Shown here: positions 1 to 64,000 of the stretch, piece after piece
Position numbering within the stretch: the first letter of the stretch is position 1
How the letters are laid out: each line of letters starts with the position of its first letter
NCBI GenBank assembly: GCA_001281695.1
Contig: LJIE01000001.1
Span: 998,107-1,062,106, forward strand
DNA length: 64,000 nucleotides
Direction of reading: 5' to 3'
DNA from: a bacterium 336/3
GTDB taxonomy: Bacteria > Bacteroidota > Bacteroidia > Cytophagales > Thermonemataceae
Translations under genes and position numbers: made by a program
The notes under the pieces: model-generated
Databases searched by the model: none
What the model was told of the DNA's origin: nothing
Seen by the model: the letters and a program-made list of their open reading frames with translations, nothing else

Positions 1-344
1 AACCATAAAATGCTCATTGTAATCAGCCCTAAAACAAGAGCCAATATTAAACCACTCAACCACGTTTTTTTAGCTTCTGCCAAATCGTGTTTCTGATAGG
101 CTTGAGAAATAAGAGGAGCAATAATATTCATGCTACCAATACTGAGCATCGTAACAAGGAAAAAAGTATCGTTAGTGGCTCCTGCTGCTGCTGTTGCTAC
201 AACACCCAAATGACGAATCATGATGGTATCAATCACACCCATCAAGACTACACCCAACTGAGCTATGACAATCGGAATACTAAATAAAATAGTACTTTTG
301 ATTTCAAAACGATATAAGCGATATAAAGAATAAATTTTAGGCAT
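1..344 (-). CDS. MATE-family efflux transporter, N-terminal part (runs off the window)
   Basis: The frame reads from an ATG at 344 down to the window edge, giving the first ~114 residues of a membrane protein. After a short basic N-terminus it has a helix with Pro and Gln (SIPIVIAQLGVVLMGVIDT), the usual first helix of MATE/NorM multidrug and polyspecific exporters, followed by IMIRHLG and a second hydrophobic segment. MATE proteins are inner-membrane antiporters that expel cationic drugs or metabolites using Na+ or H+ gradients. The C-terminal ~330 residues lie outside the window. A polysaccharide flippase of the same superfamily is the alternative. No other gene lies close enough upstream to suggest a function. 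Confidence 0.75.
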   Translation of the reverse strand, partial: MPKIYSLYRLYRFEIKSTILFSIPIVIAQLGVVLMGVIDTIMIRHLGVVATAAAGATNDTFFLVTMLSIGSMNIIAPLISQAYQKHDLAEAKKTWLSGLILALVLGLITMSILW

Positions 345-380
345 AGTTATGATACTTTAAGAAGAAAATAAGCTTAAGAA

Positions 381-1331
381 CTAATCTTCTCCCAATACTT
401 TGGCTCCTTGTTTAGGTACTGTTTTCCTTGCTTCCATCCAACTCGAATTCATTTCAAAGCCTAAGATGAGTAAAAAGGCAAGTAGGTAAATCCAAAGCAT
501 CAAGGCTATAAAAGTCCCAATGGAACCATAGAGTTTGTTATAGCTCGCAAAATTTTCTAGGTAAAAAGAAAACAGATTTGTTACAAGGATGGTAGCTATT
601 GAAGTAAAAACTGAGCCCAAAGAAAAAAAGTTCCATCGCTCATGGCTTGCAGGAGCTATATAATATATCATAGAAATGGCTATAAAAAATACAGTCAATA
701 CAATGAGATATTTAAGAGCTACAATACCAATAAAAAGCCAAGCATCATTCAGAAAACCTAAATTAGCAAGCTTATTAATAGCAAAACGACTGATAATAAG
801 AGCTATAACAGAAAATAAGAATATAAAAGAAACAATGAGTGTAAGCCACAATGCCACCAAACGTTGTTGAATAAAACTTCTTTTTTTGGCATACATAAAC
901 ACACTATTGAAGGCTGCAATGAGGGCAGCCATACCATTGGTGGCAGCATACAATGCAAAAATAAAGCTGAGCGAAAGCAAGTCCGTTCGTTTATTGAGCA
1001 TAATATCATTGATAGTATCTTCTAACACACTAAAAATATCTTTTGGCAGATTATCTTTCATGAAAGAAATAACTTGCCCATATTCCAAAGGAGTGTAAGG
1101 AATCAGTGTGATTAAAAAAAGTAAAAAAGGAAAAAGAGAAAGAGTAAGGCTAAATGCTACAGAGCTTGCTCGAATGTGCAGAGCATTGTTGATGATATTC
1201 TTGAAGAAAATTTGAAGAAAAAAATGGGCAGAAACTTTAACCTTTCTGCCTACATGAAAATGATGTAGCCAAGCCTCAAAATTTTGATACCATTTTCTTG
1301 AGACAATATGTTTTTCTATTTTCTTCTTCAT
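381..1331 (-). CDS. YihY/BrkB family inner-membrane protein
   Basis: The 316-residue protein has a basic N-terminus, an amphipathic first segment and about six long hydrophobic helices. It carries the YihY hallmark ASSVAFSLTLSLFPFLLF near the first membrane helix and the family-type ending LILGFEMNSSW. YihY/BrkB (once called RNase BN by mistake) proteins are inner-membrane proteins of uncertain transport function. Length matches the family (280-320). The start sits 10 bp downstream of the NUDIX stop on the same strand, so the two are probably cotranscribed. The substrate is unknown. Confidence 0.85.
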   Translation of the reverse strand: MKKKIEKHIVSRKWYQNFEAWLHHFHVGRKVKVSAHFFLQIFFKNIINNALHIRASSVAFSLTLSLFPFLLFLITLIPYTPLEYGQVISFMKDNLPKDIFSVLEDTINDIMLNKRTDLLSLSFIFALYAATNGMAALIAAFNSVFMYAKKRSFIQQRLVALWLTLIVSFIFLFSVIALIISRFAINKLANLGFLNDAWLFIGIVALKYLIVLTVFFIAISMIYYIAPASHERWNFFSLGSVFTSIATILVTNLFSFYLENFASYNKLYGSIGTFIALMLWIYLLAFLLILGFEMNSSWMEARKTVPKQGAKVLGED

Positions 1332-1341
1332 AAAAGAAATG

Positions 1342-1944
1342 CTACACCATATTTAAAATTTTTGCAGCTTTTAGAATGCCTACCATACTGATAGCATCTG
1401 TAATTTCATCTTTTAAGACCATTTTTACTGCATCAGAAAGATGTACTTTTATAACCTCTAATTTTTCAGTTTCTTCTGGCGAACTATCAGTTTGAGTCAA
1501 GCCTTCTGCCAAGAAAACAAAGCCCTCTTCATTGGTTACAGAGTTTGATGTATGAATTCTGGCTATTTTTGTCCATTTTTCAGCAATCAGACCTGTTTCT
1601 TCTAAAAGTTCTCTTTGGGCGGCTTGTAAAAGCTGTTCTTCTATTGAAACATTGTTTTCCAAAATTTTCCCTCCACCCATTGGGATTTCCCAACAATACT
1701 CTTCTAAAGCATATCTGTATTGCCCCACAAGCCATGTATAGCCCTGTTCATCCACAGGGACAATACCCAAAGCCTTATTCTTGAAAAATACTGTCCCATA
1801 AATACCTCTGCCACCACTTGGATTAATCACCTGATGTTCTTGTACATGAATCCAAGGGTTTTCATAAATAGGCTTGGATTCTAAAGTTTCCCAAGGATTT
1901 TCAGTTGGCTTGGGCAAAGATTTACTTTTTAGCAAATTTTTCAT
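1342..1944 (-). CDS. NUDIX hydrolase, ADP-ribose pyrophosphatase-like
   Basis: The 200-residue protein has a NUDIX signature: the glycine run at 90-92, Glu103 and the REXXEEXG core at 111-118 (RELLEETG), with a slightly stretched loop between Gly and Glu. The strand before it (WLVGQYRYALEEYCWEIP) is typical of ADP-ribose/NDP-sugar pyrophosphatases, which hydrolyse nucleoside diphosphate-X compounds with Mg2+ in the cytoplasm. The start codon lies inside the 3' end of purS (23-bp overlap), indicating translational coupling within the purS-NUDIX-yihY run. Exact substrate cannot be read from sequence; ADP-ribose is the family default. Confidence 0.85.
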   Translation of the reverse strand: MKNLLKSKSLPKPTENPWETLESKPIYENPWIHVQEHQVINPSGGRGIYGTVFFKNKALGIVPVDEQGYTWLVGQYRYALEEYCWEIPMGGGKILENNVSIEEQLLQAAQRELLEETGLIAEKWTKIARIHTSNSVTNEEGFVFLAEGLTQTDSSPEETEKLEVIKVHLSDAVKMVLKDEITDAISMVGILKAAKILNMV

Positions 1945-2194
1945 TTACGGGGCTAATAGTGTATGTATAGCTTTCCATAATAGGATTAGCTAAAAGTTTT
2001 TTGCAAGCAACTTCTACCTTTTCTTTGGCTTCTGTTTCAGTTTCTGCTTCCAATTCTATGGTAAGATGCTTTCCAATACGAACATCTTTTACTTTTTCAA
2101 TACCTAAATGCCCTAAACCAAGCATAACAGCTTTTCCTTGAGGGTCAAGAATTTCTTTAAGAGGCATTACATTTATTTCGGCAGCAAATTTCAT
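1922..2194 (-). CDS. purS: phosphoribosylformylglycinamidine synthase subunit PurS
   Basis: This 90-residue protein matches PurS over its full length: N-terminal strand (KFAAEINVMPLKEILDPQG), the conserved LGHLGIEKVKDVRIGKHL region and the C-terminal KLLANPIMESYTY strand. PurS is the small subunit that bridges PurL and PurQ in the FGAR-to-FGAM step of de novo purine synthesis. Its presence implies that the host uses the three-part PurS/Q/L enzyme rather than one fused PurL; purQ and purL are not in this window. It lies 6 bp downstream of pssA and overlaps the NUDIX gene by 23 bp. Confidence 0.92.
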   Translation of the reverse strand: MKFAAEINVMPLKEILDPQGKAVMLGLGHLGIEKVKDVRIGKHLTIELEAETETEAKEKVEVACKKLLANPIMESYTYTISPVNEKFAKK

Positions 2195-2200
2195 TGTTTT

Positions 2201-2932
2201 TTATGATTTAGTAGATTTTAGATTCAAAACAATAGAAGAAATAATATACATGGCTATGATAGCAGGAACAGCTCCAAACTGAAAAATAGCTATCAAAGCA
2301 ATACTCAAAATTAAGAAAATATACTTAAATTGGTTGTTCTTCCACGAAAAATCTTTGAATTTAAGAGCAAAAAGAGGCAATTCTGCTACTAACAAATAAC
2401 ACATAAGAAGAATAAGACTGCCCAAAAACCATCTATTTGCCAATAAATCTAAGATAATCCAAGGACCAAAACCAAAATCATATCTGTATGAATGCTTACT
2501 TAAAAGTAAAGGAAAAGATGCCCAAAGCATAGCATTGGCTGGAGTAGGAACACCAATAAAAGAATCTGTCTGACGAGTATCTATATTAAATTTAGCCAAA
2601 CGCAAAATAGAAAATAAAGCTAGAAGAAAAGGAAAATAGCTTAAATAAGTATGAAATGTTGTTACAGGAGAAGAAATCAACCATAAACTTTGGGCTATAA
2701 AAGCAGGCAACACTCCAAAAGTAATAGCATCAGCAAGGGAATCTAACTGTTTCCCTATTTCCGATTTTACGTGAAGCAAACGGGCTACAAAGCCATCCAA
2801 ATAATCGAAAATAAGAGCAATGAAAACTAGCCAACATGCCATATTTATATTTCCTTGAGCTATCAGACTGATACCAATACAACCACATAAGGCATTGCAG
2901 AGTGTTAAGATATTTGGAATGTGTTTTTTCAT
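2201..2932 (-). CDS. pssA: CDP-diacylglycerol-serine O-phosphatidyltransferase
   Basis: The 243-residue integral membrane enzyme has the complete CDP-alcohol phosphatidyltransferase motif: Asp46-Gly47, Ala50-Arg51, Gly60, Asp64 and Asp68. About seven hydrophobic helices surround it. The N-terminal IPNILTLCNALCGCIGI is typical of bacterial PssA type II. It makes phosphatidylserine from CDP-diacylglycerol and serine, the route to phosphatidylethanolamine. It leads the purS-NUDIX-yihY run on the minus strand and is divergent from the aldehyde dehydrogenase, with only 56 bp between the two starts. Confidence 0.9.
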   Translation of the reverse strand: MKKHIPNILTLCNALCGCIGISLIAQGNINMACWLVFIALIFDYLDGFVARLLHVKSEIGKQLDSLADAITFGVLPAFIAQSLWLISSPVTTFHTYLSYFPFLLALFSILRLAKFNIDTRQTDSFIGVPTPANAMLWASFPLLLSKHSYRYDFGFGPWIILDLLANRWFLGSLILLMCYLLVAELPLFALKFKDFSWKNNQFKYIFLILSIALIAIFQFGAVPAIIAMYIISSIVLNLKSTKS

Positions 2933-2988
2933 AAGAAATTACTAAATTGCTGTACAAATTTGGCTAAATTTAAGTAAAACACAAACAA

Positions 2989-4428
2989 ATGCAATATATT
3001 CATAATTATATCAATGGTGAATTAGTGCCTGCTATTTCAGGAGCATATATAGATAATATTGAGCCTGCAACAGGTGTGGTTTTTTCAAAAATAGCAAGGT
3101 CTGGAGCTGAAGATGTACAAAAAGCCTACGAAGCTGGAAAAAATGCTTTTGAAAGTTGGAAAAACTTAGGAGCAGAAAAAAGAAGTCATATTCTTCTCAA
3201 AATAGCTGAACTTATAGAACAAAATGCTGACCGTTTGGCACATGCAGAAAGTCAGGATAATGGAAAACCTGTTTGGCTTGCAAAAAAAATGGATATTTGG
3301 CGAGCTTCTCAGAATATTCGTTTTTATGCAACAGCTTCGTTGCATGCCTCCAACCATACTTATCAAAATCCAGATAATATTAATTATACACTTAGAGAAC
3401 CTTTGGGAGTGGTTGCTTGTATTTCACCTTGGAATTTGCCTTTGTATCTGTTTACTTGGAAAATTGCACCAGCTTTAGCATCAGGAAACTGTGTGATAGC
3501 TAAACCTTCAGAATTGACTCCTTTTACAGCCTATTTGTTTTCAGAAATTTGTCTTAAAGCAGGTTTGCCTGCTGGGGTACTTAATATTTTACATGGTTAT
3601 GGCTACGAAGTAGGAGAAGCTATGGTTTCTCATCCCAAAATTAAAGCTGTTTCATTTACAGGTGGCACAAAAACAGGGGCTCATATTGCAGGCATTGCTG
3701 CACCCATGTTCAAAAAGCTCTCTTTGGAGTTGGGAGGGAAGAACCCTACCATTGTTTTTGCTTCAGCAGATTATAAAAAAGCTCTAGAAACTACTGTAAG
3801 AGCATCTTTTTTAAATCAGGGAGAGATATGTTTGTGTGGTTCTCGAATTTTTGTCGAAGAAAGTATTTATGAACGCTTTAGAAATGATTTGGTAGAAAAA
3901 ATAAAAAAACTGAAAGTTGGAGATCCTCAGGATGACACCAATTTTATGGGAGCTTTGGTTTCAGAAGGTCACATGCAAAAAGTGTTGTCTTACATAGAAT
4001 TAGCTCAACAAGAAGGTGGGAAAATTCTAACAGGTGGTAAAAGATTACAACCAGAAGGAAGATGCAAAAATGGATATTTTGTAGAACCAACTCTGATAGA
4101 AGGTTTGGCTTATGACTGCAGAACCAATCAAGAAGAAATATTTGGACCTGTGGCAACTATTACCCCTTTTAAAACAGAAGAGGAAGTATTACGCTATGCA
4201 AATAGTGTAGAATATGGATTAGCTTGTAGCCTTTGGACAAATAATTTATCACAAGCTCATAGAGTTGCTGGAAAAATAGAAAGTGGAATAGTGTGGGTAA
4301 ATTGCTGGTTATTAAGAGATTTACGTACACCCTTTGGTGGTATGAAAAACTCAGGTGTAGGGCGAGAGGGGGGCTTTGAAGCTCTTCAATTCTTTACAGA
4401 AGAAAAAAATGTATGTATTCAGTATTAG
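2989..4428 (+). CDS. NAD(P)-dependent aldehyde dehydrogenase, muconic-semialdehyde type
   Basis: The 479-residue protein is a complete ALDH. It has the cofactor-domain ISPWNLPL, the SFTGGTKTG loop, the general-base Glu in LELGGKNPT (about residue 247), and the catalytic nucleophile Cys281 in GEICLCGSR. The form GEICLC is characteristic of the ALDH8A1/2-aminomuconate or 2-hydroxymuconate semialdehyde dehydrogenase branch rather than of betaine or succinic-semialdehyde enzymes, so a role in kynurenine or catechol degradation is plausible. It is followed by a phosphopantetheinyl transferase after 73 bp. Substrate remains an inference. Confidence 0.88.
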   Translation: MQYIHNYINGELVPAISGAYIDNIEPATGVVFSKIARSGAEDVQKAYEAGKNAFESWKNLGAEKRSHILLKIAELIEQNADRLAHAESQDNGKPVWLAKKMDIWRASQNIRFYATASLHASNHTYQNPDNINYTLREPLGVVACISPWNLPLYLFTWKIAPALASGNCVIAKPSELTPFTAYLFSEICLKAGLPAGVLNILHGYGYEVGEAMVSHPKIKAVSFTGGTKTGAHIAGIAAPMFKKLSLELGGKNPTIVFASADYKKALETTVRASFLNQGEICLCGSRIFVEESIYERFRNDLVEKIKKLKVGDPQDDTNFMGALVSEGHMQKVLSYIELAQQEGGKILTGGKRLQPEGRCKNGYFVEPTLIEGLAYDCRTNQEEIFGPVATITPFKTEEEVLRYANSVEYGLACSLWTNNLSQAHRVAGKIESGIVWVNCWLLRDLRTPFGGMKNSGVGREGGFEALQFFTEEKNVCIQY

Positions 4429-4501
4429 ATATAAGACATTAGACAAGAGAAATAAGAAATAGGAAAATTATTTATTTACCATTTATAATTTATCATTATC
4501 C

Positions 4502-5140
4502 ATGCCTTTGTATCTCCAACAGAAATACCCAGATAATTTAGAAATAGCGATTTGGAAAGTTACAGAAACTGAAGATGAACTGTATGAAAATTTATTGGAT
4601 ATTGAAAAAATTGAATTTGGAGAGTTTGTTCACCCCAAAAAACGATTAGAATTTTTAGGAGCAAGAAATCTTTTAGCTTCTATCACCCAAAAACTTGACA
4701 TATTTTACAAAGGTATTTCTAAAGATGAAACAGGAAAGCCTTTTTTGATAGAAAACTCTTCAGAAATATCTATCAGTCATTGCCTGCCTTGGATAGGAGT
4801 AGTTTTACACCCAACAAAACCTGTGGGCATTGATATAGAACGCCCTCAAGAAAAGCTTGAGAAGGTTGCTCCACGGGTTTTTTCTGAATCAGAAATACAT
4901 TTCTCAAAAAATAATTTAGACCTGATTACAAAAATCTGGTGTGCTAAAGAAGTACTTTATAAAATTTATGCTCAAGGAGGTAACACCTTTAAAACAGATT
5001 TTTTAGTAGGTAATTTCCAAGAAGATGATGTTTCTTTTCAAGCTTCCATTATCATGCAAAATTTTCAAAAGGATTATCAAATTCATACATTCAATTTGGA
5101 AAAAGACGTTTGGGTATGTTTTGGCAAAGAATCTGAATAA
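4502..5140 (+). CDS. 4'-phosphopantetheinyl transferase (Sfp type)
   Basis: The 212-residue length and motifs fit the Sfp/Gsp subgroup. The Mg-binding residues are Asp111 and Glu113 in GIDIERP, and the second motif is W-C-A-K-E with Lys149, Glu150 and Lys154 (KIWCAKEVLYKIYAQGG). These enzymes transfer the phosphopantetheine arm of CoA to acyl, aryl or peptidyl carrier proteins. It stands alone here, with no carrier-protein or synthase gene nearby, so it may serve the fatty-acid ACP or remote clusters. The ATG at 4502 gives a normal N-terminus. Confidence 0.88.
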   Translation: MPLYLQQKYPDNLEIAIWKVTETEDELYENLLDIEKIEFGEFVHPKKRLEFLGARNLLASITQKLDIFYKGISKDETGKPFLIENSSEISISHCLPWIGVVLHPTKPVGIDIERPQEKLEKVAPRVFSESEIHFSKNNLDLITKIWCAKEVLYKIYAQGGNTFKTDFLVGNFQEDDVSFQASIIMQNFQKDYQIHTFNLEKDVWVCFGKESE

Positions 5141-5175
5141 AATTTCTAAAAAATAATTGTATATTCACAGTTATA

Positions 5176-5253
5176 AGGCAAGTAGCTCAGTTGGAAGAGT
5201 ACTCACCCAATTGTGGTAAGAGGTCGTAGGTTCAAATCCTGCCTTGTCTTCCA
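5176..5253 (+). tRNA. tRNA-like element 1 of the array (unit 1, type A); anticodon loop unusual
   Basis: It folds as a cloverleaf. The acceptor 5176-5182 pairs with 5243-5249 (7 of 7, one G-U). The D stem is GCTC/GAGT. The T arm is GTAGG, loop TTCAAAT, CCTGC. An encoded CCA lies at 5251-5253. The anticodon arm is abnormal: the best pairing is a 6-bp stem 5202-5207/5215-5220 with one C-A mismatch and loop CAATTGT. This places A at position 33 instead of the near-universal U and reads anticodon AUU. A bacterial tRNA with A33 and anticodon AUU would be odd, so I give no amino acid. Its last base is also the first base of element 2. Confidence 0.6.
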
Positions 5254-5317
5254 GAGATATAGTTTAACGGAAAAACACAAGCATGCGAAGCTTGAGGTTC
5301 AACTCCTTATATCTCTA
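5253..5317 (+). tRNA. tRNA-like element 2 (unit 1, type B), anticodon GCG, shortened T region
   Basis: The acceptor 5253-5259 pairs perfectly with 5310-5316. The D stem is GTTT/AAAC with loop AACGGAA. The anticodon arm is perfect, CAAGC/GCTTG, with loop ATGCGAA and anticodon GCG (Arg CGC). The variable loop is missing: the T stem (TGAGG/CCTTA, loop TTCAACT) shares two bases with the anticodon stem. Compared with element 6, a 6-nt block is absent exactly between two TTGAG direct repeats, which looks like a slippage deletion. Total length is only 65 nt and no CCA is encoded. It may be a decayed gene or an unusual small tRNA. Confidence 0.5.
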
Positions 5318-5334
5318 TGATATTTTATAATTTT

Positions 5335-5410
5335 GGACAAGTAGCTCAGATGGAAGAGCACTCGCCTGTCACGCTAGAGGTCATAGGTTCGAGTCCTATC
5401 TTGTCCGCCA
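5335..5410 (+). tRNA. tRNA-Asp(GUC), element 3 (unit 2, type A)
   Basis: This is the most canonical member of its type. The acceptor GGACAAG/CTTGTCC is perfect, the discriminator is G and CCA is encoded at 5408-5410. The D arm is GCTC/GAGC, the T arm ATAGG/CCTAT with loop TTCGAGT. The anticodon loop CTGTCAC has U33, anticodon GUC and C38; with G73 and the G2-C71 pair these match known aspartate identity elements. The anticodon stem CTCGC/GCTAG has a C-U mismatch at its middle pair, a defect at the same place as the mismatch in element 1. Probably a working or recently working tRNA-Asp. Confidence 0.8.
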
Positions 5411-5411
5411 G

Positions 5412-5482
5412 AGAGATATAGTTTAATGGAAAAACATAAGCGTGCCACGTTTAAAATTGAGGTTCGATTCCTTGTGTCTCTA
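5412..5482 (+). tRNA. tRNA-Gly(GCC), element 4 (unit 2, type B)
   Basis: It starts two bases after the CCA of tRNA-Asp. The acceptor 5412-5418 pairs with 5475-5481 (one U-G). The D arm is GTTT/AAAC with loop AATGGAA, a short loop typical of bacterial tRNA-Gly. The anticodon stem TAAGC/GTTTA has loop GTGCCAC with U33 and anticodon GCC. The variable loop has 4 nt and the T arm TGAGG/CCTTG has two wobble pairs. No CCA is encoded, unlike its Asp neighbour. The body is shared with elements 2 and 6, making this the likely parent of the type B series. Confidence 0.75.
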
Positions 5483-5495
5483 TTGTTTTAAAACT

Positions 5496-5568
5496 AGGCA
5501 AGTAGCTCAATTGGAAGAGCACCTACTCAACACGTAGGGGGTTGTAGGTTCAAATCCTGCCTTGTCTT
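5496..5568 (+). tRNA. tRNA-like element 5 (unit 3, type A), anticodon-loop reading AAC
   Basis: The acceptor 5496-5502 pairs with 5561-5567 and is identical to element 1. The D stem is GCTC/GAGC, the anticodon stem CCTAC/GTAGG is perfect, and the T arm is identical to element 1. The loop is TCAACAC, so position 33 is C rather than U and the anticodon reads AAC (Val GUU), with an A34 that bacteria normally use only in tRNA-Arg(ACG). After the discriminator the sequence is CAC, not CCA. The fold is good but the decoding loop is non-standard, so the amino-acid identity is left open. Confidence 0.6.
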
Positions 5569-5572
5569 CACG

Positions 5573-5643
5573 GAAGATGTAGCTTAAAGGAAAAGCACAA
5601 GTTTGCTAAGCTTGAGATTGAGGTTCGATTCCTCACTTTTTCC
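5573..5643 (+). tRNA. tRNA-like element 6 (unit 3, type B), anticodon GCU in a Gly-like body
   Basis: The acceptor 5573-5579 pairs with 5636-5642 with one U-U mismatch and one wobble; an extra G5572-C5643 pair is possible. The D stem GCTT/AAGC has loop AAAGGAA, the anticodon stem CAAGT/GCTTG has loop TTGCTAA, and the T arm TGAGG/CCTCA is perfect. The anticodon GCU would be serine (AGC/AGU), but bacterial tRNA-Ser has a long variable arm and this one has only 4 nt (AGAT). If charged at all, it may be charged according to its Gly-like body or not as serine. Confidence 0.6.
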
Positions 5644-5663
5644 ATTTTTTTTATAAAAATGCT

Positions 5664-7028
5664 ATGAAAGAATATCCTTTTACACTCCAAGAATGGGAAA
5701 TCTGTCTGAAAGTTTTAGAAACTCTCAAAGAAAATCCTTTTGAAAATCCTGATAACCAGAGATTTAAAACACTCATTACTGCTATTCATAAGAAAGCAAA
5801 AAAAGAAATTAGAAAAGAAGAATATGAAGTAAAAAAGCTTGAAGATATTACTAAAATTCAGCAAACGGTTATTATCTCAAAAGCACAAGACAATAGCACT
5901 TTGTATGCTCATGAGTACACACCTAAAAATCAGGATTTTCAAGACCTTCATATCCCTAAAAGTTGCTATGCTTGTGGGGTAGAATACACAAAACTGCATT
6001 TTTTCTATCATAAATTATGCCCTGACTGTGCTGAAGCCAATTACAAATGCAGGCAATTAGAACCCGATTTTGAAAATTATCAGGTTGTCCTTACAGGAGG
6101 AAGGGTAAAAATCGGTTATGCAACAGCTCTTAAATTTTTGAGAGCCAAAGCAAATGTATTGGTTACTACTCGTTTTCCAGCTATAGCATTGGAGCAATTC
6201 TCAAAAGAACCTGATTTTGAGCATTGGAAGGATAATTTAATGATGTATGGTTTGGATTTGCGAAATGTCAAAAGTGTATATCAGTTTGTAGAATATTGTA
6301 AAAAGAATCTTAAATCTTTAGATATTTTAATCAATAATGCTGCTCAAACAATTAGATATACTTCTGAGTACTATCAGCCACTTATTGAACACGAACAAAA
6401 ACAATATTCTTTACTACAAAATCCTAAGCTTTTACCCAACCAGACACCTATCCATACAGAATTGAGTAAAGAACAATTACCTGATTTTTTAGAATTGGAA
6501 AATATCCAAGTGAATCGTTTTGGGCAACCCATTGATTACAGAGAAAAAAATAGTTGGAACTCTACCCTTGAGGAAATTGGTTTGGAAGAGCTTTTAGAAG
6601 TGAATTTTATCAATCATATTTCGCCTTACATTCTTATTTCCGAATTAAAGCCTTTGATGTTGCAAAGTGCTCATAAAGAGAAACATATTATCAATGTAAC
6701 CTCTTCAGAAGGACAGTTTAGTTATGCCAATAAAACGGTTTTCCATCCACATACCAACATGACAAAAGCTGCTCTCAATATGCTTACCCGAACTTCTGCA
6801 AGCGATTTTATCAAGAATAATATTTATATGAATGCTGTGGATGTAGGCTGGATTTCAACAGGAGCAAATGAAGAAAAACGCAATCGTTTGTTTGAAAATC
6901 TTCAAATTCCACCCTTAGATTCCGTAGATGGGGCAATGCGTATTGTAAAACCCATACTTGATATCAGAGATGGTGATACAGAGTTATATGGTAAACTGCT
7001 TAAAAATTATCAGATTGTAGAATGGTAA
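5664..7028 (+). CDS. SDR-like Rossmann oxidoreductase with an N-terminal Cys4 zinc-ribbon extension
   Basis: Residues 1-138 form an extension with a helical, Lys/Glu-rich part and a probable zinc site Cys101-x2-Cys104 and Cys119-x2-Cys122. The SDR domain follows: TGGRVKIG (144-151) fits the TGxxxGIG cofactor loop and DILINNAAQ the NNAG motif. At the active site the family's Tyr-x3-Lys appears as Thr-x3-Lys (TNMTKAALNM), so the catalytic Tyr is missing although the serine-bearing NVTSSEG strand is present. The protein may be a binding or altered-chemistry SDR. At 454 residues it is much longer than a normal SDR (~250). It starts just after the tRNA array and ends at a strong terminator. Confidence 0.8.
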   Translation: MKEYPFTLQEWEICLKVLETLKENPFENPDNQRFKTLITAIHKKAKKEIRKEEYEVKKLEDITKIQQTVIISKAQDNSTLYAHEYTPKNQDFQDLHIPKSCYACGVEYTKLHFFYHKLCPDCAEANYKCRQLEPDFENYQVVLTGGRVKIGYATALKFLRAKANVLVTTRFPAIALEQFSKEPDFEHWKDNLMMYGLDLRNVKSVYQFVEYCKKNLKSLDILINNAAQTIRYTSEYYQPLIEHEQKQYSLLQNPKLLPNQTPIHTELSKEQLPDFLELENIQVNRFGQPIDYREKNSWNSTLEEIGLEELLEVNFINHISPYILISELKPLMLQSAHKEKHIINVTSSEGQFSYANKTVFHPHTNMTKAALNMLTRTSASDFIKNNIYMNAVDVGWISTGANEEKRNRLFENLQIPPLDSVDGAMRIVKPILDIRDGDTELYGKLLKNYQIVEW

Positions 7029-7060
7029 ACAAAAAGACAGCTTTTAGCTGTCTTTTTGTT
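7028..7060. terminator. bidirectional intrinsic terminator
   Basis: A perfect 14-bp stem (7028-7041 with 7047-7060) around a 5-nt loop, with A-run on the left and T-run on the right arm. It lies between the convergent SDR gene and the lipoprotein gene and would stop transcription from both. Confidence 0.9.
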
Positions 7061-8022
7061 TAAGGTTTATAACCTATCAATATCTCTTGTTGAAGCCTTT
7101 TAAGATCATAATTAATCAAATCAATCTCTTTTTGAATAACTTTATACATATCAATACGAGTTTCTAAGTCATCAAGATGGTATTTTCCACCCAAACCTGC
7201 AAACAAATCTATTTTTGCTTGATAATTCTTATCTGATTCAGGAGCAGGAAACTCTAATCTTTTCCAATCTGCTAAAATTTGTTGTTGTCCTGTGGTAGTG
7301 GAAGCATTTTTTATAAAAGCTTTGGTCATAAAATTCCAAATGAAAGGCGAAAAAATATTGCTTTTGGTTTTTTTGAGTAAAAAATCTTCCAAATGATTTC
7401 TCTTGTGTTCATATAAAATAGTTTTTTTGATAGCAAGTGACCTAAAACCCAAATAACTGGCAGCAACTGCACCAGCTACAGCTACAGCCTGTTCTTTTTC
7501 GGTAGATGCACCATCTATGGCAAGCCCGCCTGCGAGAATCGTAGAAGCTCCACCAATAATAATGGAATAAATGGTTGCTTGATTTACTTTTTTATTAATC
7601 CAGCCAGAAAGATGTTTCTGAAGCTCTTCCATTCTGGAAATTTCGCAAGCCAATTCAGCCTGAATGCTATTGATGTCAGAATAAGCAAGAGAAATACGTT
7701 GCTGTAAATCAATACGAAGGCTGTTGAAACGGCTATCTTGATTTTTGGTAGATTCTACTTTTGTATATTCGCAAAGCAAACCATAAATCCCCATATCTTG
7801 AGCAATATTGAGAGAACGATTTGAGAAGCGATTTTTTAGTAAACTAGAGGCATTGGTGGTGTCATAATTCATTTTTTGAATACTGACCATTACCAAAGAA
7901 TCGTACAGCATAGCACTTTTAGAAACAGAACAGCCTTCAGTAGAGGCATGGATTTGCAATGCTTTTTTATTGCAAGAGCCTAAACTTCCCACAATAAAGA
8001 TAAACCATAAAATTTTACGCAT
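7060..8022 (-). CDS. predicted lipoprotein of unknown function
   Basis: The 320-residue protein starts with a hydrophobic signal and a lipobox ending at Cys17 (GSLGSC), so it should be lipidated by Lgt and anchored in a membrane facing the periplasm. The middle has a long glycine/alanine-rich hydrophobic segment (about residues 154-196, GGASTILAGGLAIDG...) that resembles a glycine-zipper membrane hairpin, and the C-terminal half is helical and charged. I recognise no enzyme motif. It lies 9 bp upstream of nothing similar: the patatin gene just before it on the same strand is separated by a short gap, so the pair may be cotranscribed. Confidence 0.65.
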   Translation of the reverse strand: MRKILWFIFIVGSLGSCNKKALQIHASTEGCSVSKSAMLYDSLVMVSIQKMNYDTTNASSLLKNRFSNRSLNIAQDMGIYGLLCEYTKVESTKNQDSRFNSLRIDLQQRISLAYSDINSIQAELACEISRMEELQKHLSGWINKKVNQATIYSIIIGGASTILAGGLAIDGASTEKEQAVAVAGAVAASYLGFRSLAIKKTILYEHKRNHLEDFLLKKTKSNIFSPFIWNFMTKAFIKNASTTTGQQQILADWKRLEFPAPESDKNYQAKIDLFAGLGGKYHLDDLETRIDMYKVIQKEIDLINYDLKRLQQEILIGYKP

Positions 8023-8031
8023 AGAATTGTG

Positions 8032-8802
8032 TTATTTTTTGTTTTTAATACTTTGTTTTAGACGTTCAATTTGAAGTAAAGTATTTCTGTAGCCATATTC
8101 GTAAATTTTTTTGGCTTCTGCAAAATCAAATACATGATGATTGATAGTTTGTGGCGTTTCAATAATAAAATTGCATTTTTTAAGATTTTCAATAACATTA
8201 TTCCACATAATCAAATCAAAGCTACGAGTAGCAATATCCCACAAATTCCATTTTTCATTATCTGAAATCACATTGGCATTTACATTTACTCCAATAGTAA
8301 AATCGCAAGATTCAATGAGAGGTTCAACAGGTAGATTATTAAGCAAACCACCATCAACATAACTATAGTTTCCTAATTTAACAGGTTTGAAAACCAAAGG
8401 AATAGAAGCAGAAGCAATTACAGTATCAAACAAACTTCCTGAACCAATAATTTCGCATTGTCCTGTATGAAGATTAGAAATAGCAACATACATTTTCTTT
8501 TGTAAACCACTAAAATTATCAGATGAGATATTCTTTGCAATCAGTTTTTTCAGATATGCTAGTTCAATGAGACCATTGATAGGTACATGCCAAGAAACAA
8601 GTTTATAAAGTTTAGCAGATTCAACAATTTCTAAGATTTCAAGAGGTTTTTTACCAGAAGCATACAAACAACCCACAATAGCTCCCATACTTGCCCCTGA
8701 TATTACTTCCACTTCTATTCCGTGTTCTTCTAATGCTTGTAAAACGCCAATATGGGCAATGCCTCTTGCACCGCCTCCACACAAACAAATACCAATTTTC
8801 AT
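8032..8802 (-). CDS. patatin-like phospholipase
   Basis: All patatin landmarks are present: the oxyanion-hole GGGARG, the nucleophile elbow GASMG and the catalytic Asp in VDGGLLNN. These serine-Asp dyad enzymes hydrolyse acyl esters of phospholipids or glycolipids. There is no signal peptide, so this is the short (~256-residue) cytoplasmic RssA/YlbK-like form. I chose the ATG at 8802 because translation from it begins directly with the first beta strand (MKIGICLCGGGARG); an in-frame TTG at 8820 is less likely. It precedes the lipoprotein gene by 9 bp. Confidence 0.88.
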   Translation of the reverse strand: MKIGICLCGGGARGIAHIGVLQALEEHGIEVEVISGASMGAIVGCLYASGKKPLEILEIVESAKLYKLVSWHVPINGLIELAYLKKLIAKNISSDNFSGLQKKMYVAISNLHTGQCEIIGSGSLFDTVIASASIPLVFKPVKLGNYSYVDGGLLNNLPVEPLIESCDFTIGVNVNANVISDNEKWNLWDIATRSFDLIMWNNVIENLKKCNFIIETPQTINHHVFDFAEAKKIYEYGYRNTLLQIERLKQSIKNKK

Positions 8803-8854
8803 ATCATTAATTTTGTACAAAAAAAACTGAAATAATTACCAATCCATCATAAAA

Positions 8855-8880
8855 AAAGAGCCTCTTTTAAGAGGCTCTTT
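8855..8880. terminator. intrinsic terminator after metK
   Basis: The stem is AAAGAGCCTCTT paired with AAGAGGCTCTTT around a tiny loop, immediately after the metK stop codon on the minus strand, followed there by a T run (A run at 8851-8857 on the plus strand). Confidence 0.85.
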
Positions 8881-8883
8881 ACT

Positions 8884-10167
8884 TTATTTTTTCAAACCAA
8901 ATGCTTTTTTGATTTTATCTACGTATTCGGTTTTTTCCCAAGTGAAGAACTCAACTTCTTTCTTGGTTTTCTTACGAATTTCTTGCTTTCCGTTTTTGTC
9001 TTCTTTTACTTCTACATAAGAAACATCAACTTTTGCTTTGTAAGAATCTCTACCTACATGTCCGTAAGCTGCTGTTGGAGCAAAGATAGGGTTTTTCAAA
9101 CCTAAACGCTCAACAATTGCCTTAGGACTCATATCAAACAATTCATTGATTTTCTCTGCAATTTCAGCATCAGAAAGTTTTACTTTTGCTGTTCCATAAG
9201 TGTTTACGTTTAAAGAAACAGGCTTGGAAACACCAATTGCATAAGCTACTTGTACCAAAGCCTCATCAGCCAAACCTGCAGCTACAATATTTTTAGCAAT
9301 ATGACGAGCAGCATAAGCGGCACTTCTATCTACTTTAGAAGAATCTTTTCCAGAGAAAGCACCACCACCATGAGCACCTTTACCACCATAAGTATCTACG
9401 ATAATCTTACGACCAGTCAATCCTGTATCTCCATGAGGTCCACCAATTACAAATTTACCAGTAGGATTGATATGATAAACAGTTTTCTTATCTAATAACT
9501 CAGCAGGAATAACTTTAGCAATTACATGCTTCTTGATATCATCACTGATTTTTTTAAGCATTTTAACTTCTGCATCAAAATCATCATGTTGTGTAGAAAC
9601 TACAACTGTATGAACTCTTTTGGGTTTTCCTTTTGCATCATACTCAATAGTTACCTGAGATTTTGCGTCAGGGCGTAAATAAGGCATCAATTTAGGCTCT
9701 TCTTTACGAATACGAGCAAGTTCTTTTACAATACGATGCGAGAAAGCAAGAGCCATAGGCATATATTCAGGAGTTTCGTTACTTGCATAACCAAACATCA
9801 TACCTTGGTCGCCAGCACCTTGTTCTTTATCTACTCCTTTTCCTTCATCTACACCTTGTGCAATATCAGGCGATTGAGCATGTAAAGCAACCAAAATACC
9901 ACAAGATTTTGCTTCAAATTGGTATTCTGCTTTTGTATAACCAATACGCTCAATTGTTTCACGTACAACATCTTGTACATCTACATAAGCTTGTGTAGTT
10001 ACCTCACCAGCAATCACAGCTAAACCTGTTGTTACAAGTGTTTCGCAAGCTACACGAGAGTGAGGGTCTTGAGAAAGCATTGCATCTAAGATTGCATCAG
10101 AAATTTGGTCAGCTACTTTGTCAGGGTGTCCTTCAGATACTGACTCGGAAGTAAATAAATATGCCAT
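8884..10167 (-). CDS. metK: S-adenosylmethionine synthetase
   Basis: The 427-residue protein matches MetK throughout: [21 protein letters not shown] at the start with the ATP/methionine-binding His and Asp, [12 protein letters not shown], the P-loop-like [21 protein letters not shown] and the K+-site region [16 protein letters not shown]. It condenses ATP and methionine into SAM. The Bacteroidota-type insertions near the C-terminus ([12 protein letters not shown]...) explain the length above the usual ~385. No SAM riboswitch is visible in the 113 bp upstream; the switch in this window instead precedes the NhaC-type gene at 50929. Confidence 0.97.
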
Positions 10168-10280
10168 TGAATTTTATTAAATATTAAAACGAAAATTGAA
10201 ACGCAAATTTAAGGAAACTTTCTAATCTTAAAATATTTATAGATATTTTTTTGACAAACAATATTTTGTTGAATGAAAAA

Positions 10281-10811
10281 TTAAGGTGTAGATTTTAAAT
10301 AATCAATAGGATTTAGATAAAACATTTTTTTCCAGCCTTGTTTAGAGCCATCTATTCGCCAAACATAAGGAATAAGAGTTGCGATAGAGTAATGTAAATG
10401 AGGAGATTTGCCTTGAGCATTGCCTGTTGTGCCTACTGAGCCTATTTTTTCGTTTCGATTTACCCAAGAAAAATTAGAAGCCTTAATTTCTTTGAGATGA
10501 GCATAATAATGGATACGCCATTTTGCACCCAGTACAAGAACAACATTTCCTCCCAAAGCAACATTTCCCGTATAAATCACTAGTCCACTTGTAGAGGCTT
10601 TGATAGATGTTCCTTCTTTTGCAAAAATATCTACTCCTTTGTGCGTACCAGATTTACCCCAAGGATAAAACCAAAAAGACTTTGGATGGTAGCTTTTATG
10701 ATTAGCACCCTCCACAGGCATCGAAAAGCGTTGGGGTAAGAGTAATCCAATGGTAATAAATAAAAAAAAGCCTATGAATAGCGTTTTTTTATGTTTTTTG
10801 AATATAGTCAT
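10281..10811 (-). CDS. M23 family metallopeptidase (LytM/peptidoglycan endopeptidase type)
   Basis: After an N-terminal membrane anchor or uncleaved signal (residues ~10-30), the 176-residue protein has an intact M23 domain. His-x3-Asp in HKGVDIFAKEG and His-x-His in SPHLHYSI supply the zinc ligands, and the middle His is in HYYAHLKEI. Such enzymes cut peptide crosslinks in peptidoglycan or periplasmic proteins; the retained metal ligands argue for activity rather than an EnvC-like regulatory role. It follows dusB on the same strand, separated by a likely terminator, so it probably has its own promoter in the short gap. Confidence 0.85.
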   Translation of the reverse strand: MTIFKKHKKTLFIGFFLFITIGLLLPQRFSMPVEGANHKSYHPKSFWFYPWGKSGTHKGVDIFAKEGTSIKASTSGLVIYTGNVALGGNVVLVLGAKWRIHYYAHLKEIKASNFSWVNRNEKIGSVGTTGNAQGKSPHLHYSIATLIPYVWRIDGSKQGWKKMFYLNPIDYLKSTP

Positions 10812-10832
10812 TTGGAGAATAATATAGAAAAA

Positions 10833-10875
10833 AGAGAAAGAATTTGAGTTGTCTTGACTCTTTTATCCTTTCTCT
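10833..10875 (-). terminator. probable terminator after dusB
   Basis: On the minus strand an 8-bp stem AGAGAAAG/CTTTCTCT with an inner GAGT/ACTC pairing is followed by a T run (plus-strand A run ending about 10834), downstream of the dusB stop. Confidence 0.55.
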
Positions 10876-10900
10876 ATTCTTAAATAAAAAACCTAAACTT

Positions 10901-11887
10901 TTACACCAAAGCAGAATAATACTCCAACATTTCGTCTAAAATTGCATGAACTTCATTTTGTGTAGGAGCTTCTACAAGCCTCATTCTGAAAGACTTGAAA
11001 TTTTCAAAACCTTTAAAATAATTGGTGTAGTGCCTACGCATTTCTAAGATTCCTAATTTCTCATTCTTCCAGCGTACCGAAAAATCAAGATGTTGTTTAC
11101 AAGCCTCCAAACGTTCTTCAAGGATAGGAGGAGCAAGCAAGGTTTGTGTTTGTAAGTAATGTTTAATTTCTCTAAAAATCCAAGGATAACCAATAGAAGC
11201 TCTGCCAATCATGATACCATCTACACCATATCTATTTTTGTATTCAAAGGCTTTTTCAGGGCTATCAATATCTCCGTTTCCGAAAATAGGAATTTGGATA
11301 CGTGAGTTTTCTTTGATTTTAGCAATGAGTGTCCAATCGGCAGAGCCTTTGTACATTTGTACACGGGTACGTCCGTGTACTGTAAGAGCTTTAATACCAA
11401 TATCTTGCAGACGTTCCGCTACATCCAGAATATTTTTGGTGCTATCATCCCAGCCCAAACGAGTTTTAACAGTCACAGGTAAATGAGTTGCTTTTACAAC
11501 AGCCTCTGTCATTTTTACCATTTTAGGAATATCTTGTAATAAAGCTGCACCTGCACCTTTACAGGCTACTTGCTTCACAGGGCAACCATAATTAATATCA
11601 ATCAAATCAGGATTTGCCAGAGTAGCTATTTCAGTACACGATGCCATCGTTTGAATATCTGAACCAAATAGCTGAATACCAATGGGTCTTTCGTATTCAA
11701 AAATATCTAATTTTTGTTTACTTTTTGCTGCATCACGAATGAGTCCTTCTGAAGAGATAAATTCTGTGTACATCAAATCAGCACCATTGGCTTTGCATAC
11801 AGCTCTAAAAGGAGGGTCTGAAACATCCTCCATCGGTGCTAAAAGCAAAGGAAAATCTCCCAATTCAATATTTCCAATCTTAACCAT
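10901..11887 (-). CDS. dusB: tRNA-dihydrouridine synthase (DusB/NifR3 type)
   Basis: The 328-residue FMN-dependent TIM-barrel protein begins with the DusB-typical PLLLAPMEDVSDPPFR and has the catalytic Cys in INYGCPVKQV, the FMN/tRNA strand TVKTRLGWDD, TVHGRTR, and GNGDIDSPE followed by GIMIGRASIGYPWIF. It reduces uridines in the tRNA D loop to dihydrouridine. Length and motifs are normal. It is divergent from the CPBP protease gene, with 92 bp between starts that should hold both promoters. Confidence 0.93.
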   Translation of the reverse strand: MVKIGNIELGDFPLLLAPMEDVSDPPFRAVCKANGADLMYTEFISSEGLIRDAAKSKQKLDIFEYERPIGIQLFGSDIQTMASCTEIATLANPDLIDINYGCPVKQVACKGAGAALLQDIPKMVKMTEAVVKATHLPVTVKTRLGWDDSTKNILDVAERLQDIGIKALTVHGRTRVQMYKGSADWTLIAKIKENSRIQIPIFGNGDIDSPEKAFEYKNRYGVDGIMIGRASIGYPWIFREIKHYLQTQTLLAPPILEERLEACKQHLDFSVRWKNEKLGILEMRRHYTNYFKGFENFKSFRMRLVEAPTQNEVHAILDEMLEYYSALV

Positions 11888-11979
11888 TTCTACGATTCCT
11901 TGATTAAAAGTTTCAAAGTAATTAGCTAAACCACTGATTTTTTAGTAGTTTTGTCGCAAAATTAAGAAATTTTATTGAA

Positions 11980-12891
11980 ATGACCAAAACACATCCTGCA
12001 TTCAATATTGTTATCATAGCCTGTATTGCATTTGGTAGTTTAGTAGTTGCTCAAGCTATAAGTTTAGGTGTTGCGACAGCTGTCTATGAACTAAACATTC
12101 CTGAAATAGAAAAGATATTAAGGCATCCCAATGTTGAAATACCTCATATCAAGGAGATTTATTGGATTATTCAGGGACTCTCATTATTGTTGGGTTTAGG
12201 AGGAGGCTCTTTTTTATACCAGAAATTAGTTGCTAAAACTAATTTTAAACAACTTAATACCAACTCTAATATCCAAACTTTAGGTTTAGGACTTGCTGCT
12301 ATTGCTTTTCTATGTGCATTACCTATCATTTCTGAAATCGCCTACTGGAATAATCAAATTCATTTTGGTAGTTTCGATAAGGATATTAGAGCCATGGAAA
12401 GTACAGCTATGGAACTGACAAAAATTCTTACTCAGATGAATAGTAGTATAGATATGTTGATAGTTTTGGTAGTAATAGCTGTCATTCCAGCTTTTGTAGA
12501 AGAATACTTATTCAGAGGTTTATTACAAAACGAGTTTTTGAAATGGTTTAAAAATGGGCATGTGGCTGTATGGGTAACAGCTATTATATTTTCAGCAATT
12601 CACTTTCAATTTTTAGGTTTTTTGCCTCGAATGATTTTAGGAGCACTTTTAGGATACTTATACTTATGGTCAGGAAATATTTGGTATTCAATAATAGGGC
12701 ATTTTGTAAATAATGGTATTCAGGTATTGGCTTTGTATTTGTATCAGACCAAGCAAATAAATCAAGATGTTATGGAAACAACAAGAGCACCTTTCATGGC
12801 TGTAATTATAGGAACGATTTTGTTGGTAGGAGCATTATTTCTTTTTAAGAAAAAAACAGAATTTAAGCCTGAGGCATTGCAGGAAGCATAA
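11980..12891 (+). CDS. CPBP family intramembrane glutamic protease
   Basis: The 303-residue protein has about seven or eight membrane helices and the three Abi/CPBP motifs: EEYLFRGLL (paired Glu plus Arg), the mid-helix IHFQFLGFLPRMILGALLG, and HFVNNGIQ near the C-terminus. Such proteins are related to Rce1-type CAAX proteases and act within the inner membrane; targets in Bacteroidota are mostly unknown. Its 3' end overlaps the convergent histidine kinase gene by 29 bp, so transcripts of the two genes are antisense at their ends. No terminator separates them. Confidence 0.88.
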   Translation: MTKTHPAFNIVIIACIAFGSLVVAQAISLGVATAVYELNIPEIEKILRHPNVEIPHIKEIYWIIQGLSLLLGLGGGSFLYQKLVAKTNFKQLNTNSNIQTLGLGLAAIAFLCALPIISEIAYWNNQIHFGSFDKDIRAMESTAMELTKILTQMNSSIDMLIVLVVIAVIPAFVEEYLFRGLLQNEFLKWFKNGHVAVWVTAIIFSAIHFQFLGFLPRMILGALLGYLYLWSGNIWYSIIGHFVNNGIQVLALYLYQTKQINQDVMETTRAPFMAVIIGTILLVGALFLFKKKTEFKPEALQEA

Positions 12892-14896
12892 TAACAAAAC
12901 GAGAGAAGTTGTCAACCTCACTTTCTACTACTATTTCGCCGTTGAGCTTATCAACGGCTTTTTTTACAATATAAAGCCCTAAACCATTTCCTTGTGAGTT
13001 TTCAGACGCTCTAAAAAACATCTCAAACATTCTTTGTTGATACTCTTTGGGGATACCAACACCATTATCTTCAACAGCGATTTTAACAAAGTCATCTTGT
13101 TTTTCTAAAATTACTTTCACTTGATGAGCTTTTGAAGCCATTTTTTGAAATTGAAAAGCATTTTCCAATAGGTTTATCAGAGCTATCTCTACAATTTCTA
13201 TATCGGAAATGAATGTACCATCAGAGAAACTCACTTCTACTTGCAGATTGCTGGCAGTAGGGTTCAATTTATCAATGATGTTATGAACAAGAATATCAAA
13301 GTTAATTTTACTTTTTTGAAGTTCTTTATGACTAATCAGATTGACCATGAGTAGTTTATCTAACATCTTACTCATTTTCTTTGCTGTACTTTCTGTTTTA
13401 TCAAAAAAAGTAAGGGCTGTATTGTCCAGTGTATCATTTCTACCAATATTAGCAAGACCAACTAAAGTAGCAAGTGGACCTCTAAAATCGTGAGAAACAC
13501 GATACATAAATAAATCAAGCTCGTCTTTAGCAATTTGTAAAGCTTCTGTAGCTGTCCTCATTTTATCTGTTCTTTCATTAACCATCTCTTCTAATTGATG
13601 ATTGAAGACTTGTAGTTCTTCATTCATTTCCTCCAACTGTTGTTGGGTTTCAGTAATTTGATGATTTTGTAGAGTAAGTTGGTGGTGCTGTTCTTGGATA
13701 GCTTGATTTTTTGTTTTTAGTAATTGGTTGATCTTTTGGTTTCTATTTGAAGATATCAGCAAAAAAATAGCAAGACCTAAGCTAATCAAACCACTACAAA
13801 TAGCTAATAAACTAATAGTTCTTTGCTTTTTATAAGTATTTTCTTGAACATCTTGATTTTTTTTAAGAACCTCATTTTCTCTGCCTTGTGCCAATATTTT
13901 CCCTTCTTGATATTTATTTTGTAATAAAGAACTTTGCTTATTTATTTCAGAATTGTACAAGCTATCGTTGATAAGAACATATTTTTTGTAGAACAATAAA
14001 GCTTTATCATTATCCTTTCTTTTTTCATAGTATTCTGAAAAGTACAAATAAGCTTTTTCTTCTAGCTCTTTTACTTGATTGTTTTTTGCAAGAGCCAAAC
14101 CCTCATCCAAATAACCATAAGCCTCATCTAGTCTTTCTGTTTGAGTCAGGGCTCTACCCAAAGCAATAGAAGTTTCTGCAATGATGAATTTATTTTTAAG
14201 ACTTTTTCGGATGACTAACGCTTCTTGGTAGTATTGAATGGCTTTGATAAAATCTTTGGTGTTGTAATGGATATTCCCTAAACTATTAAGAGAATAGTGT
14301 ATATCTATTGGGCTAATATTTTTTTCTATTTCTAAAGATTGATAATGATATTTGGTAGCTTGTTGATAATCTCCTTTTTTTTCATAAATATCTCCCAGAT
14401 TGGTATGACAAACAGCTACACCAAGCAAATCTTTTGTTTTTTTACGAAGTTCAAGTGATTTTTTAAAAAACTCTATCCCTTTATCATAATTTTTAAGCTT
14501 TACATAAACAGCACCAATCCCACTAAGTGTTCTAGCCATTTCTTTATCATTATTTAATTTTTCATCTATTTGAAGAGCCTTGAAGAAAAAGTCCAAAGAA
14601 TTTACATAATCACCTTTGACACGCATACAAATTCCAAGACTGTTATATGATTTTGAAATACCAGTTAAATAATTGATTTTTAAAGAAATGTTAAGAGCTT
14701 CCTGGGCATATTGTATGCCTAAATCAGACTGATTTCCTGATATTCTAAAACTTAATTGGTTTAAAATTTTAACTTTTATGGTATCAGGCTGTTGTGTTTT
14801 TAAAAGCATCTTCAAACTGTCCACAGGGTCTTGTGGATGAGCAAAAGAGCCATTAAAAGTCAACAAACATACAATAAGTGTCAAAACTAAACGCAT
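12863..14896 (-). CDS. TPR sensor histidine kinase
   Basis: I start at the ATG at 14896 because it opens a clean signal peptide (MRLVLTLIVCLLTFNGSFA); an upstream in-frame ATG at 14953 adds an unlikely leader. The order is signal peptide, about seven TPR repeats in the periplasm, one membrane helix near residue 362-382 (SLLAICSGLISLGLAIFLLI), a coiled coil rich in Gln, a HisKA domain with phospho-accepting His in RVSHDFRGPLATL (about residue 468), and an ATPase domain with N box LLENAFQF, G1 VEDNGVGIP and G2 GNGLGLYIV. No response regulator is adjacent. Its TPR half resembles the SpoIIE protein at 16051-17979, suggesting paralogous sensors with different outputs. Confidence 0.9.
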   Translation of the reverse strand: MRLVLTLIVCLLTFNGSFAHPQDPVDSLKMLLKTQQPDTIKVKILNQLSFRISGNQSDLGIQYAQEALNISLKINYLTGISKSYNSLGICMRVKGDYVNSLDFFFKALQIDEKLNNDKEMARTLSGIGAVYVKLKNYDKGIEFFKKSLELRKKTKDLLGVAVCHTNLGDIYEKKGDYQQATKYHYQSLEIEKNISPIDIHYSLNSLGNIHYNTKDFIKAIQYYQEALVIRKSLKNKFIIAETSIALGRALTQTERLDEAYGYLDEGLALAKNNQVKELEEKAYLYFSEYYEKRKDNDKALLFYKKYVLINDSLYNSEINKQSSLLQNKYQEGKILAQGRENEVLKKNQDVQENTYKKQRTISLLAICSGLISLGLAIFLLISSNRNQKINQLLKTKNQAIQEQHHQLTLQNHQITETQQQLEEMNEELQVFNHQLEEMVNERTDKMRTATEALQIAKDELDLFMYRVSHDFRGPLATLVGLANIGRNDTLDNTALTFFDKTESTAKKMSKMLDKLLMVNLISHKELQKSKINFDILVHNIIDKLNPTASNLQVEVSFSDGTFISDIEIVEIALINLLENAFQFQKMASKAHQVKVILEKQDDFVKIAVEDNGVGIPKEYQQRMFEMFFRASENSQGNGLGLYIVKKAVDKLNGEIVVESEVDNFSRFVIMLPAMPQA

Positions 14897-14975
14897 AGCA
14901 GGATTTGAAGTATTTAATTTTATGAAAAGTAAAAAAAACTTTGTTCCTTTCAAAATAAAAAAGGTTTTTTAATTG

Positions 14976-15929
14976 CTACTCCAAACCAATATGCAACAAG
15001 GCATCACCCGAATTAATAACAGGCATATTGTTAATACCAATAATATAACCATTTTTAGGACTTTTTACTATGTACTTTTGTGAACCATAAGGATCTGTGA
15101 TATGAGCAAGAATTTGATTCTTTTTTACATAATCGCCTGTAAGTACATGAAAATCAAAGATACCTCCAATTTTGGCTCTTATCCAAGATGTTTTGTTCAA
15201 AGTGATAGATTTTCTTGATAAATCTATTTCTTGGTTAATTTTCATGTTTAAATGATGCATCACTCTTTTAATGCCTCTTACTCCTTCTTGAATGGAAAGT
15301 TCATCAAGGCGTAAAGATTCTCCACCTTCATACACCAAAATGCTTTTTTGTGTTTTAGCAGCCTCTTTTCTAAATGATTTATCTATCAAATCTGACTGCA
15401 TAATAAATGGAGGAGCGAAATAATTTGCTAATTCTACATTCTTTTCATCAGACAATACACATCTAACTTGTGGATAGTTGCTGATTTTACTACCACCTGT
15501 GTGAAAATCAATGCCAAAATCAATATTGGGCAATATTTCTTTAGTCAATATATAAGCTATCTGGCTTGCAATAGACCCTCCTTGGCTACCAGGGAAGCTT
15601 CTATTCAAATCTTTTCCATCTGGCAAATCTCTGGTATTTTGTAAAAAACCATAGATATTTACTAAAGGTATAGCAATAACTGTGCCTACATCAGGCATTA
15701 GGTATTTTTCGGAAATCAACCTTCTAAGTGTAACTATTCCATTGATTTCATCTCCATGAATACCTGCGGTAAGCAACAAAGAATGCCCTTCTTGTTTACC
15801 TTTATATACAAAAACTGGCATATCAATGAGTGTATGAGATGGTAAACGAGCAATGGGAATATCAATTCTACGATAATGTCCTTTTTCTACCAAATCAAAT
15901 TTTTCTTGGAAAGTAGGTTTCTTTATCAT
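14976..15929 (-). CDS. succinylglutamate desuccinylase/aspartoacylase family metallohydrolase
   Basis: The 317-residue protein has the zinc-carboxypeptidase-like fold motifs of the AstE/AspA family: His and Glu in TAGIHGDEINGI, His in DFHTGG, the substrate-binding DLNRSFPG and a late Glu in VYEGGESLR. A C-terminal beta domain of about 80 residues (IGGIFDFHVLTGDYVKKNQ...) resembles a lipoyl/biotinyl-like barrel found in this subgroup. It cleaves an N-acyl amino acid or a similar amide; the substrate is not predictable. It sits between two TPR signalling genes, with a terminator separating it from the one upstream. Confidence 0.85.
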   Translation of the reverse strand: MIKKPTFQEKFDLVEKGHYRRIDIPIARLPSHTLIDMPVFVYKGKQEGHSLLLTAGIHGDEINGIVTLRRLISEKYLMPDVGTVIAIPLVNIYGFLQNTRDLPDGKDLNRSFPGSQGGSIASQIAYILTKEILPNIDFGIDFHTGGSKISNYPQVRCVLSDEKNVELANYFAPPFIMQSDLIDKSFRKEAAKTQKSILVYEGGESLRLDELSIQEGVRGIKRVMHHLNMKINQEIDLSRKSITLNKTSWIRAKIGGIFDFHVLTGDYVKKNQILAHITDPYGSQKYIVKSPKNGYIIGINNMPVINSGDALLHIGLE

Positions 15930-16018
15930 ATTCCATTAGATTTTTAAAGAGGGAGTTTAACAAACCTAACTAAGATTTTATAGAAAAACAAGTATTTGAG
16001 CGTTTTATGCTTTGAACA

Positions 16019-16049
16019 TTAAAAAAGCCACATTTTGTGGCTTTTTTAA
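16019..16049. terminator. intrinsic terminator after the SpoIIE gene
   Basis: A 14-bp stem (16019-16032 with 16036-16049) of the form TTAAAAAAGCCACA/TGTGGCTTTTTTAA, just after the minus-strand stop at 16051. Confidence 0.9.
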
Positions 16050-16050
16050 A

Positions 16051-17979
16051 TTAAATTTCGATACCCATTACAAGAATATCATCTGTTTGTGGTTCTGTAC
16101 CTTGCCAACTTTTAAGAATAGACTCTAATTCTTGCCCTTGTAACTGAATAGGTTTTTCTTGAATTTGTTGTAAAATATCTTTAAAACTTTTTTTCGTAAA
16201 CTTTTTATGATTGTTACTACTAAATTGATCTTGCATACCATCAGAAGCCATGTATATTTTCTTGATATCTTTTAAAGAATATATATGATTCTGAAGGGCT
16301 ATATTTTCTACTTGTGTATCACCCACCATCAATCTTTCTCCTTCAACTACATCTAATGAATTATTTTGGAAAATATAAATAGGCATTCTTGCACTAGCAA
16401 ATTCTAAAGTTTTTTTCACATTATCTATTACGCACATAGCTATTTCCATTCCTCCTCCATCTTGATTTTGCTTTAAAGCTTTCCTCATTTCTTCATGTAC
16501 TTCTCCTAAGATTTTATTGGGTTCTTGAACTTTATGATCCACAATAACTTTTTGTAAAGCCATACTACCCACAATAGAAAGCAATGCTCCTGGAACACCA
16601 TGTCCCGTACAGTCTGCCACAGCTATGAATATTTTTTTATCAATTTCTCTGAAAAAGTAAAAATCTCCGCCAACTACATTTTTAGGTTTGTAGAAAATAA
16701 AATTATTAGGTAGAGCAACATTGAGTTCAAATCGGTTTGGTAAAAAAGATTTTTGAATACGAGAAGCATATCGAATACTGGCTTCTATGTCTTCATTCTT
16801 TTTGGCAATTGTATCCATACTACTTTTTAAATCGTCTTGAGTCTTGTTTAACTTTCGATTATTTCTAAACAAGAAAACTGAAAATATAGATGAGAGAATC
16901 AATCCAACTACTACCAAAGCAATCACAATATAAGTGTTTTTTTGCTGTTGTTGTAATAAGTCGATGTGAGCTTTATTTTGTTCATCTTGAAACGATTTAG
17001 TAAGATAGTTAATATCTTTTGAGAGTTTATCGTTGTAAATTTCTTCTTGCAGAGCTAAAAATTTATCTTGATACTTCACAGTTAATTCATAATTTTTTAT
17101 CGCTTTTGCATTGTTTACAAGCACCTCATAAGAATCTTTTTGATAAACTTTATCACCTACTTTCTCAACAATCACTAAGGCTTTTTTAGCATTTTCTTCT
17201 GACTCTGTATACTTTTCTAGTTTTAAGTCTATTCTGGCTATACCAATAAGAGCAGTTGCCATACCTCTTGCATCATTAAAACTCTTTGCAAACTCATAAG
17301 CCTGATTATAGGATTTGATAGCATCCTCCATTTTGCCCTGAGCCTCATAAATTTTACTGATATTTTCGATAGATGCAGCTGCAGCCTTTTTATCTTTGAT
17401 ACGTTTACGGATTTCTAAAGCTTTTAGATGCTCATCAAGGGCTTTATCATACTCTTTTAAATCTTTATATAATTTACCAAAACTGTTATGAGCATAAGCT
17501 ACTAATATATCGTTTTGATTAACAGTACCAGCATCAAGAGCTTTTTGAAAATATTCTTCTGCTTGTTTATAATTTTTTTGTAGTCTATAAATTTCGCCAA
17601 TATTATTGTATGAATGCCCTTCAGCTTCAATATCTTTGGTTCTCTTGTTCTCAACAATACCTTCAAAGAAATATTCTAAAGCTTTGCTGTGTTCACCTAC
17701 ATTTTTATAATTGACACCAATAAAACTCAAACTTTTGTTGATACCTTTATCATATTTGAGTTCTTTAGCTAAATCCAATGCAAATTTACCATATGTTACA
17801 CCTAATCGTGGGTTGTTATTTCTATATTCCCATGAGATTTGATTAAGAATATCTGCTTTTTCTATGGTTTTGTCTTGTACTTTGTTCAGTCTATCAAGTA
17901 ATGTTCCTAACTCGTCTTTTTGTGCATAGATGTCATTACATAACAGCAAGAACAGTAAAAAATTAAATATAATTTTCAT
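16051..17979 (-). CDS. TPR protein with SpoIIE-type PP2C phosphatase output
   Basis: The ATG at 17979 is chosen because it begins a signal peptide (MKIIFNFLLFLLLCNDIYAQ). About six TPR repeats follow in the periplasm, then a membrane helix near residue 355-378 (IVIALVVVGLILSSIFSVF), a coiled coil, and a SpoIIE domain from about 415 to the end. The metal-binding Asp residues are visible in VGGDFYFF, VADCTGHGVPGALLS and near the C-terminus in QTDDILVMGI. Such proteins dephosphorylate anti-sigma antagonists in partner-switching pathways. No anti-sigma factor or antagonist is nearby. The architecture parallels the histidine kinase at 12863-14896. Confidence 0.9.
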   Translation of the reverse strand: MKIIFNFLLFLLLCNDIYAQKDELGTLLDRLNKVQDKTIEKADILNQISWEYRNNNPRLGVTYGKFALDLAKELKYDKGINKSLSFIGVNYKNVGEHSKALEYFFEGIVENKRTKDIEAEGHSYNNIGEIYRLQKNYKQAEEYFQKALDAGTVNQNDILVAYAHNSFGKLYKDLKEYDKALDEHLKALEIRKRIKDKKAAAASIENISKIYEAQGKMEDAIKSYNQAYEFAKSFNDARGMATALIGIARIDLKLEKYTESEENAKKALVIVEKVGDKVYQKDSYEVLVNNAKAIKNYELTVKYQDKFLALQEEIYNDKLSKDINYLTKSFQDEQNKAHIDLLQQQQKNTYIVIALVVVGLILSSIFSVFLFRNNRKLNKTQDDLKSSMDTIAKKNEDIEASIRYASRIQKSFLPNRFELNVALPNNFIFYKPKNVVGGDFYFFREIDKKIFIAVADCTGHGVPGALLSIVGSMALQKVIVDHKVQEPNKILGEVHEEMRKALKQNQDGGGMEIAMCVIDNVKKTLEFASARMPIYIFQNNSLDVVEGERLMVGDTQVENIALQNHIYSLKDIKKIYMASDGMQDQFSSNNHKKFTKKSFKDILQQIQEKPIQLQGQELESILKSWQGTEPQTDDILVMGIEI

Positions 17980-18075
17980 ATTTTTGATTATAAGGGTTTT
18001 AAAGTGCAAATCTACACGATTCTATTTATATATAAAAGCATTAAAAAAGAAAGTTTAAGGGAAGATTTATAAAGA

Positions 18076-18549
18076 CTAAGAAAAATTATAAACCCAGTCC
18101 AAATCCATATTCACCCAATCATATTTATTTAAATTGGTTTCATCCCAATCACCAAAACAAAGTTTTTTTAGTGACAATTTGTTGTTTATTAATATAAACT
18201 CAGCATAGAAAGGATCTAAACCACTTTTGTTAATTTTGTAAAAAGAGGGTATTTCAAGCCAATAAATAATACCCCAAAACTTTAAGAAACAGTTATCTTC
18301 TACAATAATTTTTTTTGTTAAAACATCATCTGCACAAAAATATAGACCATTGTTTGTATCATGAATATTGATGAGAACATCACAAAGAGCAGCTAACCAA
18401 CTTGCTGTATGCTCATCCTGAAAATAACTTATATCTACATTACCCTGATATACAAACATAGGTATTAGAGATTCTTCTAAAGCTTCAAGAATTTCTTTTT
18501 TAGATTTTTTAGATTTTCTCTGAATGAACTGTTGTTTCTGTTTGTTCAT
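18076..18549 (-). CDS. hypothetical protein, acidic and tryptophan-rich
   Basis: I do not recognise this 157-residue protein. It opens with a strongly basic, Gln/Lys/Ser-rich stretch (about 20 residues) and continues as an acidic alpha/beta-looking domain with several Trp, including paired GDWDETN and DWVNMDLDWV near the end. It has no signal peptide or membrane helix and is probably cytoplasmic. A ~90-bp gap separates it from the SpoIIE start downstream. The base composition is like that of its neighbours and the frame is uninterrupted. Confidence 0.5.
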   Translation of the reverse strand: MNKQKQQFIQRKSKKSKKEILEALEESLIPMFVYQGNVDISYFQDEHTASWLAALCDVLINIHDTNNGLYFCADDVLTKKIIVEDNCFLKFWGIIYWLEIPSFYKINKSGLDPFYAEFILINNKLSLKKLCFGDWDETNLNKYDWVNMDLDWVYNFS

Positions 18550-18618
18550 AGCTTTTAAACGAAAAAATCAGCTAAATATTAATTATTTAGCTGATTGGTG
18601 GAAAATATAGAAATTTGA

Positions 18619-19557
18619 TTAACAACCTTCTGTAAGCATTTCTAAAAACTCTCCAAAAGCCCAACCTTCACTTTTTCCATAACGAACTTTATACCATACA
18701 CCACCATTTTCATCTACGAATACATTATCAGGTTCCGAAGCATTAGGGTCAGTGGCAGGCATAATATAAACCTCTTTACCAAAAGGAATCACTTTGATTT
18801 TTTCACTTTCTTTGCTGGGCTCTGTACGCAAAGTAAGCCCCGATTTTGCAGAAATGGTAGCAGTAGATGAATTGATGTATGGGCTAAATAAAAAGCCTTC
18901 TTTTTTTCCATAACGAACTCTACACCATACCCCATATACACCATCAATCTCTTTGGAATCATCCATATATTCTAAAATACCTACTTCTTCGTTTTGTGGA
19001 ATAACTGTTATTTTTTCTGACCTTGGGGTAGGAGCTTTGCGAAGTGTAAGCCCTGATGGAGCAGTAATTAAGCCTTTTTGGACAACACTCGATAAATCTG
19101 TTTCTGTTCCGCCTGCACCTTCTGTTTCGGCATCAGCATCATTGGTAGCCTCAACTTTAGCCCCTTTTTTGAGATAACCACCAAAAGCCCAGCCTTCTTT
19201 TTTTCCAAATTGTACTTTGTACCAAGAGGCAGTTTTGCCTTTAATAGTTGCTTCTTCGCCTTCTTCAAGGATTTTAACAATGGTATTGGTAGGCAATAAA
19301 GTTACCAATTTGCTTTTTCCTGAAGGTTTTGTTCTTAAACTCAGCCCTGTTTTAGCAATTACTACAGCTTTGTCATCATCAGTAGCATCTTTCTCCTCAT
19401 CACTAGATGAGGCATCATTATTTTTAGCTGTTTCACCAGCAGTCTGACTGCTTTCTGTTTTTTCAGAAGATTTTTCTGATTCTTTAGCTTCTTTCTTGCA
19501 GTTTGAAAGCAATAATGCTAAACAAAGTGTTGAAGCAAGGGCATAGGTTAATTTCAT
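18619..19557 (-). CDS. lipoprotein with three SH3b domains
   Basis: The 312-residue protein has a signal and lipobox ending at Cys20 (LLLSNC), a Ser/Glu/Asp-rich linker, and three bacterial SH3 repeats. Each repeat has the G-LTLR or G-LSLR opening and closes with WYKV(R/Q)FGKKEGWAFG-like strands (roughly residues 66-130, 160-227 and 234-308). SH3b domains bind peptidoglycan or cell-surface ligands, so this is probably an envelope-anchored sensor or scaffold. The repeats are arranged without a catalytic domain. Linker composition is low-complexity but in frame. Confidence 0.85.
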   Translation of the reverse strand: MKLTYALASTLCLALLLSNCKKEAKESEKSSEKTESSQTAGETAKNNDASSSDEEKDATDDDKAVVIAKTGLSLRTKPSGKSKLVTLLPTNTIVKILEEGEEATIKGKTASWYKVQFGKKEGWAFGGYLKKGAKVEATNDADAETEGAGGTETDLSSVVQKGLITAPSGLTLRKAPTPRSEKITVIPQNEEVGILEYMDDSKEIDGVYGVWCRVRYGKKEGFLFSPYINSSTATISAKSGLTLRTEPSKESEKIKVIPFGKEVYIMPATDPNASEPDNVFVDENGGVWYKVRYGKSEGWAFGEFLEMLTEGC

Positions 19558-19631
19558 AAATTATTGATTTTAAAGAGTATATTAAAAAATATCATGCAAC
19601 AAAATTAAAATAATTTATGAGAAAGCCTAAT

Positions 19632-22600
19632 TTATTCTCCTAAAACCTTTTCCAATATTTCGATTGCCTGCGAAATAGTTTTAATTTCCTCAAAAATCAT
19701 CAATTGACGCTTGTTGAGTTCTTTGAGTTTGGCTACTTTAGGGTTTTTCTGTAAAAAATCTATAACTTTACCAAATCTATCAGAATTGTAATATTCTTGT
19801 TTTTCAGAACTTGGAAACTGTCCCTTAAGAGATTTCCCTTTTAAAACTAACTTTTCAAAGCCAATTTTTTCAGCGATCCAACGCAAACGAACAGTTTCTA
19901 CCAAATCTTCTACTTCTTTGGGAAGTTTGCCAAAACGGTCTGTGAGTCTTTTCTGAAATTTATCTAACTCTTCTTCATTTTTTACATTATCAAGCTCATT
20001 ATAAAGTGAAAGCCTTTCAGAAATGCTTTGTACATAATTATCAGGAATGAGCATTTGTAAGTCTGTTTCGATAATACAGTCTGTGAGCAATTCTTTGGTT
20101 TGTGTTTCTTTGAAAAAAAGCTCTTTAAACTCACTTTCTTTGAGTTCGGAAATGGCTTCATCCAAAATTTTATGATAAGCCTCAAAACCTATATCGTTGA
20201 TAAAACCACTTTGTTCTGCACCTAAAAGGTCTCCAGCCCCACGAATATCCAAATCTCGCATAGCAACCTTAAAACCGTCTCCAAGCTCTGAGAATTCTTC
20301 AAGAGTTTTCAAGCGTTTTTGGGCATCGTTGGTGAGTGAAAGCATAGAAGGGACAAGCAAATAGCAATAAGCTTTTTTGTTGGAACGCCCCACACGCCCA
20401 CGCATTTGATGTAAATCGGAAAGCCCAAACATGTGAGCATGATTAATAATAATAGTATTGGCGTTGGGTATATCTAAACCTGATTCAATGATATTGGTAG
20501 AAAGCAATACATCATAATCGCCTTCAATAAAACGCATCATCGTTTTTTCGAGTACACTTCCTTCCATTTGTCCATGAGCAATGCCTATTCGAGCATCAGG
20601 GACAAGTTTTAAAATCATATTACCCAAACTTTCAATATCTTTGACACGATTGTGTACAAAAAATACCTGTCCACCACGTCTCAATTCATTGCTAATCACA
20701 TCCCTGACAAAATCTTCTTTGAAGACATGCATTTCTGTGGTAACAGGCTGTCTGTTGGGTGGGGGAGTACTAATAATAGATAAATCTCTTGCACCCATCA
20801 AAGAGAAATGTAAAGTTCGGGGAATAGGAGTAGCTGTAAGGGTCAGACTATCAATGTTTAAACGAACTTCTTTGAGGCGTTCTTTGGCTTTTACACCAAA
20901 TTTTTGTTCTTCATCAATAATCATAATACCCAAATCTTTAAATTTTACATCATCATTGAGTATTCGGTGTGTACCAATCAAAATATCTACTTTACCTTCA
21001 GCTACATTTTTAAGCGTTTCTTTAATCTCTTTGGCAGTTCTGAAACGATTGATATAATCCACCCTGCATGGAAAACGTGAAAGCCTTTCTGCAAATGTTC
21101 GATAATGTTGCATTGCCAAAATGGTAGTTGGGACAAGTACAGCGGCTTGTTTGCCATTACAAACGGCTTTAAAAGCGGCTCTGATAGCGACTTCTGTTTT
21201 TCCAAAACCTACATCTCCACAGACAAGTCTATCCATAGGATGTGGCTGTTCCATATCAGCTTTCACATCGGCAGTTGCTTTTGCTTGGTCGGGGGTGTCT
21301 TCATAAATAAAGGAACTTTCAAGCTCTGCCTGCATAAAATCATCAGAAGCACATGCAAAACCATGAGCAGCCTTTCGTTTGGCATACAAGCCAATCAAGT
21401 CTTTGGCAATGTCTTTTACTTTATTTTTAACTTTTGCTTTTTTATTTTCCCATTCTTGACTACCCAATTTACTAATACTTGGAGGTGTGCCTTCAGAAGC
21501 AGAATAACGAGAAATTTTGTGTAAAGAATGAATATTGACATACAACAAATCATCATCTCTGTATACCAAACGTACCATTTCTTGCAAATTACCATTAGTT
21601 TCTTTCTTCTCCAATCCAGCAAAACGTCCAATACCATAATCTATATGAGTTACAAAATCACCAGGCTTAAGAGTTTGCAACTCTTTGAGTGTAAGAGCTT
21701 TTGATTTAGAAAAGCGTTGTTGTGTTTTATATCTATAAAAACGTTCAAAAATTTGATGGTCAGTAAAACAAACAATTTGTGCATTGGGGTCAATAAAACC
21801 TTCTCGAAGAGAAATTGCTAAATTTTGTGCTTTCAAATTTGGTTTAATCTCTTCAAAGATACTTCTGAGACGTTCAGTTTGTTTGACAGAGTCAGATGCT
21901 ATCAGGTTTGTAAAATGCTGAAATTGATATTGATGCAATGTATCTGCAAGCAATTGGAAATCTTTGTTAAAAGAAGGCTGAATTTGTGTTTTGTATTCAA
22001 TGGACTGAGCATTTTTGAAATAGAAATTTCTACCAAACTCTACACAAAAAAACTCTAAGAGTAATTTTTTAAAATTATCTTTTGTTTCAAAAAGCACTTC
22101 AGGGTTAGCTATGACTTGTGTTTGGTTACTTACAGCCAAAATTGCCTCAAAATTAGCTTGTACTTTTTCAAAACACTTTTCAATTACTTCAAGACTTAAA
22201 GTGATGTTTTTGAGCCAAATAGTGCTGTTTTTAGGAATAAACTCCAAGAATGATTCTCTTTTTTCTTGAAGTAGCTTGGTTTGGGTATTTGGAACAATGA
22301 TAGCTTGTTCACAAATTTCTAAAGAAAGTTGTGAATCAGGGTTAAATGTTCTTAGACTTTCAATTTCATTTCCGAAAAGCTCAATCCTGAAAGGGTATTC
22401 ACTTGCAAACGAAAAAATGTCAATAATCCCACCTCGAATAGCAAACTGACCAGCTTCATAAACAAAATCTGTTTTTTCAAAATCGTACTCTATCAAAAGT
22501 TCACTGATAAAATCCAAATCTAATGTTTCACCAATTTTGGCTGTATAAGTATGTTCTAAAAGAGTTTGTTTATTAACAACTTTTTCGGAAAGAGCTTCAG

Positions 22601-23099
22601 GGTAAGTAACTATCAATAAGCCTTTTGCCTTTTCATTTGTGGCATTGAGAGGCGAAAGTTTTTTATTGAGTTGTGAAATGGTATTCAGCGTTTCAGCTCT
22701 TTGAAGCACATTGGCATTTTCTATTTCTTCATAATGATAGGGACGTTTGTAAGAAGTGGGGAAAAATAAAATGTCTTTTTGTGTTCCTAACAAATTCTGT
22801 AAATCGTAATGAAAATAAGCAGCCTCTTCTTTATCATGTAAAACAAAAATATGATTGGTTTCAGGTGTTTTCTGATGAATAGTAGCTGCAATAATCGCAT
22901 CAATACTTCCTTGCAAACCCTTGATTTGCAAACGATTTTGTTCTCGGTTCTGTAAATATTGAGCAATAGACTGTATCAGTCCGTCTTCTTTATAGATATG
23001 TAAAAGGTCTTGCGTTTTCAAGGCAATAAATCTTTTTAAGGTTGAGTTTTTACAAAAATAATAGAAAAAACATGATTTTTGTTTCAGTTCTTTTGTCAT
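19632..23099 (-). CDS. mfd: transcription-repair coupling factor Mfd
   Basis: The 1155-residue protein has the whole Mfd layout: UvrB-like N-terminal modules, the RNA-polymerase-interacting (CarD-like) domain beginning LKPGDFVTHIDYGIGRFAG, the translocase with Walker A GDVGFGKTEVA and DEEQ box, the motif TATPIPRTLHFSL, motif VI QMRGRVGR, and the C-terminal TRCF domain. It removes stalled RNA polymerase and recruits UvrA to lesions. The first ATG at 23099 gives an odd ~25-residue leader; a downstream non-ATG start near LKTQDLL is possible. The gene is divergent from the sugar cassette with ~40 bp between starts. Confidence 0.96.
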   Translation of the reverse strand: MTKELKQKSCFFYYFCKNSTLKRFIALKTQDLLHIYKEDGLIQSIAQYLQNREQNRLQIKGLQGSIDAIIAATIHQKTPETNHIFVLHDKEEAAYFHYDLQNLLGTQKDILFFPTSYKRPYHYEEIENANVLQRAETLNTISQLNKKLSPLNATNEKAKGLLIVTYPEALSEKVVNKQTLLEHTYTAKIGETLDLDFISELLIEYDFEKTDFVYEAGQFAIRGGIIDIFSFASEYPFRIELFGNEIESLRTFNPDSQLSLEICEQAIIVPNTQTKLLQEKRESFLEFIPKNSTIWLKNITLSLEVIEKCFEKVQANFEAILAVSNQTQVIANPEVLFETKDNFKKLLLEFFCVEFGRNFYFKNAQSIEYKTQIQPSFNKDFQLLADTLHQYQFQHFTNLIASDSVKQTERLRSIFEEIKPNLKAQNLAISLREGFIDPNAQIVCFTDHQIFERFYRYKTQQRFSKSKALTLKELQTLKPGDFVTHIDYGIGRFAGLEKKETNGNLQEMVRLVYRDDDLLYVNIHSLHKISRYSASEGTPPSISKLGSQEWENKKAKVKNKVKDIAKDLIGLYAKRKAAHGFACASDDFMQAELESSFIYEDTPDQAKATADVKADMEQPHPMDRLVCGDVGFGKTEVAIRAAFKAVCNGKQAAVLVPTTILAMQHYRTFAERLSRFPCRVDYINRFRTAKEIKETLKNVAEGKVDILIGTHRILNDDVKFKDLGIMIIDEEQKFGVKAKERLKEVRLNIDSLTLTATPIPRTLHFSLMGARDLSIISTPPPNRQPVTTEMHVFKEDFVRDVISNELRRGGQVFFVHNRVKDIESLGNMILKLVPDARIGIAHGQMEGSVLEKTMMRFIEGDYDVLLSTNIIESGLDIPNANTIIINHAHMFGLSDLHQMRGRVGRSNKKAYCYLLVPSMLSLTNDAQKRLKTLEEFSELGDGFKVAMRDLDIRGAGDLLGAEQSGFINDIGFEAYHKILDEAISELKESEFKELFFKETQTKELLTDCIIETDLQMLIPDNYVQSISERLSLYNELDNVKNEEELDKFQKRLTDRFGKLPKEVEDLVETVRLRWIAEKIGFEKLVLKGKSLKGQFPSSEKQEYYNSDRFGKVIDFLQKNPKVAKLKELNKRQLMIFEEIKTISQAIEILEKVLGE

Positions 23100-23139
23100 A
23101 ACAGCCTGATTTTTTTAATTTGCTTGCCAAATGATATTT

Positions 23140-23832
23140 ATGACAAAAGTTCTCATCACACAATCCAATTATATTCCTTGGAAAGGCTATTTCGATGCCA
23201 TCAATATGGCAGATGAATTCGTGATGTACGATGAGGTACAATACACCAAACGAGATTGGCGTAATAGGAATATGATTAAAACCCCACAAGGCTCGCAGTG
23301 GCTTAGTGTACCTGTGCAAGTAAAAGGCAATTTTTTTCAAAAAATAAAAGACACTAAAATTAGTGAAGCAGACTGGGGAAAGAAACATTGGAATAATATC
23401 AAACAAAATTATTCAAAAGCGACCTGTTTTAAAGAAATGGCACCAGTTTTTGAAGATTTTTACCTCAACAACACACTTGAATACCTTTCTGAAATCAACT
23501 ATGAGTTGATAAAAATAGTTTGTGAAATTCTCCAAATTTCAACCAAAATCACTTTTTCCGAATCATATCCTATTTCGCAAGAAGGACAAACGGAACGCTT
23601 GGTAGATATTTGTAAGCAACTCAAGGCAAGTATATATTATACAGGTCCTGCTGCTAAAAATTATATGGATGAAAAGTTATTTGAAAAAGAAAATATTCAA
23701 ATCAATTATTTAGATTATAGTGGATACCCTGAATATCAACAACTTTATGGAGAATTTACCCATCAAGTCTCAATTTTAGACTTGATTTTCAATGAAGGAA
23801 GCAATGCTACCAAGTTTATGAAAAGTTTTTAA
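23140..23832 (+). CDS. WbqC family protein
   Basis: The protein (230 residues from the ATG at 23140; another ATG is 9 bp upstream) has the family start VLITQSNYIPWKGYFDAI, with YDEVQYTKRDWRNRN close behind. WbqC-like proteins are found in O-antigen and glycan clusters across Bacteroidota. Their exact chemistry is unsettled; transfer of an acyl or aminoacyl group to an amino sugar has been considered. Here it leads a tightly spaced run with a GT2, a methyltransferase, an EamA protein and a sugar aminotransferase, which supports a role in amino-sugar biosynthesis or decoration. Confidence 0.85.
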   Translation: MTKVLITQSNYIPWKGYFDAINMADEFVMYDEVQYTKRDWRNRNMIKTPQGSQWLSVPVQVKGNFFQKIKDTKISEADWGKKHWNNIKQNYSKATCFKEMAPVFEDFYLNNTLEYLSEINYELIKIVCEILQISTKITFSESYPISQEGQTERLVDICKQLKASIYYTGPAAKNYMDEKLFEKENIQINYLDYSGYPEYQQLYGEFTHQVSILDLIFNEGSNATKFMKSF

Positions 23833-23842
23833 AAACTACAAA

Positions 23843-24772
23843 ATGAAAATATCTGTACTCACAACGCTCTATTATTCAGAAAACTACATCAAAGAGTTTT
23901 ATGAAAGAACATTGGCTTGTCTCAAACAAATGCAAGTAGAGTACGAATTTATCATTGTAGATGATGGTTCTCCTGATAATTCGTTAAAAGTAGCTATTGA
24001 GCTTATCCAAAAAGATAAAAATGTAAAAGTTGTTGAGCTTTCTCGCAATTTTGGACATCATCAAGCTTTACTTACAGCCTTGAACCAAGCTACAGGCGAT
24101 TGGATGTTTCTGATAGACTCAGATCTTGAAGAAGCTCCTGAATTGCTTTTAGAATATTGGAACGAATTGCAAAAAGACCTCAATACAGATGTAATTTACG
24201 GAATACAACAACAAAGAAAGGGAAATTGGTTTGAACGTTTTAGTGGAAAGTGGTATTATAAGTTTTTTAGCATGATTTCAGATATTGACTATCCTGCTGA
24301 TACTTTGACAGCTCGTCTGATGAAGAAAGAGTATGTAAAAGCCGTTTTGAAATATCCCGAGAAGGAAATGGATTTGTGGTGTTTGTTTCAAATGGCGGGC
24401 TTCAAACAGAAAGCTATGATGGTAACCAAAGCCAGTAAAGGAACAAGCACATACACACTTTCCAAAAAATTTAAGATGGCTCTCAATACCATCACTTCTG
24501 TGAGCCATAAGCCTCTTTATTTCATTTTTTACGTAGGACTTTTGATGTCTTCATTTGCTTTTGTGTATATTGCTTGGGCTTTGTGGCAATATTTTGCTTA
24601 TGACGATAAAATTGAAGGTTGGACAAGTATCGCCATTTCTATTTGGGCAGTAGGAGGTATTATCACTTTTTGTATTGGAATCATTGGTATTTACTTAGCC
24701 AAAATGTTTTCGGAAATCAAACAAAGACCACACAGCATCATACGCAATATACATCATTCAGAAAATATATAA
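23843..24772 (+). CDS. membrane-bound family 2 glycosyltransferase (GtrB/DPM1-like)
   Basis: The 309-residue protein has a GT-A domain with VDDGSPDNS, the DSDLEEAPE variant of the DXD region, and a family-typical SKGTSTYTLSKKFKMAL, followed by two membrane helices at the C-terminus (about 230-255 and 265-290). This is the layout of enzymes that charge a polyprenyl phosphate with a sugar at the inner leaflet, such as GtrB, ArnC and dolichyl-phosphate mannose synthases. The gene begins 10 bp after wbqC. Together with the downstream EamA protein it resembles an ArnC-ArnE/F pair: load the lipid carrier, then flip it. Confidence 0.85.
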   Translation: MKISVLTTLYYSENYIKEFYERTLACLKQMQVEYEFIIVDDGSPDNSLKVAIELIQKDKNVKVVELSRNFGHHQALLTALNQATGDWMFLIDSDLEEAPELLLEYWNELQKDLNTDVIYGIQQQRKGNWFERFSGKWYYKFFSMISDIDYPADTLTARLMKKEYVKAVLKYPEKEMDLWCLFQMAGFKQKAMMVTKASKGTSTYTLSKKFKMALNTITSVSHKPLYFIFYVGLLMSSFAFVYIAWALWQYFAYDDKIEGWTSIAISIWAVGGIITFCIGIIGIYLAKMFSEIKQRPHSIIRNIHHSENI

Positions 24773-24780
24773 ACGACATT

Positions 24781-25410
24781 ATGCAACACATTATAGATAA
24801 ACTCAATCAATTTTATAAGGAACAATTAGAACTCTACGGCTCTACAGCTCAGGGCGTGAACTGGAAAGATGAAGATGCTCAAATTTTGCGTTTTGTACAA
24901 TTACTCAAAATTTTAGAAAACGAATCTAAAGGTTTTTCTATCAACGATTTGGGATGTGGTTATGGAGCATTAGCACCTTTTATGCAAAAAATTGGTTTCC
25001 AAGATTTTGTATTCAGAGGTTACGACCTTTCTGTTGATATGATTGAAAAAGCAAAAGAAACTTATCAAGATATTTCGCAAGCAAATTTTTATACCATTCA
25101 AAAGACACAAGAAATGGCGGAGGCAGATTATTGTGTGGCGAGTGGTATTTTCAATAAAAAACTGAATTTAAAAGAGTTTGAATTTTTTCCATATATTCTT
25201 GAAACACTTGAAGTTATGAATGATAAAAGCAAAAAAGGTTTTGCTTTTAATATGCTGACAAGTTACTCTGATAAAGACAAACAACGTGAAGATTTATATT
25301 ATGCCAATCCGTCTTTTGTTTTTGATTATTGTATGCGAAATTTTTCAAGAAACGTAGCTCTTCTGCATGACTACAGGGCTTACGATTTCACTATTTTGGT
25401 AAAAAAATAA
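24781..25410 (+). CDS. class I SAM-dependent methyltransferase
   Basis: I start at the ATG at 24781, eight bases after the GT2 stop; a longer frame overlapping the GT2 gene is not credible. The 209-residue protein has motif I NDLGCGYGALAPF (SAM-binding GxGxG), motif II YDLSVDMIEKAKE and an aromatic-rich C-terminal half. It probably methylates the sugar or its nucleotide-linked precursor made by this cassette. There are no membrane segments. Substrate is an inference from position only. Confidence 0.82.
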   Translation: MQHIIDKLNQFYKEQLELYGSTAQGVNWKDEDAQILRFVQLLKILENESKGFSINDLGCGYGALAPFMQKIGFQDFVFRGYDLSVDMIEKAKETYQDISQANFYTIQKTQEMAEADYCVASGIFNKKLNLKEFEFFPYILETLEVMNDKSKKGFAFNMLTSYSDKDKQREDLYYANPSFVFDYCMRNFSRNVALLHDYRAYDFTILVKK

Positions 25411-25468
25411 TATACCAGCATCTTATTATCTATAATATAAGTTACTAAAATTTCTATATCACACATCT

Positions 25469-25831
25469 ATGGGATATGTATATATTTTCCTGACAGTACT
25501 TTTAAGTGCTTATGGACAAATTGTACTCAAATGGCGATTGAATTTAAAAGGGAGTATGCCTGAAGGTTTTATACCAAAATTATATTATTTTTGGGAAGTT
25601 TTTTGGGATTTTTGGGTAATTTCTAGTTTTGCTTCAGCTTTTTTAGCAAGTTTTACTTGGATAGCAGCTTTGACAAAATTTGATTTGTCATTTGCATATC
25701 CATTTACGAGTTTAGCTTTTATTTTGGTAATGTTTATGAGTTATTACTTGTTTTCAGAGCCTCTTTCATGGCAAAAAGTGGTAGGAACGTTACTCATTAT
25801 TGTAGGAACTTTTTTTGTAGCAAAAGGTTAA
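25469..25831 (+). CDS. small EamA/DMT family transporter (ArnE/F-like)
   Basis: The 120-residue protein is four hydrophobic helices, with a short cytoplasmic segment after the first, and ends with WQKVVGTLLIIVGTFFVAKG, as in small multidrug resistance-like and ArnE/ArnF proteins. In arn-type pathways such proteins help flip undecaprenyl-phosphate-linked amino sugars to the periplasmic face. Its place between the glycosyltransferase and the sugar aminotransferase supports that role over drug efflux. Dual-gene ArnE/F systems have two such genes; here there is one, possibly acting as a homodimer. Confidence 0.75.
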   Translation: MGYVYIFLTVLLSAYGQIVLKWRLNLKGSMPEGFIPKLYYFWEVFWDFWVISSFASAFLASFTWIAALTKFDLSFAYPFTSLAFILVMFMSYYLFSEPLSWQKVVGTLLIIVGTFFVAKG

Positions 25832-25844
25832 ATATGAGTTTTTT

Positions 25845-26984
25845 ATGAAAATTGGATTTAATAAGCCTTATTTTACAGGCAAAGAAACAACATATATCAA
25901 AGAAGCAGTAGAAAAAGGACATATTTCTGGGGATGGCTTTTTTACTAAAAAATGCCATCAATTTTTTGAGAATCGTTACAAGTTTAAAAAATGTTTACTA
26001 ACAACTTCATGTACCGATGCCCTTGAAATGGCAGCCATTTTGATAGATATAAAGCCTGATGATGAGGTGATAATCCCTTCTTATACGTTTGTATCCACAG
26101 CCAATGCTTTTGTTCTTAGAGGTGCCAAAATCGTATTTGCTGATAGCGAAGCCTATCATCCAAATATTGATGCAGACCAAATAGAAAAACTAATTACTCC
26201 CAAAACTAAAGCAATTGTTGTTGTACATTATGCAGGTGTTGCCTGTGATATGGATACTATTCAAGAAATATCAAAAAAGCATAATCTTTTTTTGATAGAA
26301 GATGCAGCACAAGCCATAGAATCCTTTTATAAAGATAAGCCTCTGGGTAGTTTTGGACATTTATCAGCTTTTTCCTTTCATGAAACTAAAAATATTATCT
26401 CTGGCGAAGGAGGAATGCTTATCATTAATGACGAAGCACTTATCAAAAGAGCTGAAATTATCAGAGAAAAAGGTACAAACCGTTCAGCATTTTTTAGAGG
26501 TGAAATTGATAAATATGGATGGGTGGATGTAGGTTCATCGTTTTTACCCTCAGAAATTATAGCTGCATTTTTGTATGCCCAACTTGAAAACCTAGAAGAT
26601 ATTCAACAAAAAAGGCATCAAATCTGGCGGAGATATTATCAAGATTTATTTGAAGGAGAACAAAAAGCATACTTTCAATTACCAAAAGTTCCTGATTATG
26701 CTAAACACAATGCCCACATGTTTTATATTGTTTGTAGAAATATTGAGGAAAGAACCAATTTAATATCTTACTTGAAAAGTAAAGATATTCAAGCTGTTTT
26801 TCATTATTTATCACTTCATAAAAGTCCTTTTTATAAGTCTCAAGTTTCACATATTCCACTTTTGCCTCATAGCGATTATTTTACTGATAACTTGGTAAGA
26901 CTTCCTTTTTATTATGAACTTAAATTGGAAGAACAATCCTTTATAAGTCAAACAATCTTAGAGTTTTATTCAGAAAAAGTGTAG
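25845..26984 (+). CDS. PLP-dependent sugar aminotransferase, WecE/RffA-like
   Basis: The 379-residue DegT/DnrJ/EryC1-family enzyme begins with NKPYFTGKETTYIKEAV and has ISGDGFFTKKC. The PLP-binding Lys is in SFHETKNI, followed by GEGGML, with IEDAAQAI before it. The form SFHETKN is typical of dTDP-4-amino-4,6-dideoxygalactose transaminase, which converts dTDP-4-keto-6-deoxyglucose to the 4-amino sugar. It ends the cassette 13 bp after the EamA gene. The dTDP-glucose genes (rml) are not in the window. Confidence 0.88.
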   Translation: MKIGFNKPYFTGKETTYIKEAVEKGHISGDGFFTKKCHQFFENRYKFKKCLLTTSCTDALEMAAILIDIKPDDEVIIPSYTFVSTANAFVLRGAKIVFADSEAYHPNIDADQIEKLITPKTKAIVVVHYAGVACDMDTIQEISKKHNLFLIEDAAQAIESFYKDKPLGSFGHLSAFSFHETKNIISGEGGMLIINDEALIKRAEIIREKGTNRSAFFRGEIDKYGWVDVGSSFLPSEIIAAFLYAQLENLEDIQQKRHQIWRRYYQDLFEGEQKAYFQLPKVPDYAKHNAHMFYIVCRNIEERTNLISYLKSKDIQAVFHYLSLHKSPFYKSQVSHIPLLPHSDYFTDNLVRLPFYYELKLEEQSFISQTILEFYSEKV

Positions 26985-27004
26985 TTTTTTCTAAAAAGAG
27001 AAAC

Positions 27005-27670
27005 TCAAATTAGATAAATTTCTTGAAAAATATTACATAAGTTTTTTTTAATTAACTTTTGTATATATTCAAGTTCTAAATTTAGAATTTTTATTGCTTT
27101 TTGATAGATAATTTCCACAGAAACAGGACTTATATCTGTTTCAAAAAGAATTAAATGGCTATCAATATTGAAGAAAATTTGCTGAAGTTTTTCATTTTTT
27201 AATAAACTTTCTCCAAAACTTAAATAAATACCTTTTTTTTGTAGTGCTAACGCTGTTTCTAAGTTTCCCTGAAAACCATGAATAATCCAATTTTGTTTAG
27301 GATTGTGTAACTTATAAGCTTCAAGAATATCGCTATATGCTTTTACACAATGAATGATAAGAGGTTTATGAAGTTCTTCTGAAAGCTCAATATGTTTATC
27401 AAATACTTCTTTCTGAAAATCTATATCTATCGTGATTTTTCTATCCAGTCCAGTTTCGCCAATAGCAATAACTCTCTGATTTTTAGATGTTTCTTGCACT
27501 TCTTTCAAAGAAAGCTGAATAGTATTTTTATCTAAAAACCAAGGATGTAAGCCTACAGAATACCATTTGTTTTCTTGAATAATATCTTGATTTTCTTGTG
27601 GAAAAGTAATATTTCTCAAAGACCAAACATCAGAATTACGGTGGGTATGAATATTGTAAAAATCACGCAT
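27005..27670 (-). CDS. TatD family metal-dependent hydrolase
   Basis: The 221-residue protein is a compact TIM-barrel hydrolase with His-x-His in NIHTHRNSD, Glu in IGETGLD, His in LIIHCVKAY and IIHGFQGN, and the late Asp in FETDIS. TatD proteins are 3'-5' DNases or quality-control hydrolases; this shorter Bacteroidota form is often annotated only as TatD-like. All expected metal ligands are in place. It is convergent with the sugar cassette (20 bp between stops) and its upstream side faces the small RNA region. Confidence 0.83.
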   Translation of the reverse strand: MRDFYNIHTHRNSDVWSLRNITFPQENQDIIQENKWYSVGLHPWFLDKNTIQLSLKEVQETSKNQRVIAIGETGLDRKITIDIDFQKEVFDKHIELSEELHKPLIIHCVKAYSDILEAYKLHNPKQNWIIHGFQGNLETALALQKKGIYLSFGESLLKNEKLQQIFFNIDSHLILFETDISPVSVEIIYQKAIKILNLELEYIQKLIKKNLCNIFQEIYLI

Positions 27671-27762
27671 TATATAAAATGGTATTTTGCGTATATTTTC
27701 TAAAAATTATTCTAAAACGTATTAAATGTTACTTGCTAATCAAGGGCTTGCAAAGTACTAAA

Positions 27763-27794
27763 TTTGCAAATCGTTAATTCTTGATATATATTTG
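27763..27794 (+). promoter_or_regulatory. strong Bacteroidota promoter for the 27799 RNA
   Basis: TTTG at 27763-27766, a 20-nt spacer, and TATATTTG at 27787-27794, an exact TAnnTTTG box. A start a few bases downstream would fall at the GG at 27799-27800. Confidence 0.65.
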
Positions 27795-27798
27795 TTAC

Positions 27799-27860
27799 GG
27801 AAATAAAGTTTGAGATTTAAGCTCTACTGAAATGCCCGAAGATCTTCTTCGGGCTTTTTG
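27799..27860 (+). ncRNA. putative ~60-nt small RNA with own promoter and terminator
   Basis: A consensus promoter ends 5 nt before this stretch and a strong intrinsic terminator (GCCCGAAGA, short loop, TCTTCGGGC, then TTTTTG, about 27834-27860) ends it. Between them is a ~35-nt segment containing GAGATTTAAGCTC, a short near-palindrome, and CTACTGAAAT. No reading frame of useful length fits. A related copy starts 90 bp downstream. I know no family that matches; it could also be a terminated leader for the M1 peptidase gene. Confidence 0.5.
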
Positions 27861-27888
27861 TTTTTAATTTGTTCACAATAGAAATAAG

Positions 27889-27950
27889 GAAAATAAAGAC
27901 TGAGAGTTAAACTCTACTGAAATGCTCGTTTATGTACTTCTACGAACTTT
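27889..27950 (+). repeat. degenerate second copy of the small-RNA segment
   Basis: The segment GGAAAATAAAGACTGAGAGT and the bases after it match 27799-27838 at an exact 90-bp offset, with nearly identical TGAGA-TTAA-CTCTACTGAAATGC blocks. Here AGAGTT-A-AACTCT is a perfect short palindrome. The terminator hairpin is decayed to a weak TCGT/ACGA pairing and no promoter box precedes it, so it looks like a tandem duplicate that lost independent expression. It lies ~70 bp before the start of the M1 peptidase gene. Confidence 0.55.
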
Positions 27951-28018
27951 TAAGAAGAAGGTTACATGAATTATTATTTTTTTTCGTAAATTCGCCAAAA
28001 TTCATTTCGCTTATTTTT

Positions 28019-30454
28019 ATGAAATCAACGCTTCTTACTACCATTCTGTTTTTTATTAGTTTATTAGTATTTTCTCAAAAGAAGATAAAGACATTTTCAG
28101 ACATATTTGAAGGAAATGCAATTAGAATTTGTGAAGATTTAAATGACCATGATGAAGTTATGAAAAGATTCAGGGAAGCCTCTAAAGCTTCTTCAGAAGA
28201 ACATCTATGTAGTCATCATAAATCTATGAAACGAGTCATAGAATCTCATCAAAGACTTAACTTTTCTCAAGATTTATACAATTTGATGGAATTATATGAT
28301 GTCAAACAATATCATATTGACCTCAATATTGAAACCAATACTACTCTGGTTTCAGGAAATGTAAAATTTTATGCTCAAGCTCGCAATAATATTTCAACTT
28401 TTGCTTTTGAACTTCATCCAAATTATACGGTAAGTAGTGTAGTCGTAAAAGGAATAACCTACAATAGCACAGCAATTATCAGAAATAGCAATGAAGCACG
28501 AGTAAACTTAAATGCTGCCATCAATCAGAATGAGCTTTTTGAAGCAACTATTTATTATAGTGGTAATGGTCCTGTGGATAACAGTAATATTGATGCTGGA
28601 TTCTGCCAAAGAACAAATTCTAGTAATAAAAAATATACTTACACCATGAGTCAGCCTTATGGTACAGCAGATTGGATGCCTGTAAAACAAATTCTTTCTG
28701 ACAAAGCAGATTCAGTAAAAGTCTATATTACAACATCCAATACAAATAAAGTAGGTTCTCAAGGAGTTTTAAAAAATGTAGTAAGTGTTGGAGGAGGAAA
28801 ATCGAGACACGAGTGGGAATCAAAATACCCAATAGCTTATTATTTAATTTCTTTTGCTGTAGGAGAGTATGTGGATTATACCATCAATGCCAATCTTGGA
28901 GGAACAAATATTCCTATTGTAAACTATGTTTATGATAATGCAACTGTAACGGCTAATCAAGCCAGCCTAGACCAAACCAAATTGACTTTGGAAAAATTTT
29001 CTCAATCTTTTGGAGATTACCCTTTTAAGTTAGAAAAGTATGGACATTGCCAAGTACCTCATAATTTTTACTTGGAAAACCAAACGATGTCTACCATGAT
29101 AAACTTTCCTAATACCATTGTAGCACACGAATTGGCTCATCAATGGCATGGAGATGCCATGAGTTTGAAATCTTTCAGTGAAATCGGTTTGAGTGAAGGT
29201 TTTGCAAATTATTCAGAATTTTTGTACAGAGAATATTTTATAAATTTAGCTTCAGCACAAACCACTTATCGTGGTTGGGTAAATAGCATTACAAGCCAAC
29301 CAGGTGGTAGTGTTTATTTGGTAGATTCATTGGATACAGATGCTATGTTCAATTCTCGATTAATCTATCAAAAAGGTGCATCATTAATACACATGATTCG
29401 TTACCTCATCAATGATGATGATAAATTTTATCAAGCCTTAAGAGCTTATACAGCACAATATCAGCATAAAACGGTTACCTATAACGATTTTGCAGGCGTA
29501 ATTAACACAGTTACAGGTGTAAACCTTACTCAAGACTTTTTACCACAATGGTATAAAGGTGAAGGCTTTCCAACTTATAATATTACATGGAACTGGAAAG
29601 ATGGTTATTTGCATATTATATCCAATCAGGTTACATCCAAGCCTTCTGTTACACCATTCTTTAAAATGCCTTTTGAATTGGCAGTTACAGATGTAAATGG
29701 AGTTACAACAGTTATCCGTTTAGCTCAGGATGCAAATAAACAATTACATAGAGTGGCTATGCCTACGGCTATTTCTAGTGTAAGTTTTGATCCAAGAGTA
29801 TTTTTAGTAGCTAAAAGTAGTTTAACAAGAGATAATGCTCTTGTAGTGGAGGCAGATGCTCCTAAAATAATAAGCCTTAAACCTGCACACCAAGCTCTTG
29901 ATGTGATACAAAATGCCAATTTAGAAATTACATTTGATGAAAGTATTTTCAAAAATTTTGGAAACATTGTAATTCGTAAAGAAAGTGATGAAAGTATATT
30001 CCACACATTTGATATACAGACAAGTGGGGCTGTTACCGTTTCAGGTTCAAAACTTACATTAAATCCACCCAAAGATTTTGAATTAGGGCAAACCTATTAT
30101 GTAGAAGTGAATAATAATGTTGTGATGGATAAACTTGATAATAGCTTTGCAAGTGGGTTTTCAGGTAAAAATACTTGGAGATTCACAACAAACAATATTA
30201 TCAATGCAATAGGAGATAATCTGAGTCAAGAAATTATTTTATATCCAAATCCTGCTAAAGAAGTATTGCATATCAAAGGCAATCAATTGATTGAAGAGAT
30301 GAAAATTATCAATACATTGGGAAATATTGTTTTAAATACTGAAAATCCTCAAAAAGAAATACACATATCCAATCTACCATCTGGGGTTTATTATGTAAAA
30401 ATAACTACCATAGATAAAAAGCAAAGAATTATAAAGCTTGTAAAGCAATCATAA
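28019..30454 (+). CDS. secreted M1-family aminopeptidase-like protein with T9SS sorting domain
   Basis: The ATG at 28019 starts a signal peptide (MKSTLLTTILFFISLLVFSQ). The 811-residue protein has an M1 N-terminal beta domain, the substrate-binding motif as FYLENQTMS (in place of GxMEN), and the zinc site HELAHQWHGD with the third ligand Glu in EGFANYSE 18 residues later, so it should be active. A SbsA-type Ig-like domain follows (about 620-725), then a type A T9SS C-terminal domain with YPNPA and a closing IIKLVKQS. It is exported and processed by the type IX system and probably digests peptides at the surface or outside the cell. Confidence 0.92.
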   Translation: MKSTLLTTILFFISLLVFSQKKIKTFSDIFEGNAIRICEDLNDHDEVMKRFREASKASSEEHLCSHHKSMKRVIESHQRLNFSQDLYNLMELYDVKQYHIDLNIETNTTLVSGNVKFYAQARNNISTFAFELHPNYTVSSVVVKGITYNSTAIIRNSNEARVNLNAAINQNELFEATIYYSGNGPVDNSNIDAGFCQRTNSSNKKYTYTMSQPYGTADWMPVKQILSDKADSVKVYITTSNTNKVGSQGVLKNVVSVGGGKSRHEWESKYPIAYYLISFAVGEYVDYTINANLGGTNIPIVNYVYDNATVTANQASLDQTKLTLEKFSQSFGDYPFKLEKYGHCQVPHNFYLENQTMSTMINFPNTIVAHELAHQWHGDAMSLKSFSEIGLSEGFANYSEFLYREYFINLASAQTTYRGWVNSITSQPGGSVYLVDSLDTDAMFNSRLIYQKGASLIHMIRYLINDDDKFYQALRAYTAQYQHKTVTYNDFAGVINTVTGVNLTQDFLPQWYKGEGFPTYNITWNWKDGYLHIISNQVTSKPSVTPFFKMPFELAVTDVNGVTTVIRLAQDANKQLHRVAMPTAISSVSFDPRVFLVAKSSLTRDNALVVEADAPKIISLKPAHQALDVIQNANLEITFDESIFKNFGNIVIRKESDESIFHTFDIQTSGAVTVSGSKLTLNPPKDFELGQTYYVEVNNNVVMDKLDNSFASGFSGKNTWRFTTNNIINAIGDNLSQEIILYPNPAKEVLHIKGNQLIEEMKIINTLGNIVLNTENPQKEIHISNLPSGVYYVKITTIDKKQRIIKLVKQS

Positions 30455-30490
30455 AATAAAAAAGCTATCCAAAAGGATAGCTTTTTTATT
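30455..30490. terminator. bidirectional intrinsic terminator
   Basis: A perfect 16-bp stem (30455-30470 with 30475-30490) around AAAA, with GCTATCC/GGATAGC at its core and A/T runs on both sides, between the convergent M1 and RNA-processing genes. Confidence 0.92.
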
Positions 30491-30499
30491 CATATAGGT

Positions 30500-33466
30500 T
30501 TAAGAAGCAAAATTTTTATGTAAGTCTATTGATAGTTTTGCTTGAGGTATATCAAATTTATTTGCAAAATTTTGCAAAATGCTGTTTATGAGTTGTAAAT
30601 CTGGATGTTCAGCTACTATCCAAACTTTAAAAAGAGCCTGAAATTCATGATACTCTACGGTAGGTAGAAACTCAAGTGTAAGGCTCTCATCTTGTTCAAG
30701 TTCTACAAATAAACTGATGATATTTCCTTCTAACCAACCGATACTTTGTGTAAGTATGGGCAAATCATTAGTTTTTATTCTGATTTCAAAGTAGATATGA
30801 TTTGGTTTATTGATTATTTCAATTTTATCCAATAAACTTTCCCAACTTGATTCATTGGCTGGCTTTTTAGTAATACTATGAGCACGATTCAGTTCTGCTT
30901 TGATACGCTTAAAAGTGCTTCTTGTAACATTTCTTGCACTATTAAAACAAGGTTCTATATTAGTAATAATGGGCATTTTATCACGCTTTGTGCTTGCTTT
31001 ATATGCTTTACCTACTTGCGTAAGTGCTACAACTTCTTTCCAATCATGCTGGGCATACATTTTAAAAAAGAAAGTCATAAAATTTTCTAAACTAAGTGGT
31101 TTTTCGTGTTTTAAGTAAGCAAGAAGTGCATTTATCACCAAAATAGTCCATGAATAACTTCCTAAATATCCCCAACCATTGCCAACTAATCCTCGTGCTT
31201 TTGCCCATGCTCGGACAACTCTTACATACAATCTAAACTGTTCAATGCTTATTACTTCTTGAATAGTTTTTAATATGTACGTAGCTTCTAATATACCTGA
31301 CAAGATTTGCCAACTGAGTGTATCAAACTTGGATTGCTGACGTAATAAAGCGGGTAAGGAAAATACAACAGGAAAAATAGGGGATTGAGCCACTAAAATA
31401 TCTATGGCTACTCCATTGATAACTAACTTCAAAATAGGTACTTGAGCATCTTCTACCAAACGTACAGAAGTGGCAAATAAACTCAGAATCTCTTGTAGTT
31501 TGGATAGAAAGAAAACTCTTTCTACATCTTTGGGGATAATACAAATAATATCTATATCACTTTGTGGTGTGACAATGCCCAGATAAGCAGAACCCATTTG
31601 CTCTACCTGTACAGTTTGTGGAATAGCATCCAAACAAGCTTGTTGGATAATCTCTAAAACTATTTCACGGTTTTGTTTATCTTGCAAAGTGAGTGGAGGC
31701 ATAAAAATTTCTATAGGCATCTGCCAAGTAGGTGTCACCTTCGTAAATTTTTTTTGACCCAACACCACCTTATAACGAATTGAAAAAGGGGTATCTTTCT
31801 CTCTACTTTGCAAAACTATTTCTGAAACTTGAGTTTTGAGAGGTTTCCATAAAGGTATTATTTTTTGTAAATTTTCTAAAGAATCAAACTGTCCCAAACT
31901 TAAATGAGGTGTGAAACCATTTGGTTTATTGCTTTGCTCATCACAAGTAGGAAAAAGTTTTTGTAACCTTGCTTGCAAAATTTGAAGTTGATGTATAGCC
32001 TTTGTATCAGGCTGTAACCAAGCCGTAAAGCTCTGCCTATGCTCAAAAAATTGCACACTTTGTAATTCAATCTCAAAAGATTGTAAATCTGCTACCGCTT
32101 CAGCTATCAAAACTGCAGCTTCTTCAAATAAAGCTTCTGAGATAAATCCATAAATTAAAGTAATATGAGGCAACCATCTCTCATATTTGCTATCATGCAA
32201 AGCACGAATTTCTTGAATATTCTCCATTTGAGGTGGAATCCATACAAGAGCACTATGGTAAGTAGGTTGAGCTTGTGCAAAATAATTAGGTAAGATTTGT
32301 GAAGTATTACGCTCTATCCCAACCAAAAGCCCAAAATGATCAGAACAAAAAAAAGGTTTACCTGCCAATTCTGCAAAAGGCTTTGTGGCAAAAAGTTCTG
32401 CCTGCTTTGTCTGCCACTGCTGGCTTTTGAGATGTAAAGCATCCAATCTACGTACTCGTTTAGTAGGTGAAAGAATATTAGCCAAAGGATTGACTTCAGG
32501 ATTGTATGTATAACCATCTTTATCTGTCCATGCATCTATAAATCCCTTACCTGCTAACAACTTTGTTTGCTCATCCACATCAGCGTTAAAATCACCCAAT
32601 ATCAATGCATCACCTTGAACAGTATTAAACCAATCAAAGAAAACTTGCATTTGTTGTGCTCTTTTTTGGGTTGAATTATTGCTCATATCTGAAGTAAGAT
32701 GCACCGTAGCTACATAAAATGGAGTATTTGCTGTTTGGAAATGTGCTACCAACAAACGTTTATGCTTTGAAAAGAGATGCTCTGTAACGATAAAAGGAAA
32801 TTTAGATAAAATTATAATTGTATCTTCTTCAAAAACCTCAGTAGTGGGTAAATCTGATATAAAATATTTTTTTGCCCAATCCTGCTTCAATAGTTCCTGA
32901 TAAAAACCTCTTGTAACTTCCTGCAAAGCTATAATATCTGCTTTTGAGCTGGCTATTTCTTTTATTATGGCAGGGAAACGCATATTTGAATAGGTAAGCT
33001 CTGGGTTATGTGTATCTTTTAGCACATTCCAACTAAGTAACACTAATTTCTCTACATCCAAGGTAGGAGGTAAAGTAGGTATTTCTTGCCATTCATTTTG
33101 AATTAAACCAATACAAGGACGATGCTCAAATGATAATTGTGTATCACCCTGAAGAATGATTTGAGTATTGAAAGGAGTTTCAGCCTGTTTCCATGCAAAC
33201 TCAGGTAATTTTTGATCTTTGAATAAATCTATACGATTTTTTCTATCCCAAACGGTTACTTCTTTACATCGTATATACACTACTCTATGCCATGGAATAT
33301 CACCATCAGGATTCCAGTCTAATAAATGTTTTTCTCTAATGCCTGAAGCAGATATTCTATCTATAAATCCAATCCAAAAGTGTTGTTTGTCTAAGGCATC
33401 ATCCCACAAAATACGGCTATAAATCACATGACTTTCCGTAAACTTCTCTTTTTTATTCATCTGCAT
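30500..33466 (-). CDS. multidomain RNA-end protein: MJ1316 + endonuclease/exonuclease/phosphatase + 2H phosphoesterase + poly(A)-polymerase-like nucleotidyltransferase
   Basis: The order in this 988-residue protein is as follows. Residues ~10-85 are an MJ1316/DUF504 domain (RILWDD...IPWHRVVYIR), predicted to recognise cyclic-phosphate RNA ends. Residues ~138-385 form an EEP phosphodiesterase with LSWNVL, LQEVTRG, GDFNADVDE and SDHFG. A 2H/LigT-like phosphoesterase at ~405-575 has two His-x-Thr/Ser motifs (HITLIYG, HLSLGQF). A nucleotidyltransferase with SDIDIICI and a poly(A)-polymerase-like helical region runs from ~590 to 880, with a tail that may bind RNA. This domain set has been noted before in proposed RNA-repair systems. 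It is an isolated cytoplasmic gene flanked by terminators. Whether it processes tRNA is unknown. Confidence 0.82.
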   Translation of the reverse strand: MQMNKKEKFTESHVIYSRILWDDALDKQHFWIGFIDRISASGIREKHLLDWNPDGDIPWHRVVYIRCKEVTVWDRKNRIDLFKDQKLPEFAWKQAETPFNTQIILQGDTQLSFEHRPCIGLIQNEWQEIPTLPPTLDVEKLVLLSWNVLKDTHNPELTYSNMRFPAIIKEIASSKADIIALQEVTRGFYQELLKQDWAKKYFISDLPTTEVFEEDTIIILSKFPFIVTEHLFSKHKRLLVAHFQTANTPFYVATVHLTSDMSNNSTQKRAQQMQVFFDWFNTVQGDALILGDFNADVDEQTKLLAGKGFIDAWTDKDGYTYNPEVNPLANILSPTKRVRRLDALHLKSQQWQTKQAELFATKPFAELAGKPFFCSDHFGLLVGIERNTSQILPNYFAQAQPTYHSALVWIPPQMENIQEIRALHDSKYERWLPHITLIYGFISEALFEEAAVLIAEAVADLQSFEIELQSVQFFEHRQSFTAWLQPDTKAIHQLQILQARLQKLFPTCDEQSNKPNGFTPHLSLGQFDSLENLQKIIPLWKPLKTQVSEIVLQSREKDTPFSIRYKVVLGQKKFTKVTPTWQMPIEIFMPPLTLQDKQNREIVLEIIQQACLDAIPQTVQVEQMGSAYLGIVTPQSDIDIICIIPKDVERVFFLSKLQEILSLFATSVRLVEDAQVPILKLVINGVAIDILVAQSPIFPVVFSLPALLRQQSKFDTLSWQILSGILEATYILKTIQEVISIEQFRLYVRVVRAWAKARGLVGNGWGYLGSYSWTILVINALLAYLKHEKPLSLENFMTFFFKMYAQHDWKEVVALTQVGKAYKASTKRDKMPIITNIEPCFNSARNVTRSTFKRIKAELNRAHSITKKPANESSWESLLDKIEIINKPNHIYFEIRIKTNDLPILTQSIGWLEGNIISLFVELEQDESLTLEFLPTVEYHEFQALFKVWIVAEHPDLQLINSILQNFANKFDIPQAKLSIDLHKNFAS

Positions 33467-33592
33467 AGTGATTAAAACATGCTAAATTACGCAAAATAGG
33501 AATAATATTGTTAAAAGTAATCTGAAAGCTTCTAATGGCACAATATATATTATGGACAAAGTTTTGTTATCTATAAAACAATAAATTTGGCT

Positions 33593-33616
33593 TAGCAAGA
33601 AGCCAAGCCAAATTTA
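33593..33616 (-). terminator. hairpin, probable weak terminator
   Basis: The palindromic segment AAATTTGGCTT...AAGCCAAATTT (with one extra AAGCC copy) lies 30 bp beyond the stop of the peptidoglycan-binding-like gene on the minus strand. There is no long T run, so its role as a terminator is uncertain. Confidence 0.4.
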
Positions 33617-33645
33617 ATTTACTATTGCTCAATTTATTCTGCGAA

Positions 33646-34275
33646 TTAATACAATAATTTTATAAAACTCTCATCCAATACTCCTGAAGGATAAACTTGT
33701 TTTTGTTCTTGTATTTTCTTGATGGCTACTTCTGTTTCATCGTTAAAGAATCCATCTATTAAAATAGTTATTCCTTTTTGATTAATTAGTTTTTGAACTT
33801 CCCAAATGATGGCATCTCTATCGCCTTTCTTAAACACTTTACCCATTATCATGCTATGAACAGCATATTGTTTTTCCGAAATTCCATGTTTTTCTATGTA
33901 AGCAATGGCATCATTATTAAAGCCTTGAGCTTTTATTTTTTGCGAATTGATAAGTTTTGCTTCTAAAAATTTAACCCTACTCAACATTTTTTGATATGTA
34001 GTAGAAGCATTTATAGACTGGATATTGTCGTTTTCTGGAAATAAAACATCTACACCATGATTTACCCATTGTTCTCTGGCAAAATTCCCTAATTTAGTTG
34101 CTGTTTCAAAATATTCTAAAACTAGCTTTGAATCGTAGTAATTTATATCTATATCTTTAGTATTTATTACATAATCATAAGCATTTTTTGAAGAAAACTT
34201 ACGGTAGTTTTTTACTTGAAAAAATACAAGAACTCCAAGTAAAAGGATAATTAAAAAAGTAAAAACACGTTTCAT
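33646..34275 (-). CDS. membrane-anchored protein with peptidoglycan-binding-like C-terminus
   Basis: The 209-residue protein has one N-terminal helix (FLIILLLGVLVFFQV), a helical central region I cannot assign, and from about residue 150 a segment that looks like a PG_binding_1 repeat (AIIWEVQKLINQKGI...IDGFFNDETEVAIKKIQE...GVLDESFIKLL). Such domains bind peptidoglycan peptides or glycan. No enzyme domain accompanies it, so it may tether or sense the wall. It is a single gene between the RNA-processing gene and the microprotein. Confidence 0.65.
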   Translation of the reverse strand: MKRVFTFLIILLLGVLVFFQVKNYRKFSSKNAYDYVINTKDIDINYYDSKLVLEYFETATKLGNFAREQWVNHGVDVLFPENDNIQSINASTTYQKMLSRVKFLEAKLINSQKIKAQGFNNDAIAYIEKHGISEKQYAVHSMIMGKVFKKGDRDAIIWEVQKLINQKGITILIDGFFNDETEVAIKKIQEQKQVYPSGVLDESFIKLLY

Positions 34276-34327
34276 CTCGATATAATACAGTTTTTTTATA
34301 AATCAGAAAATAAAATCTTACATATTT

Positions 34328-34358
34328 TTTGCAATTTTATATAAATTTCTTACACTTG
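34328..34358 (+). promoter_or_regulatory. putative promoter of the NPFG microprotein
   Basis: TTTG at 34328-34331, a 19-nt spacer and TACACTTG at 34351-34358, one mismatch from TAnnTTTG. A start near 34365 would leave an ~18-nt leader before the ATG at 34383. Confidence 0.5.
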
Positions 34359-34382
34359 CAATAAATATAAACAAATAAGACA

Positions 34383-34433
34383 ATGAATCAACCTTTTGGT
34401 AACCCATTCGGTAATCCTTTTGGCAACAAATAA
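34383..34433 (+). CDS. 16-residue NPFG-repeat microprotein
   Basis: A very short frame encodes Met-Asn-Gln-Pro-Phe-Gly-Asn followed by two more Pro-Phe-Gly-Asn repeats and a final Lys (MNQPFGNPFGNPFGNK), closed by tandem stops TAATAA. It has a plausible promoter just upstream and lies in the gap between the peptidoglycan-binding-like gene and ridA, with which it converges 7 bp apart. The codons for the repeats differ (GGT/GGC, AAC/AAT, TTT/TTC), which favours protein-level conservation of the repeat over a simple DNA repeat. I know no family for it. Confidence 0.45.
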   Translation: MNQPFGNPFGNPFGNK

Positions 34434-34440
34434 TAAAGGA

Positions 34441-34866
34441 TTAGTCTATTGTAGCAATCACCTTTAGTTCAATAGCTATAGGTGTGGGCAAGGCTGTAAT
34501 CCCTAAAGTTGTTCGACAAGGCAAGTTATCCTTGAAGTATTCAGCATATACTTTATTGTATGTGCTGAAATCTTCTTTCATATTGGTTAGAAAAACCGTT
34601 ACATCCACTATTTTATCCCAAGAAGAGCCAGCATCCTCCAAGATGTACTTTATATTTTGGAAAACAGAATGGCATTGTTTCTCAATATCATAATTAATAA
34701 TATTTCCTTGTTCATCTAATTCTACACCAGGTATTTTCTTTGAGCCTCGTTCTCTGGGTCCAACACCTGAAAGAAATAGCAAATTCCCTACTTTACGAGC
34801 ATGTGGATACAAACCCACAGGTTCAGGAGCTTTTGAACTATTGATGAGATGATTGTCTTGTTGCAT
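34441..34866 (-). CDS. RidA family enamine/imine deaminase, 2-aminomuconate deaminase-like
   Basis: The 141-residue protein matches the YjgF/RidA fold, with the key Arg in PCRTTLGITALP and the LFLSGVGPRERGSKKIPG loop. The extended GPRERG...PGVELDE segment resembles the branch annotated as 2-aminomuconate deaminase in kynurenine breakdown, which would suit the muconic-semialdehyde-type ALDH at 2989-4428, though the genes are 30 kb apart. General RidA activity, hydrolysing reactive 2-aminoacrylate-like enamines, is the alternative. It lies 79 bp upstream of nothing related: ftsZ ends before it on the same strand with a terminator between. Confidence 0.8.
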   Translation of the reverse strand: MQQDNHLINSSKAPEPVGLYPHARKVGNLLFLSGVGPRERGSKKIPGVELDEQGNIINYDIEKQCHSVFQNIKYILEDAGSSWDKIVDVTVFLTNMKEDFSTYNKVYAEYFKDNLPCRTTLGITALPTPIAIELKVIATID

Positions 34867-34892
34867 AGATTATTATGGCTAAGTGTTAAAAA

Positions 34893-34919
34893 AAGCCCCC
34901 AATTTTCATTTGGAGGCTT
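34893..34919 (-). terminator. intrinsic terminator after ftsZ
   Basis: On the minus strand the stem AAGCCTCCAA/TTGGGGGCTT (one mismatch) is followed by seven T residues. It ends the ftsZ transcript before ridA. Confidence 0.85.
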
Positions 34920-34945
34920 GTAGTAATTTGTATTGTAGAGCCTGA

Positions 34946-36481
34946 TTAATCAGGTTTATCATCAAAGAATTTGTTATTGTTGAGTATTTGGCCATCTTCA
35001 TCCAAACTAAATTTTGACATTTTTTTCTCTGAAGAATGTGAATTATCATCTAATTTCACATTATGCCTCAAATAAGCAGGAACATCATTTTTAGTTTTGA
35101 AGTCATCTGTATTTTCAGTGTAAGATGTACTCAAGCTTTTTAAAATCTCTTCTCTTTTTTGTTTATTTTTAAGAATTTGAAGCTTCTTTAATTCCATTTC
35201 AGAGAGTTGTATTTCCTCGTCCAACGATTTAGCTTCTTCATTAATGGTCTTTACCTTATCAGGATTGTTGAGGTCATAGACAACTTTTTCAACTTTTTTC
35301 TCTGTTTGAGGAGTATTTTCAACAAGTTTTGTTTTAGAATTTACAACAGGTTCTAAAATAAACTCCCTTGTCTCTTCTTCTTTTGTCTGTTGAATAGGTT
35401 GTATATTCTGTTTGGGGGTCTCAACACTTACTTCTTGAAGCTGTTTGCCAGTTTCTAAATCATGAATAATTTTTTTTTCTATCTCTTGTACAATTGGATA
35501 TACTCCACCATCTTCTACACTAAATCCAGTGGCAACCACAGTTACTCGGATAGCATCGCCCAATGTAGAATCTATACCAGTACCCCAAATAAACTCAGAT
35601 GCTTCTCCTGCTTTTTCAGTTACATAATCTGTAATCATTGCAAATTCATCCATTTGCAATTCTGCTTTATCAGAAGACATAATAGAAAGCAAAATCTTTC
35701 TTGCACCTTTGATATCTCTGTTATTGAGTAATGGCGACATCAAAGCTTCTTCTATGGCTTGTAAAGCTCTGTTATCTCCTTCGGCTTTAGCAGAACCCAT
35801 TACAGCTGTACCAGAGTTACGCATTACAGTTTTCACATCTTCAAAGTCCACATTTACATGGGCTTGAACTGTGATAAGTTCTGCAATACTTTTTGCGGCA
35901 GTAGTAAGAACGTTATCTGCTTGTGCATAGGCTGCTGACATGGTCATTGTACCAAACATTTCACGGAGTTTGTCATTAGAAATGACAAGCACTGTATCAC
36001 AATACTTTCTAAGTTCTTCTATACCTTTGTTGGCTTGGTCAATTTTCTTTTTTCCTTCAAAGCCAAAAGGTGCCGTAACTATACCTACAGTTAGAATATC
36101 TAAATCACGAGCTATTTGAGCAATAACAGGAGCTGCTCCTGTACCAGTTCCTCCACCCATACCAGCTGTAATAAATATCATTTTGGTATAAGAGCTTAAA
36201 AGCTCTCTAATATCCTCTTTACTTTCTATGGCTGCTTCTTTTCCTCTTTCAGGGTTTGCACCAGCTCCCAAGCCTTCCGTAAGAGCAATACCAATTTGTA
36301 ATTTATTGGGTACAGGGCTCGCATTCAGAGCTTGAGCATCTGTGTTACAAACAATGAATTCCACATCTTTAATCCCACGATTAAACATGTGATTTACAGC
36401 ATTGCTACCGCCACCTCCAACACCTATTACTTTTATAATAGATTTTCCTTGTAAATTCTGCTTAACGAATGTATAAGACAT
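34946..36481 (-). CDS. ftsZ: cell division protein FtsZ
   Basis: The 511-residue tubulin homologue has GVGGGGSNAVNHM, the GTP-binding signature GGGTGTGAAPVIA, NTDAQAL and the T7 loop region with NVDFEDVKTVM. GTP-driven polymerisation forms the Z ring at mid-cell. After the ~320-residue GTPase core comes a long, charged, low-complexity tail of ~190 residues, as is common in Bacteroidota, ending in ...NNKFFDDKPD. The usual upstream ftsA/ftsQ/murC genes are absent: the next gene upstream is divergent. Thus ftsZ here is outside the dcw cluster or at a rearranged end of it. Confidence 0.97.
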   Translation of the reverse strand: MSYTFVKQNLQGKSIIKVIGVGGGGSNAVNHMFNRGIKDVEFIVCNTDAQALNASPVPNKLQIGIALTEGLGAGANPERGKEAAIESKEDIRELLSSYTKMIFITAGMGGGTGTGAAPVIAQIARDLDILTVGIVTAPFGFEGKKKIDQANKGIEELRKYCDTVLVISNDKLREMFGTMTMSAAYAQADNVLTTAAKSIAELITVQAHVNVDFEDVKTVMRNSGTAVMGSAKAEGDNRALQAIEEALMSPLLNNRDIKGARKILLSIMSSDKAELQMDEFAMITDYVTEKAGEASEFIWGTGIDSTLGDAIRVTVVATGFSVEDGGVYPIVQEIEKKIIHDLETGKQLQEVSVETPKQNIQPIQQTKEEETREFILEPVVNSKTKLVENTPQTEKKVEKVVYDLNNPDKVKTINEEAKSLDEEIQLSEMELKKLQILKNKQKREEILKSLSTSYTENTDDFKTKNDVPAYLRHNVKLDDNSHSSEKKMSKFSLDEDGQILNNNKFFDDKPD

Positions 36482-36792
36482 ACTGCTCTTTTAATATCAG
36501 TTTTGTAAGAATAACAAAAAATACGCAAAAAACTAAGAAATGTTCGATTTGTTTCTAAGTATTTTTTGGCTGTTACACAAAAATTCAAGTTCAAAATAAC
36601 CGAATAATCACAAAAAAACAAAATTATTTAGAAACATTTTTTTTAATAAATTATAAGTAGTTTGAAATATAAAGTTTAAAAGTTCATTTCTATTATAAAA
36701 CGCAAATAAAAAAAGATAAAAAAACAGAAATCAAATATGAAAAAAGACTTTATATTGCTTTTCAATTAAATATAAACTTAAAACCATCTATT
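36482..36792. other. AT-rich divergent intergenic region between ftsZ and the DUF3078 gene
   Basis: These 311 bp hold the promoters of two divergent genes. The sequence is extremely AT-rich with many A/T runs. I see no riboswitch, tRNA, repeat or convincing TAnnTTTG box; near-matches exist on both strands but none is decisive. Confidence 0.4.
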
Positions 36793-37752
36793 ATGAAAAA
36801 ATTAGCAATTTTTATGATTTTTCTATGTTCTTTGGGTAATGTGTTTGCTCAAGATAGTATAAGTATAGTTAAAAAAGACACATCTTATTGGAAAAAAACA
36901 GCTCAATTAGGGTTTGGGTTCAATCAGGCTTCTTTCTCTGATAACTGGAAAGCAGGTGGTATCAGTTCTATAGCTTTGGGAGGTTTTTTTAATGCAAATG
37001 CTAATTACCTGAAAGATAAAATATCTTGGGATAATTCTATTCGGACAGAATATGGTATTGTAAAAAATAAAGGACAGAATTTACGCAAAAATACAGACCG
37101 TATTCTTATAGATTCTAAATTTGGTTATAAAATCTCAAAATCATGGAATGCTTTTGCCTCACTTAATTTTCTAAGTCAGTTTGATGCAGGTTTTGAGTAT
37201 AATAAAGTCTTCAAAGATGCCAATGGCAATGTAGTATCCACACAAGATAATCTGATTTCTAAGTTTTTTGCTCCAGCATTCTTAACAGAAGCAGCAGGTT
37301 TTGAATACAAACCTGTTAAGTACTTTTGGGCTCGATTTGGTATAGCCAGTATGCGTCAGACTTTTGTAATGGAAGAGCGATTCAATAATAACAGAGCTTT
37401 GGATTTGAATGGTAATGGCATTATCAATGAAGCTACAGATGGTTTTGACCCTAAAGTGAATTATGGAGCAAGTGAAGGTGAAAGTTTTAGAAATGAACTG
37501 GGTTTGATTACAATAGAAGCTGATTTCAACAAAGAAATTGCTAAAAACTTGATATTTCAAGCTCATTATTGGTCATTTAGTACTTACAAAGACCCTGCTG
37601 CAACAGATATGCGTGTAGAGGCTACTCTCATAGCAAAAATTAATAAATTTGCCAATGTAAAACTATCAGGAATTTTGCTTTACGACCAAGACCAAGACCT
37701 TAAACCACAATACGCTCAAGCCCTTACTCTAAACTTTTCAATGAATTGGTAA
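36793..37752 (+). CDS. DUF3078 family outer-envelope protein
   Basis: The 319-residue protein has a signal peptide (MKKLAIFMIFLCSLGNVFAQ) and the DUF3078 hallmark LGFGFNQASFSDNWKAGGISSIALGG, followed by alternating strands rich in aromatic residues such as SWDNSIRTEYG and a C-terminal strand ending in Trp (ALTLNFSMNW). This is the profile of a small outer-membrane beta barrel, about 12-14 strands. The family is widespread in Bacteroidota and its function is unknown. It is a single gene with a long-stem terminator behind it. Confidence 0.85.
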   Translation: MKKLAIFMIFLCSLGNVFAQDSISIVKKDTSYWKKTAQLGFGFNQASFSDNWKAGGISSIALGGFFNANANYLKDKISWDNSIRTEYGIVKNKGQNLRKNTDRILIDSKFGYKISKSWNAFASLNFLSQFDAGFEYNKVFKDANGNVVSTQDNLISKFFAPAFLTEAAGFEYKPVKYFWARFGIASMRQTFVMEERFNNNRALDLNGNGIINEATDGFDPKVNYGASEGESFRNELGLITIEADFNKEIAKNLIFQAHYWSFSTYKDPAATDMRVEATLIAKINKFANVKLSGILLYDQDQDLKPQYAQALTLNFSMNW

Positions 37753-37758
37753 ATAAGA

Positions 37759-37813
37759 AAATAGGGTAAAAGTTTGAATTAATCTTACACCAATTAGAAT
37801 TTTTACCCTATTT
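37759..37813 (+). terminator. long-stem terminator
   Basis: The outer stem AAATAGGGTAAAA/TTTTACCCTATTT with inner AATT pairings encloses a ~12-nt loop and is followed by a T-rich stretch, just after the DUF3078 stop. Confidence 0.75.
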
Positions 37814-37897
37814 AATTTTTTTGGAGTTTATAGATAAAAATAAAAATATTAGCTAACTTGAGCATAATATTTATTTTTAGTTCAAAAATACATCACA

Positions 37898-38938
37898 ATG
37901 AATCTTTATAATTACTTTGTAGGGTTTTTTCTTACGCTTTTTCAGACGCCAGACCAGAAAGTAGAAGCAATTTTCAATACTCTTTCTGATGAAGAAAAGG
38001 TTGCCCAGATGATTGTAACAGCAACTGGAAAACTGGGGAAACCCAAAAAAGAAGTGTTGGAACTGGTTAAGAATCAGAAAATTGGAGGGATTTTGCTTTT
38101 AAATGGTACAAAAAACGAGTTCAAAAAATATGTAGCTGAATTCAATGAAATTGTAAAAAATAATAAAGGAATACCTCTCATTTATAGTGCAGATGCAGAG
38201 CCAAGCCTAATAAATTATAAAATAAAAGGTACAAAAACGGTTAAAGCGACTTCTCTTTTACAAGATACAACGGAGTGTAAAGATGCCACATTGTCCATTT
38301 CCGAAGACCTTTTGGATATAGGAATTCTTCAAAATTTTGCTCCTGTCTGCGATTTAACCACTAAAAACGTAGCCATTGGCAATCGTAGTTTTGGAAGCGA
38401 TACCTCAAGAGTAATGACACTTAGTGAGGTTTTTATCAATACATCGCGTAGTAAAGGCATTATGGCTACTGCCAAACACTTCCCTGGGCATGGTTATGTG
38501 AAAGGAGATACTCACAAAAACTTGGTATATATTGATGGCGAATTAAAAGAATTAGGTGTTTATAAATATCTGATTTCTAAAGATGTACCATCTATTATGG
38601 TAGGGCATATTGCTGTGAAAAATAACCCCAAATATGATACACAAGGTTTACCAGCTACTTGCTCAAGATTAATTGTAACAGACTTATTACGAAAAGAATT
38701 AAGTTTTCAGGGTATTATCATTACAGATGCCATGAATATGGGAGGGGTACAAAAAGTTAAAAATGCGTCTGTAGAAGCTGTAAAAGCAGGTTGTGACATG
38801 ATATTAATGCCTGAAAATGAGGCTCAACTCATTAAAGATGTGGTAGAATTGATGCAAAAAGATGAGTTATTCAAAGAGCAAATCTATGATTCTGTGAAAA
38901 GAATTTTGCGTTATAAAGTGGCATTAGGTTTGCTGTAA
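37898..38938 (+). CDS. glycoside hydrolase family 3 N-terminal domain protein (NagZ-like)
   Basis: The 346-residue protein is a single GH3 barrel. It has the KHFPGHG-x-DTH loop that holds the general-base His of NagZ-type enzymes, and the nucleophile Asp in IITDAMNMGGV. GNRSFGSD is also conserved. It probably removes beta-N-acetylglucosamine from muropeptides or chitin-like glycans. The N-terminus is hydrophobic (NYFVGFFLTLF) and may be a signal or an anchor. Unlike large Bacteroidota GH3/beta-lactamase fusions, no second domain follows. It stands alone. Confidence 0.87.
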   Translation: MNLYNYFVGFFLTLFQTPDQKVEAIFNTLSDEEKVAQMIVTATGKLGKPKKEVLELVKNQKIGGILLLNGTKNEFKKYVAEFNEIVKNNKGIPLIYSADAEPSLINYKIKGTKTVKATSLLQDTTECKDATLSISEDLLDIGILQNFAPVCDLTTKNVAIGNRSFGSDTSRVMTLSEVFINTSRSKGIMATAKHFPGHGYVKGDTHKNLVYIDGELKELGVYKYLISKDVPSIMVGHIAVKNNPKYDTQGLPATCSRLIVTDLLRKELSFQGIIITDAMNMGGVQKVKNASVEAVKAGCDMILMPENEAQLIKDVVELMQKDELFKEQIYDSVKRILRYKVALGLL

Positions 38939-39089
38939 AATAGAAATATTTTTAATTTTTTGCCTAAAACCTTACAGCACTCTTTAAGAAAAGAATTTGC
39001 AGTTTTTGAAAGTTTCATATTTATTCACTAAATTTTGGGAAAATTAAGCAAAAATACATTTACGCCATTAAAAACAGCAAAAAAGTTTT

Positions 39090-39605
39090 ATGAGTAGAGC
39101 CTTACTTTATCGTATTTTTGGTTTGATGCTTTTTGTAAGCATTGGACAAAGTGCCTTAGGGCAAGGGATACGTAATTACGCCCATCACCCGATTTATATT
39201 TATAATTTCTGCCGTTTTACACAATGGCCTGATGTAAAAACAGAGATTACCATAGGGGTTTTAGGAAATACTCCTTTATATCAAGGTCTGCAGAGAATGG
39301 CTGCCACCAAAAGTACTTATAACTTGAAATTCATTATCAAAAAGTTTAATACACCTGCCGAAATAGTAGGTTGTGACGTTTTGTTTGTTCCTTATGCTTC
39401 CAATTTCGATATCAAACAGGTTTATCAGAAAATAGCAGGTAGAAACGTGATGCTTATTACTGAAGATGAAAAAGTGAAAGATGTTACTTGTTTTAATTTT
39501 ATAGTCATGGAAGGAAAACTGATGTACCAAGTGAATAAACAACAGTGTGAGAAATCAAAACTCAAAGTTTCTCAAAAATTATTGAGTCTAGGAATTTTAA
39601 TCTAA
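39090..39605 (+). CDS. YfiR family periplasmic protein
   Basis: The 171-residue protein has a signal peptide (LMLFVSIGQSALGQG) and the YfiR-type sequence IYIYNFCRFTQWPDVKTEITIGVLG, then FIIKKF, CDVLFVP and a C-terminal RNVMLITEDE. In Pseudomonas, YfiR is a periplasmic repressor of the diguanylate cyclase YfiN; in Bacteroidota it commonly occurs without such partners. No cyclase or lipoprotein partner is adjacent here, so the role is open. It has its own strong terminator. Confidence 0.83.
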   Translation: MSRALLYRIFGLMLFVSIGQSALGQGIRNYAHHPIYIYNFCRFTQWPDVKTEITIGVLGNTPLYQGLQRMAATKSTYNLKFIIKKFNTPAEIVGCDVLFVPYASNFDIKQVYQKIAGRNVMLITEDEKVKDVTCFNFIVMEGKLMYQVNKQQCEKSKLKVSQKLLSLGILI

Positions 39606-39621
39606 CAGATATTATCAAAAG

Positions 39622-39656
39622 AAAAATGAGAAGTAGAAAGTCTACTTCTCATTTTT
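39622..39656 (+). terminator. intrinsic terminator after the YfiR gene
   Basis: A perfect 16-bp stem (39622-39637 with 39641-39656) around AAG, ending in seven T residues. Confidence 0.92.
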
Positions 39657-39680
39657 TTATATATTTGCTTAAAAAAGAGA

Positions 39681-40724
39681 ATGGTTGATAGGAAAATATA
39701 TATCATCAGTTTTTTATTGATATCTTTTATTACAAAAGCTCAGATAGGAGGACGTAAATCGTTTGAATATCTTAATCTCTCAGCAAATCCAAGAACAATG
39801 GCTGTGGGTGGAGTAAATAATTCTCTTTCACATACTGATGCCAATATGTTCTTGAATAACCCTGCTCTGATAGATAGTTCTATGGCAGGCAATGCAACCT
39901 TTAATTTTAGCTCGTTTTATACAGGAATCCCTCATTTTTTGCTGACTTATGGACACGATTTTGGAGGCAGTGTGGGGACTATAGGCATGGGACTACAATA
40001 TATACGCTATGGAAATATCCAAGAAACTGATGAAGCAGGTAATGTAATTGGTGAATTTTCGGCTGCCGATTATGCCATCACCACAGGAAAATCTTTTGAG
40101 TCAGGAAATTTTAGGTTTGGAGTAAATATGAAGTTTATAGGCTCAAATATAGCCTCTTACACAGCTTTTGGGCTGGCTACTGATTTGGGTGGGGCTTTTG
40201 TGCATCCTATTAAAGATTTAAAAATAGGTTTGACAATTAATAACTTAGGATTTTCTTTCAAAAATTATTTATCAGGTAATAACCTAAAAATGCCCTTTGA
40301 TGTGAGATTAGGAGTTTCTTTTAAACCTGAACACATGCCACTCCGTTTTTCGGTTACTACTCATAATCTTTATCGCTGGGACATAGCCTATAACGACCCT
40401 GCATTTTCCAATACTATTGACCCCTTTACTGGACAAACTCAAACCAAAAAAATTAGCTTTACAGATAAATTGTTCAGACATCTTGTATTTGGAACAGAGC
40501 TATTATTGAGTAAAAACTTTCATTTGCGTTTTGGGTATAATCATTTAAGAAATAGAGAACTCCGCTTCTCTGAAGCTACAAGACTTGCAGGCTTTTCTGG
40601 AGGGTTGGCATTTAAGGTAAAAGGTTGGGAATTCGCCTACTCAAGAGCCAGTTTTAGTGGTAGAGCAAGAAGTTTTATCGCTTTGAGTAAAAATATTCAA
40701 AGTTTTTTCAAAAAATCTGAATGA
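39681..40724 (+). CDS. porQ: type IX secretion system protein PorQ
   Basis: The 347-residue protein has a signal peptide and the PorQ/PorV-like opening KSFEYLNLSANPRTMAVGG with the following DANMFLNNPALI, then outer-membrane barrel strands, ending in a Phe-containing strand plus a short tail. PorQ forms a barrel that works with PorZ and the attachment complex of T9SS, helping to display cargo proteins. Its presence explains the sorting-domain cargos at 28019-30454 and 61917-64000. It is 61 bp upstream of fabI, possibly cotranscribed. Confidence 0.88.
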   Translation: MVDRKIYIISFLLISFITKAQIGGRKSFEYLNLSANPRTMAVGGVNNSLSHTDANMFLNNPALIDSSMAGNATFNFSSFYTGIPHFLLTYGHDFGGSVGTIGMGLQYIRYGNIQETDEAGNVIGEFSAADYAITTGKSFESGNFRFGVNMKFIGSNIASYTAFGLATDLGGAFVHPIKDLKIGLTINNLGFSFKNYLSGNNLKMPFDVRLGVSFKPEHMPLRFSVTTHNLYRWDIAYNDPAFSNTIDPFTGQTQTKKISFTDKLFRHLVFGTELLLSKNFHLRFGYNHLRNRELRFSEATRLAGFSGGLAFKVKGWEFAYSRASFSGRARSFIALSKNIQSFFKKSE

Positions 40725-40785
40725 AAATCAAGATATTTCCAACCAAATTAAGTATTAAACTACGTCAATCAAACAAGCAAATTAT

Positions 40786-41598
40786 ATGGCTTACAATTTA
40801 TTAGCAGGAAAAAGAGGAATCATTACGGGAGCTTTAGACGAAAACTCTATTGCTTGGAAAGTAGCTCTTAGAGCAAAAGAAGAAGGTGCTACTTTTACAC
40901 TTACCAATGCACCTGTGGCAATGCGTATGGGTAAAATCAATGAACTGGCTGCTCATTGCAACACTGAGGTAATTGGTGCTGATGCTACAGTGGTAGAAGA
41001 CATTGAAAACTTATACACAAAATCTATGGAGCTTTTGGGTGGTAAAATAGATTTCGTTTTGCACTCTATTGGAATGAGTCCTAATGTTCGTAAAGGCAAA
41101 GACTATGGTGATTTGAACTACGATTGGTTACAAAAAACCTTGGATATTTCAGCTCTTTCTTTTCACAAAATGCTTCAAGTAGCTGAGAAATTAGATGCCA
41201 TGAATGAATATGGTTCTGTTTTGGGGCTTACTTACATTGCTGCCCAACGTACTTTCCCTGATTATTCGGATATGGCACAAGCAAAAGCTTTGTTGGAGTC
41301 TATTGCTCGTAGTTATGGTGAGCGTTATGGACGTTTGAAGAAAGTTCGTGTAAACACGATTTCTCAATCGCCTACTAAAACAACAGCTGGTATGGGCGTT
41401 GGTGGTTTTGATGCATTTTTTGATTATGCAGATTTGATGTCACCACTTGGCAATGCTTCTGCTGAGGCTTGTGCAGACTACTGTATTACGCTATTCTCTG
41501 ACCTTACAAAGAGTGTAACTATGCAGAATTTATTCCATGATGGAGGTTTCTCTTCTATGGGTATCTCTCCTGCTGTAGTAGAAAGATTGAGTAAATAA
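40786..41598 (+). CDS. fabI: enoyl-[acyl-carrier-protein] reductase FabI
   Basis: The 270-residue SDR-type enzyme has the divergent cofactor loop GKRGIITGALDENSIAWKVA, the HSIGMSP strand, and the FabI active site Tyr-x6-Lys (Y-SDMAQA-K) preceded by YIAAQRTFPD. It reduces trans-2-enoyl-ACP with NADH in the last step of each fatty-acid elongation round. The length is normal. A strong terminator follows 20 bp after the stop. Confidence 0.96.
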   Translation: MAYNLLAGKRGIITGALDENSIAWKVALRAKEEGATFTLTNAPVAMRMGKINELAAHCNTEVIGADATVVEDIENLYTKSMELLGGKIDFVLHSIGMSPNVRKGKDYGDLNYDWLQKTLDISALSFHKMLQVAEKLDAMNEYGSVLGLTYIAAQRTFPDYSDMAQAKALLESIARSYGERYGRLKKVRVNTISQSPTKTTAGMGVGGFDAFFDYADLMSPLGNASAEACADYCITLFSDLTKSVTMQNLFHDGGFSSMGISPAVVERLSK

Positions 41599-41618
41599 AA
41601 CTCATTTTATAATATTTG

Positions 41619-41654
41619 AAAAGTTGCTACTCGGGTGTTTGGGTAGCAACTTTT
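41619..41654 (+). terminator. intrinsic terminator after fabI
   Basis: The stem AAAAGTTGCTAC/GTAGCAACTTTT (12 bp) with a 12-nt loop is followed by T residues. Confidence 0.9.
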
Positions 41655-41775
41655 TTTGTTTTTGTGAAAAGAAACAGAACTTGTAAAAAAATATTTGCAG
41701 AATGTAAAAAGGAGTATTTTTTCTTATATTGGCAATGATAAACTATGTTTAATTCATTTTAAAATACTCAAAAAT

Positions 41776-42783
41776 ATGGACGGTATCGAACAATCTTTTG
41801 AAGAAGTTTTTAAAGAAGCCTATGAACAAGAAGAGTTTAATGGTGTGGTAGTAGTAGCTCATCAGGGAGAAGCTCTTTATGAGGAAGCTTTTGGAATAGC
41901 TGATATTGAAACGGAAGAAAATTTAGCAGTCAATTCTATATTTAACCTTGCATCTGTAAGTAAACAGTTTACAGCTACTTGTATTATGCTTCTTTACGAA
42001 CAAGAAAAACTGGACTATGATGATGCAATAACTACATATTTAACCAATTTACCTTACGATAATATTACGATTAGACATTTATTAAATCATACATCTGGGT
42101 TGCCTGATTATGAGGATATTGTTGAGGAATACTGGGATGGAGATACAGAAAAAGATTTTTTTACAATAAAAGATTTATTAGAAATTTATTCGGGAGAAGA
42201 ATTAGAGCTAGATTTTGAACCCGAAGAAAAGTACGAATACTCCAACACTGGTTATGTCTTTTTAGCATGTATTGTTGAAAAGGCTTCAGGGATGTCTTTT
42301 GAAGATTTTATTAAAAAATATGTATTTGAACCTTTGGGTATGAAAAACTCATTTGCATGTAGAAAACCAAATAAAACACCTAAAAAAGCAGCACAAGGTT
42401 TTACTACAAATGATGATGGTGATTATGAAGATTATACTTATAATTATTTAGATGGATTGGTGGGTGATGGAAATATCTTTAGTTCAGTTTCAGATTTAGT
42501 TATTTATGCACACGCTCTCATAAATGGCGATTTATTAAGCCAAGACACACTTGATGAGGCTTTTACACCAGCTACCTTAGCTAATGGAAAGAAAACTACT
42601 TATGGATTTGGCTGGGAATTAGAAGGAGAAGGTTTCATAAGCCATGAGGGAAGTTGGGAAGGGTATAATACTTACTTAGGTATAGATTTAGAAGATGGAT
42701 ATGTATTTGTTGTACTCGATAATGGCGATCATCCTGATATTGCTGATTTGGTGGAAGAAGCGATGGAAGGTTTTTATGAGTAA
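41776..42783 (+). CDS. serine hydrolase, beta-lactamase class C/esterase family
   Basis: I use the ATG at 41776, which starts MDGIEQSFEEVF; an upstream in-frame start would add a poor leader. The 335-residue protein has Ser-x2-Lys in ASVSKQFTA, the Tyr-x-Asn motif in YSNTGYVF and His-x-Gly in HEGSWEGY. There is no signal peptide, so it may be cytoplasmic. It is markedly acidic (many DYED, EEE and DDG runs), giving it a low predicted pI. The family contains esterases, D-aminopeptidases and penicillin-binding-like enzymes; the substrate is not evident. Confidence 0.85.
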   Translation: MDGIEQSFEEVFKEAYEQEEFNGVVVVAHQGEALYEEAFGIADIETEENLAVNSIFNLASVSKQFTATCIMLLYEQEKLDYDDAITTYLTNLPYDNITIRHLLNHTSGLPDYEDIVEEYWDGDTEKDFFTIKDLLEIYSGEELELDFEPEEKYEYSNTGYVFLACIVEKASGMSFEDFIKKYVFEPLGMKNSFACRKPNKTPKKAAQGFTTNDDGDYEDYTYNYLDGLVGDGNIFSSVSDLVIYAHALINGDLLSQDTLDEAFTPATLANGKKTTYGFGWELEGEGFISHEGSWEGYNTYLGIDLEDGYVFVVLDNGDHPDIADLVEEAMEGFYE

Positions 42784-42805
42784 AAGATTTTACTAAAAAA
42801 TAACA

Positions 42806-42829
42806 AGCTACTTGAATATTCAGGTAGCT
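42806..42829 (+). terminator. intrinsic terminator after the serine hydrolase gene
   Basis: The stem AGCTACTTGAA/TTCAGGTAGCT (one wobble, minimal loop) is followed by eight T residues at 42831-42838. Confidence 0.88.
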
Positions 42830-42868
42830 ATTTTTTTTATATTAAGGTTCACTAAAATTATTAAAGTT

Positions 42869-43876
42869 ATGATACCAAATATTTTTAAATGGGCAACAAG
42901 TGAATTATCCCAAGATGCTTTTTTTGCATGGCTATTGGAGTGGGCTGATGGTAATAATTATGAGTATAATTTACCTTTAAGCAATATATCTAAAGATATA
43001 ATAAGATTATTCATAGGTAAAATAAATTATGAAATACATAAAGTTGAAATATGGCGTCAATGGGTAAATATTGATATTACTATTGAAGTTAATGATGAGT
43101 ATGCTATTTTTATAGAAGATAAAAAATGGGCTGGAGAACATAGTAATCAATTAGAAAAATATAAAGAAATTGCCTTAAAAGAGTATGCAAATAAACACCA
43201 TCAACTAATATTTATTTATCTAAAAACAGAGAATGAAAGTATGTATAAATTGAAAAAAATAGAAGAGAAGGGGTATAAAATAATAAGCAGAAGTGATTTA
43301 TTAGAACTTTTTACAAAAGAAGAAATAGTTAATGATATTTTTATTGATTTTAAAGATTATTTGATGGAAATAGAAAATCAAACAAAATCTTATAGAAAAC
43401 TTGAAAATGTAGTTAATAATGGGAGAGCTTGTCAAGGTTTTTACATGGAAATTCAGAATTTGTTAGGTAAAGGTACTTTTTCAGATTGGGGATATGTTCC
43501 TAATAAATCTGGAGGTTTTTTAGGTTTGTGGTATCATTGGAAGAGTGCACATAAAATAAATGAAATACACATACAAATAGAAAATTCATTTCATTCAGAA
43601 GATAATATTAAACTTGTAATTAAAATAGCAGATTATGAAGGAGATGCTAGAACACTCTATCAAATATTAAATCAAATAATACCCGTAGCCAAAAAAAATG
43701 GTTTAAACTTAATAAAACCAAATAAATTTCGTGTTGCAGAAAAATCAACATTAGCTATTGTAGAAAATGCTTTTAAAAAAGATAATAATGGAGATATTCT
43801 TATGGATAATTTTTATAAAACACTTAAAAACTTAGAAAAGACAATAGATGATTATTGCATTCAATATCCCGCCTGA
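42869..43876 (+). CDS. PD-(D/E)XK nuclease superfamily protein (PDDEXK_4-like)
   Basis: Translation from the ATG at 42869 gives MIPNIFKWATSELSQDAFFAWLLEWAD, an opening I associate with the PDDEXK_4 group. The nuclease core is visible at about residues 68-108: IDITIEVND supplies the Asp, IEDKKWA the Glu-x-Lys and HSNQLEKYKE the Gln plus Tyr. The C-terminal half, residues 180-335, is helical/beta and not assigned. No methyltransferase or helicase is adjacent, so it is not an obvious restriction enzyme; solitary members often occur in defence or mobile regions. The gene is AT-richer than dnaE, which begins 66 bp downstream. Confidence 0.75.
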   Translation: MIPNIFKWATSELSQDAFFAWLLEWADGNNYEYNLPLSNISKDIIRLFIGKINYEIHKVEIWRQWVNIDITIEVNDEYAIFIEDKKWAGEHSNQLEKYKEIALKEYANKHHQLIFIYLKTENESMYKLKKIEEKGYKIISRSDLLELFTKEEIVNDIFIDFKDYLMEIENQTKSYRKLENVVNNGRACQGFYMEIQNLLGKGTFSDWGYVPNKSGGFLGLWYHWKSAHKINEIHIQIENSFHSEDNIKLVIKIADYEGDARTLYQILNQIIPVAKKNGLNLIKPNKFRVAEKSTLAIVENAFKKDNNGDILMDNFYKTLKNLEKTIDDYCIQYPA

Positions 43877-43942
43877 TATACTCAATAATTTCATTTGCTA
43901 AACCTCTCAAAAAACTGTATTTTTACTAAAAAAATCCCCAAT

Positions 43943-46900
43943 ATGTCTGAGATAATTCCTTTTACACATTTGCATTGCCATACACAGTTTTCGTTGTTGG
44001 ATGGAGCGGCGAGTATCAAAGAAATGATGAAAAAAGCCCAAAAAAATGGGATGAAAGCCGTAGCCCTGACAGACCATGGCAATATGTTTGGAGCTTTTAA
44101 ATTCGTAGCCGAAGCCAATGCCCATAACTTAAAACCCATTGTAGGCTGTGAGTTTTATTTGGTAAAAGACAGACACCTCAAGACATTCAAAAAAGGAGAA
44201 AAAGACAAACGTTATCATCAACTATTATTAGCCAAAAATCCAGAAGGGTACAGAAATCTTGCAAAACTGTGTTCTTTGGGTTTTATTGAGGGCTATTATT
44301 CCAAATACCCTCGTATAGACAAAGAACTTTTGGTACAATATCACAAAGGACTGATTGCTACTTCATGTTGTTTGGGGGCGGAAGTTCCACAAGCAATTAT
44401 GTATGAAAGTGAAGAAAAAGCAGAAGAACTCTTGAAATGGTGGATAGATTTGTTTGGGGACGATTATTACATAGAACTCCAAAGACACCATTTGGAGAAT
44501 GTAAATGGCAAAGGGATGAGCCAAGAAGATGTAAACCAAACCCTTTTACGTTTTGCCAGAAAATACAATCTCAAAGTAATAGCCACCAACGATTCGCATT
44601 ATGTAGAAGAAGAAGATTCCAATGCTCACGATATTTTGTTGTGTATCAATACAGGAGCGAAGGTTTCTGACCCAAAAGCCAGTGATGAAGAAAGTAGCAA
44701 AGGGCGTTTTGCATTTCCAAATAGTCAGTTTTATTTCAAAACACAAGAAGAAATGAATAAGCTATTTGCAGATGTACCTACAGCTTTGGACTATACCAAC
44801 GAAATTTTTGATAAAATTGAAAATATTAAGCTCAAAAGAGATGTTTTGATGCCCAATTTCCCTCTTCCACAGGGCTTTAATACACAATTTGATTTCTTGA
44901 GACATCTTACTTTTGAAGGAGCAAAATACAAATATCCAGCTCTTACATCTGAGATAGAGCAACGCCTCAATTTTGAGTTGGAAGTCATGCAGAAAATGGG
45001 TTTTGAGGGTTACTTCTTAATTGTACAAGATTTTATCAATGCAGCCAGAAAGTTAGATGTGGGCGTTGGTTTGGGGCGTGGCTCTGCTGCTGGTTCGGCT
45101 GTGGCATATTGTATTGGTATAACCAATATCGACCCTATCCAGTATAATTTACTTTTTGAACGTTTCTTAAATCCAGAGAGGGTATCCATGCCCGATATTG
45201 ATACTGACTTTGATGATGAAGGAAGGCAAAAAGTAATTGATTATGTAGTAGATAAATATGGTAAACACCAAGTAGCTTCTATTATTACGTATGGTACAAT
45301 GGCTGCTAAAATGGCAATCAAAGATGTGGGACGTGTGCTTGAACTGCCTCTGGAAGAAACCAACGTACTCGCCAAACTGATTTCTGATAAACCAGGTACA
45401 AAATTAAAAGATGAATATGGAAAACCTGAAATTAAAGCTATTTTAGAAGAAGGTGGACTGAGAAGTAAAGTGCTTAAAGAAGCATTGATTTTAGAAGGCT
45501 CTGTACGAAACAGAGGTGTACACGCTGCGGGCATCATTATTGCCCCAGATGATATTACGAACTATATTCCTGTTTGCACAGATAACGAGTCTGATTTGTT
45601 TATCACTCAATTTGATGGAAAAGTTATTGAAGATGCAGGAATGCTTAAAATGGACTTTTTGGGACTAAAAACACTCACGATTCTCAAAGATGCTATTAAA
45701 CTTATCAAGAAAAATAAAGGGGTAGAGATAGATATTGATAAAATTCCTTTGGATGATTTGAAAACTTTTGAACTCTACCAAAAAGGTGAAACAGTTGGTA
45801 CATTCCAATTTGAATCTGAAGGGATGCAAATGTATTTGAAGCAACTCAAGCCTACTAATATCGAAGATTTGATTGCTATGAATGCCTTGTATCGCCCAGG
45901 TCCTATGGATTTTATTCCTTTATTTATTGATAGAAAGCAAGGCAGAGAAGCAGTCGAATATCCACATCCACTGTTAGAATCTATCCTGAAAAATACCTAT
46001 GGTATAATGGTCTATCAGGAGCAGATTATGCAGACTGCTCAGATTATTGCAGGCTACTCACTTGGAGGAGCTGATTTGCTACGTAGAGCAATGGGTAAGA
46101 AAGACAAAGAGAAAATGGCAAAAGAGCGTGAGAAGTTTGTGAAAGGAGCTAAAGAAATTAACAACATAGACGAAAAGAAATCCAATGAAATATTTGACAT
46201 TATGGAACGCTTTGCTGAGTATGGTTTTAACCGTTCTCACTCAGCAGCATATTCGGTAATTGCTTATCAAACAGCTTATTTAAAAGCTAATTACCCATCA
46301 GAATACATGGCTTCGGTGCTTACTCACTCTATGGGTAATATTGAAAAAATTACTTTCTTTTTGGCAGAGTGTAAAAAACAAACTTTAGATGTGTTGGGTC
46401 CTGATATCAATGAAAGTTATGCAACTTTTGACGTGAATAAGCAAGGTAAAATACGTTTTGGTTTGGGAGCTATCAAAGGAGCTGGAGAGGTGGCTGTTGC
46501 CAATATGATTGAAGAAAGAGATAATAATGGGGAGTTTAAAAGTATTTTCGATTTTGCAGAGAGAGTAACATTACAATCTGTAAACAAAAAAACATTTGAG
46601 AGCTTGGCTCAGGCTGGGGCTTTTGATTGTTTTAAGGAGGTTTCAAGAGAATCATATTTTACACAAGAAGATGGAACAACTCTGATTGAAAAAATTATCA
46701 GATATGGAAACGGAATTCAAGCAGAGAAAAATAATTTACAGCAATCTCTTTTTGGTGGTGGAGCTAATAACCTAATTCCTACACCCAAACTACCTCGAAA
46801 TGTAGAGGCTTGGGGCGAAATGGAGCGATTAAACAAAGAAAAAGATGTGGTAGGTTTTTATATTTCGGGGCATCCATTAGACCAATACCGAATAGAAATG

Positions 46901-47452
46901 AATCATTTGGTTACTTGTAAACTATCTGATATACAAAATTATAGAGATAAAGAAATTTTTGTAGGTGGGATTGTTACAGAAGTACAAATGAAACAAGCCA
47001 AAAATGGTAATTATTTTACATTGTTTAAAATAGAAGATTACGAAAGTAGCACTCAGTTAGCTCTTTTCGGCTCTGACCATGCAAAATTTTCAGGTTTTGC
47101 TCAACTCAATAATTTCTTGTTTATCAAGGGAAAAATGCAAAAACGTTGGGGTAATGAAGACCAGTACGAGCTTAAAGTTCAAAACATTGAGCTTTTGAGT
47201 GAAGTACGTGGTAAAGCCATTAAAAATATTCATTTGCAAGTAGATTTGCAGTTTTTATCAGAACGTTTGGTCGCTGAACTCGAAACACTTCTACAAACCC
47301 ATAAGGGCAAAGTGCCTCTCAAAATGACACTTTTTGATAGCCAAGAAAAAATAAGTATTCAAACTTTTTCTAAAAAATATGCAGTCAGTGTAGAAAATAC
47401 ACTTTTAGAAAGTTTAGAGCATTTGGATGGTGTGAGTTGTAAAATATTGTAA
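43943..47452 (+). CDS. dnaE: DNA polymerase III subunit alpha
   Basis: The ATG at 43943 starts directly before the PHP domain (FTHLHCHTQFSLLDG, with the further metal-site ALTDHGNMFG). The 1169-residue protein then has the polymerase core with GLGRGSAAGSAVAY and the catalytic Asp pair in MPDIDTDFDD, the fingers with GIMVYQEQIM and AEYGFNRSHSAAY, a helix-hairpin-helix region and an OB domain (IFVGGIVTEVQMKQAKNG). It is the replicative DNA polymerase. It is full-length with no intein. The next gene begins 17 bp after the stop, so the HipA-like gene may read through from dnaE. Confidence 0.97.
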   Translation: MSEIIPFTHLHCHTQFSLLDGAASIKEMMKKAQKNGMKAVALTDHGNMFGAFKFVAEANAHNLKPIVGCEFYLVKDRHLKTFKKGEKDKRYHQLLLAKNPEGYRNLAKLCSLGFIEGYYSKYPRIDKELLVQYHKGLIATSCCLGAEVPQAIMYESEEKAEELLKWWIDLFGDDYYIELQRHHLENVNGKGMSQEDVNQTLLRFARKYNLKVIATNDSHYVEEEDSNAHDILLCINTGAKVSDPKASDEESSKGRFAFPNSQFYFKTQEEMNKLFADVPTALDYTNEIFDKIENIKLKRDVLMPNFPLPQGFNTQFDFLRHLTFEGAKYKYPALTSEIEQRLNFELEVMQKMGFEGYFLIVQDFINAARKLDVGVGLGRGSAAGSAVAYCIGITNIDPIQYNLLFERFLNPERVSMPDIDTDFDDEGRQKVIDYVVDKYGKHQVASIITYGTMAAKMAIKDVGRVLELPLEETNVLAKLISDKPGTKLKDEYGKPEIKAILEEGGLRSKVLKEALILEGSVRNRGVHAAGIIIAPDDITNYIPVCTDNESDLFITQFDGKVIEDAGMLKMDFLGLKTLTILKDAIKLIKKNKGVEIDIDKIPLDDLKTFELYQKGETVGTFQFESEGMQMYLKQLKPTNIEDLIAMNALYRPGPMDFIPLFIDRKQGREAVEYPHPLLESILKNTYGIMVYQEQIMQTAQIIAGYSLGGADLLRRAMGKKDKEKMAKEREKFVKGAKEINNIDEKKSNEIFDIMERFAEYGFNRSHSAAYSVIAYQTAYLKANYPSEYMASVLTHSMGNIEKITFFLAECKKQTLDVLGPDINESYATFDVNKQGKIRFGLGAIKGAGEVAVANMIEERDNNGEFKSIFDFAERVTLQSVNKKTFESLAQAGAFDCFKEVSRESYFTQEDGTTLIEKIIRYGNGIQAEKNNLQQSLFGGGANNLIPTPKLPRNVEAWGEMERLNKEKDVVGFYISGHPLDQYRIEMNHLVTCKLSDIQNYRDKEIFVGGIVTEVQMKQAKNGNYFTLFKIEDYESSTQLALFGSDHAKFSGFAQLNNFLFIKGKMQKRWGNEDQYELKVQNIELLSEVRGKAIKNIHLQVDLQFLSERLVAELETLLQTHKGKVPLKMTLFDSQEKISIQTFSKKYAVSVENTLLESLEHLDGVSCKIL

Positions 47453-47469
47453 AATGGTATTTGCTGATT

Positions 47470-48321
47470 ATGCAGAGTATAGATAGAAAAAATGTACTTG
47501 GTATTTTAGATGAAATACAAACAACAGGACATAGTCCTTTAAAGGTAATAGCTGATGATAATCAAACATATTTTATAAAAAACTATGGAGGTATATTACC
47601 AGCATACTACCTTTGTTCTGAAATAATATGTAATGGTTTATTATCAATATGGCAGTTACCAACACCTCAAATAATATTATTAGATTTAAACTCGAAGTCT
47701 TTTCAAGAAAAACTATTAAAATATTCTAAAAAATATCATAAAGCTCATTATTATGATAATATTCCTGCTGTTGGAAGTTTATTAGTAGAAGGAAATATTA
47801 TAGAATTGAATACATTGACAGAACCAAGTTCATGGCTTGAAATAAATACTATTGAGAATAAAGATAATATTTGGAAGATAGGGTTATTTGATATATGGGT
47901 AGAAAATGATGATAGAAAGCCAAGTAATCCAAACACTTTAATTCAACACATTAGTACAAATAGAAAAAAAGTGTATGCTTTGGACCATGCTTTTTGCTTT
48001 AATTCAATTGCTTACAAAGATTTACATCCAGATTTTGGAGTTTCACAAAGTTTTAATGATAATATTTTATTTACGAACTTAGCTAAAGAACTTTTTAAAA
48101 AATATCAGAATGATAAGCCGTTCAGAAATGATGTTGAAAGTTTCTTTAAAGCAAAAGTTGAAATTTGTAGAATACATTTTTGTGAAATTTTAGATAACAT
48201 ACCTATTGAGTTTGGATTAAATGAAATAGATAAAGAAAAATTATATAATTTTCTATTTCACCAACAAAGAAATAAAAACGTTTTAGAATGTTTTTTTGAT
48301 CATATAGAAGATTATGCCTAA
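47470..48321 (+). CDS. HipA-like kinase domain protein (HipA_2 type)
   Basis: From the ATG at 47470 the 283-residue protein carries a reduced kinase fold. TYFIKNYGG offers the ATP-binding Lys, IGLFDIWVENDDRKPSNPN is the catalytic loop (Asp followed by Asn) and YALDHAFCF contains the metal-binding Asp. This matches the HipA_2 group rather than true HipA toxins: there is no HipB antitoxin gene. The downstream gene overlaps it by 8 bp and starts with a DUF3037 domain, the common partner of this family. What it phosphorylates is unknown. It could be a two-component conflict or stress module. Confidence 0.75.
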   Translation: MQSIDRKNVLGILDEIQTTGHSPLKVIADDNQTYFIKNYGGILPAYYLCSEIICNGLLSIWQLPTPQIILLDLNSKSFQEKLLKYSKKYHKAHYYDNIPAVGSLLVEGNIIELNTLTEPSSWLEINTIENKDNIWKIGLFDIWVENDDRKPSNPNTLIQHISTNRKKVYALDHAFCFNSIAYKDLHPDFGVSQSFNDNILFTNLAKELFKKYQNDKPFRNDVESFFKAKVEICRIHFCEILDNIPIEFGLNEIDKEKLYNFLFHQQRNKNVLECFFDHIEDYA

Positions 48322-50899
48322 AAGTTACTACACATTGATTCAAATAGTCCCAAATTTATCTGCAAATGATAGATTAAGTATTGGTTTGATAGGATTTGAT
48401 GAGAACTCCGTTAAATTTCGCTTTTCTGATTTAAGAAAAACAATTGCGATAAAACTACTTAATAGCAATAGTATAATAAACTACATTACTACTCAAATAG
48501 ATAAAAAACTATCTCAAAATGTTATAAATTTAGAAGCACAAATTCAAACAAAAGGAGCAAATGATACTAATTGGATAGGAAGTTATTTAGATTATTTACA
48601 AAAATATTCAAATGGTACTTTACAATTTTCAGAACCAATTTTAATATTAGATAGTTTAACTGAGGCAAGATTTGATAGTTTGTATGATAGCCTCTTAGCA
48701 ACTAATTATCAATTAGATGATGAGAGACTTAATCTTAATAATAATATCGAAAATCAGGAAAACAATAATAGTTTTGATATTTCTGAGAATAATTCTAATC
48801 CCCAAAATAGAATATCAGAAGATGATTTTTTTAAACATACTCACATAATAGATCAATTATATTTCTCATTAAAAAGATTTGAAGATATTCTTGTTCTCCC
48901 AAGGAATTTTTTGATGAATCTTTATCCTTTTAATAAAAGTAGAGATGAATATAGTTATTTAGGTAATTATTCGTTGCAAACTCGAAATAAGGAACTTCTT
49001 GATTTTTTTGATAAAATAACGACTAATGTTGATGAAGTGGAGTATAATATTCCAGAAGAGTTAGATAATGTAGATAACTATGATGAAAAGTTAAAATTTA
49101 TTTTGAAGCAACTCAATCATGCACAAATTCTTTATGTATGGTTGGATAAAAAAGAAAATGAGTATAAAAATATTATATTAGAAAATCATATTAATTGTGA
49201 TTGCATATTATGTTCTTATCAAGATTTTAACTTTGCAAGGTCTGCTCAGTTGCTACAAGAAACTAATACAGAAAATAAAAATGAAGCAATGGACAATGCT
49301 TTTGCTCACTATTTATTTGGAAATTACTTTACGTCTGCCCAATGCTACATTGATTTGGAAGCAAAACTTAAAAAAGATGAAAAAAATATCCTAAGGCTAA
49401 TATGTGTTCATAACATTGTAAAGTTAAGCAAGTATGATACAGAGATAGAATGGCTGATTTCCGAAGGATTCATTGATAGGATAAAAGGAGAGCAGGTAAT
49501 AGAACAATTCAAAAATGTAGATGAATGGAAAACTATAGGAGACATGAATGTGTCTAAGAAAGAAAAAGAATTATTAGAATGGATTAAAGAGGAGAAAACT
49601 TTTTACTATGGTTTTACAGAAATAACAGATTCATCGAAAAAACTTATTGATAATTATCATAGAATAAAAAATGGAGGAACTGTTTGGAGTCAGGAGATAG
49701 ATGGTTTAAAAGTAGAATTAAATGAACTTATACTTTTTTATGTAGGTAACGGGTTAATATTTCAACATTTTAAAGAATTTTATGATATAGTAGCTTTGGC
49801 AACAGAAGCTTTTATAGCTTCTCATAGCATACCTAAAGATAAAGATTCATCAAAATTAAAACACTTTGACGATACTTTATTATCAAATATTGTGCTTTAC
49901 TGTCATGCAGAAGATTTAGACAAATGCTTTGATAAGTATCAGGTTAAAGAAATTAACTATCAAAGTAATTCTTATATGTTTTGGGATAGGGTAAATAATT
50001 TTTTTGACTCTAAGAATAACCTTTCATTAATTTTACCATTACTCAAAGAGCGAACAAATAGAAAATTTTTAGGAACATATAAAAATATATGTAAAAATCT
50101 ACTCCTTGTTTTGGGGTATATGAAAGTAGAAACAGAATCTTTTGAAATGATTTTAGAGAAAATCCTGAATTTCTGGAAAGAAACACCCATTATCACTAAA
50201 GATAGAGAAATGCAACATTTTTTAAAGGGATTTTTATCTTTAAAAGAAGAGGATTTAAAAAATGAGAAACTTTCAGAAGTATTATTTGATTTCCTTAAAT
50301 TTTTGTCTACAATAGATGAATTTAAACACCAGCACCTACAGATTATGCGATTGCTGGTTTGGAGATTTGAAAAATATGATAGAAATTATCAAATAGATGA
50401 TATAAAGATTATAGAAAAAATATTAGTAAATTCTCAAAATGAACGAGAGTTGTTAGTTTATATATACCCAATTATAGCTGAAAACTTTAAGAATTTAATA
50501 ATAGAAAAGCTTCAAAGTTATTTGTATGAAAAATTTGACATTTATATTTTTTATGAGGCTATGTATGCAGGAATGCTTGATTACAAAGAATATTTTGATA
50601 AGATAATAGAGGGCAAACATTATGAAGCAGCTATCAGCATTGGCTATAAATATAGGTTAGATTTTCAAGATACTGTATTTCAAGAAATAAAAACACACTC
50701 TCCTTATTTTGAATGGCTCATAGAACCAGAAAGTTTTGATTATTCTTTATTTCAAATAAAGTGGATACATGAAATTAGATACACAAGTTTAAGAGAAATT
50801 ATATGGAAATCTCAAAAGTTAAAAGAATATTTAGAAAAATACTTAAAAGATAATGATAATGAGAATTTAAGAAAGTTTTATTTTTCTTACATAGTATAA
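48314..50899 (+). CDS. DUF3037-like protein with a ~700-residue helical extension
   Basis: Residues 1-~140 look like DUF3037 (SYYTLIQIVPNLSANDRLSIGLIGFD), normally a stand-alone protein of about 120-150 residues next to a HipA-like kinase. Here an Asn-rich linker (about 138-160) leads to a very long, mostly helical region to residue 861, with charged repeats such as FAHYLFGNYFTSAQCYIDL near 325-345 and many aromatic residues. No enzymatic motif is visible in the extension. I have the impression, unverified, that it resembles the helical-repeat halves of large defence effectors. The gene overlaps the kinase gene by 8 bp (ATGCCTAA), so their translation is coupled. Codon use is AT-rich. Confidence 0.65.
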   Translation: MPKSYYTLIQIVPNLSANDRLSIGLIGFDENSVKFRFSDLRKTIAIKLLNSNSIINYITTQIDKKLSQNVINLEAQIQTKGANDTNWIGSYLDYLQKYSNGTLQFSEPILILDSLTEARFDSLYDSLLATNYQLDDERLNLNNNIENQENNNSFDISENNSNPQNRISEDDFFKHTHIIDQLYFSLKRFEDILVLPRNFLMNLYPFNKSRDEYSYLGNYSLQTRNKELLDFFDKITTNVDEVEYNIPEELDNVDNYDEKLKFILKQLNHAQILYVWLDKKENEYKNIILENHINCDCILCSYQDFNFARSAQLLQETNTENKNEAMDNAFAHYLFGNYFTSAQCYIDLEAKLKKDEKNILRLICVHNIVKLSKYDTEIEWLISEGFIDRIKGEQVIEQFKNVDEWKTIGDMNVSKKEKELLEWIKEEKTFYYGFTEITDSSKKLIDNYHRIKNGGTVWSQEIDGLKVELNELILFYVGNGLIFQHFKEFYDIVALATEAFIASHSIPKDKDSSKLKHFDDTLLSNIVLYCHAEDLDKCFDKYQVKEINYQSNSYMFWDRVNNFFDSKNNLSLILPLLKERTNRKFLGTYKNICKNLLLVLGYMKVETESFEMILEKILNFWKETPIITKDREMQHFLKGFLSLKEEDLKNEKLSEVLFDFLKFLSTIDEFKHQHLQIMRLLVWRFEKYDRNYQIDDIKIIEKILVNSQNERELLVYIYPIIAENFKNLIIEKLQSYLYEKFDIYIFYEAMYAGMLDYKEYFDKIIEGKHYEAAISIGYKYRLDFQDTVFQEIKTHSPYFEWLIEPESFDYSLFQIKWIHEIRYTSLREIIWKSQKLKEYLEKYLKDNDNENLRKFYFSYIV

Positions 50900-50926
50900 A
50901 AAACTCTACCAAAAGGTAGAGTTTTT
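50899..50926. terminator. bidirectional intrinsic terminator
   Basis: The 12-bp stem AAAAACTCTACC/GGTAGAGTTTTT with an AAAA loop lies between the convergent DUF3037-type gene and the NhaC-type gene. Confidence 0.92.
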
Positions 50927-50928
50927 AT

Positions 50929-52233
50929 TTATGAAGCCATAAGTGGCTGATTATGGGATTCCTTCTTTTTAAGTAAAGTAAATAACAGTGTAAAAATACC
51001 TGTGAGAATAGGATAATACAGATATTGAATAACTTCTAAAGGCGAAACTTTCATGGAGGCAATAGCCAATGCTGTCAAAATTTGAGCTCCATAAGGAATA
51101 ATGCCTTGTACAAAGCAAGAAACAGTATCCAAAATACTTGCACTTCTTTTAGGAGCAACATTGTATTTTAAAGAAATTTCTTTGGCTAAAGGTCCCACAA
51201 TTACAATGGTAATGGTATTGTTGGCAATACATACATTGATAAGTCCTGTTAAGAAAAAAATACCTAATTCTGCTTTTTTGGGAGAGTCAATTCTTTTAAA
51301 AACCTGCTCCAGTAAGAAGTCAATTCCTCCCTGTAACCTGATGATACCTACAACACCCCCAATAATCAGGCACAGAATACTTAATTCAAACATACTTCCC
51401 ATTCCCTGATTAACAGAAACAAATAATTTTTCTAAAGAGAAACCTTCATAAATGCCTACCAATGTGTAGCTGATAATTCCGATTAAAAGTGTCCAGATAA
51501 CATTTACGCCCAATAAAGCAATGATAAAAACGCCTAAATAGGGGATAACTTTAAAAAAATGATAATGAGAAGGTTCAGGATTTTCGAAGTTTTGACTATT
51601 GATATTTGAAAAAGCATAAATTGTAAACGTAATAAGTGCAGGAAGAAGAATTATTTTAAAATTCACCTTGAATTTATCTTTCATGTTTACGCCTTGTGTT
51701 CGGGTAGCTGCGATAGTAGTATCAGAGACAAACGAAAGATTATCACCTAACATAGAGCCTCCAACTACTGCTGCAAGGGCAATAGGCAGACTTCCTTCTA
51801 TATTTTCATTTAAACCCACAGCAATCGGAGCAAGAGCTGCAATCGTTCCCACAGAAGTACCCAATGCAATTGAAATAAAACTTGCTACCAAAAATAAACC
51901 TGCTATGAGAAGTTGTGGAGGTAAATATTTTAAAGTAAAATGAATGGTAGCACTAATTGCTCCTACATCCTTACTGACTTGTCCAAAAATGCCAGCCAAC
52001 AAAAAAATAACAATCATGAGTAATATGTTTTCATCGCCAGCTCCTTCGGCAAAGGCTTTGAGTTTGCGGTCAAACTTTACCTTAGGAAATTGAAGAAAAG
52101 CAATAAATAAGGATATGAGAAATATGACAAGTACGGGAACTTTGTAAAAGTCATTGAAGTAGAGAGAAAGAGAAAAGTATGTTCCAATAAAGAACAACAA
52201 AGGCAATAAGGCTATGAATTTTCCTTTTTTCAT
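50929..52233 (-). CDS. NhaC-type transporter, probable methionine importer (MetT-like)
   Basis: The 434-residue protein has about eleven membrane helices and NhaC-superfamily signatures such as AAVVGGSMLGDNLSFVSDTTIAATRTQGV and NNTITIVIVGPLA. By fold it would be called a Na+/H+ antiporter, but the leader has a clear SAM riboswitch (52443-52543). NhaC-superfamily transporters under SAM riboswitches have been assigned as methionine transporters (MetT), which is the better guess here. The distance from the riboswitch to the start is ~210 nt and holds a short Cys-rich leader frame. The gene is monocistronic with its own terminator. Confidence 0.85.
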   Translation of the reverse strand: MKKGKFIALLPLLFFIGTYFSLSLYFNDFYKVPVLVIFLISLFIAFLQFPKVKFDRKLKAFAEGAGDENILLMIVIFLLAGIFGQVSKDVGAISATIHFTLKYLPPQLLIAGLFLVASFISIALGTSVGTIAALAPIAVGLNENIEGSLPIALAAVVGGSMLGDNLSFVSDTTIAATRTQGVNMKDKFKVNFKIILLPALITFTIYAFSNINSQNFENPEPSHYHFFKVIPYLGVFIIALLGVNVIWTLLIGIISYTLVGIYEGFSLEKLFVSVNQGMGSMFELSILCLIIGGVVGIIRLQGGIDFLLEQVFKRIDSPKKAELGIFFLTGLINVCIANNTITIVIVGPLAKEISLKYNVAPKRSASILDTVSCFVQGIIPYGAQILTALAIASMKVSPLEVIQYLYYPILTGIFTLLFTLLKKKESHNQPLMAS

Positions 52234-52277
52234 GTTATGATATAATTAAGAGTTTCAGGTACAAAAAATAGATATGA

Positions 52278-52301
52278 TTACAGACGCTTAGAAGCCTGTA
52301 A
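52278..52301 (-). promoter_or_regulatory. leader hairpin, possible attenuator
   Basis: On the minus strand TTACAG pairs with CTGTAA and an inner CTT with AAG; 10 nt later comes TATTTTTTG. It lies between the poly-Cys frame and the transporter start. The end of the leader frame (TTAAGC) is complementary to bases inside this hairpin, so alternative pairings are conceivable. Confidence 0.35.
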
Positions 52302-52333
52302 AAAAATATGAATAGACTAAAATGATGATTAGC

Positions 52334-52360
52334 TTAACAGCAACAACAGAGCAAAGCCAT
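52334..52360 (-). CDS. poly-cysteine leader peptide frame (8 residues)
   Basis: A minimal reading frame in the leader between the SAM riboswitch and the transporter encodes Met-Ala-Leu-Leu-Cys-Cys-Cys-Cys and stops with TAA. Four consecutive Cys codons (three TGT and one TGC) are very unlikely by chance in this AT-rich DNA. Poly-Cys leader peptides act as cysteine-responsive attenuators in mycobacteria. Here the frame lies 83 nt after the riboswitch and ~100 nt before the gene. The Cys codons can also pair with an upstream ACAACA in a hairpin, so structure alone might explain the sequence. Confidence 0.45.
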   Translation of the reverse strand: MALLCCCC

Positions 52361-52442
52361 GAAGATTGTTGTTTCCAAATTATATTTGGTTATGTAAGAA
52401 AATGTGGCTGAAAAAAATAAGTTCTTTTGCATGTTTGTATAA

Positions 52443-52543
52443 GTTTTATATTTCCTAAATAGTTTAGGCAGGAATTAGCACCTTGCTTAAGCAGGTTGCC
52501 AGCACTTCTTAGAGCCTGTTCTCTTCGTGCTTCTTTATAAAAC
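52443..52543 (-). promoter_or_regulatory. SAM riboswitch (S-box, SAM-I type)
   Basis: On the minus strand the conserved core is present: P2 AGCAC...GTGCT, GGCAACC (plus 52494-52500), a P3 hairpin around GCTTAAGC, and GGTGCTAATTCC (plus 52471-52482), the diagnostic J3/4 sequence. P4 is CCTAAA-CTA-TTTAGG. P1 pairs GTTTTATA (plus 52536-52543) with TATAAAAC (plus 52443-52450), 8 bp. It should repress the downstream NhaC-type transporter when SAM binds. A strong terminator in the expression platform is not obvious; translation or a weak attenuator may be involved. Confidence 0.92.
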
Positions 52544-52657
52544 AATTACAATAATCAACTAAGAGAGAATCTTAGATTTGAAGAGGTGTAATTGAATGAT
52601 GTTGCAAAGCTATATTGAAAAAACGAATAAGCCAAATTTTATTTGGTTTTATTTTTT

Positions 52658-52680
52658 ATGATATTTTAGAGAAATATCAT
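52658..52680. repeat. 9-bp inverted repeat upstream of the LRR pair
   Basis: ATGATATTT and AAATATCAT form a perfect 9-bp inverted repeat with a 5-nt centre, 27 bp before the first LRR start. A second hairpin CCAAAT/ATTTGG followed by T-rich DNA lies just upstream at about 52632-52658. These could be an operator, a terminator for minus-strand reading or an mRNA hairpin. Confidence 0.45.
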
Positions 52681-52706
52681 AAATTGTATGATATAATAAA
52701 AACTTC

Positions 52707-53936
52707 ATGAACACAACACTTAATTTAAGCTATCAGGAGTTAGAGAAAATCCCTGATAGCGTACTTGAAAAATTTTATTTGGAAAGTTTAATAATAGGCG
52801 ATGAATTTGATATCAAAGATGATTTTGGACATCCTCAAGAATATTCTGATGGAGACTGGAAATTTTTAAATAAACTCAAAAAACTACCAAGTGATCTAAA
52901 TCAACTTAAAAATCTCAAAAATTTAGATTTGAGAGGTAATAGACTCAAAAAAGCTGTACTTACAGATTTTCCTAAACTTGAACACATCAATTTAGAAAGA
53001 AATGAGTTGGAGACGATTAAACTACAAGACTTACCACTATTAAAATCTGTTAATTTATCTCATAATCAGTTTGTTAAAATAAATATTGGAGGTTTGCCAA
53101 ATTTAGAGCATCTAAAACTCTATAATTGTAAACTTGAAAAGGCTCAAATTCAGAAAATGTCGAATCTTGTTGAGCTTAATTTAAGAGAAAATAGATTGAA
53201 TAGTATAAGTCTAAAAGAGTTGCCTGCACTTAAAAAAGTGACATTAACACGTAATCTACTTGAAAAAATTCGACTTTCAGGGTTTGAAAGTTTGGAAATA
53301 CTCAACATTAAAGAAAATAGATTAAAAGAGATATATCTTTCAGATTTACCAAATCTCAAAGAACTTGATATCAGTGATAATAAAGTTGAGGTGTTACATT
53401 TAAAAAACCTGCCATCTCTGACACATCTGTATTGTTACAATTCAAAACTCAAAAAATTAATTCTTGAAGCTTCAGAATTACCCAAACTGACAAACCTAAG
53501 TATTTCTGGAAATATCTTAATAGAACTGAAACTACAAGACTTTTCAGAACTTGCAACGATTTATTGTGAAAATAATTTGGTAAGAAAGGTTAAGTTTCAA
53601 AACTTACCCAAACTCACAAGACTATACTTCAAGAATAACCACTTAACTAAATTTGACTGGTTAGAAAATATTCCAGAAATTACGAATCTGAATGTTATGG
53701 GAAATTATATTGAAAATGCAGAAGAACTTGTGAATCTTAAATCTTTAAAGACACTCGATATAGCATCAAATCCTTTAGAAAGCTTAGATTTTATAAAAAA
53801 AATGCCTCAATTAGAGTCTTTGTATATTACAAGTTCTGCATGGAAGACCACTCTTATTCCTGAGAAATTTTTGGGTAAATATCCTTATGAAAATAGTTTA
53901 GAGAAAATAAAAAAATACTTTTCGAGCCATGAGTAA
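52707..53936 (+). CDS. cytoplasmic leucine-rich-repeat protein, first of a tandem pair
   Basis: The 409-residue protein consists almost wholly of about fourteen 21-residue LRRs of the form L-x2-L-x-L-x2-N-x-L-x2-I-x-L-x2-L-P-x (for example LEHINLERNELETIKLQDLP), with a leading region (residues 1-~65) and a cap that departs from the repeat at the end. There is no signal peptide or membrane helix. Such proteins are protein-protein interaction scaffolds. The next LRR gene overlaps by 8 bp (ATGAGTAA), so the two are coupled. Function unknown. Confidence 0.85.
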   Translation: MNTTLNLSYQELEKIPDSVLEKFYLESLIIGDEFDIKDDFGHPQEYSDGDWKFLNKLKKLPSDLNQLKNLKNLDLRGNRLKKAVLTDFPKLEHINLERNELETIKLQDLPLLKSVNLSHNQFVKINIGGLPNLEHLKLYNCKLEKAQIQKMSNLVELNLRENRLNSISLKELPALKKVTLTRNLLEKIRLSGFESLEILNIKENRLKEIYLSDLPNLKELDISDNKVEVLHLKNLPSLTHLYCYNSKLKKLILEASELPKLTNLSISGNILIELKLQDFSELATIYCENNLVRKVKFQNLPKLTRLYFKNNHLTKFDWLENIPEITNLNVMGNYIENAEELVNLKSLKTLDIASNPLESLDFIKKMPQLESLYITSSAWKTTLIPEKFLGKYPYENSLEKIKKYFSSHE

Positions 53937-55125
53937 TACTTTTGAATCTATTTTAAAGGAAAACTGGGAAAATAAAGATGAGTTTTTATCTATTGAAAAT
54001 GATGAAAACTTAACAGAATTACCAGTTCCTTTTTCTAAATATCAGCATTTAAAAAGTCTTAAAATTCATAAAACCAATCTTAAGAAAATTGAACTCTCAA
54101 AATTCTCCAAACTCAGAAAAGTTAAATTAGTAAGCAATCAGATTGAGCAGATAAAAATAGAAAAACTGCCAAACTTGGCAGTTTTAGACCTTTCTGGTAA
54201 TAAAATTAAAAACATTGAAATTGCCAATTTACCTAATCTGCTTGAATTAAATTTAAGTTATAATGGTTTAGAAAGAGTAGAACTTAAAAATTTACCTTCA
54301 CTCAAAACTATTACACTCAATTTCAATCAAATTAATGATATTTCTATAAAAAATCTATCCAGTTTATACTATTTAAGTATTGAAAATAACCCATTAGAAA
54401 ATATAGAACTTGAAAACTTGCCTAAATTATGGTATTTTTCATGTAAAAAACATTTACTCAAAGAATTAAAACTTTCAGGATTTCCAAATCTAGAAAGAAT
54501 AGATATTTCTGCTGGTAATTTAGAAAGCCTCGAATTAAGCAATATGCCTTACTTGGATATTATATGGGCAAATGAAAATAAGCTCACACAAATAAATCTT
54601 GCAAATCTTAAAAATTTACAGTACCTCAATCTAAATAAAAACTTGATTTCTCAAATACAATTCAACAATCTCCCCAAGCTCAAAGAATTAAAGTTAGAGT
54701 ATAATCAGCTTAAACAGCTAAATGTAGAAAAATTAGAAGGCTTAGAAATCCTTTCGATAGGATATAATCAACTTCAAAAACTTTATGCAAATGGTTTACA
54801 ATATTTAGAAACAATTTTAGCTTCATGTAATAAATTTAAGGAGATTCTGATAAAAGACTTACCACGTTGTAAATACATCAATTTAGCCTATAATATACTG
54901 ATAAATCCACAATTTGAGGGCTGTCCCTGTTTAAGTAGTTTGTGTTTGGGTAATAACGAAATAAAAACATTGGACTTTATCTGGCGATTGGAATCGTTGG
55001 TTTATTTAGAACTTGGAGGTAATGCTGATATCCTCTTGCCAAAAGATGTGGTTTGGAATAAAAACTGGCAAAGAAATTGTGCCAAAGAAGCTAAAGAATA
55101 TATATCCCAAACAAAATGGAAATAA
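53929..55125 (+). CDS. leucine-rich-repeat protein, second of a tandem pair
   Basis: The 398-residue protein also consists of about fourteen 21-residue LRRs (for example LAVLDLSGNKIKNIEIANLPN), with a short N-terminal cap (SNTFESILKENWENKDEF) and a C-terminal KEYISQTKWK. It is clearly a diverged paralogue of the upstream protein, produced by gene duplication. Both lack export signals. Its stop codon TAA overlaps the ATG of the next gene by one base (TAATG), so three genes are translated as one unit. Confidence 0.85.
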   Translation: MSNTFESILKENWENKDEFLSIENDENLTELPVPFSKYQHLKSLKIHKTNLKKIELSKFSKLRKVKLVSNQIEQIKIEKLPNLAVLDLSGNKIKNIEIANLPNLLELNLSYNGLERVELKNLPSLKTITLNFNQINDISIKNLSSLYYLSIENNPLENIELENLPKLWYFSCKKHLLKELKLSGFPNLERIDISAGNLESLELSNMPYLDIIWANENKLTQINLANLKNLQYLNLNKNLISQIQFNNLPKLKELKLEYNQLKQLNVEKLEGLEILSIGYNQLQKLYANGLQYLETILASCNKFKEILIKDLPRCKYINLAYNILINPQFEGCPCLSSLCLGNNEIKTLDFIWRLESLVYLELGGNADILLPKDVVWNKNWQRNCAKEAKEYISQTKWK

Positions 55126-55628
55126 TGTATCGTTTTATATTGTTGATTTTACTATTACCCTTTTCAATAATGGCTCAAGATGATACTCAAAACAAAAGCT
55201 TACAAGTTGATTTGAAAGTTTTGAAAGATGGAAAAATAGAAGTGAAAATCACCAATATATACTCTGATAACCTGTATTTGAATAGTCATGTAAAAGCTGG
55301 GGAGAGTTTACATTACGATTATTTTGAACTCGAAGCCATAACTCCCGATTATGAACATATCTATGGAATAGATTTTAAAGATAGTAGAGATAAAGCTTAT
55401 CCTGTTACAATTCAATTAAAACCAAAAGAAAGTATTACTCATATCATAAACCTTTTGGAATGGGCAGAGAAAACTCATAACCAGCAAACTTTATGGGAAT
55501 ATGCTAAAATTCGTAGCTTGCCCCAGAAATGTGGTGTTAAAATCAGAATAAAATATTATAACTCCCAGACTGAGGAAAAAAGAAAAATTTGGAGAGGATA
55601 TGTATATTCGGATTGGGTAATATGGTAA
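55125..55628 (+). CDS. small exported protein coupled to the LRR pair
   Basis: From the ATG at 55125, which shares a base with the LRR stop, the protein (167 residues) has a signal peptide (MYRFILLILLLPFSIMAQ) and a beta-rich domain that begins LQVDLKVLKDGKIEVKITNIYSDNLYLNSH, reminiscent of an immunoglobulin-like fold. There are no catalytic motifs. Being translationally linked to two cytoplasmic LRR proteins while exported is unusual. I do not recognise the family. A terminator follows directly. Confidence 0.65.
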   Translation: MYRFILLILLLPFSIMAQDDTQNKSLQVDLKVLKDGKIEVKITNIYSDNLYLNSHVKAGESLHYDYFELEAITPDYEHIYGIDFKDSRDKAYPVTIQLKPKESITHIINLLEWAEKTHNQQTLWEYAKIRSLPQKCGVKIRIKYYNSQTEEKRKIWRGYVYSDWVIW

Positions 55629-55632
55629 TAAC

Positions 55633-55657
55633 AAAAGCCTATCAAAGATAGGCTTTT
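55633..55657 (+). terminator. intrinsic terminator after the LRR operon
   Basis: The 11-bp stem AAAAGCCTATC/GATAGGCTTTT with an AAA loop lies 5 bp after the last stop of the LRR operon. Confidence 0.85.
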
Positions 55658-55680
55658 ACATTTTGTTCAGGGTGTTTAAC

Positions 55681-55983
55681 TTAACTATGCAATGTGTTGA
55701 ATTCGTCTAAATTTGTATTTTGAAAATATTTATACATTTTGAAAATAATGGCTAAAGCAAGAGCCACTTCGGTCGCTGCAATAATCATAATAAATAAAGT
55801 AAATGTTTGTCCATCAATATGGTTGTGGTAATTGCTGAAAGCTAAAAGATTCAAATTGGCAGCATTTAAAATAAGCTCTATACCAATGAGTATCATGATA
55901 GCATTTTTCTTACTTAGCATGATATAAATTCCCAAAGAAAACATCAAAACGCCTATCAATAAATATATTTGTATATCAATCAT
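55681..55983 (-). CDS. nuoK: NADH-quinone oxidoreductase subunit K, solitary
   Basis: The start at 55983 gives a 100-residue protein whose conserved acidic residues fall at Glu36 (GIELILNAANLNLLAF) and Glu72 (ATEVALALAI), the same numbers as in E. coli NuoK, which supports this start over the longer frame. It has three membrane helices and is a proton-pumping subunit of complex I. In most genomes nuoK lies between nuoJ and nuoL; here its neighbours are an exported protein and a glycosyltransferase and no other nuo gene is in the window, so it is separated from its operon or is an extra copy. Confidence 0.92.
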   Translation of the reverse strand: MIDIQIYLLIGVLMFSLGIYIMLSKKNAIMILIGIELILNAANLNLLAFSNYHNHIDGQTFTLFIMIIAATEVALALAIIFKMYKYFQNTNLDEFNTLHS

Positions 55984-56085
55984 ATTTTTATTAGAATAAT
56001 AATTACAATACAAATGTGTAATATTTTTTCTGATTGTACCAATGATAGTTTATGAAAATCATGATATATTTCATGAAAGTTTAGT

Positions 56086-57069
56086 ATGAATACACCAATT
56101 GTTTCTATCATTGCCCTATCTTATAACCATGCCTTGTATATCAATGAGGCTTTAGAGTCTATTTGGAATCAAACATATCGAAATTTTGAGATTATCATAA
56201 TTGATGATGCTAGTATAGACAACAGTGTGGAGGTGATTAAATCTTTTTTAGAAAAACACCCAACCCATATTCCTATACAATATGTTTTTCATTCTATTAA
56301 TCAAGGAAATTGTATATCATTTAATGAAGGACTTTCTAAAGCAAAAGGTAAATACGTTATAGATTTTGCATTGGATGATGTGATGCTTCCTGAAAGAATA
56401 GAGCAACAAGTTGTTTTTTTTGAAAAACAACTTGGAAATGTAGGAATCTTATTTACCAATGCCATTTTAATTGATGAGCAAAGTAAAAAAATAGGTTATC
56501 ATTATCCTGTCAATTCCAAACAAGAAGCTATTCAAAAGCCTCCACAAGGGAAGGTTTTTAAAAATATTTTAGAAAAATATTTTATTTGTCCTCCCACCAT
56601 GATGCTCCGAAAAGAAATGCTGATTTCATTAAATGGCTATGATGAAACACTTGCTTACGAGGATTTTGATTTGTGGGTACGAGCGTCTCAAATCGCTGAT
56701 TTTGTGTATTTAGACAAAATTACAACACTGTATCGTAGAACTGCTCACTCTTTATCAAGCGGATTTTATCAAACTCAAAAGAATCCATTGTTAGCATCTA
56801 CTTTGGTTGTTTTAAAAAAAGTGTATGATTTTTGTGTAGAAGAAGAGGAGTTTAAATTATTAGCTCAAAATGTTCAGTATCATCAAAGGCAATGTTTTTT
56901 TACCGAAAATTTTGATTTACTTGATGAATATAGTAATTTCTTAAATCAGTTGAATTTGAGGAAATATAGAACTTTTTTGACAAAATTTATAGAATTTTTA
57001 GGCAAAAATCGGTTAAAACTTTCTAAATTGTATCAAATGTATAAAAAATTACGATATGCGAATTCTTAA
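56086..57069 (+). CDS. family 2 glycosyltransferase
   Basis: The 327-residue enzyme has a GT-A domain opening with PIVSIIALSYNHALYINEALESI, IIIDDASIDNS and the DXD equivalent DFALDDVMLPERI, plus a late EDFDLWVRAS motif seen in bacterial surface-polysaccharide transferases. There is no membrane helix. It probably adds one sugar to a surface glycan from a nucleotide donor. The 3' end overlaps the start of the next gene by 14 bp. A palindromic AT-rich stretch precedes it. Confidence 0.87.
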   Translation: MNTPIVSIIALSYNHALYINEALESIWNQTYRNFEIIIIDDASIDNSVEVIKSFLEKHPTHIPIQYVFHSINQGNCISFNEGLSKAKGKYVIDFALDDVMLPERIEQQVVFFEKQLGNVGILFTNAILIDEQSKKIGYHYPVNSKQEAIQKPPQGKVFKNILEKYFICPPTMMLRKEMLISLNGYDETLAYEDFDLWVRASQIADFVYLDKITTLYRRTAHSLSSGFYQTQKNPLLASTLVVLKKVYDFCVEEEEFKLLAQNVQYHQRQCFFTENFDLLDEYSNFLNQLNLRKYRTFLTKFIEFLGKNRLKLSKLYQMYKKLRYANS

Positions 57070-57667
57070 AATATGTGTATTAGTTCTTTTGTTTGGACAT
57101 GCTTCAAAAGCACAAATAGCTTTAGGTTTTAGTACTTCACAAGATTTGTATTATAAAGGAGCAAGTGACTTTAAAAGGTTTTATGGTGTTGGTCTTCAAT
57201 ACTATGTAGGTGACCATGTAAGTTTTAATAATAGAATCATGTTTGGAGTGAATCAGACAAACAAAGGAGTGATGGTACATTATGGTTTGGGTGGCTTGCT
57301 TACTCAAGCAGCTCTGAGTGGTGGTGGATGGTTTTGGACAAGTGGAAATTTTGTCAATGAACTGATAGGTTTGGTTATTTTGCCTGTTATTATTCCTGAA
57401 GGTGTACAATTTCACTTGGGTGGGGATAATTTACGCATATCACCTTATATCTATCCAGCATCTTTTGAATATAATACATTTACAGACTCTAAACTTAATC
57501 TCAATGATAAAGAAGTAAAAGCTATTTTAGAAGTTGGAACTGGCTTTCAAATCTTGGTAAAGGATGGATTACTAATTTCACCAAACATTGGGTGGAAAAT
57601 GAGATATGGTGATAAGAGACAAGCAATTACTTTAGGCGTTATGATAGCATTTATTAGTAAAGATTAA
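57056..57667 (+). CDS. exported protein with beta-barrel-like profile
   Basis: The 203-residue protein has a signal peptide (MRILKICVLVLLFGHASKAQ) and glycine/aromatic-rich alternating strands (GLQYYVGDHVSFNNRIMFGV, GLLTQAALSGGGWFW) that suggest a small outer-membrane or periplasmic beta barrel. It overlaps the upstream GT2 gene by 14 bp, so they are translated together; it may be linked to surface glycan export or sensing. No known family is apparent. Confidence 0.6.
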   Translation: MRILKICVLVLLFGHASKAQIALGFSTSQDLYYKGASDFKRFYGVGLQYYVGDHVSFNNRIMFGVNQTNKGVMVHYGLGGLLTQAALSGGGWFWTSGNFVNELIGLVILPVIIPEGVQFHLGGDNLRISPYIYPASFEYNTFTDSKLNLNDKEVKAILEVGTGFQILVKDGLLISPNIGWKMRYGDKRQAITLGVMIAFISKD

Positions 57668-57704
57668 ACAAAAAAGACTGATTTATAATCAGTCTTTTTT
57701 GTTT
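57666..57704. terminator. bidirectional intrinsic terminator
   Basis: A perfect 18-bp stem (57666-57683 with 57687-57704) around TAT. The right arm contains the stop codon of the convergent sigma factor gene. Confidence 0.93.
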
Positions 57705-58216
57705 CTATCCTCATAGCCAAGCTTTAGAAGTGTATCTTTCAATTCTTTTCTAGCAATATGAATTCTATTTTTGACCGTACCAATAGGTATGGCAAGTCTT
57801 TCTGCAATTTCATGGTATTTAAAGCCTTTGTAATACATTAAAAAAGGATTTCTGTAAGTGTCTTCAAGATTCTCTAAGGCAGTAGAAATTTCCTGTAATG
57901 CAAAAGAAGATGTAGCTCCATTCTCTGCAATAGTATTTGCACTATTAATAAAATGTAGGTTTTCAGTAGTATCTATAAATGTTTTACGTCTTACCATACG
58001 TTGATAGTTGGTAATAAACGTATTTTTCATGATGGTATAAAGCCATGCTTTGAGGTTTGTACCATCAGCAAACTTCTCTTTATTCGTGAAGGCTTTAAAT
58101 AGAGTTTCTTGTATAAGATCATTAGCATCTTCCAAATCTTTGGTAAGTCTCATAGCGAAAGGCTTTAGAGATTTTGATGCTCGTTCAAGCTGATAATTGA
58201 ATTCGAGAACTGTCAT
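57689..58216 (-). CDS. ECF-type RNA polymerase sigma factor
   Basis: The 175-residue protein has region 2 (LTKDLEDANDLIQETLFKAF, with LKAWLYTIMKNTFITNYQR) and region 4 (YHEIAERLAIPIGTVKNRIHIARKEL), with a short linker. It lacks regions 1 and 3, as expected for group 4 sigma factors. ECF factors redirect RNA polymerase to stress or surface genes. No anti-sigma factor (FecR-like or zinc anti-sigma) lies next to it. It is divergent from the TrpG/PabA gene. Confidence 0.92.
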   Translation of the reverse strand: MTVLEFNYQLERASKSLKPFAMRLTKDLEDANDLIQETLFKAFTNKEKFADGTNLKAWLYTIMKNTFITNYQRMVRRKTFIDTTENLHFINSANTIAENGATSSFALQEISTALENLEDTYRNPFLMYYKGFKYHEIAERLAIPIGTVKNRIHIARKELKDTLLKLGYEDRNKKD

Positions 58217-58414
58217 ATTGGTAACTCGTTTTGTTTAATACAAATGTATAAAAAGTTAAACAAAATTCCAAGTTTTTGTTTAACTTTATTTTTATATTGT
58301 TTAACATAAAAATATAAAACTATTATCTTAAATAGTATTACTATTAAAAATACAACATTATTTCTTTTTTTGGAAAAAAACAATAGCTTTGTGAAAAAAT
58401 ATTTCAAAAAAATT

Positions 58415-58981
58415 ATGAATTTATTGGTCTTAGATAACTACGATAGTTTTACCTATAATTTGGTACATTTACTCAGAGAAGTAGGCTTCAATCCAGATGT
58501 ATTTAGAAACGATAAAATTACAGTAGATGAGGTAAATCAATATGATAAAATACTGCTCTCACCTGGTCCTAGTCTGCCCAAAGATGCGGGTATTATGCCA
58601 AAAGTTATCCAAACCTATGCTTCCACAAAAAGCATCTTAGGTGTTTGTTTAGGGCATCAGGCAATAGGAGAAGCATTTGGAGGAAGTTTGTACAATTTAC
58701 CTGAAGTACAACATGGAGTAGCTACTGATACAATTATTACGAATACTCAAGAAAAACTATTCCAAAAGTTACCTCAACAGTTTAAAATAGGTAGGTATCA
58801 TTCATGGGTGATTGATAAAAAATCGTTAGAAAATACTGATTTACAAATCACTGCTGAAGATGAACAAGGTTTTGTAATGGCTGTACGTCATAAAAAATAT
58901 GATGTTTGTGGTGTGCAATTCCATCCTGAAAGTATCCTGACAGAACATGGTAAGCAGATGATTTTGAATTGGTTAGGGTAA
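58415..58981 (+). CDS. anthranilate/aminodeoxychorismate synthase glutamine amidotransferase
   Basis: The ATG at 58415 begins MNLLVLDNYDSFTYNLVHLL, the usual start of TrpG/PabA. The 188-residue class I amidotransferase has the nucleophile in GVCLGHQAIGE and the His-x-Glu pair in VQFHPESIL. It supplies ammonia from glutamine to TrpE or PabB. No trp or pab gene is adjacent, so one cannot tell which partner it serves, and it may be amphibolic. It lies 4 bp before the yjjG-like gene. Confidence 0.9.
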   Translation: MNLLVLDNYDSFTYNLVHLLREVGFNPDVFRNDKITVDEVNQYDKILLSPGPSLPKDAGIMPKVIQTYASTKSILGVCLGHQAIGEAFGGSLYNLPEVQHGVATDTIITNTQEKLFQKLPQQFKIGRYHSWVIDKKSLENTDLQITAEDEQGFVMAVRHKKYDVCGVQFHPESILTEHGKQMILNWLG

Positions 58982-58985
58982 TTTT

Positions 58986-59675
58986 ATGAAAACATATCAA
59001 CATATTTTCTTTGATTTAGATCATACACTTTGGGATTTTGAAAAAAACTCTAATGAAACTTTAGCGGAACTACATGAAGAGCATCTTGAAGAAGAGCAAG
59101 TTCCCATTCACAAGTTTCTTGAAGCTTTTCATCGAGTCAATGATCACTTATGGCATTTGCATGATACTTATCAAATATCTACTCATGAACTTAGAGAAAG
59201 TAGGTTCCAATTAGTTTTCAAAGAATTTAACTTTGCAAATACAAATGTTATTGAAATGTTTGGTGAGCGTTATTTAGCAAGAACACCAAAAAAACCTTAT
59301 TTATTGCCTAATGCAAAAGAGATTTTAGACTATTTACAACCTAAATATAAATTACACATTATCACAAATGGTTTTCCTGAAATCCAAAGAGTGAAAATGC
59401 AAAGTAGTGGAATATTAGATTATTTTGATGAAATTGTAACTTCTGCTGAAGCTGGTTGTAAAAAACCTGATACAGGTATTTTTACCTATCTGATGGGAAA
59501 GTTGAATACACAAGTAGATGAGTGTATCATGATAGGAGATAATCTGTTGACTGATATTTTGGGGGCTCAACAAACAGGTATAGATGCTGTTTTCTATAAC
59601 CCCAAACAACTACAACACAATGCTAGTCCAAATTATGAGATTAATTGTTTAGGAGATTTAAAATCTATTTTATAG
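58986..59675 (+). CDS. HAD-family nucleotidase, YjjG-like
   Basis: The 229-residue HAD hydrolase has the nucleophile motif FFDLDHTLWDFEKNS, the Thr motif in LHIITNGFP, Lys in SAEAGCKKPDTGIF and the acidic pair in IMIGDNLLTDI. The DHTLWDFEKNS form is typical of YjjG noncanonical pyrimidine nucleotidases, which dephosphorylate modified dUMP-like nucleotides. It follows the amidotransferase after 4 bp and is probably cotranscribed. Confidence 0.9.
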   Translation: MKTYQHIFFDLDHTLWDFEKNSNETLAELHEEHLEEEQVPIHKFLEAFHRVNDHLWHLHDTYQISTHELRESRFQLVFKEFNFANTNVIEMFGERYLARTPKKPYLLPNAKEILDYLQPKYKLHIITNGFPEIQRVKMQSSGILDYFDEIVTSAEAGCKKPDTGIFTYLMGKLNTQVDECIMIGDNLLTDILGAQQTGIDAVFYNPKQLQHNASPNYEINCLGDLKSIL

Positions 59676-59706
59676 ATTAGTGTACTAAACTTAATCTCAA
59701 ATATTT

Positions 59707-60399
59707 ATGAAAAAATTATTTATTTTTGCTGTACTCTTATCAATATCCAATAATTTGATATGGGCTCAAAAAGGTGATTGTAGCGGTTATTTTGCTCATA
59801 AAGCTGGTACAAAGTTTGAAATAACAGTCTATGATAAAAAAGACAAGCCTTCAACCACACTTAAATACGAAGTTTTAAAGAATACATCTACAACAAATGG
59901 TTCTGATATTGTTTTTAGCAATGAAAGTTATGACGCTAAGAATAGGCTAATTGCCAAAGGTGAATTTAGTGCAAAATGTCAAGGCTCTCAATTCACAACG
60001 GAAGTTAGAAATATGAGCTCAGAAATGATGCCCAAATCAACTGATATTCAGATGAGTGTTTCAGGTGATCAGCTAATTTATCCCCACAAACTTTCAGCAG
60101 GACAAACTCTTCCAGATGCTAGTGTAGATACACAATCTACTATGAATGGTATGAAAATTATGTCCATGAGTACTAAAATTACTAATAGAAAAGTAGAAGG
60201 TTTTGAAACAGTAGAAACACCTGCAGGTAAATTTGAATGTGTTAAAATTTCTTATACTTATAGCAATAAAATGACTTTGGGTAAGATAGAAGGAAAAGCT
60301 GTAGAATATCTTGCCAAAGGAGTTGGTTTAGTGAAGTCAGAATCTTTTGATAAAAATGGTAAAAAGGTCTCTACTCAACTACTTACAAAGATATATTAA
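59707..60399 (+). CDS. TapB/DUF3108-like exported protein
   Basis: The 230-residue protein has a signal peptide (MKKLFIFAVLLSISNNLIWAQ) and a beta-rich domain: KAGTKFEITVYDKKDKPSTT, YPHKLSAGQTLPDASV and EGFETVETPAGKFECVKISY, with YLAKGVGLVKSESFD near the end. This pattern (a TPAGxF-x-C motif, then KGVGLVK) is shared by the TapB/DUF3108-like group of Bacteroidota envelope proteins. Molecular function unknown; probably periplasmic or on the outer membrane. Confidence 0.75.
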   Translation: MKKLFIFAVLLSISNNLIWAQKGDCSGYFAHKAGTKFEITVYDKKDKPSTTLKYEVLKNTSTTNGSDIVFSNESYDAKNRLIAKGEFSAKCQGSQFTTEVRNMSSEMMPKSTDIQMSVSGDQLIYPHKLSAGQTLPDASVDTQSTMNGMKIMSMSTKITNRKVEGFETVETPAGKFECVKISYTYSNKMTLGKIEGKAVEYLAKGVGLVKSESFDKNGKKVSTQLLTKIY

Positions 60400-60416
60400 A
60401 TCAAAAATTGAAGTAA

Positions 60417-60455
60417 AAAAGAGTTTGGGTAATTAAAATTTATTCAAACTCTTTT
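60417..60455 (+). terminator. intrinsic terminator after the TapB-like gene
   Basis: The 11-bp stem AAAAGAGTTTG/CAAACTCTTTT with a 17-nt loop is followed by a T-rich segment. Confidence 0.75.
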
Positions 60456-60467
60456 GTTTTTAAAGCT

Positions 60468-61127
60468 ATGATAGGAAAATTTATAACGAAAGCAAATAGT
60501 GAGAAAAGATTTGCTATTGCTGATATACATGGTTGTTTGGAAACATTGAAAAAACTAATAACTCAAATAAGCCTGACAACCAACGATCAGCTCTTTCTAT
60601 TAGGAGATTATATCAATAGAGGCCCTAATAGCAGTGGAGTGATGAGTTATATCATGGAATTGCAAAATTTAGGGTTTCAAGTTTATCCACTTCGTGGAAA
60701 TCATGAACAAATATTAATAGAAAGTAGAGGTGAAAAATTATCAGAACCTTATTATTCATTTCTGAAGAATCTGCCTTACTATTATGAAACAGAAGACTAT
60801 TTTTTTGTTCATGCTTCTATTGATTTTAATAGCATCGAGCCATTTCAAGATACAGAAGCCATGCTTTGGAAAAGATACTCAAGCCCAGATATAGCATTTT
60901 TGAATGGTAGAAAAATTATTCATGGACATACTATTCATACAATTGATGAAATTAAGGAAGCTATTAAATATAATTTCTCAATTATTCCATTAGATAATGG
61001 ATGCTATAAAGGTTTGAGGATGAAATCAGAAGAATATGGTGAACATGGAAATCTTTGTGCATTAAATTTAGATACATTGGAACTTATTATCCAAAAAAAT
61101 ATAGATGAGCCAAGACCAAAAAATTAA
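60468..61127 (+). CDS. calcineurin-like serine/threonine phosphatase
   Basis: The 219-residue protein has the PPP metallophosphatase motifs in order: AIADIHGCLETL (Asp-x-His), LLGDYINRGPNSSG (Gly-Asp-x2-Asn-Arg-Gly, with Asn for the usual Asp), LRGNHEQ and HGHTIH. It resembles PrpA/PrpE and ApaH-like enzymes that dephosphorylate proteins or nucleotides. The replaced Asp is seen in some bacterial members. The following membrane protein gene overlaps by 23 bp. Confidence 0.88.
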   Translation: MIGKFITKANSEKRFAIADIHGCLETLKKLITQISLTTNDQLFLLGDYINRGPNSSGVMSYIMELQNLGFQVYPLRGNHEQILIESRGEKLSEPYYSFLKNLPYYYETEDYFFVHASIDFNSIEPFQDTEAMLWKRYSSPDIAFLNGRKIIHGHTIHTIDEIKEAIKYNFSIIPLDNGCYKGLRMKSEEYGEHGNLCALNLDTLELIIQKNIDEPRPKN

Positions 61128-61875
61128 TCAGATTCTTTCTGAGGCTGAAAAACTCAAAAAAAAAGAGCAAGAAAGATTAGAAAAAGAAAAAACCAAATCT
61201 TTTAAGAAACTTAAAGAAACACCTAAAACACCCTCAAACGATGAAACATGGAGGGTATATAGAGCTTTGTTTGGCAGAAGTGTAGGTTTCTTATGGTTAT
61301 TGCCTTTGGTATTGATACCTGTTGTATATATCATGTATATAGATGAACCAAATAAGCTTTTGGGATATTTGGCTATCATTATTGCTATTCCAACTCTGCG
61401 ATGGCTCGAACTAAAAATATCCCTTTATTTAGGCTACTCAAAATTTAGAAAATGGAGAACTCAATTGCCTTTTGAGCTAATAGGTTGGGAAAATATAGTA
61501 GATAGTAAATATTTTGATAACACATTATACTGGAGATTAAATGCTTGCGTAAAAATAGAGTTTCAAACAAAAGATCTGTTTAATGAGAAAGTACTTACAG
61601 ATATGTTATTTCTATTATGTAAAAAAATGGAAAAGTGCTTTTATACACCAGAGTTTGCAATAGCGGGTTTTGCTTCTGATCCCAGAAAACACTGGGAAGT
61701 TCAAGGAAACCTCATAAAAGGAAGCTTAAACAATCAAGTTGTGTTTGAAATTTATAAGTTTTTATCTCAAGAATTAAAACCACTAGCATTTGAGTATCAA
61801 AATGTTCAAAGAGTAATTTTAGAAGCCAGTCACGAGGAGTATAAAATAGAACCTGAAAGAGTAAGTAGCGATTAA
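61105..61875 (+). CDS. membrane protein of unknown function coupled to a phosphatase
   Basis: The 256-residue protein starts within the phosphatase gene. It has a Lys/Glu-rich coiled-coil N-terminus (residues 5-45), two adjacent hydrophobic helices at about 70-105 (FLWLLPLVLIPVVYIMYI and LLGYLAIIIAIPTLRWL), and a cytoplasmic alpha/beta C-terminal domain of about 150 residues. I recognise no family. Overlap with the phosphatase gene suggests a functional pair, perhaps a membrane scaffold for it. Confidence 0.6.
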   Translation: MSQDQKINQILSEAEKLKKKEQERLEKEKTKSFKKLKETPKTPSNDETWRVYRALFGRSVGFLWLLPLVLIPVVYIMYIDEPNKLLGYLAIIIAIPTLRWLELKISLYLGYSKFRKWRTQLPFELIGWENIVDSKYFDNTLYWRLNACVKIEFQTKDLFNEKVLTDMLFLLCKKMEKCFYTPEFAIAGFASDPRKHWEVQGNLIKGSLNNQVVFEIYKFLSQELKPLAFEYQNVQRVILEASHEEYKIEPERVSSD

Positions 61876-61913
61876 ATAAAAAAGGCTGGTATTTGATACC
61901 AGCCTTTTTTTAT
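61875..61913. terminator. bidirectional intrinsic terminator
   Basis: An 18-bp stem (61875-61892 with 61896-61913) around TTG with a strong GGCTGGTAT core, between convergent genes. Confidence 0.93.
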
Positions 61914-61916
61914 TAT

Positions 61917-64000
61917 TTATTGTTTGAAGAATTTAGCTATTCGCTTTCCTGTTGGGCTAATGCTATGAATAATATACATACCTTGATTTAATTTTTGTAA
62001 TTCTAAGGTGATTTTTGCATCCACAACTTGTTGATTCTTGTATCTTGCTACTTCTTGTCCTGAAAGACTATAAATAATAATATCAGATGTTTCAGGTACA
62101 CTTAGTTCTTTATCTTTTTCAAAAGAAATTACCAATTCATTTTCTGTGATAGTAGGTTGAATATTCAAAATAGGTAATTCATTGCTACCTTTAGGATCTG
62201 GAAGTTTTACCTTTTGAATACAACTAATACCATCTAAATCAAAACCATCAGCCAATCTATTGAATGCAGGAGATTCTTTAGGAGATCTGTCTACAACCTT
62301 GATATACTTTACAAAAGGTAAGTTTGCAGAAGCAATGTCAAAACGAGCTCCAAGTTGGTCGTTGACTGAGTTAGAATTTTGAGGTCTTTGTTTATCAGGT
62401 TGAGTAAGTCCTAAACTAACCCAATTGATACCATCTTTTGATATATATACTTCAGCTACCTCTGGATATTGTTTAAAAGTTGGGTTGTTATAACTTGTTT
62501 CTAAAATCTCAAAATCATATCCATTTTGGTCTCTTAATCTACAACTTAATTGTAATACGATCTCTCCTCCAAAACCTAATGATACAAAATTTGCATCAGG
62601 AGCTAATTTATTAATTTCATCAGAAGCTTGTGGGAATCCTAGAGCTTTTGTTACATCACTAGAGTTTGCATCGATAGCAGAACCGTCTTTTGTTCTTCCT
62701 TGTGAGAAGGATACAATATTACTAGCACTCACACAAATCAAATCTGAACAAAAAGGTGTATTATCAGGGCACAATACAATACTATGCAATAAATAATCAC
62801 TGTCATCTGCAGGTACACTTTCTACTCTGCTTGCAGTAGTATAAGGCATTGCGTTGAATTCTAATATTTGGAATTCTTGTTGAGTATTGATTTCAAATGT
62901 AAAATTACCTGCACAAGTACCACAATAAGGTTCAACAGCTTTAAATTCTCCTCTTCCTACTTCTGTAAGTCCTGTTGATGTCGATTTGTAAGCAACCCAT
63001 GTACCTCTTTCAGCATTGTTGCTACCTTCTCTACCATAAAAACGAGAAACTGTAACTTTTGCATGGGTAAACATACCACCTAAATTAACTCTAACAGCTT
63101 CAGATTTATTTTCGCTTGCAATATAATTGATTTCATGGAAACGGCTTCTATCTCCATTTTCAATTACAGGACCTGGTACGCCAATACCTCCACTATTTAA
63201 AACACCTTGCCAATCTGCTCTGAATGAAGCTGTTGTAGCAGGAGAAAAATGAACACTATTCAAAGGTTTTACAAAAATATTAGCTTTTGACCAATCCTGA
63301 TTCGTTCCACCCAAAATGTCTTCACAAACAGCAATAGGTTTACACAAAGCAGTTATTTTACGAACCAAATAATCGCTATCATCTGCAAGCCTTCTTGCTT
63401 GAGCTGTTTGATATGCTCCTGCTGAGAATTCTAAATAACGGAAAGGACGTGAAGTCAAGATTTTTAAATCATAATGACCAGGGTTTGAGCTACTCCATTG
63501 AGCAATCCCTTGAAAAACTCCAGCTCCAACTTCTTGAAAATTCTCATCCAAGGCTCTCCATGAACCAACTTCTACTTTTGTTTGATTTTCATAATTGTAG
63601 AATTTTGAGAGTAATACATCAGCAGCATTGATACCGTTGGTGATGCTTCCCGCACCAAAATCTACTCTTAAAACTTCTGTTTGATTTAATTCTCTATAAT
63701 AATTAATTTCTTCAGCATAAGCTGTATTAGTTTCGGATTCTGCTGGACTTTTCACTCCTAAACCACCACTATTTGGTCCACCCCAACCCAAACTTACATT
63801 GAAATTTACATTTGTATTAGAAAATGTAGTTGAACCTAAGGGTTTTGCTGATAAAGCTACACTTGTCCAACTTTGTGGTTTTTGGTCTCCACCAACAACT
63901 TGTCCACAAGTTACATTTGCTACACAAATAGGAGTAAGTTCTCTTAAGAAATAATCGCTTGCATCAGGAATAGTAGTTCTTTGATTACCATATTCTAAAG
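61917..64000 (-). CDS. large repetitive T9SS-secreted surface protein (C-terminal part; start outside window)
   Basis: The minus-strand frame stays open to the window edge, giving at least 694 residues; the N-terminus is missing. It has at least three ~200-residue repeats, each closing with LEF or LEY, then (D)DSDYxL and a short Cys-containing segment (CKPIAVCEDI, CPDNTPFCSD, CVANVTCG). A discoidin-like domain (FVSLGFGGEIVLQLSC...) follows, then a type A T9SS sorting domain (IIIYSLSGQEVARY, ending IAKFFKQ). It should be exported through the PorQ-containing system and attached to the surface; an adhesin role is inferred. The Cys pairs suggest disulfides. Confidence 0.88.
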   Translation of the reverse strand, partial: LEYGNQRTTIPDASDYFLRELTPICVANVTCGQVVGGDQKPQSWTSVALSAKPLGSTTFSNTNVNFNVSLGWGGPNSGGLGVKSPAESETNTAYAEEINYYRELNQTEVLRVDFGAGSITNGINAADVLLSKFYNYENQTKVEVGSWRALDENFQEVGAGVFQGIAQWSSSNPGHYDLKILTSRPFRYLEFSAGAYQTAQARRLADDSDYLVRKITALCKPIAVCEDILGGTNQDWSKANIFVKPLNSVHFSPATTASFRADWQGVLNSGGIGVPGPVIENGDRSRFHEINYIASENKSEAVRVNLGGMFTHAKVTVSRFYGREGSNNAERGTWVAYKSTSTGLTEVGRGEFKAVEPYCGTCAGNFTFEINTQQEFQILEFNAMPYTTASRVESVPADDSDYLLHSIVLCPDNTPFCSDLICVSASNIVSFSQGRTKDGSAIDANSSDVTKALGFPQASDEINKLAPDANFVSLGFGGEIVLQLSCRLRDQNGYDFEILETSYNNPTFKQYPEVAEVYISKDGINWVSLGLTQPDKQRPQNSNSVNDQLGARFDIASANLPFVKYIKVVDRSPKESPAFNRLADGFDLDGISCIQKVKLPDPKGSNELPILNIQPTITENELVISFEKDKELSVPETSDIIIYSLSGQEVARYKNQQVVDAKITLELQKLNQGMYIIHSISPTGKRIAKFFKQ

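Follow-up and report, generated by a model that had tools for sequence, protein, structure and literature searches.

The window, by which we mean the whole 64,000-nucleotide stretch of bacterium 336/3 DNA that was analysed, carries on its minus strand a gene for an NhaC-type transporter, in whose leader a SAM-I (S-box) aptamer is followed by a short upstream open reading frame (uORF) ending in cysteine codons (Table 1). SAM-I is a textbook riboswitch, and the copy in the window is a full-length aptamer scoring above the gathering threshold of the RF00162 covariance model (81.1 vs 44.4 bits). In the predicted fold of positions 52543-52425 (z -2.10), its P1 helix has 8 bp, GUUUUAUA/UAUAAAAC. A sequence-only reading of the locus had placed a poly-Cys frame, MALLCCCC followed by a stop, between the S-box and the NhaC-type gene, and this frame is present at 52360-52334 of the minus strand (ATG GCT TTG CTC TGT TGT TGC TGT TAA). 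Its length had been misjudged, however: the open frame has 32 codons rather than 8, extending upstream to an ATG at 52432, and MALLCCCC is the tail of the product MQKNLFFSATFSYITKYNLETTIFMALLCCCC*. Since homologous leaders begin their frames beside P1, the ATG of MALLCCCC was discarded as the main start; an internal start at this codon may exist besides the P1-proximal one. The transporter scored 77 bits against the NhaC equivalog model (TIGR00931, cut-off 370), far under the cut-off, and belongs to the Na_H_antiporter family; the 'metT' label given to it earlier is not established. It is 41% identical to the gene behind another S-box and poly-Cys uORF (L079), so the pairing of gene and leader seen in the window recurs.

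Table 1. Features of the window (positions counted from its first nucleotide).
Feature	Positions	Strand	Basis
Row of six tRNA genes	5176..5643	+	Rfam
Na_H_antiporter-family (NhaC-type) transporter gene, 434 aa	50929..52233	-	Pfam PF03553, 119 bits
8-bp hairpin UUACAGGC...GUCUGUAA, 3' of the uORF	52278..52301	-	-8.8 kcal/mol
Cys-tract uORF, 32 codons, MQKNLFFSATFSYITKYNLETTIFMALLCCCC	52334..52432	-	Start 10 nt past the last base of P1; homologous leaders
Cys control codons TGT TGT TGC TGT, adjoining the TAA stop	52337..52348	-	Sequence
uORF body, candidate rut-like stretch	52349..52429	-	Composition: C 17, G 7
SAM-I (S-box) riboswitch aptamer	52443..52543	-	Rfam RF00162, 81.1 bits, E 1.6e-17, model 1-108
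Candidate promoter, TTTG (52636-52633) and TAnnTTTG (52612-52605)	52605..52636	-	By eye, from what we take to be the Bacteroidota consensus
Two neighbouring genes, divergent from the riboswitch leader	52707..55125	+	Products leucine-rich-repeat-like by eye

The 4.7-Mb genome has six S-boxes, and behind three of them, 9-10 nt on, lies a 27-32-codon ORF whose product ends in CCCC or CCCCC. The genes behind these three are the window transporter, metY (L005) and cysH (L006). The metY product scored 679 bits against the OAH/OAS sulfhydrylase model TIGR01326 (cut-off 495), and the cysH product 265 bits against its family model (cut-off 154). The remaining three S-boxes are without a poly-Cys ORF; they include those of metH and of a gene that is metB/C-like by best hit; the products of these two genes, a fragment in the case of metH, scored under the cut-offs of their models.

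Conservation of the arrangement was analysed in 135 S-box leaders from 8 genomes of the family and 119 of the class, collected with Cys codons as no criterion; the own genome enters once. For the class, filters were stricter and the genomes searched had a completeness of 90% or more, and two of the 135 leaders (L282 and L283) lie below the Rfam cut-off. In all 20 metY leaders a short ORF starts between -1 and +15 nt from P1 (median 9); a start at -1 is found in L208. Cys runs of CCC or longer were present in the uORFs of 16 of the 20 metY leaders but in none of the 83 metH leaders (Fisher 2e-15, a guide rather than a probability since the species are related); the metY, metH, metB/C and cysH labels in these counts are short motifs, family models having been applied to four own-genome proteins. 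Among the metH leaders, 17 of 83 have any ORF of 12-90 codons starting -3 to +21 from P1, and none of these ORFs has a Cys tract. No CCC uORF was found in the ten metB/C-like leaders or in two leaders of a second, metY-like type, while one of two cysH leaders has one near P1, as do 3 of 18 leaders of other genes (the window, L246 and L262); the uORF of L246 is seemingly initiated at GTG, 9 nt past P1. Some metY leaders vary the theme: L235 has an interrupted tract, CCMCICCPCC, at the end of its uORF, L186 has two Cys only (CC), and L195 and L213 have an ORF at +9 with no Cys tract (in L195, SCC followed by a stop occurs in a different frame). Loss of the frame in relatives with just a hairpin left at the site, the outcome that the sequence-only reading had set as refuting its proposal, was not what the leaders of relatives revealed: Cys codons and the positions of start and stop are kept, and the rest of the peptide varies.

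Two further leaders of the set have a different layout. In the other cysH leader (L258) a hairpin that looks terminator-like by eye follows the aptamer, and a separate Cys-rich ORF, MKKTTTFPSKTTVANAFKFAAACCCCQKFAACCCKC, containing CCCC and CCC, lies 112 nt past the S-box, so that SAM element and ORF are serial and not fused. L202, in which a hairpin and U-tract, also terminator-like by eye, follow the S-box and an ORF, MKKPDEQKLKISTVPNCKTIRMCMELCCSS, lies 132 nt past it, is perhaps another serial arrangement. At the level of genomes, 86 of the 119 from the class contain an S-box and, by hand count, 10 of the 119 have at least one CCC-bearing S-box leader (11 including L235); most of the class genomes are without the S-box and Cys-uORF arrangement.

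Beyond the class, public genome contigs (one genome per species, 84,980 species) were scanned with a pattern in which four TGY codons come 91-151 nt after the core of the S-box; neither a start nor a stop codon was demanded. At least 118 stretches matched, 80 of which became loci. Among the matches listed, an ATG frame of 14-47 codons runs into the Cys tract in 77 of the 80 loci, and all 77 belong, going by the genera in their record titles, to Bacteroidota: Cytophagales, Mucilaginibacter, Pontibacter, Rufibacter, Hymenobacter, Saprospiraceae, Chitinophagales, Psychroflexus, a Bernardetiaceae MAG and others; from such a list, absence elsewhere does not firmly follow. The three listed matches that lack a uORF, one each from Lentisphaeria, Flavobacteriaceae and Myxococcales, are plausibly due to chance. 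Two genomes contribute two listed loci each (L050 with L063, L078 with L094). By motif, the genes behind the 77 uORFs, again among the matches listed, are 50 metY, 5 cysH, 2 metY-like and 20 others, with a sulfite/nitrite reductase (Pfam) being one of the 20. Pfam assignments for ten proteins, that of the window being one, included sulfite/nitrite reductase, TonB receptors, OsmC, Na_H_antiporter-family transporters, RimK-like ATP-grasp, pyridine nucleotide-disulphide oxidoreductase and M14 carboxypeptidase; the RimK-like gene lies behind L068. The frames of L068, L077 and L084, all from Hymenobacter, were taken from an internal ATG, and perhaps have a GTG start as in L246. The genes served include members of the pathway of Cys itself, namely metY (OAH/OAS sulfhydrylase/cysteine synthase family), cysH and sulfite/nitrite reductase. 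The architecture, its conservation and its gene association are directly established, and we regard a conserved Cys uORF behind S-boxes as virtually certain.

A chance frame, or a simple (TGY)n repeat, is a rival reading, and (TGY)4 is indeed common in the genome when no stop is demanded, with 73 matches. When CCCC followed by TRR is considered, however, only eight matches are found in the 4.7 Mb, and three of them are the S-box uORFs; four lie in another frame, inside longer ORFs or antisense to them, and the last (L290) reads TGG and has no stop. The division between metY and metH leaders is likewise at odds with chance, which conservation already contradicts, and an origin of this kind is scarcely credible.

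The uORFs were analysed further as coding sequences in a set of 97, made up of the 77 chosen by pattern among the matches listed, together with 20 Cys-bearing uORFs of the unselected leaders; 96 are distinct, those of L045 and L051 being identical. The Cys residues crowd at the end of the frame, with 559 of 586 falling within the final 10 residues, the last Cys adjoining the stop in 70 of the 97 uORFs and lying no more than four residues from it in all 97. Both Cys codons are used (TGT 378, TGC 208), as are all three stop codons, TAA, TAG and TGA, and the longest run in a uORF has between 2 and 9 Cys, with no fixed spacing. This coding signature, in which codons for the operon's own amino acid cluster in a short ORF, is directly observed and is that of a leader peptide. 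The body of the peptide is less easily classified: among the matches listed, bodies look unrelated across genera by eye, and dN/dS over 11 disjoint pairs is about 0.44, single pairs scattering widely from 8 synonymous and 1 non-synonymous changes to 0 and 3. Such a value suggests some constraint on the body beyond what pure Cys sensing would need. It is the kind of value expected if the Cys-rich peptide were itself active, in metal binding or as a substrate, and its codons were no sensor, and a copper-linked uORF has been reported (PMC9426467, in the part of that paper available). A functional peptide would, on the other hand, hardly account for Cys residues massed at the stop in runs of variable length and spacing, for bodies without visible kinship between genera, or for sulfur assimilation being the main target, and we consider it very improbable. 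The Cys tract appears instead to behave as a codon counter, the body being under some added constraint, and sensing of Cys-tRNA by ribosome stalling is, judged from these codon patterns, highly likely.

The position of the uORF start points to a role for the aptamer in its translation. Because the start lies some 9-10 nt past P1 and the 3' strand of P1 occupies the ribosome-binding position, a P1 closed by SAM should block initiation; the start codon of the uORF would then replace the usual expression platform of the S-box. At high SAM the aptamer would fold, P1 would close and initiation on the uORF would be prevented, while at low SAM ribosomes would enter the uORF and reach its terminal Cys codons. 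With Cys-tRNA scarce they would pause at the Cys tract, covering the uORF and its stop, and with Cys-tRNA ample they would depart. On the geometry of the leaders, SAM gating of the uORF start is quite probable, and the two steps together, gating by SAM and stalling for Cys-tRNA, are likely. The core of the sequence-only reading, a leader that senses SAM by its aptamer and Cys by ribosome stalling, is in this way upheld by the retention of Cys codons, start and stop in relatives; its frame length and its proposed switch hairpin are not. Sulfur genes in many Bacteroidota probably read SAM and Cys through one RNA leader. Such a division of labour would fit gene logic, since metY and cysH supply the sulfur of homocysteine and cysteine and would have to respond to both signals, whereas metH merely methylates homocysteine and could do with the SAM switch alone.

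How the uORF acts on the gene behind it is a separate matter, on which structure predictions and composition bear. A strong intrinsic terminator between aptamer and gene was predicted in 4 of 20 metY leaders, compared with 47 of 83 metH and 9 of 10 metB/C leaders (shuffled sequences reached the terminator energy in 4 of 339 cases). Two of the four metY terminators lie inside the uORF; L040 and L278 have a terminator-like hairpin after it. In the window, the hairpin at 52301-52278 has z -4.06 (36-nt stretch selected around the hairpin), no U-tract directly 3' of it, and a spacer (about 100-107 nt) that as a whole is not above shuffles in structure (z -0.88). We therefore rejected an intrinsic terminator as the general output of Cys-uORF leaders, given 4 of 20 for metY against 47 of 83 for metH; the scarcity of intrinsic terminators in these leaders is itself a direct observation.

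The sequence-only reading had suggested that a hairpin complementary to the end of the frame could be the switch. The window hairpin does lie 3' of the stop, but the Cys codons take no part in it, and across 55 loci (of 77 listed; distances of 80-260 nt) pairing between the Cys tract and the region past the stop is no better than in shuffles (mean z -0.20). Nor was there a pairing signal in the same 55 loci between the Cys tract and the gene start (mean z 0.15), between the Cys tract and the uORF body, or between the uORF start and the post-stop region. Mutually exclusive hairpins of the trp type, involving the control codons, find no support in the results for the post-stop region and the gene start. 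A broader form of the idea keeps the SAM-gated Cys uORF and has ribosomes choose between alternative hairpins and an intrinsic terminator, in the style of trp or ilv operons. Consistent with it, the 75 nt 3' of the stop show more structure than shuffles do (mean z -1.70, n=66, of 77 listed loci within distance limits), some leaders (L040 and L278) carry terminator-like hairpins there, and a 5-bp stem 3' of the stop has been retained across 20 Mucilaginibacter leaders, every one of its pairs occurring in at least 19 of 20. That alignment comprised 20 of 21 leaders, the unalignable L129 being excluded, and covariation in the stem is weak, with a double change in only one of five pairs. Weak covariation, the lack of preferential pairing by the Cys tract, and a strong hairpin with U-tract in just 4 of 20 metY leaders, twice within the uORF, make alternative hairpins an improbable output. 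A second Mucilaginibacter hairpin, lying further 3' at about columns 200-225 (GGATA/TATCC or CCGGT/ACCGG), looks compensatory by eye and stands outside the count of pairs.

It is also conceivable that the same SAM-gated Cys uORF controls translation or stability of the main ORF, by coupling, re-initiation or protection of the mRNA, as described for mycobacterial poly-Cys leaders in the part of PMC9031893 available. The absence of an intrinsic terminator from 16 of 20 metY leaders would agree with such an output. The distance between the end of the uORF and the next long ORF with an ATG start, however, has a median of 132 nt (range 44 to 695, five below 80; 76 loci among the matches listed), mostly too far for simple coupling, and at 55 loci the Cys tract showed no preference for pairing with the gene start; we judge this output unlikely. 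Both of these alternatives depart from the explanation we prefer, in which Rho provides the output, in the output step alone.

A Rho-dependent terminator is usually described as unstructured RNA, rich in C and poor in G, with a pause hairpin behind it. Bodies of the uORFs have a C/G ratio of 1.84, and C exceeds G in all 74 bodies longer than 20 nt among the matches listed; the other 3 of the 77, those of L068, L077 and L084, are 18 nt long and were left out of this count. The window body follows the same pattern, and in L221 C is not above G. Over 9-90 nt past the aptamer, C/G is 1.80 in metY leaders, with C above G in 19 of 20, against 0.97 and 31 of 83 in metH leaders, while 76 ordinary upstream regions from the same loci gave 1.06, with C above G in half (94 of the 97 bodies entered this comparison). 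The main genes, too, lean to C over their first 90 nt (C/G 1.37, C above G in 82% of 72), and uORF bodies exceed them in this (paired p 8e-4, n=69); the lean of the post-uORF spacer is not different from that of the main-gene starts (p 0.18). Distance and length limits reduced these sets, among the matches listed, to 72 of 77 for the post-uORF comparison and 69 of 77 for the paired test. In structure, bodies do not exceed shuffles (mean z -0.06, n=66), and neither does the window uORF without its stop (z 0.61). The leaders thus contain a C-rich, G-poor, unstructured stretch, which would be exposed if untranslated, with a structured stretch behind it; the composition is directly observed. A C-rich unstructured body also suits a well-translated leader and is no proof of Rho.

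In the mechanism we propose, the uORF body would serve as the loading stretch for Rho, whose gene the genome encodes (653 bits), with the structured stretch following. As the uORF overlies this rut-like stretch, its translation is expected to protect it. When the uORF is untranslated (high SAM), or when ribosomes leave it quickly (high Cys), Rho would terminate transcription before the gene; when ribosomes stall and queue on it (low SAM and low Cys), they would shield it and transcription would continue. Composition, post-stop structure and the few terminators point to Rho as the output, for which we put the chances as about even. The reading as a whole is more tentative, falling somewhat short of an even chance: a Bacteroidota class of SAM-I leaders in which a Cys-sensing uORF, also serving as a rut site, has put its start codon in the place of the terminator, so that the RNA would answer, with Rho as actuator, to the conjunction of low SAM and low Cys-tRNA, the phylum's counterpart of the S-box and T-box of Bacillota. 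If true, codon sensing stacked on ligand sensing would form a natural two-input gate and would suggest why the S-box platforms of metY and cysH differ from that of metH. How riboswitch, uORF and Rho are linked could then be tested beyond the mycobacteria, and annotation that ends at the aptamer can overlook a second sensor.

Among the papers listed by a search of titles and the openings of abstracts, mostly from outside the subscription literature, none describes a leader peptide with a Cys tract behind a SAM riboswitch. The comparisons that follow refer to the portions of the cited papers available. Poly-Cys leader ORFs of mycobacterial cys operons, which the sequence-only reading had named as a precedent (PMC9031893; PMC1262725), were predicted in 2005, with Rho already suggested (PMC1262725), and Canestrari 2020 is the experimental work on them (cited in PMC9031893 and PMC13236596). 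As in the leaders described here, a short uORF upstream of sulfur genes has a Cys run close to its stop, and a conserved terminator hairpin is absent (PMC1262725); unlike them, the mycobacterial leaders are from Actinobacteria, have a leaderless start and, in the available text, come with no mention of a riboswitch (PMC1262725; PMC9031893). The uORFC-8-2 motif before cysS in Rhodobacterales is likewise a Cys-codon uORF attenuator, but it has two Cys codons, usually at positions 14-15, and a U-run consistent with an intrinsic terminator, and the available text mentions no riboswitch (PMC8632094).

Riboswitches acting through a small uORF are known from Mycobacterium tuberculosis. The pe20 Mbox controls the translation of a uORF between aptamer and gene with Rho-dependent termination, a pyrimidine-rich region being discussed as a possible rut; it differs in its ligand, Mg2+ rather than SAM, in anti-Shine-Dalgarno switching by a Shine-Dalgarno sequence, and in its phylum, Actinomycetota, and amino-acid control codons are not mentioned in the text available (PMC12810186). 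In the ppe2 B12 riboswitch, too, translation of a uORF (uPPE2) is controlled and the downstream gene depends on it, but uORF and gene overlap, the output is primarily termination-reinitiation and the available text mentions no control codons (PMC11260477). Among SAM-responsive systems, the SAM-II metA riboswitch of Sinorhizobium meliloti also acts on a distant translation start, though it is of another class and, in the text available, no Cys-tract leader is mentioned (PMC9373788). The ubiG operon of Clostridium acetobutylicum comes closest in its inputs, SAM and charged tRNA-Cys both acting through RNA on one sulfur operon; there, however, Cys is read by a T-box and not by a translated ORF, and the S-box lies on an antisense transcript (PMC2940859). 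The separate parts therefore have precedents, in poly-Cys leaders, in riboswitch-controlled uORFs with and without Rho, and in the T-box and S-box pair. As far as the available literature goes, what is new is the fusion of a SAM-I aptamer to a Cys-codon uORF in near-fixed geometry and, within the same limit, the way this fusion is concentrated on metY and a small number of other genes and distributed within one phylum.
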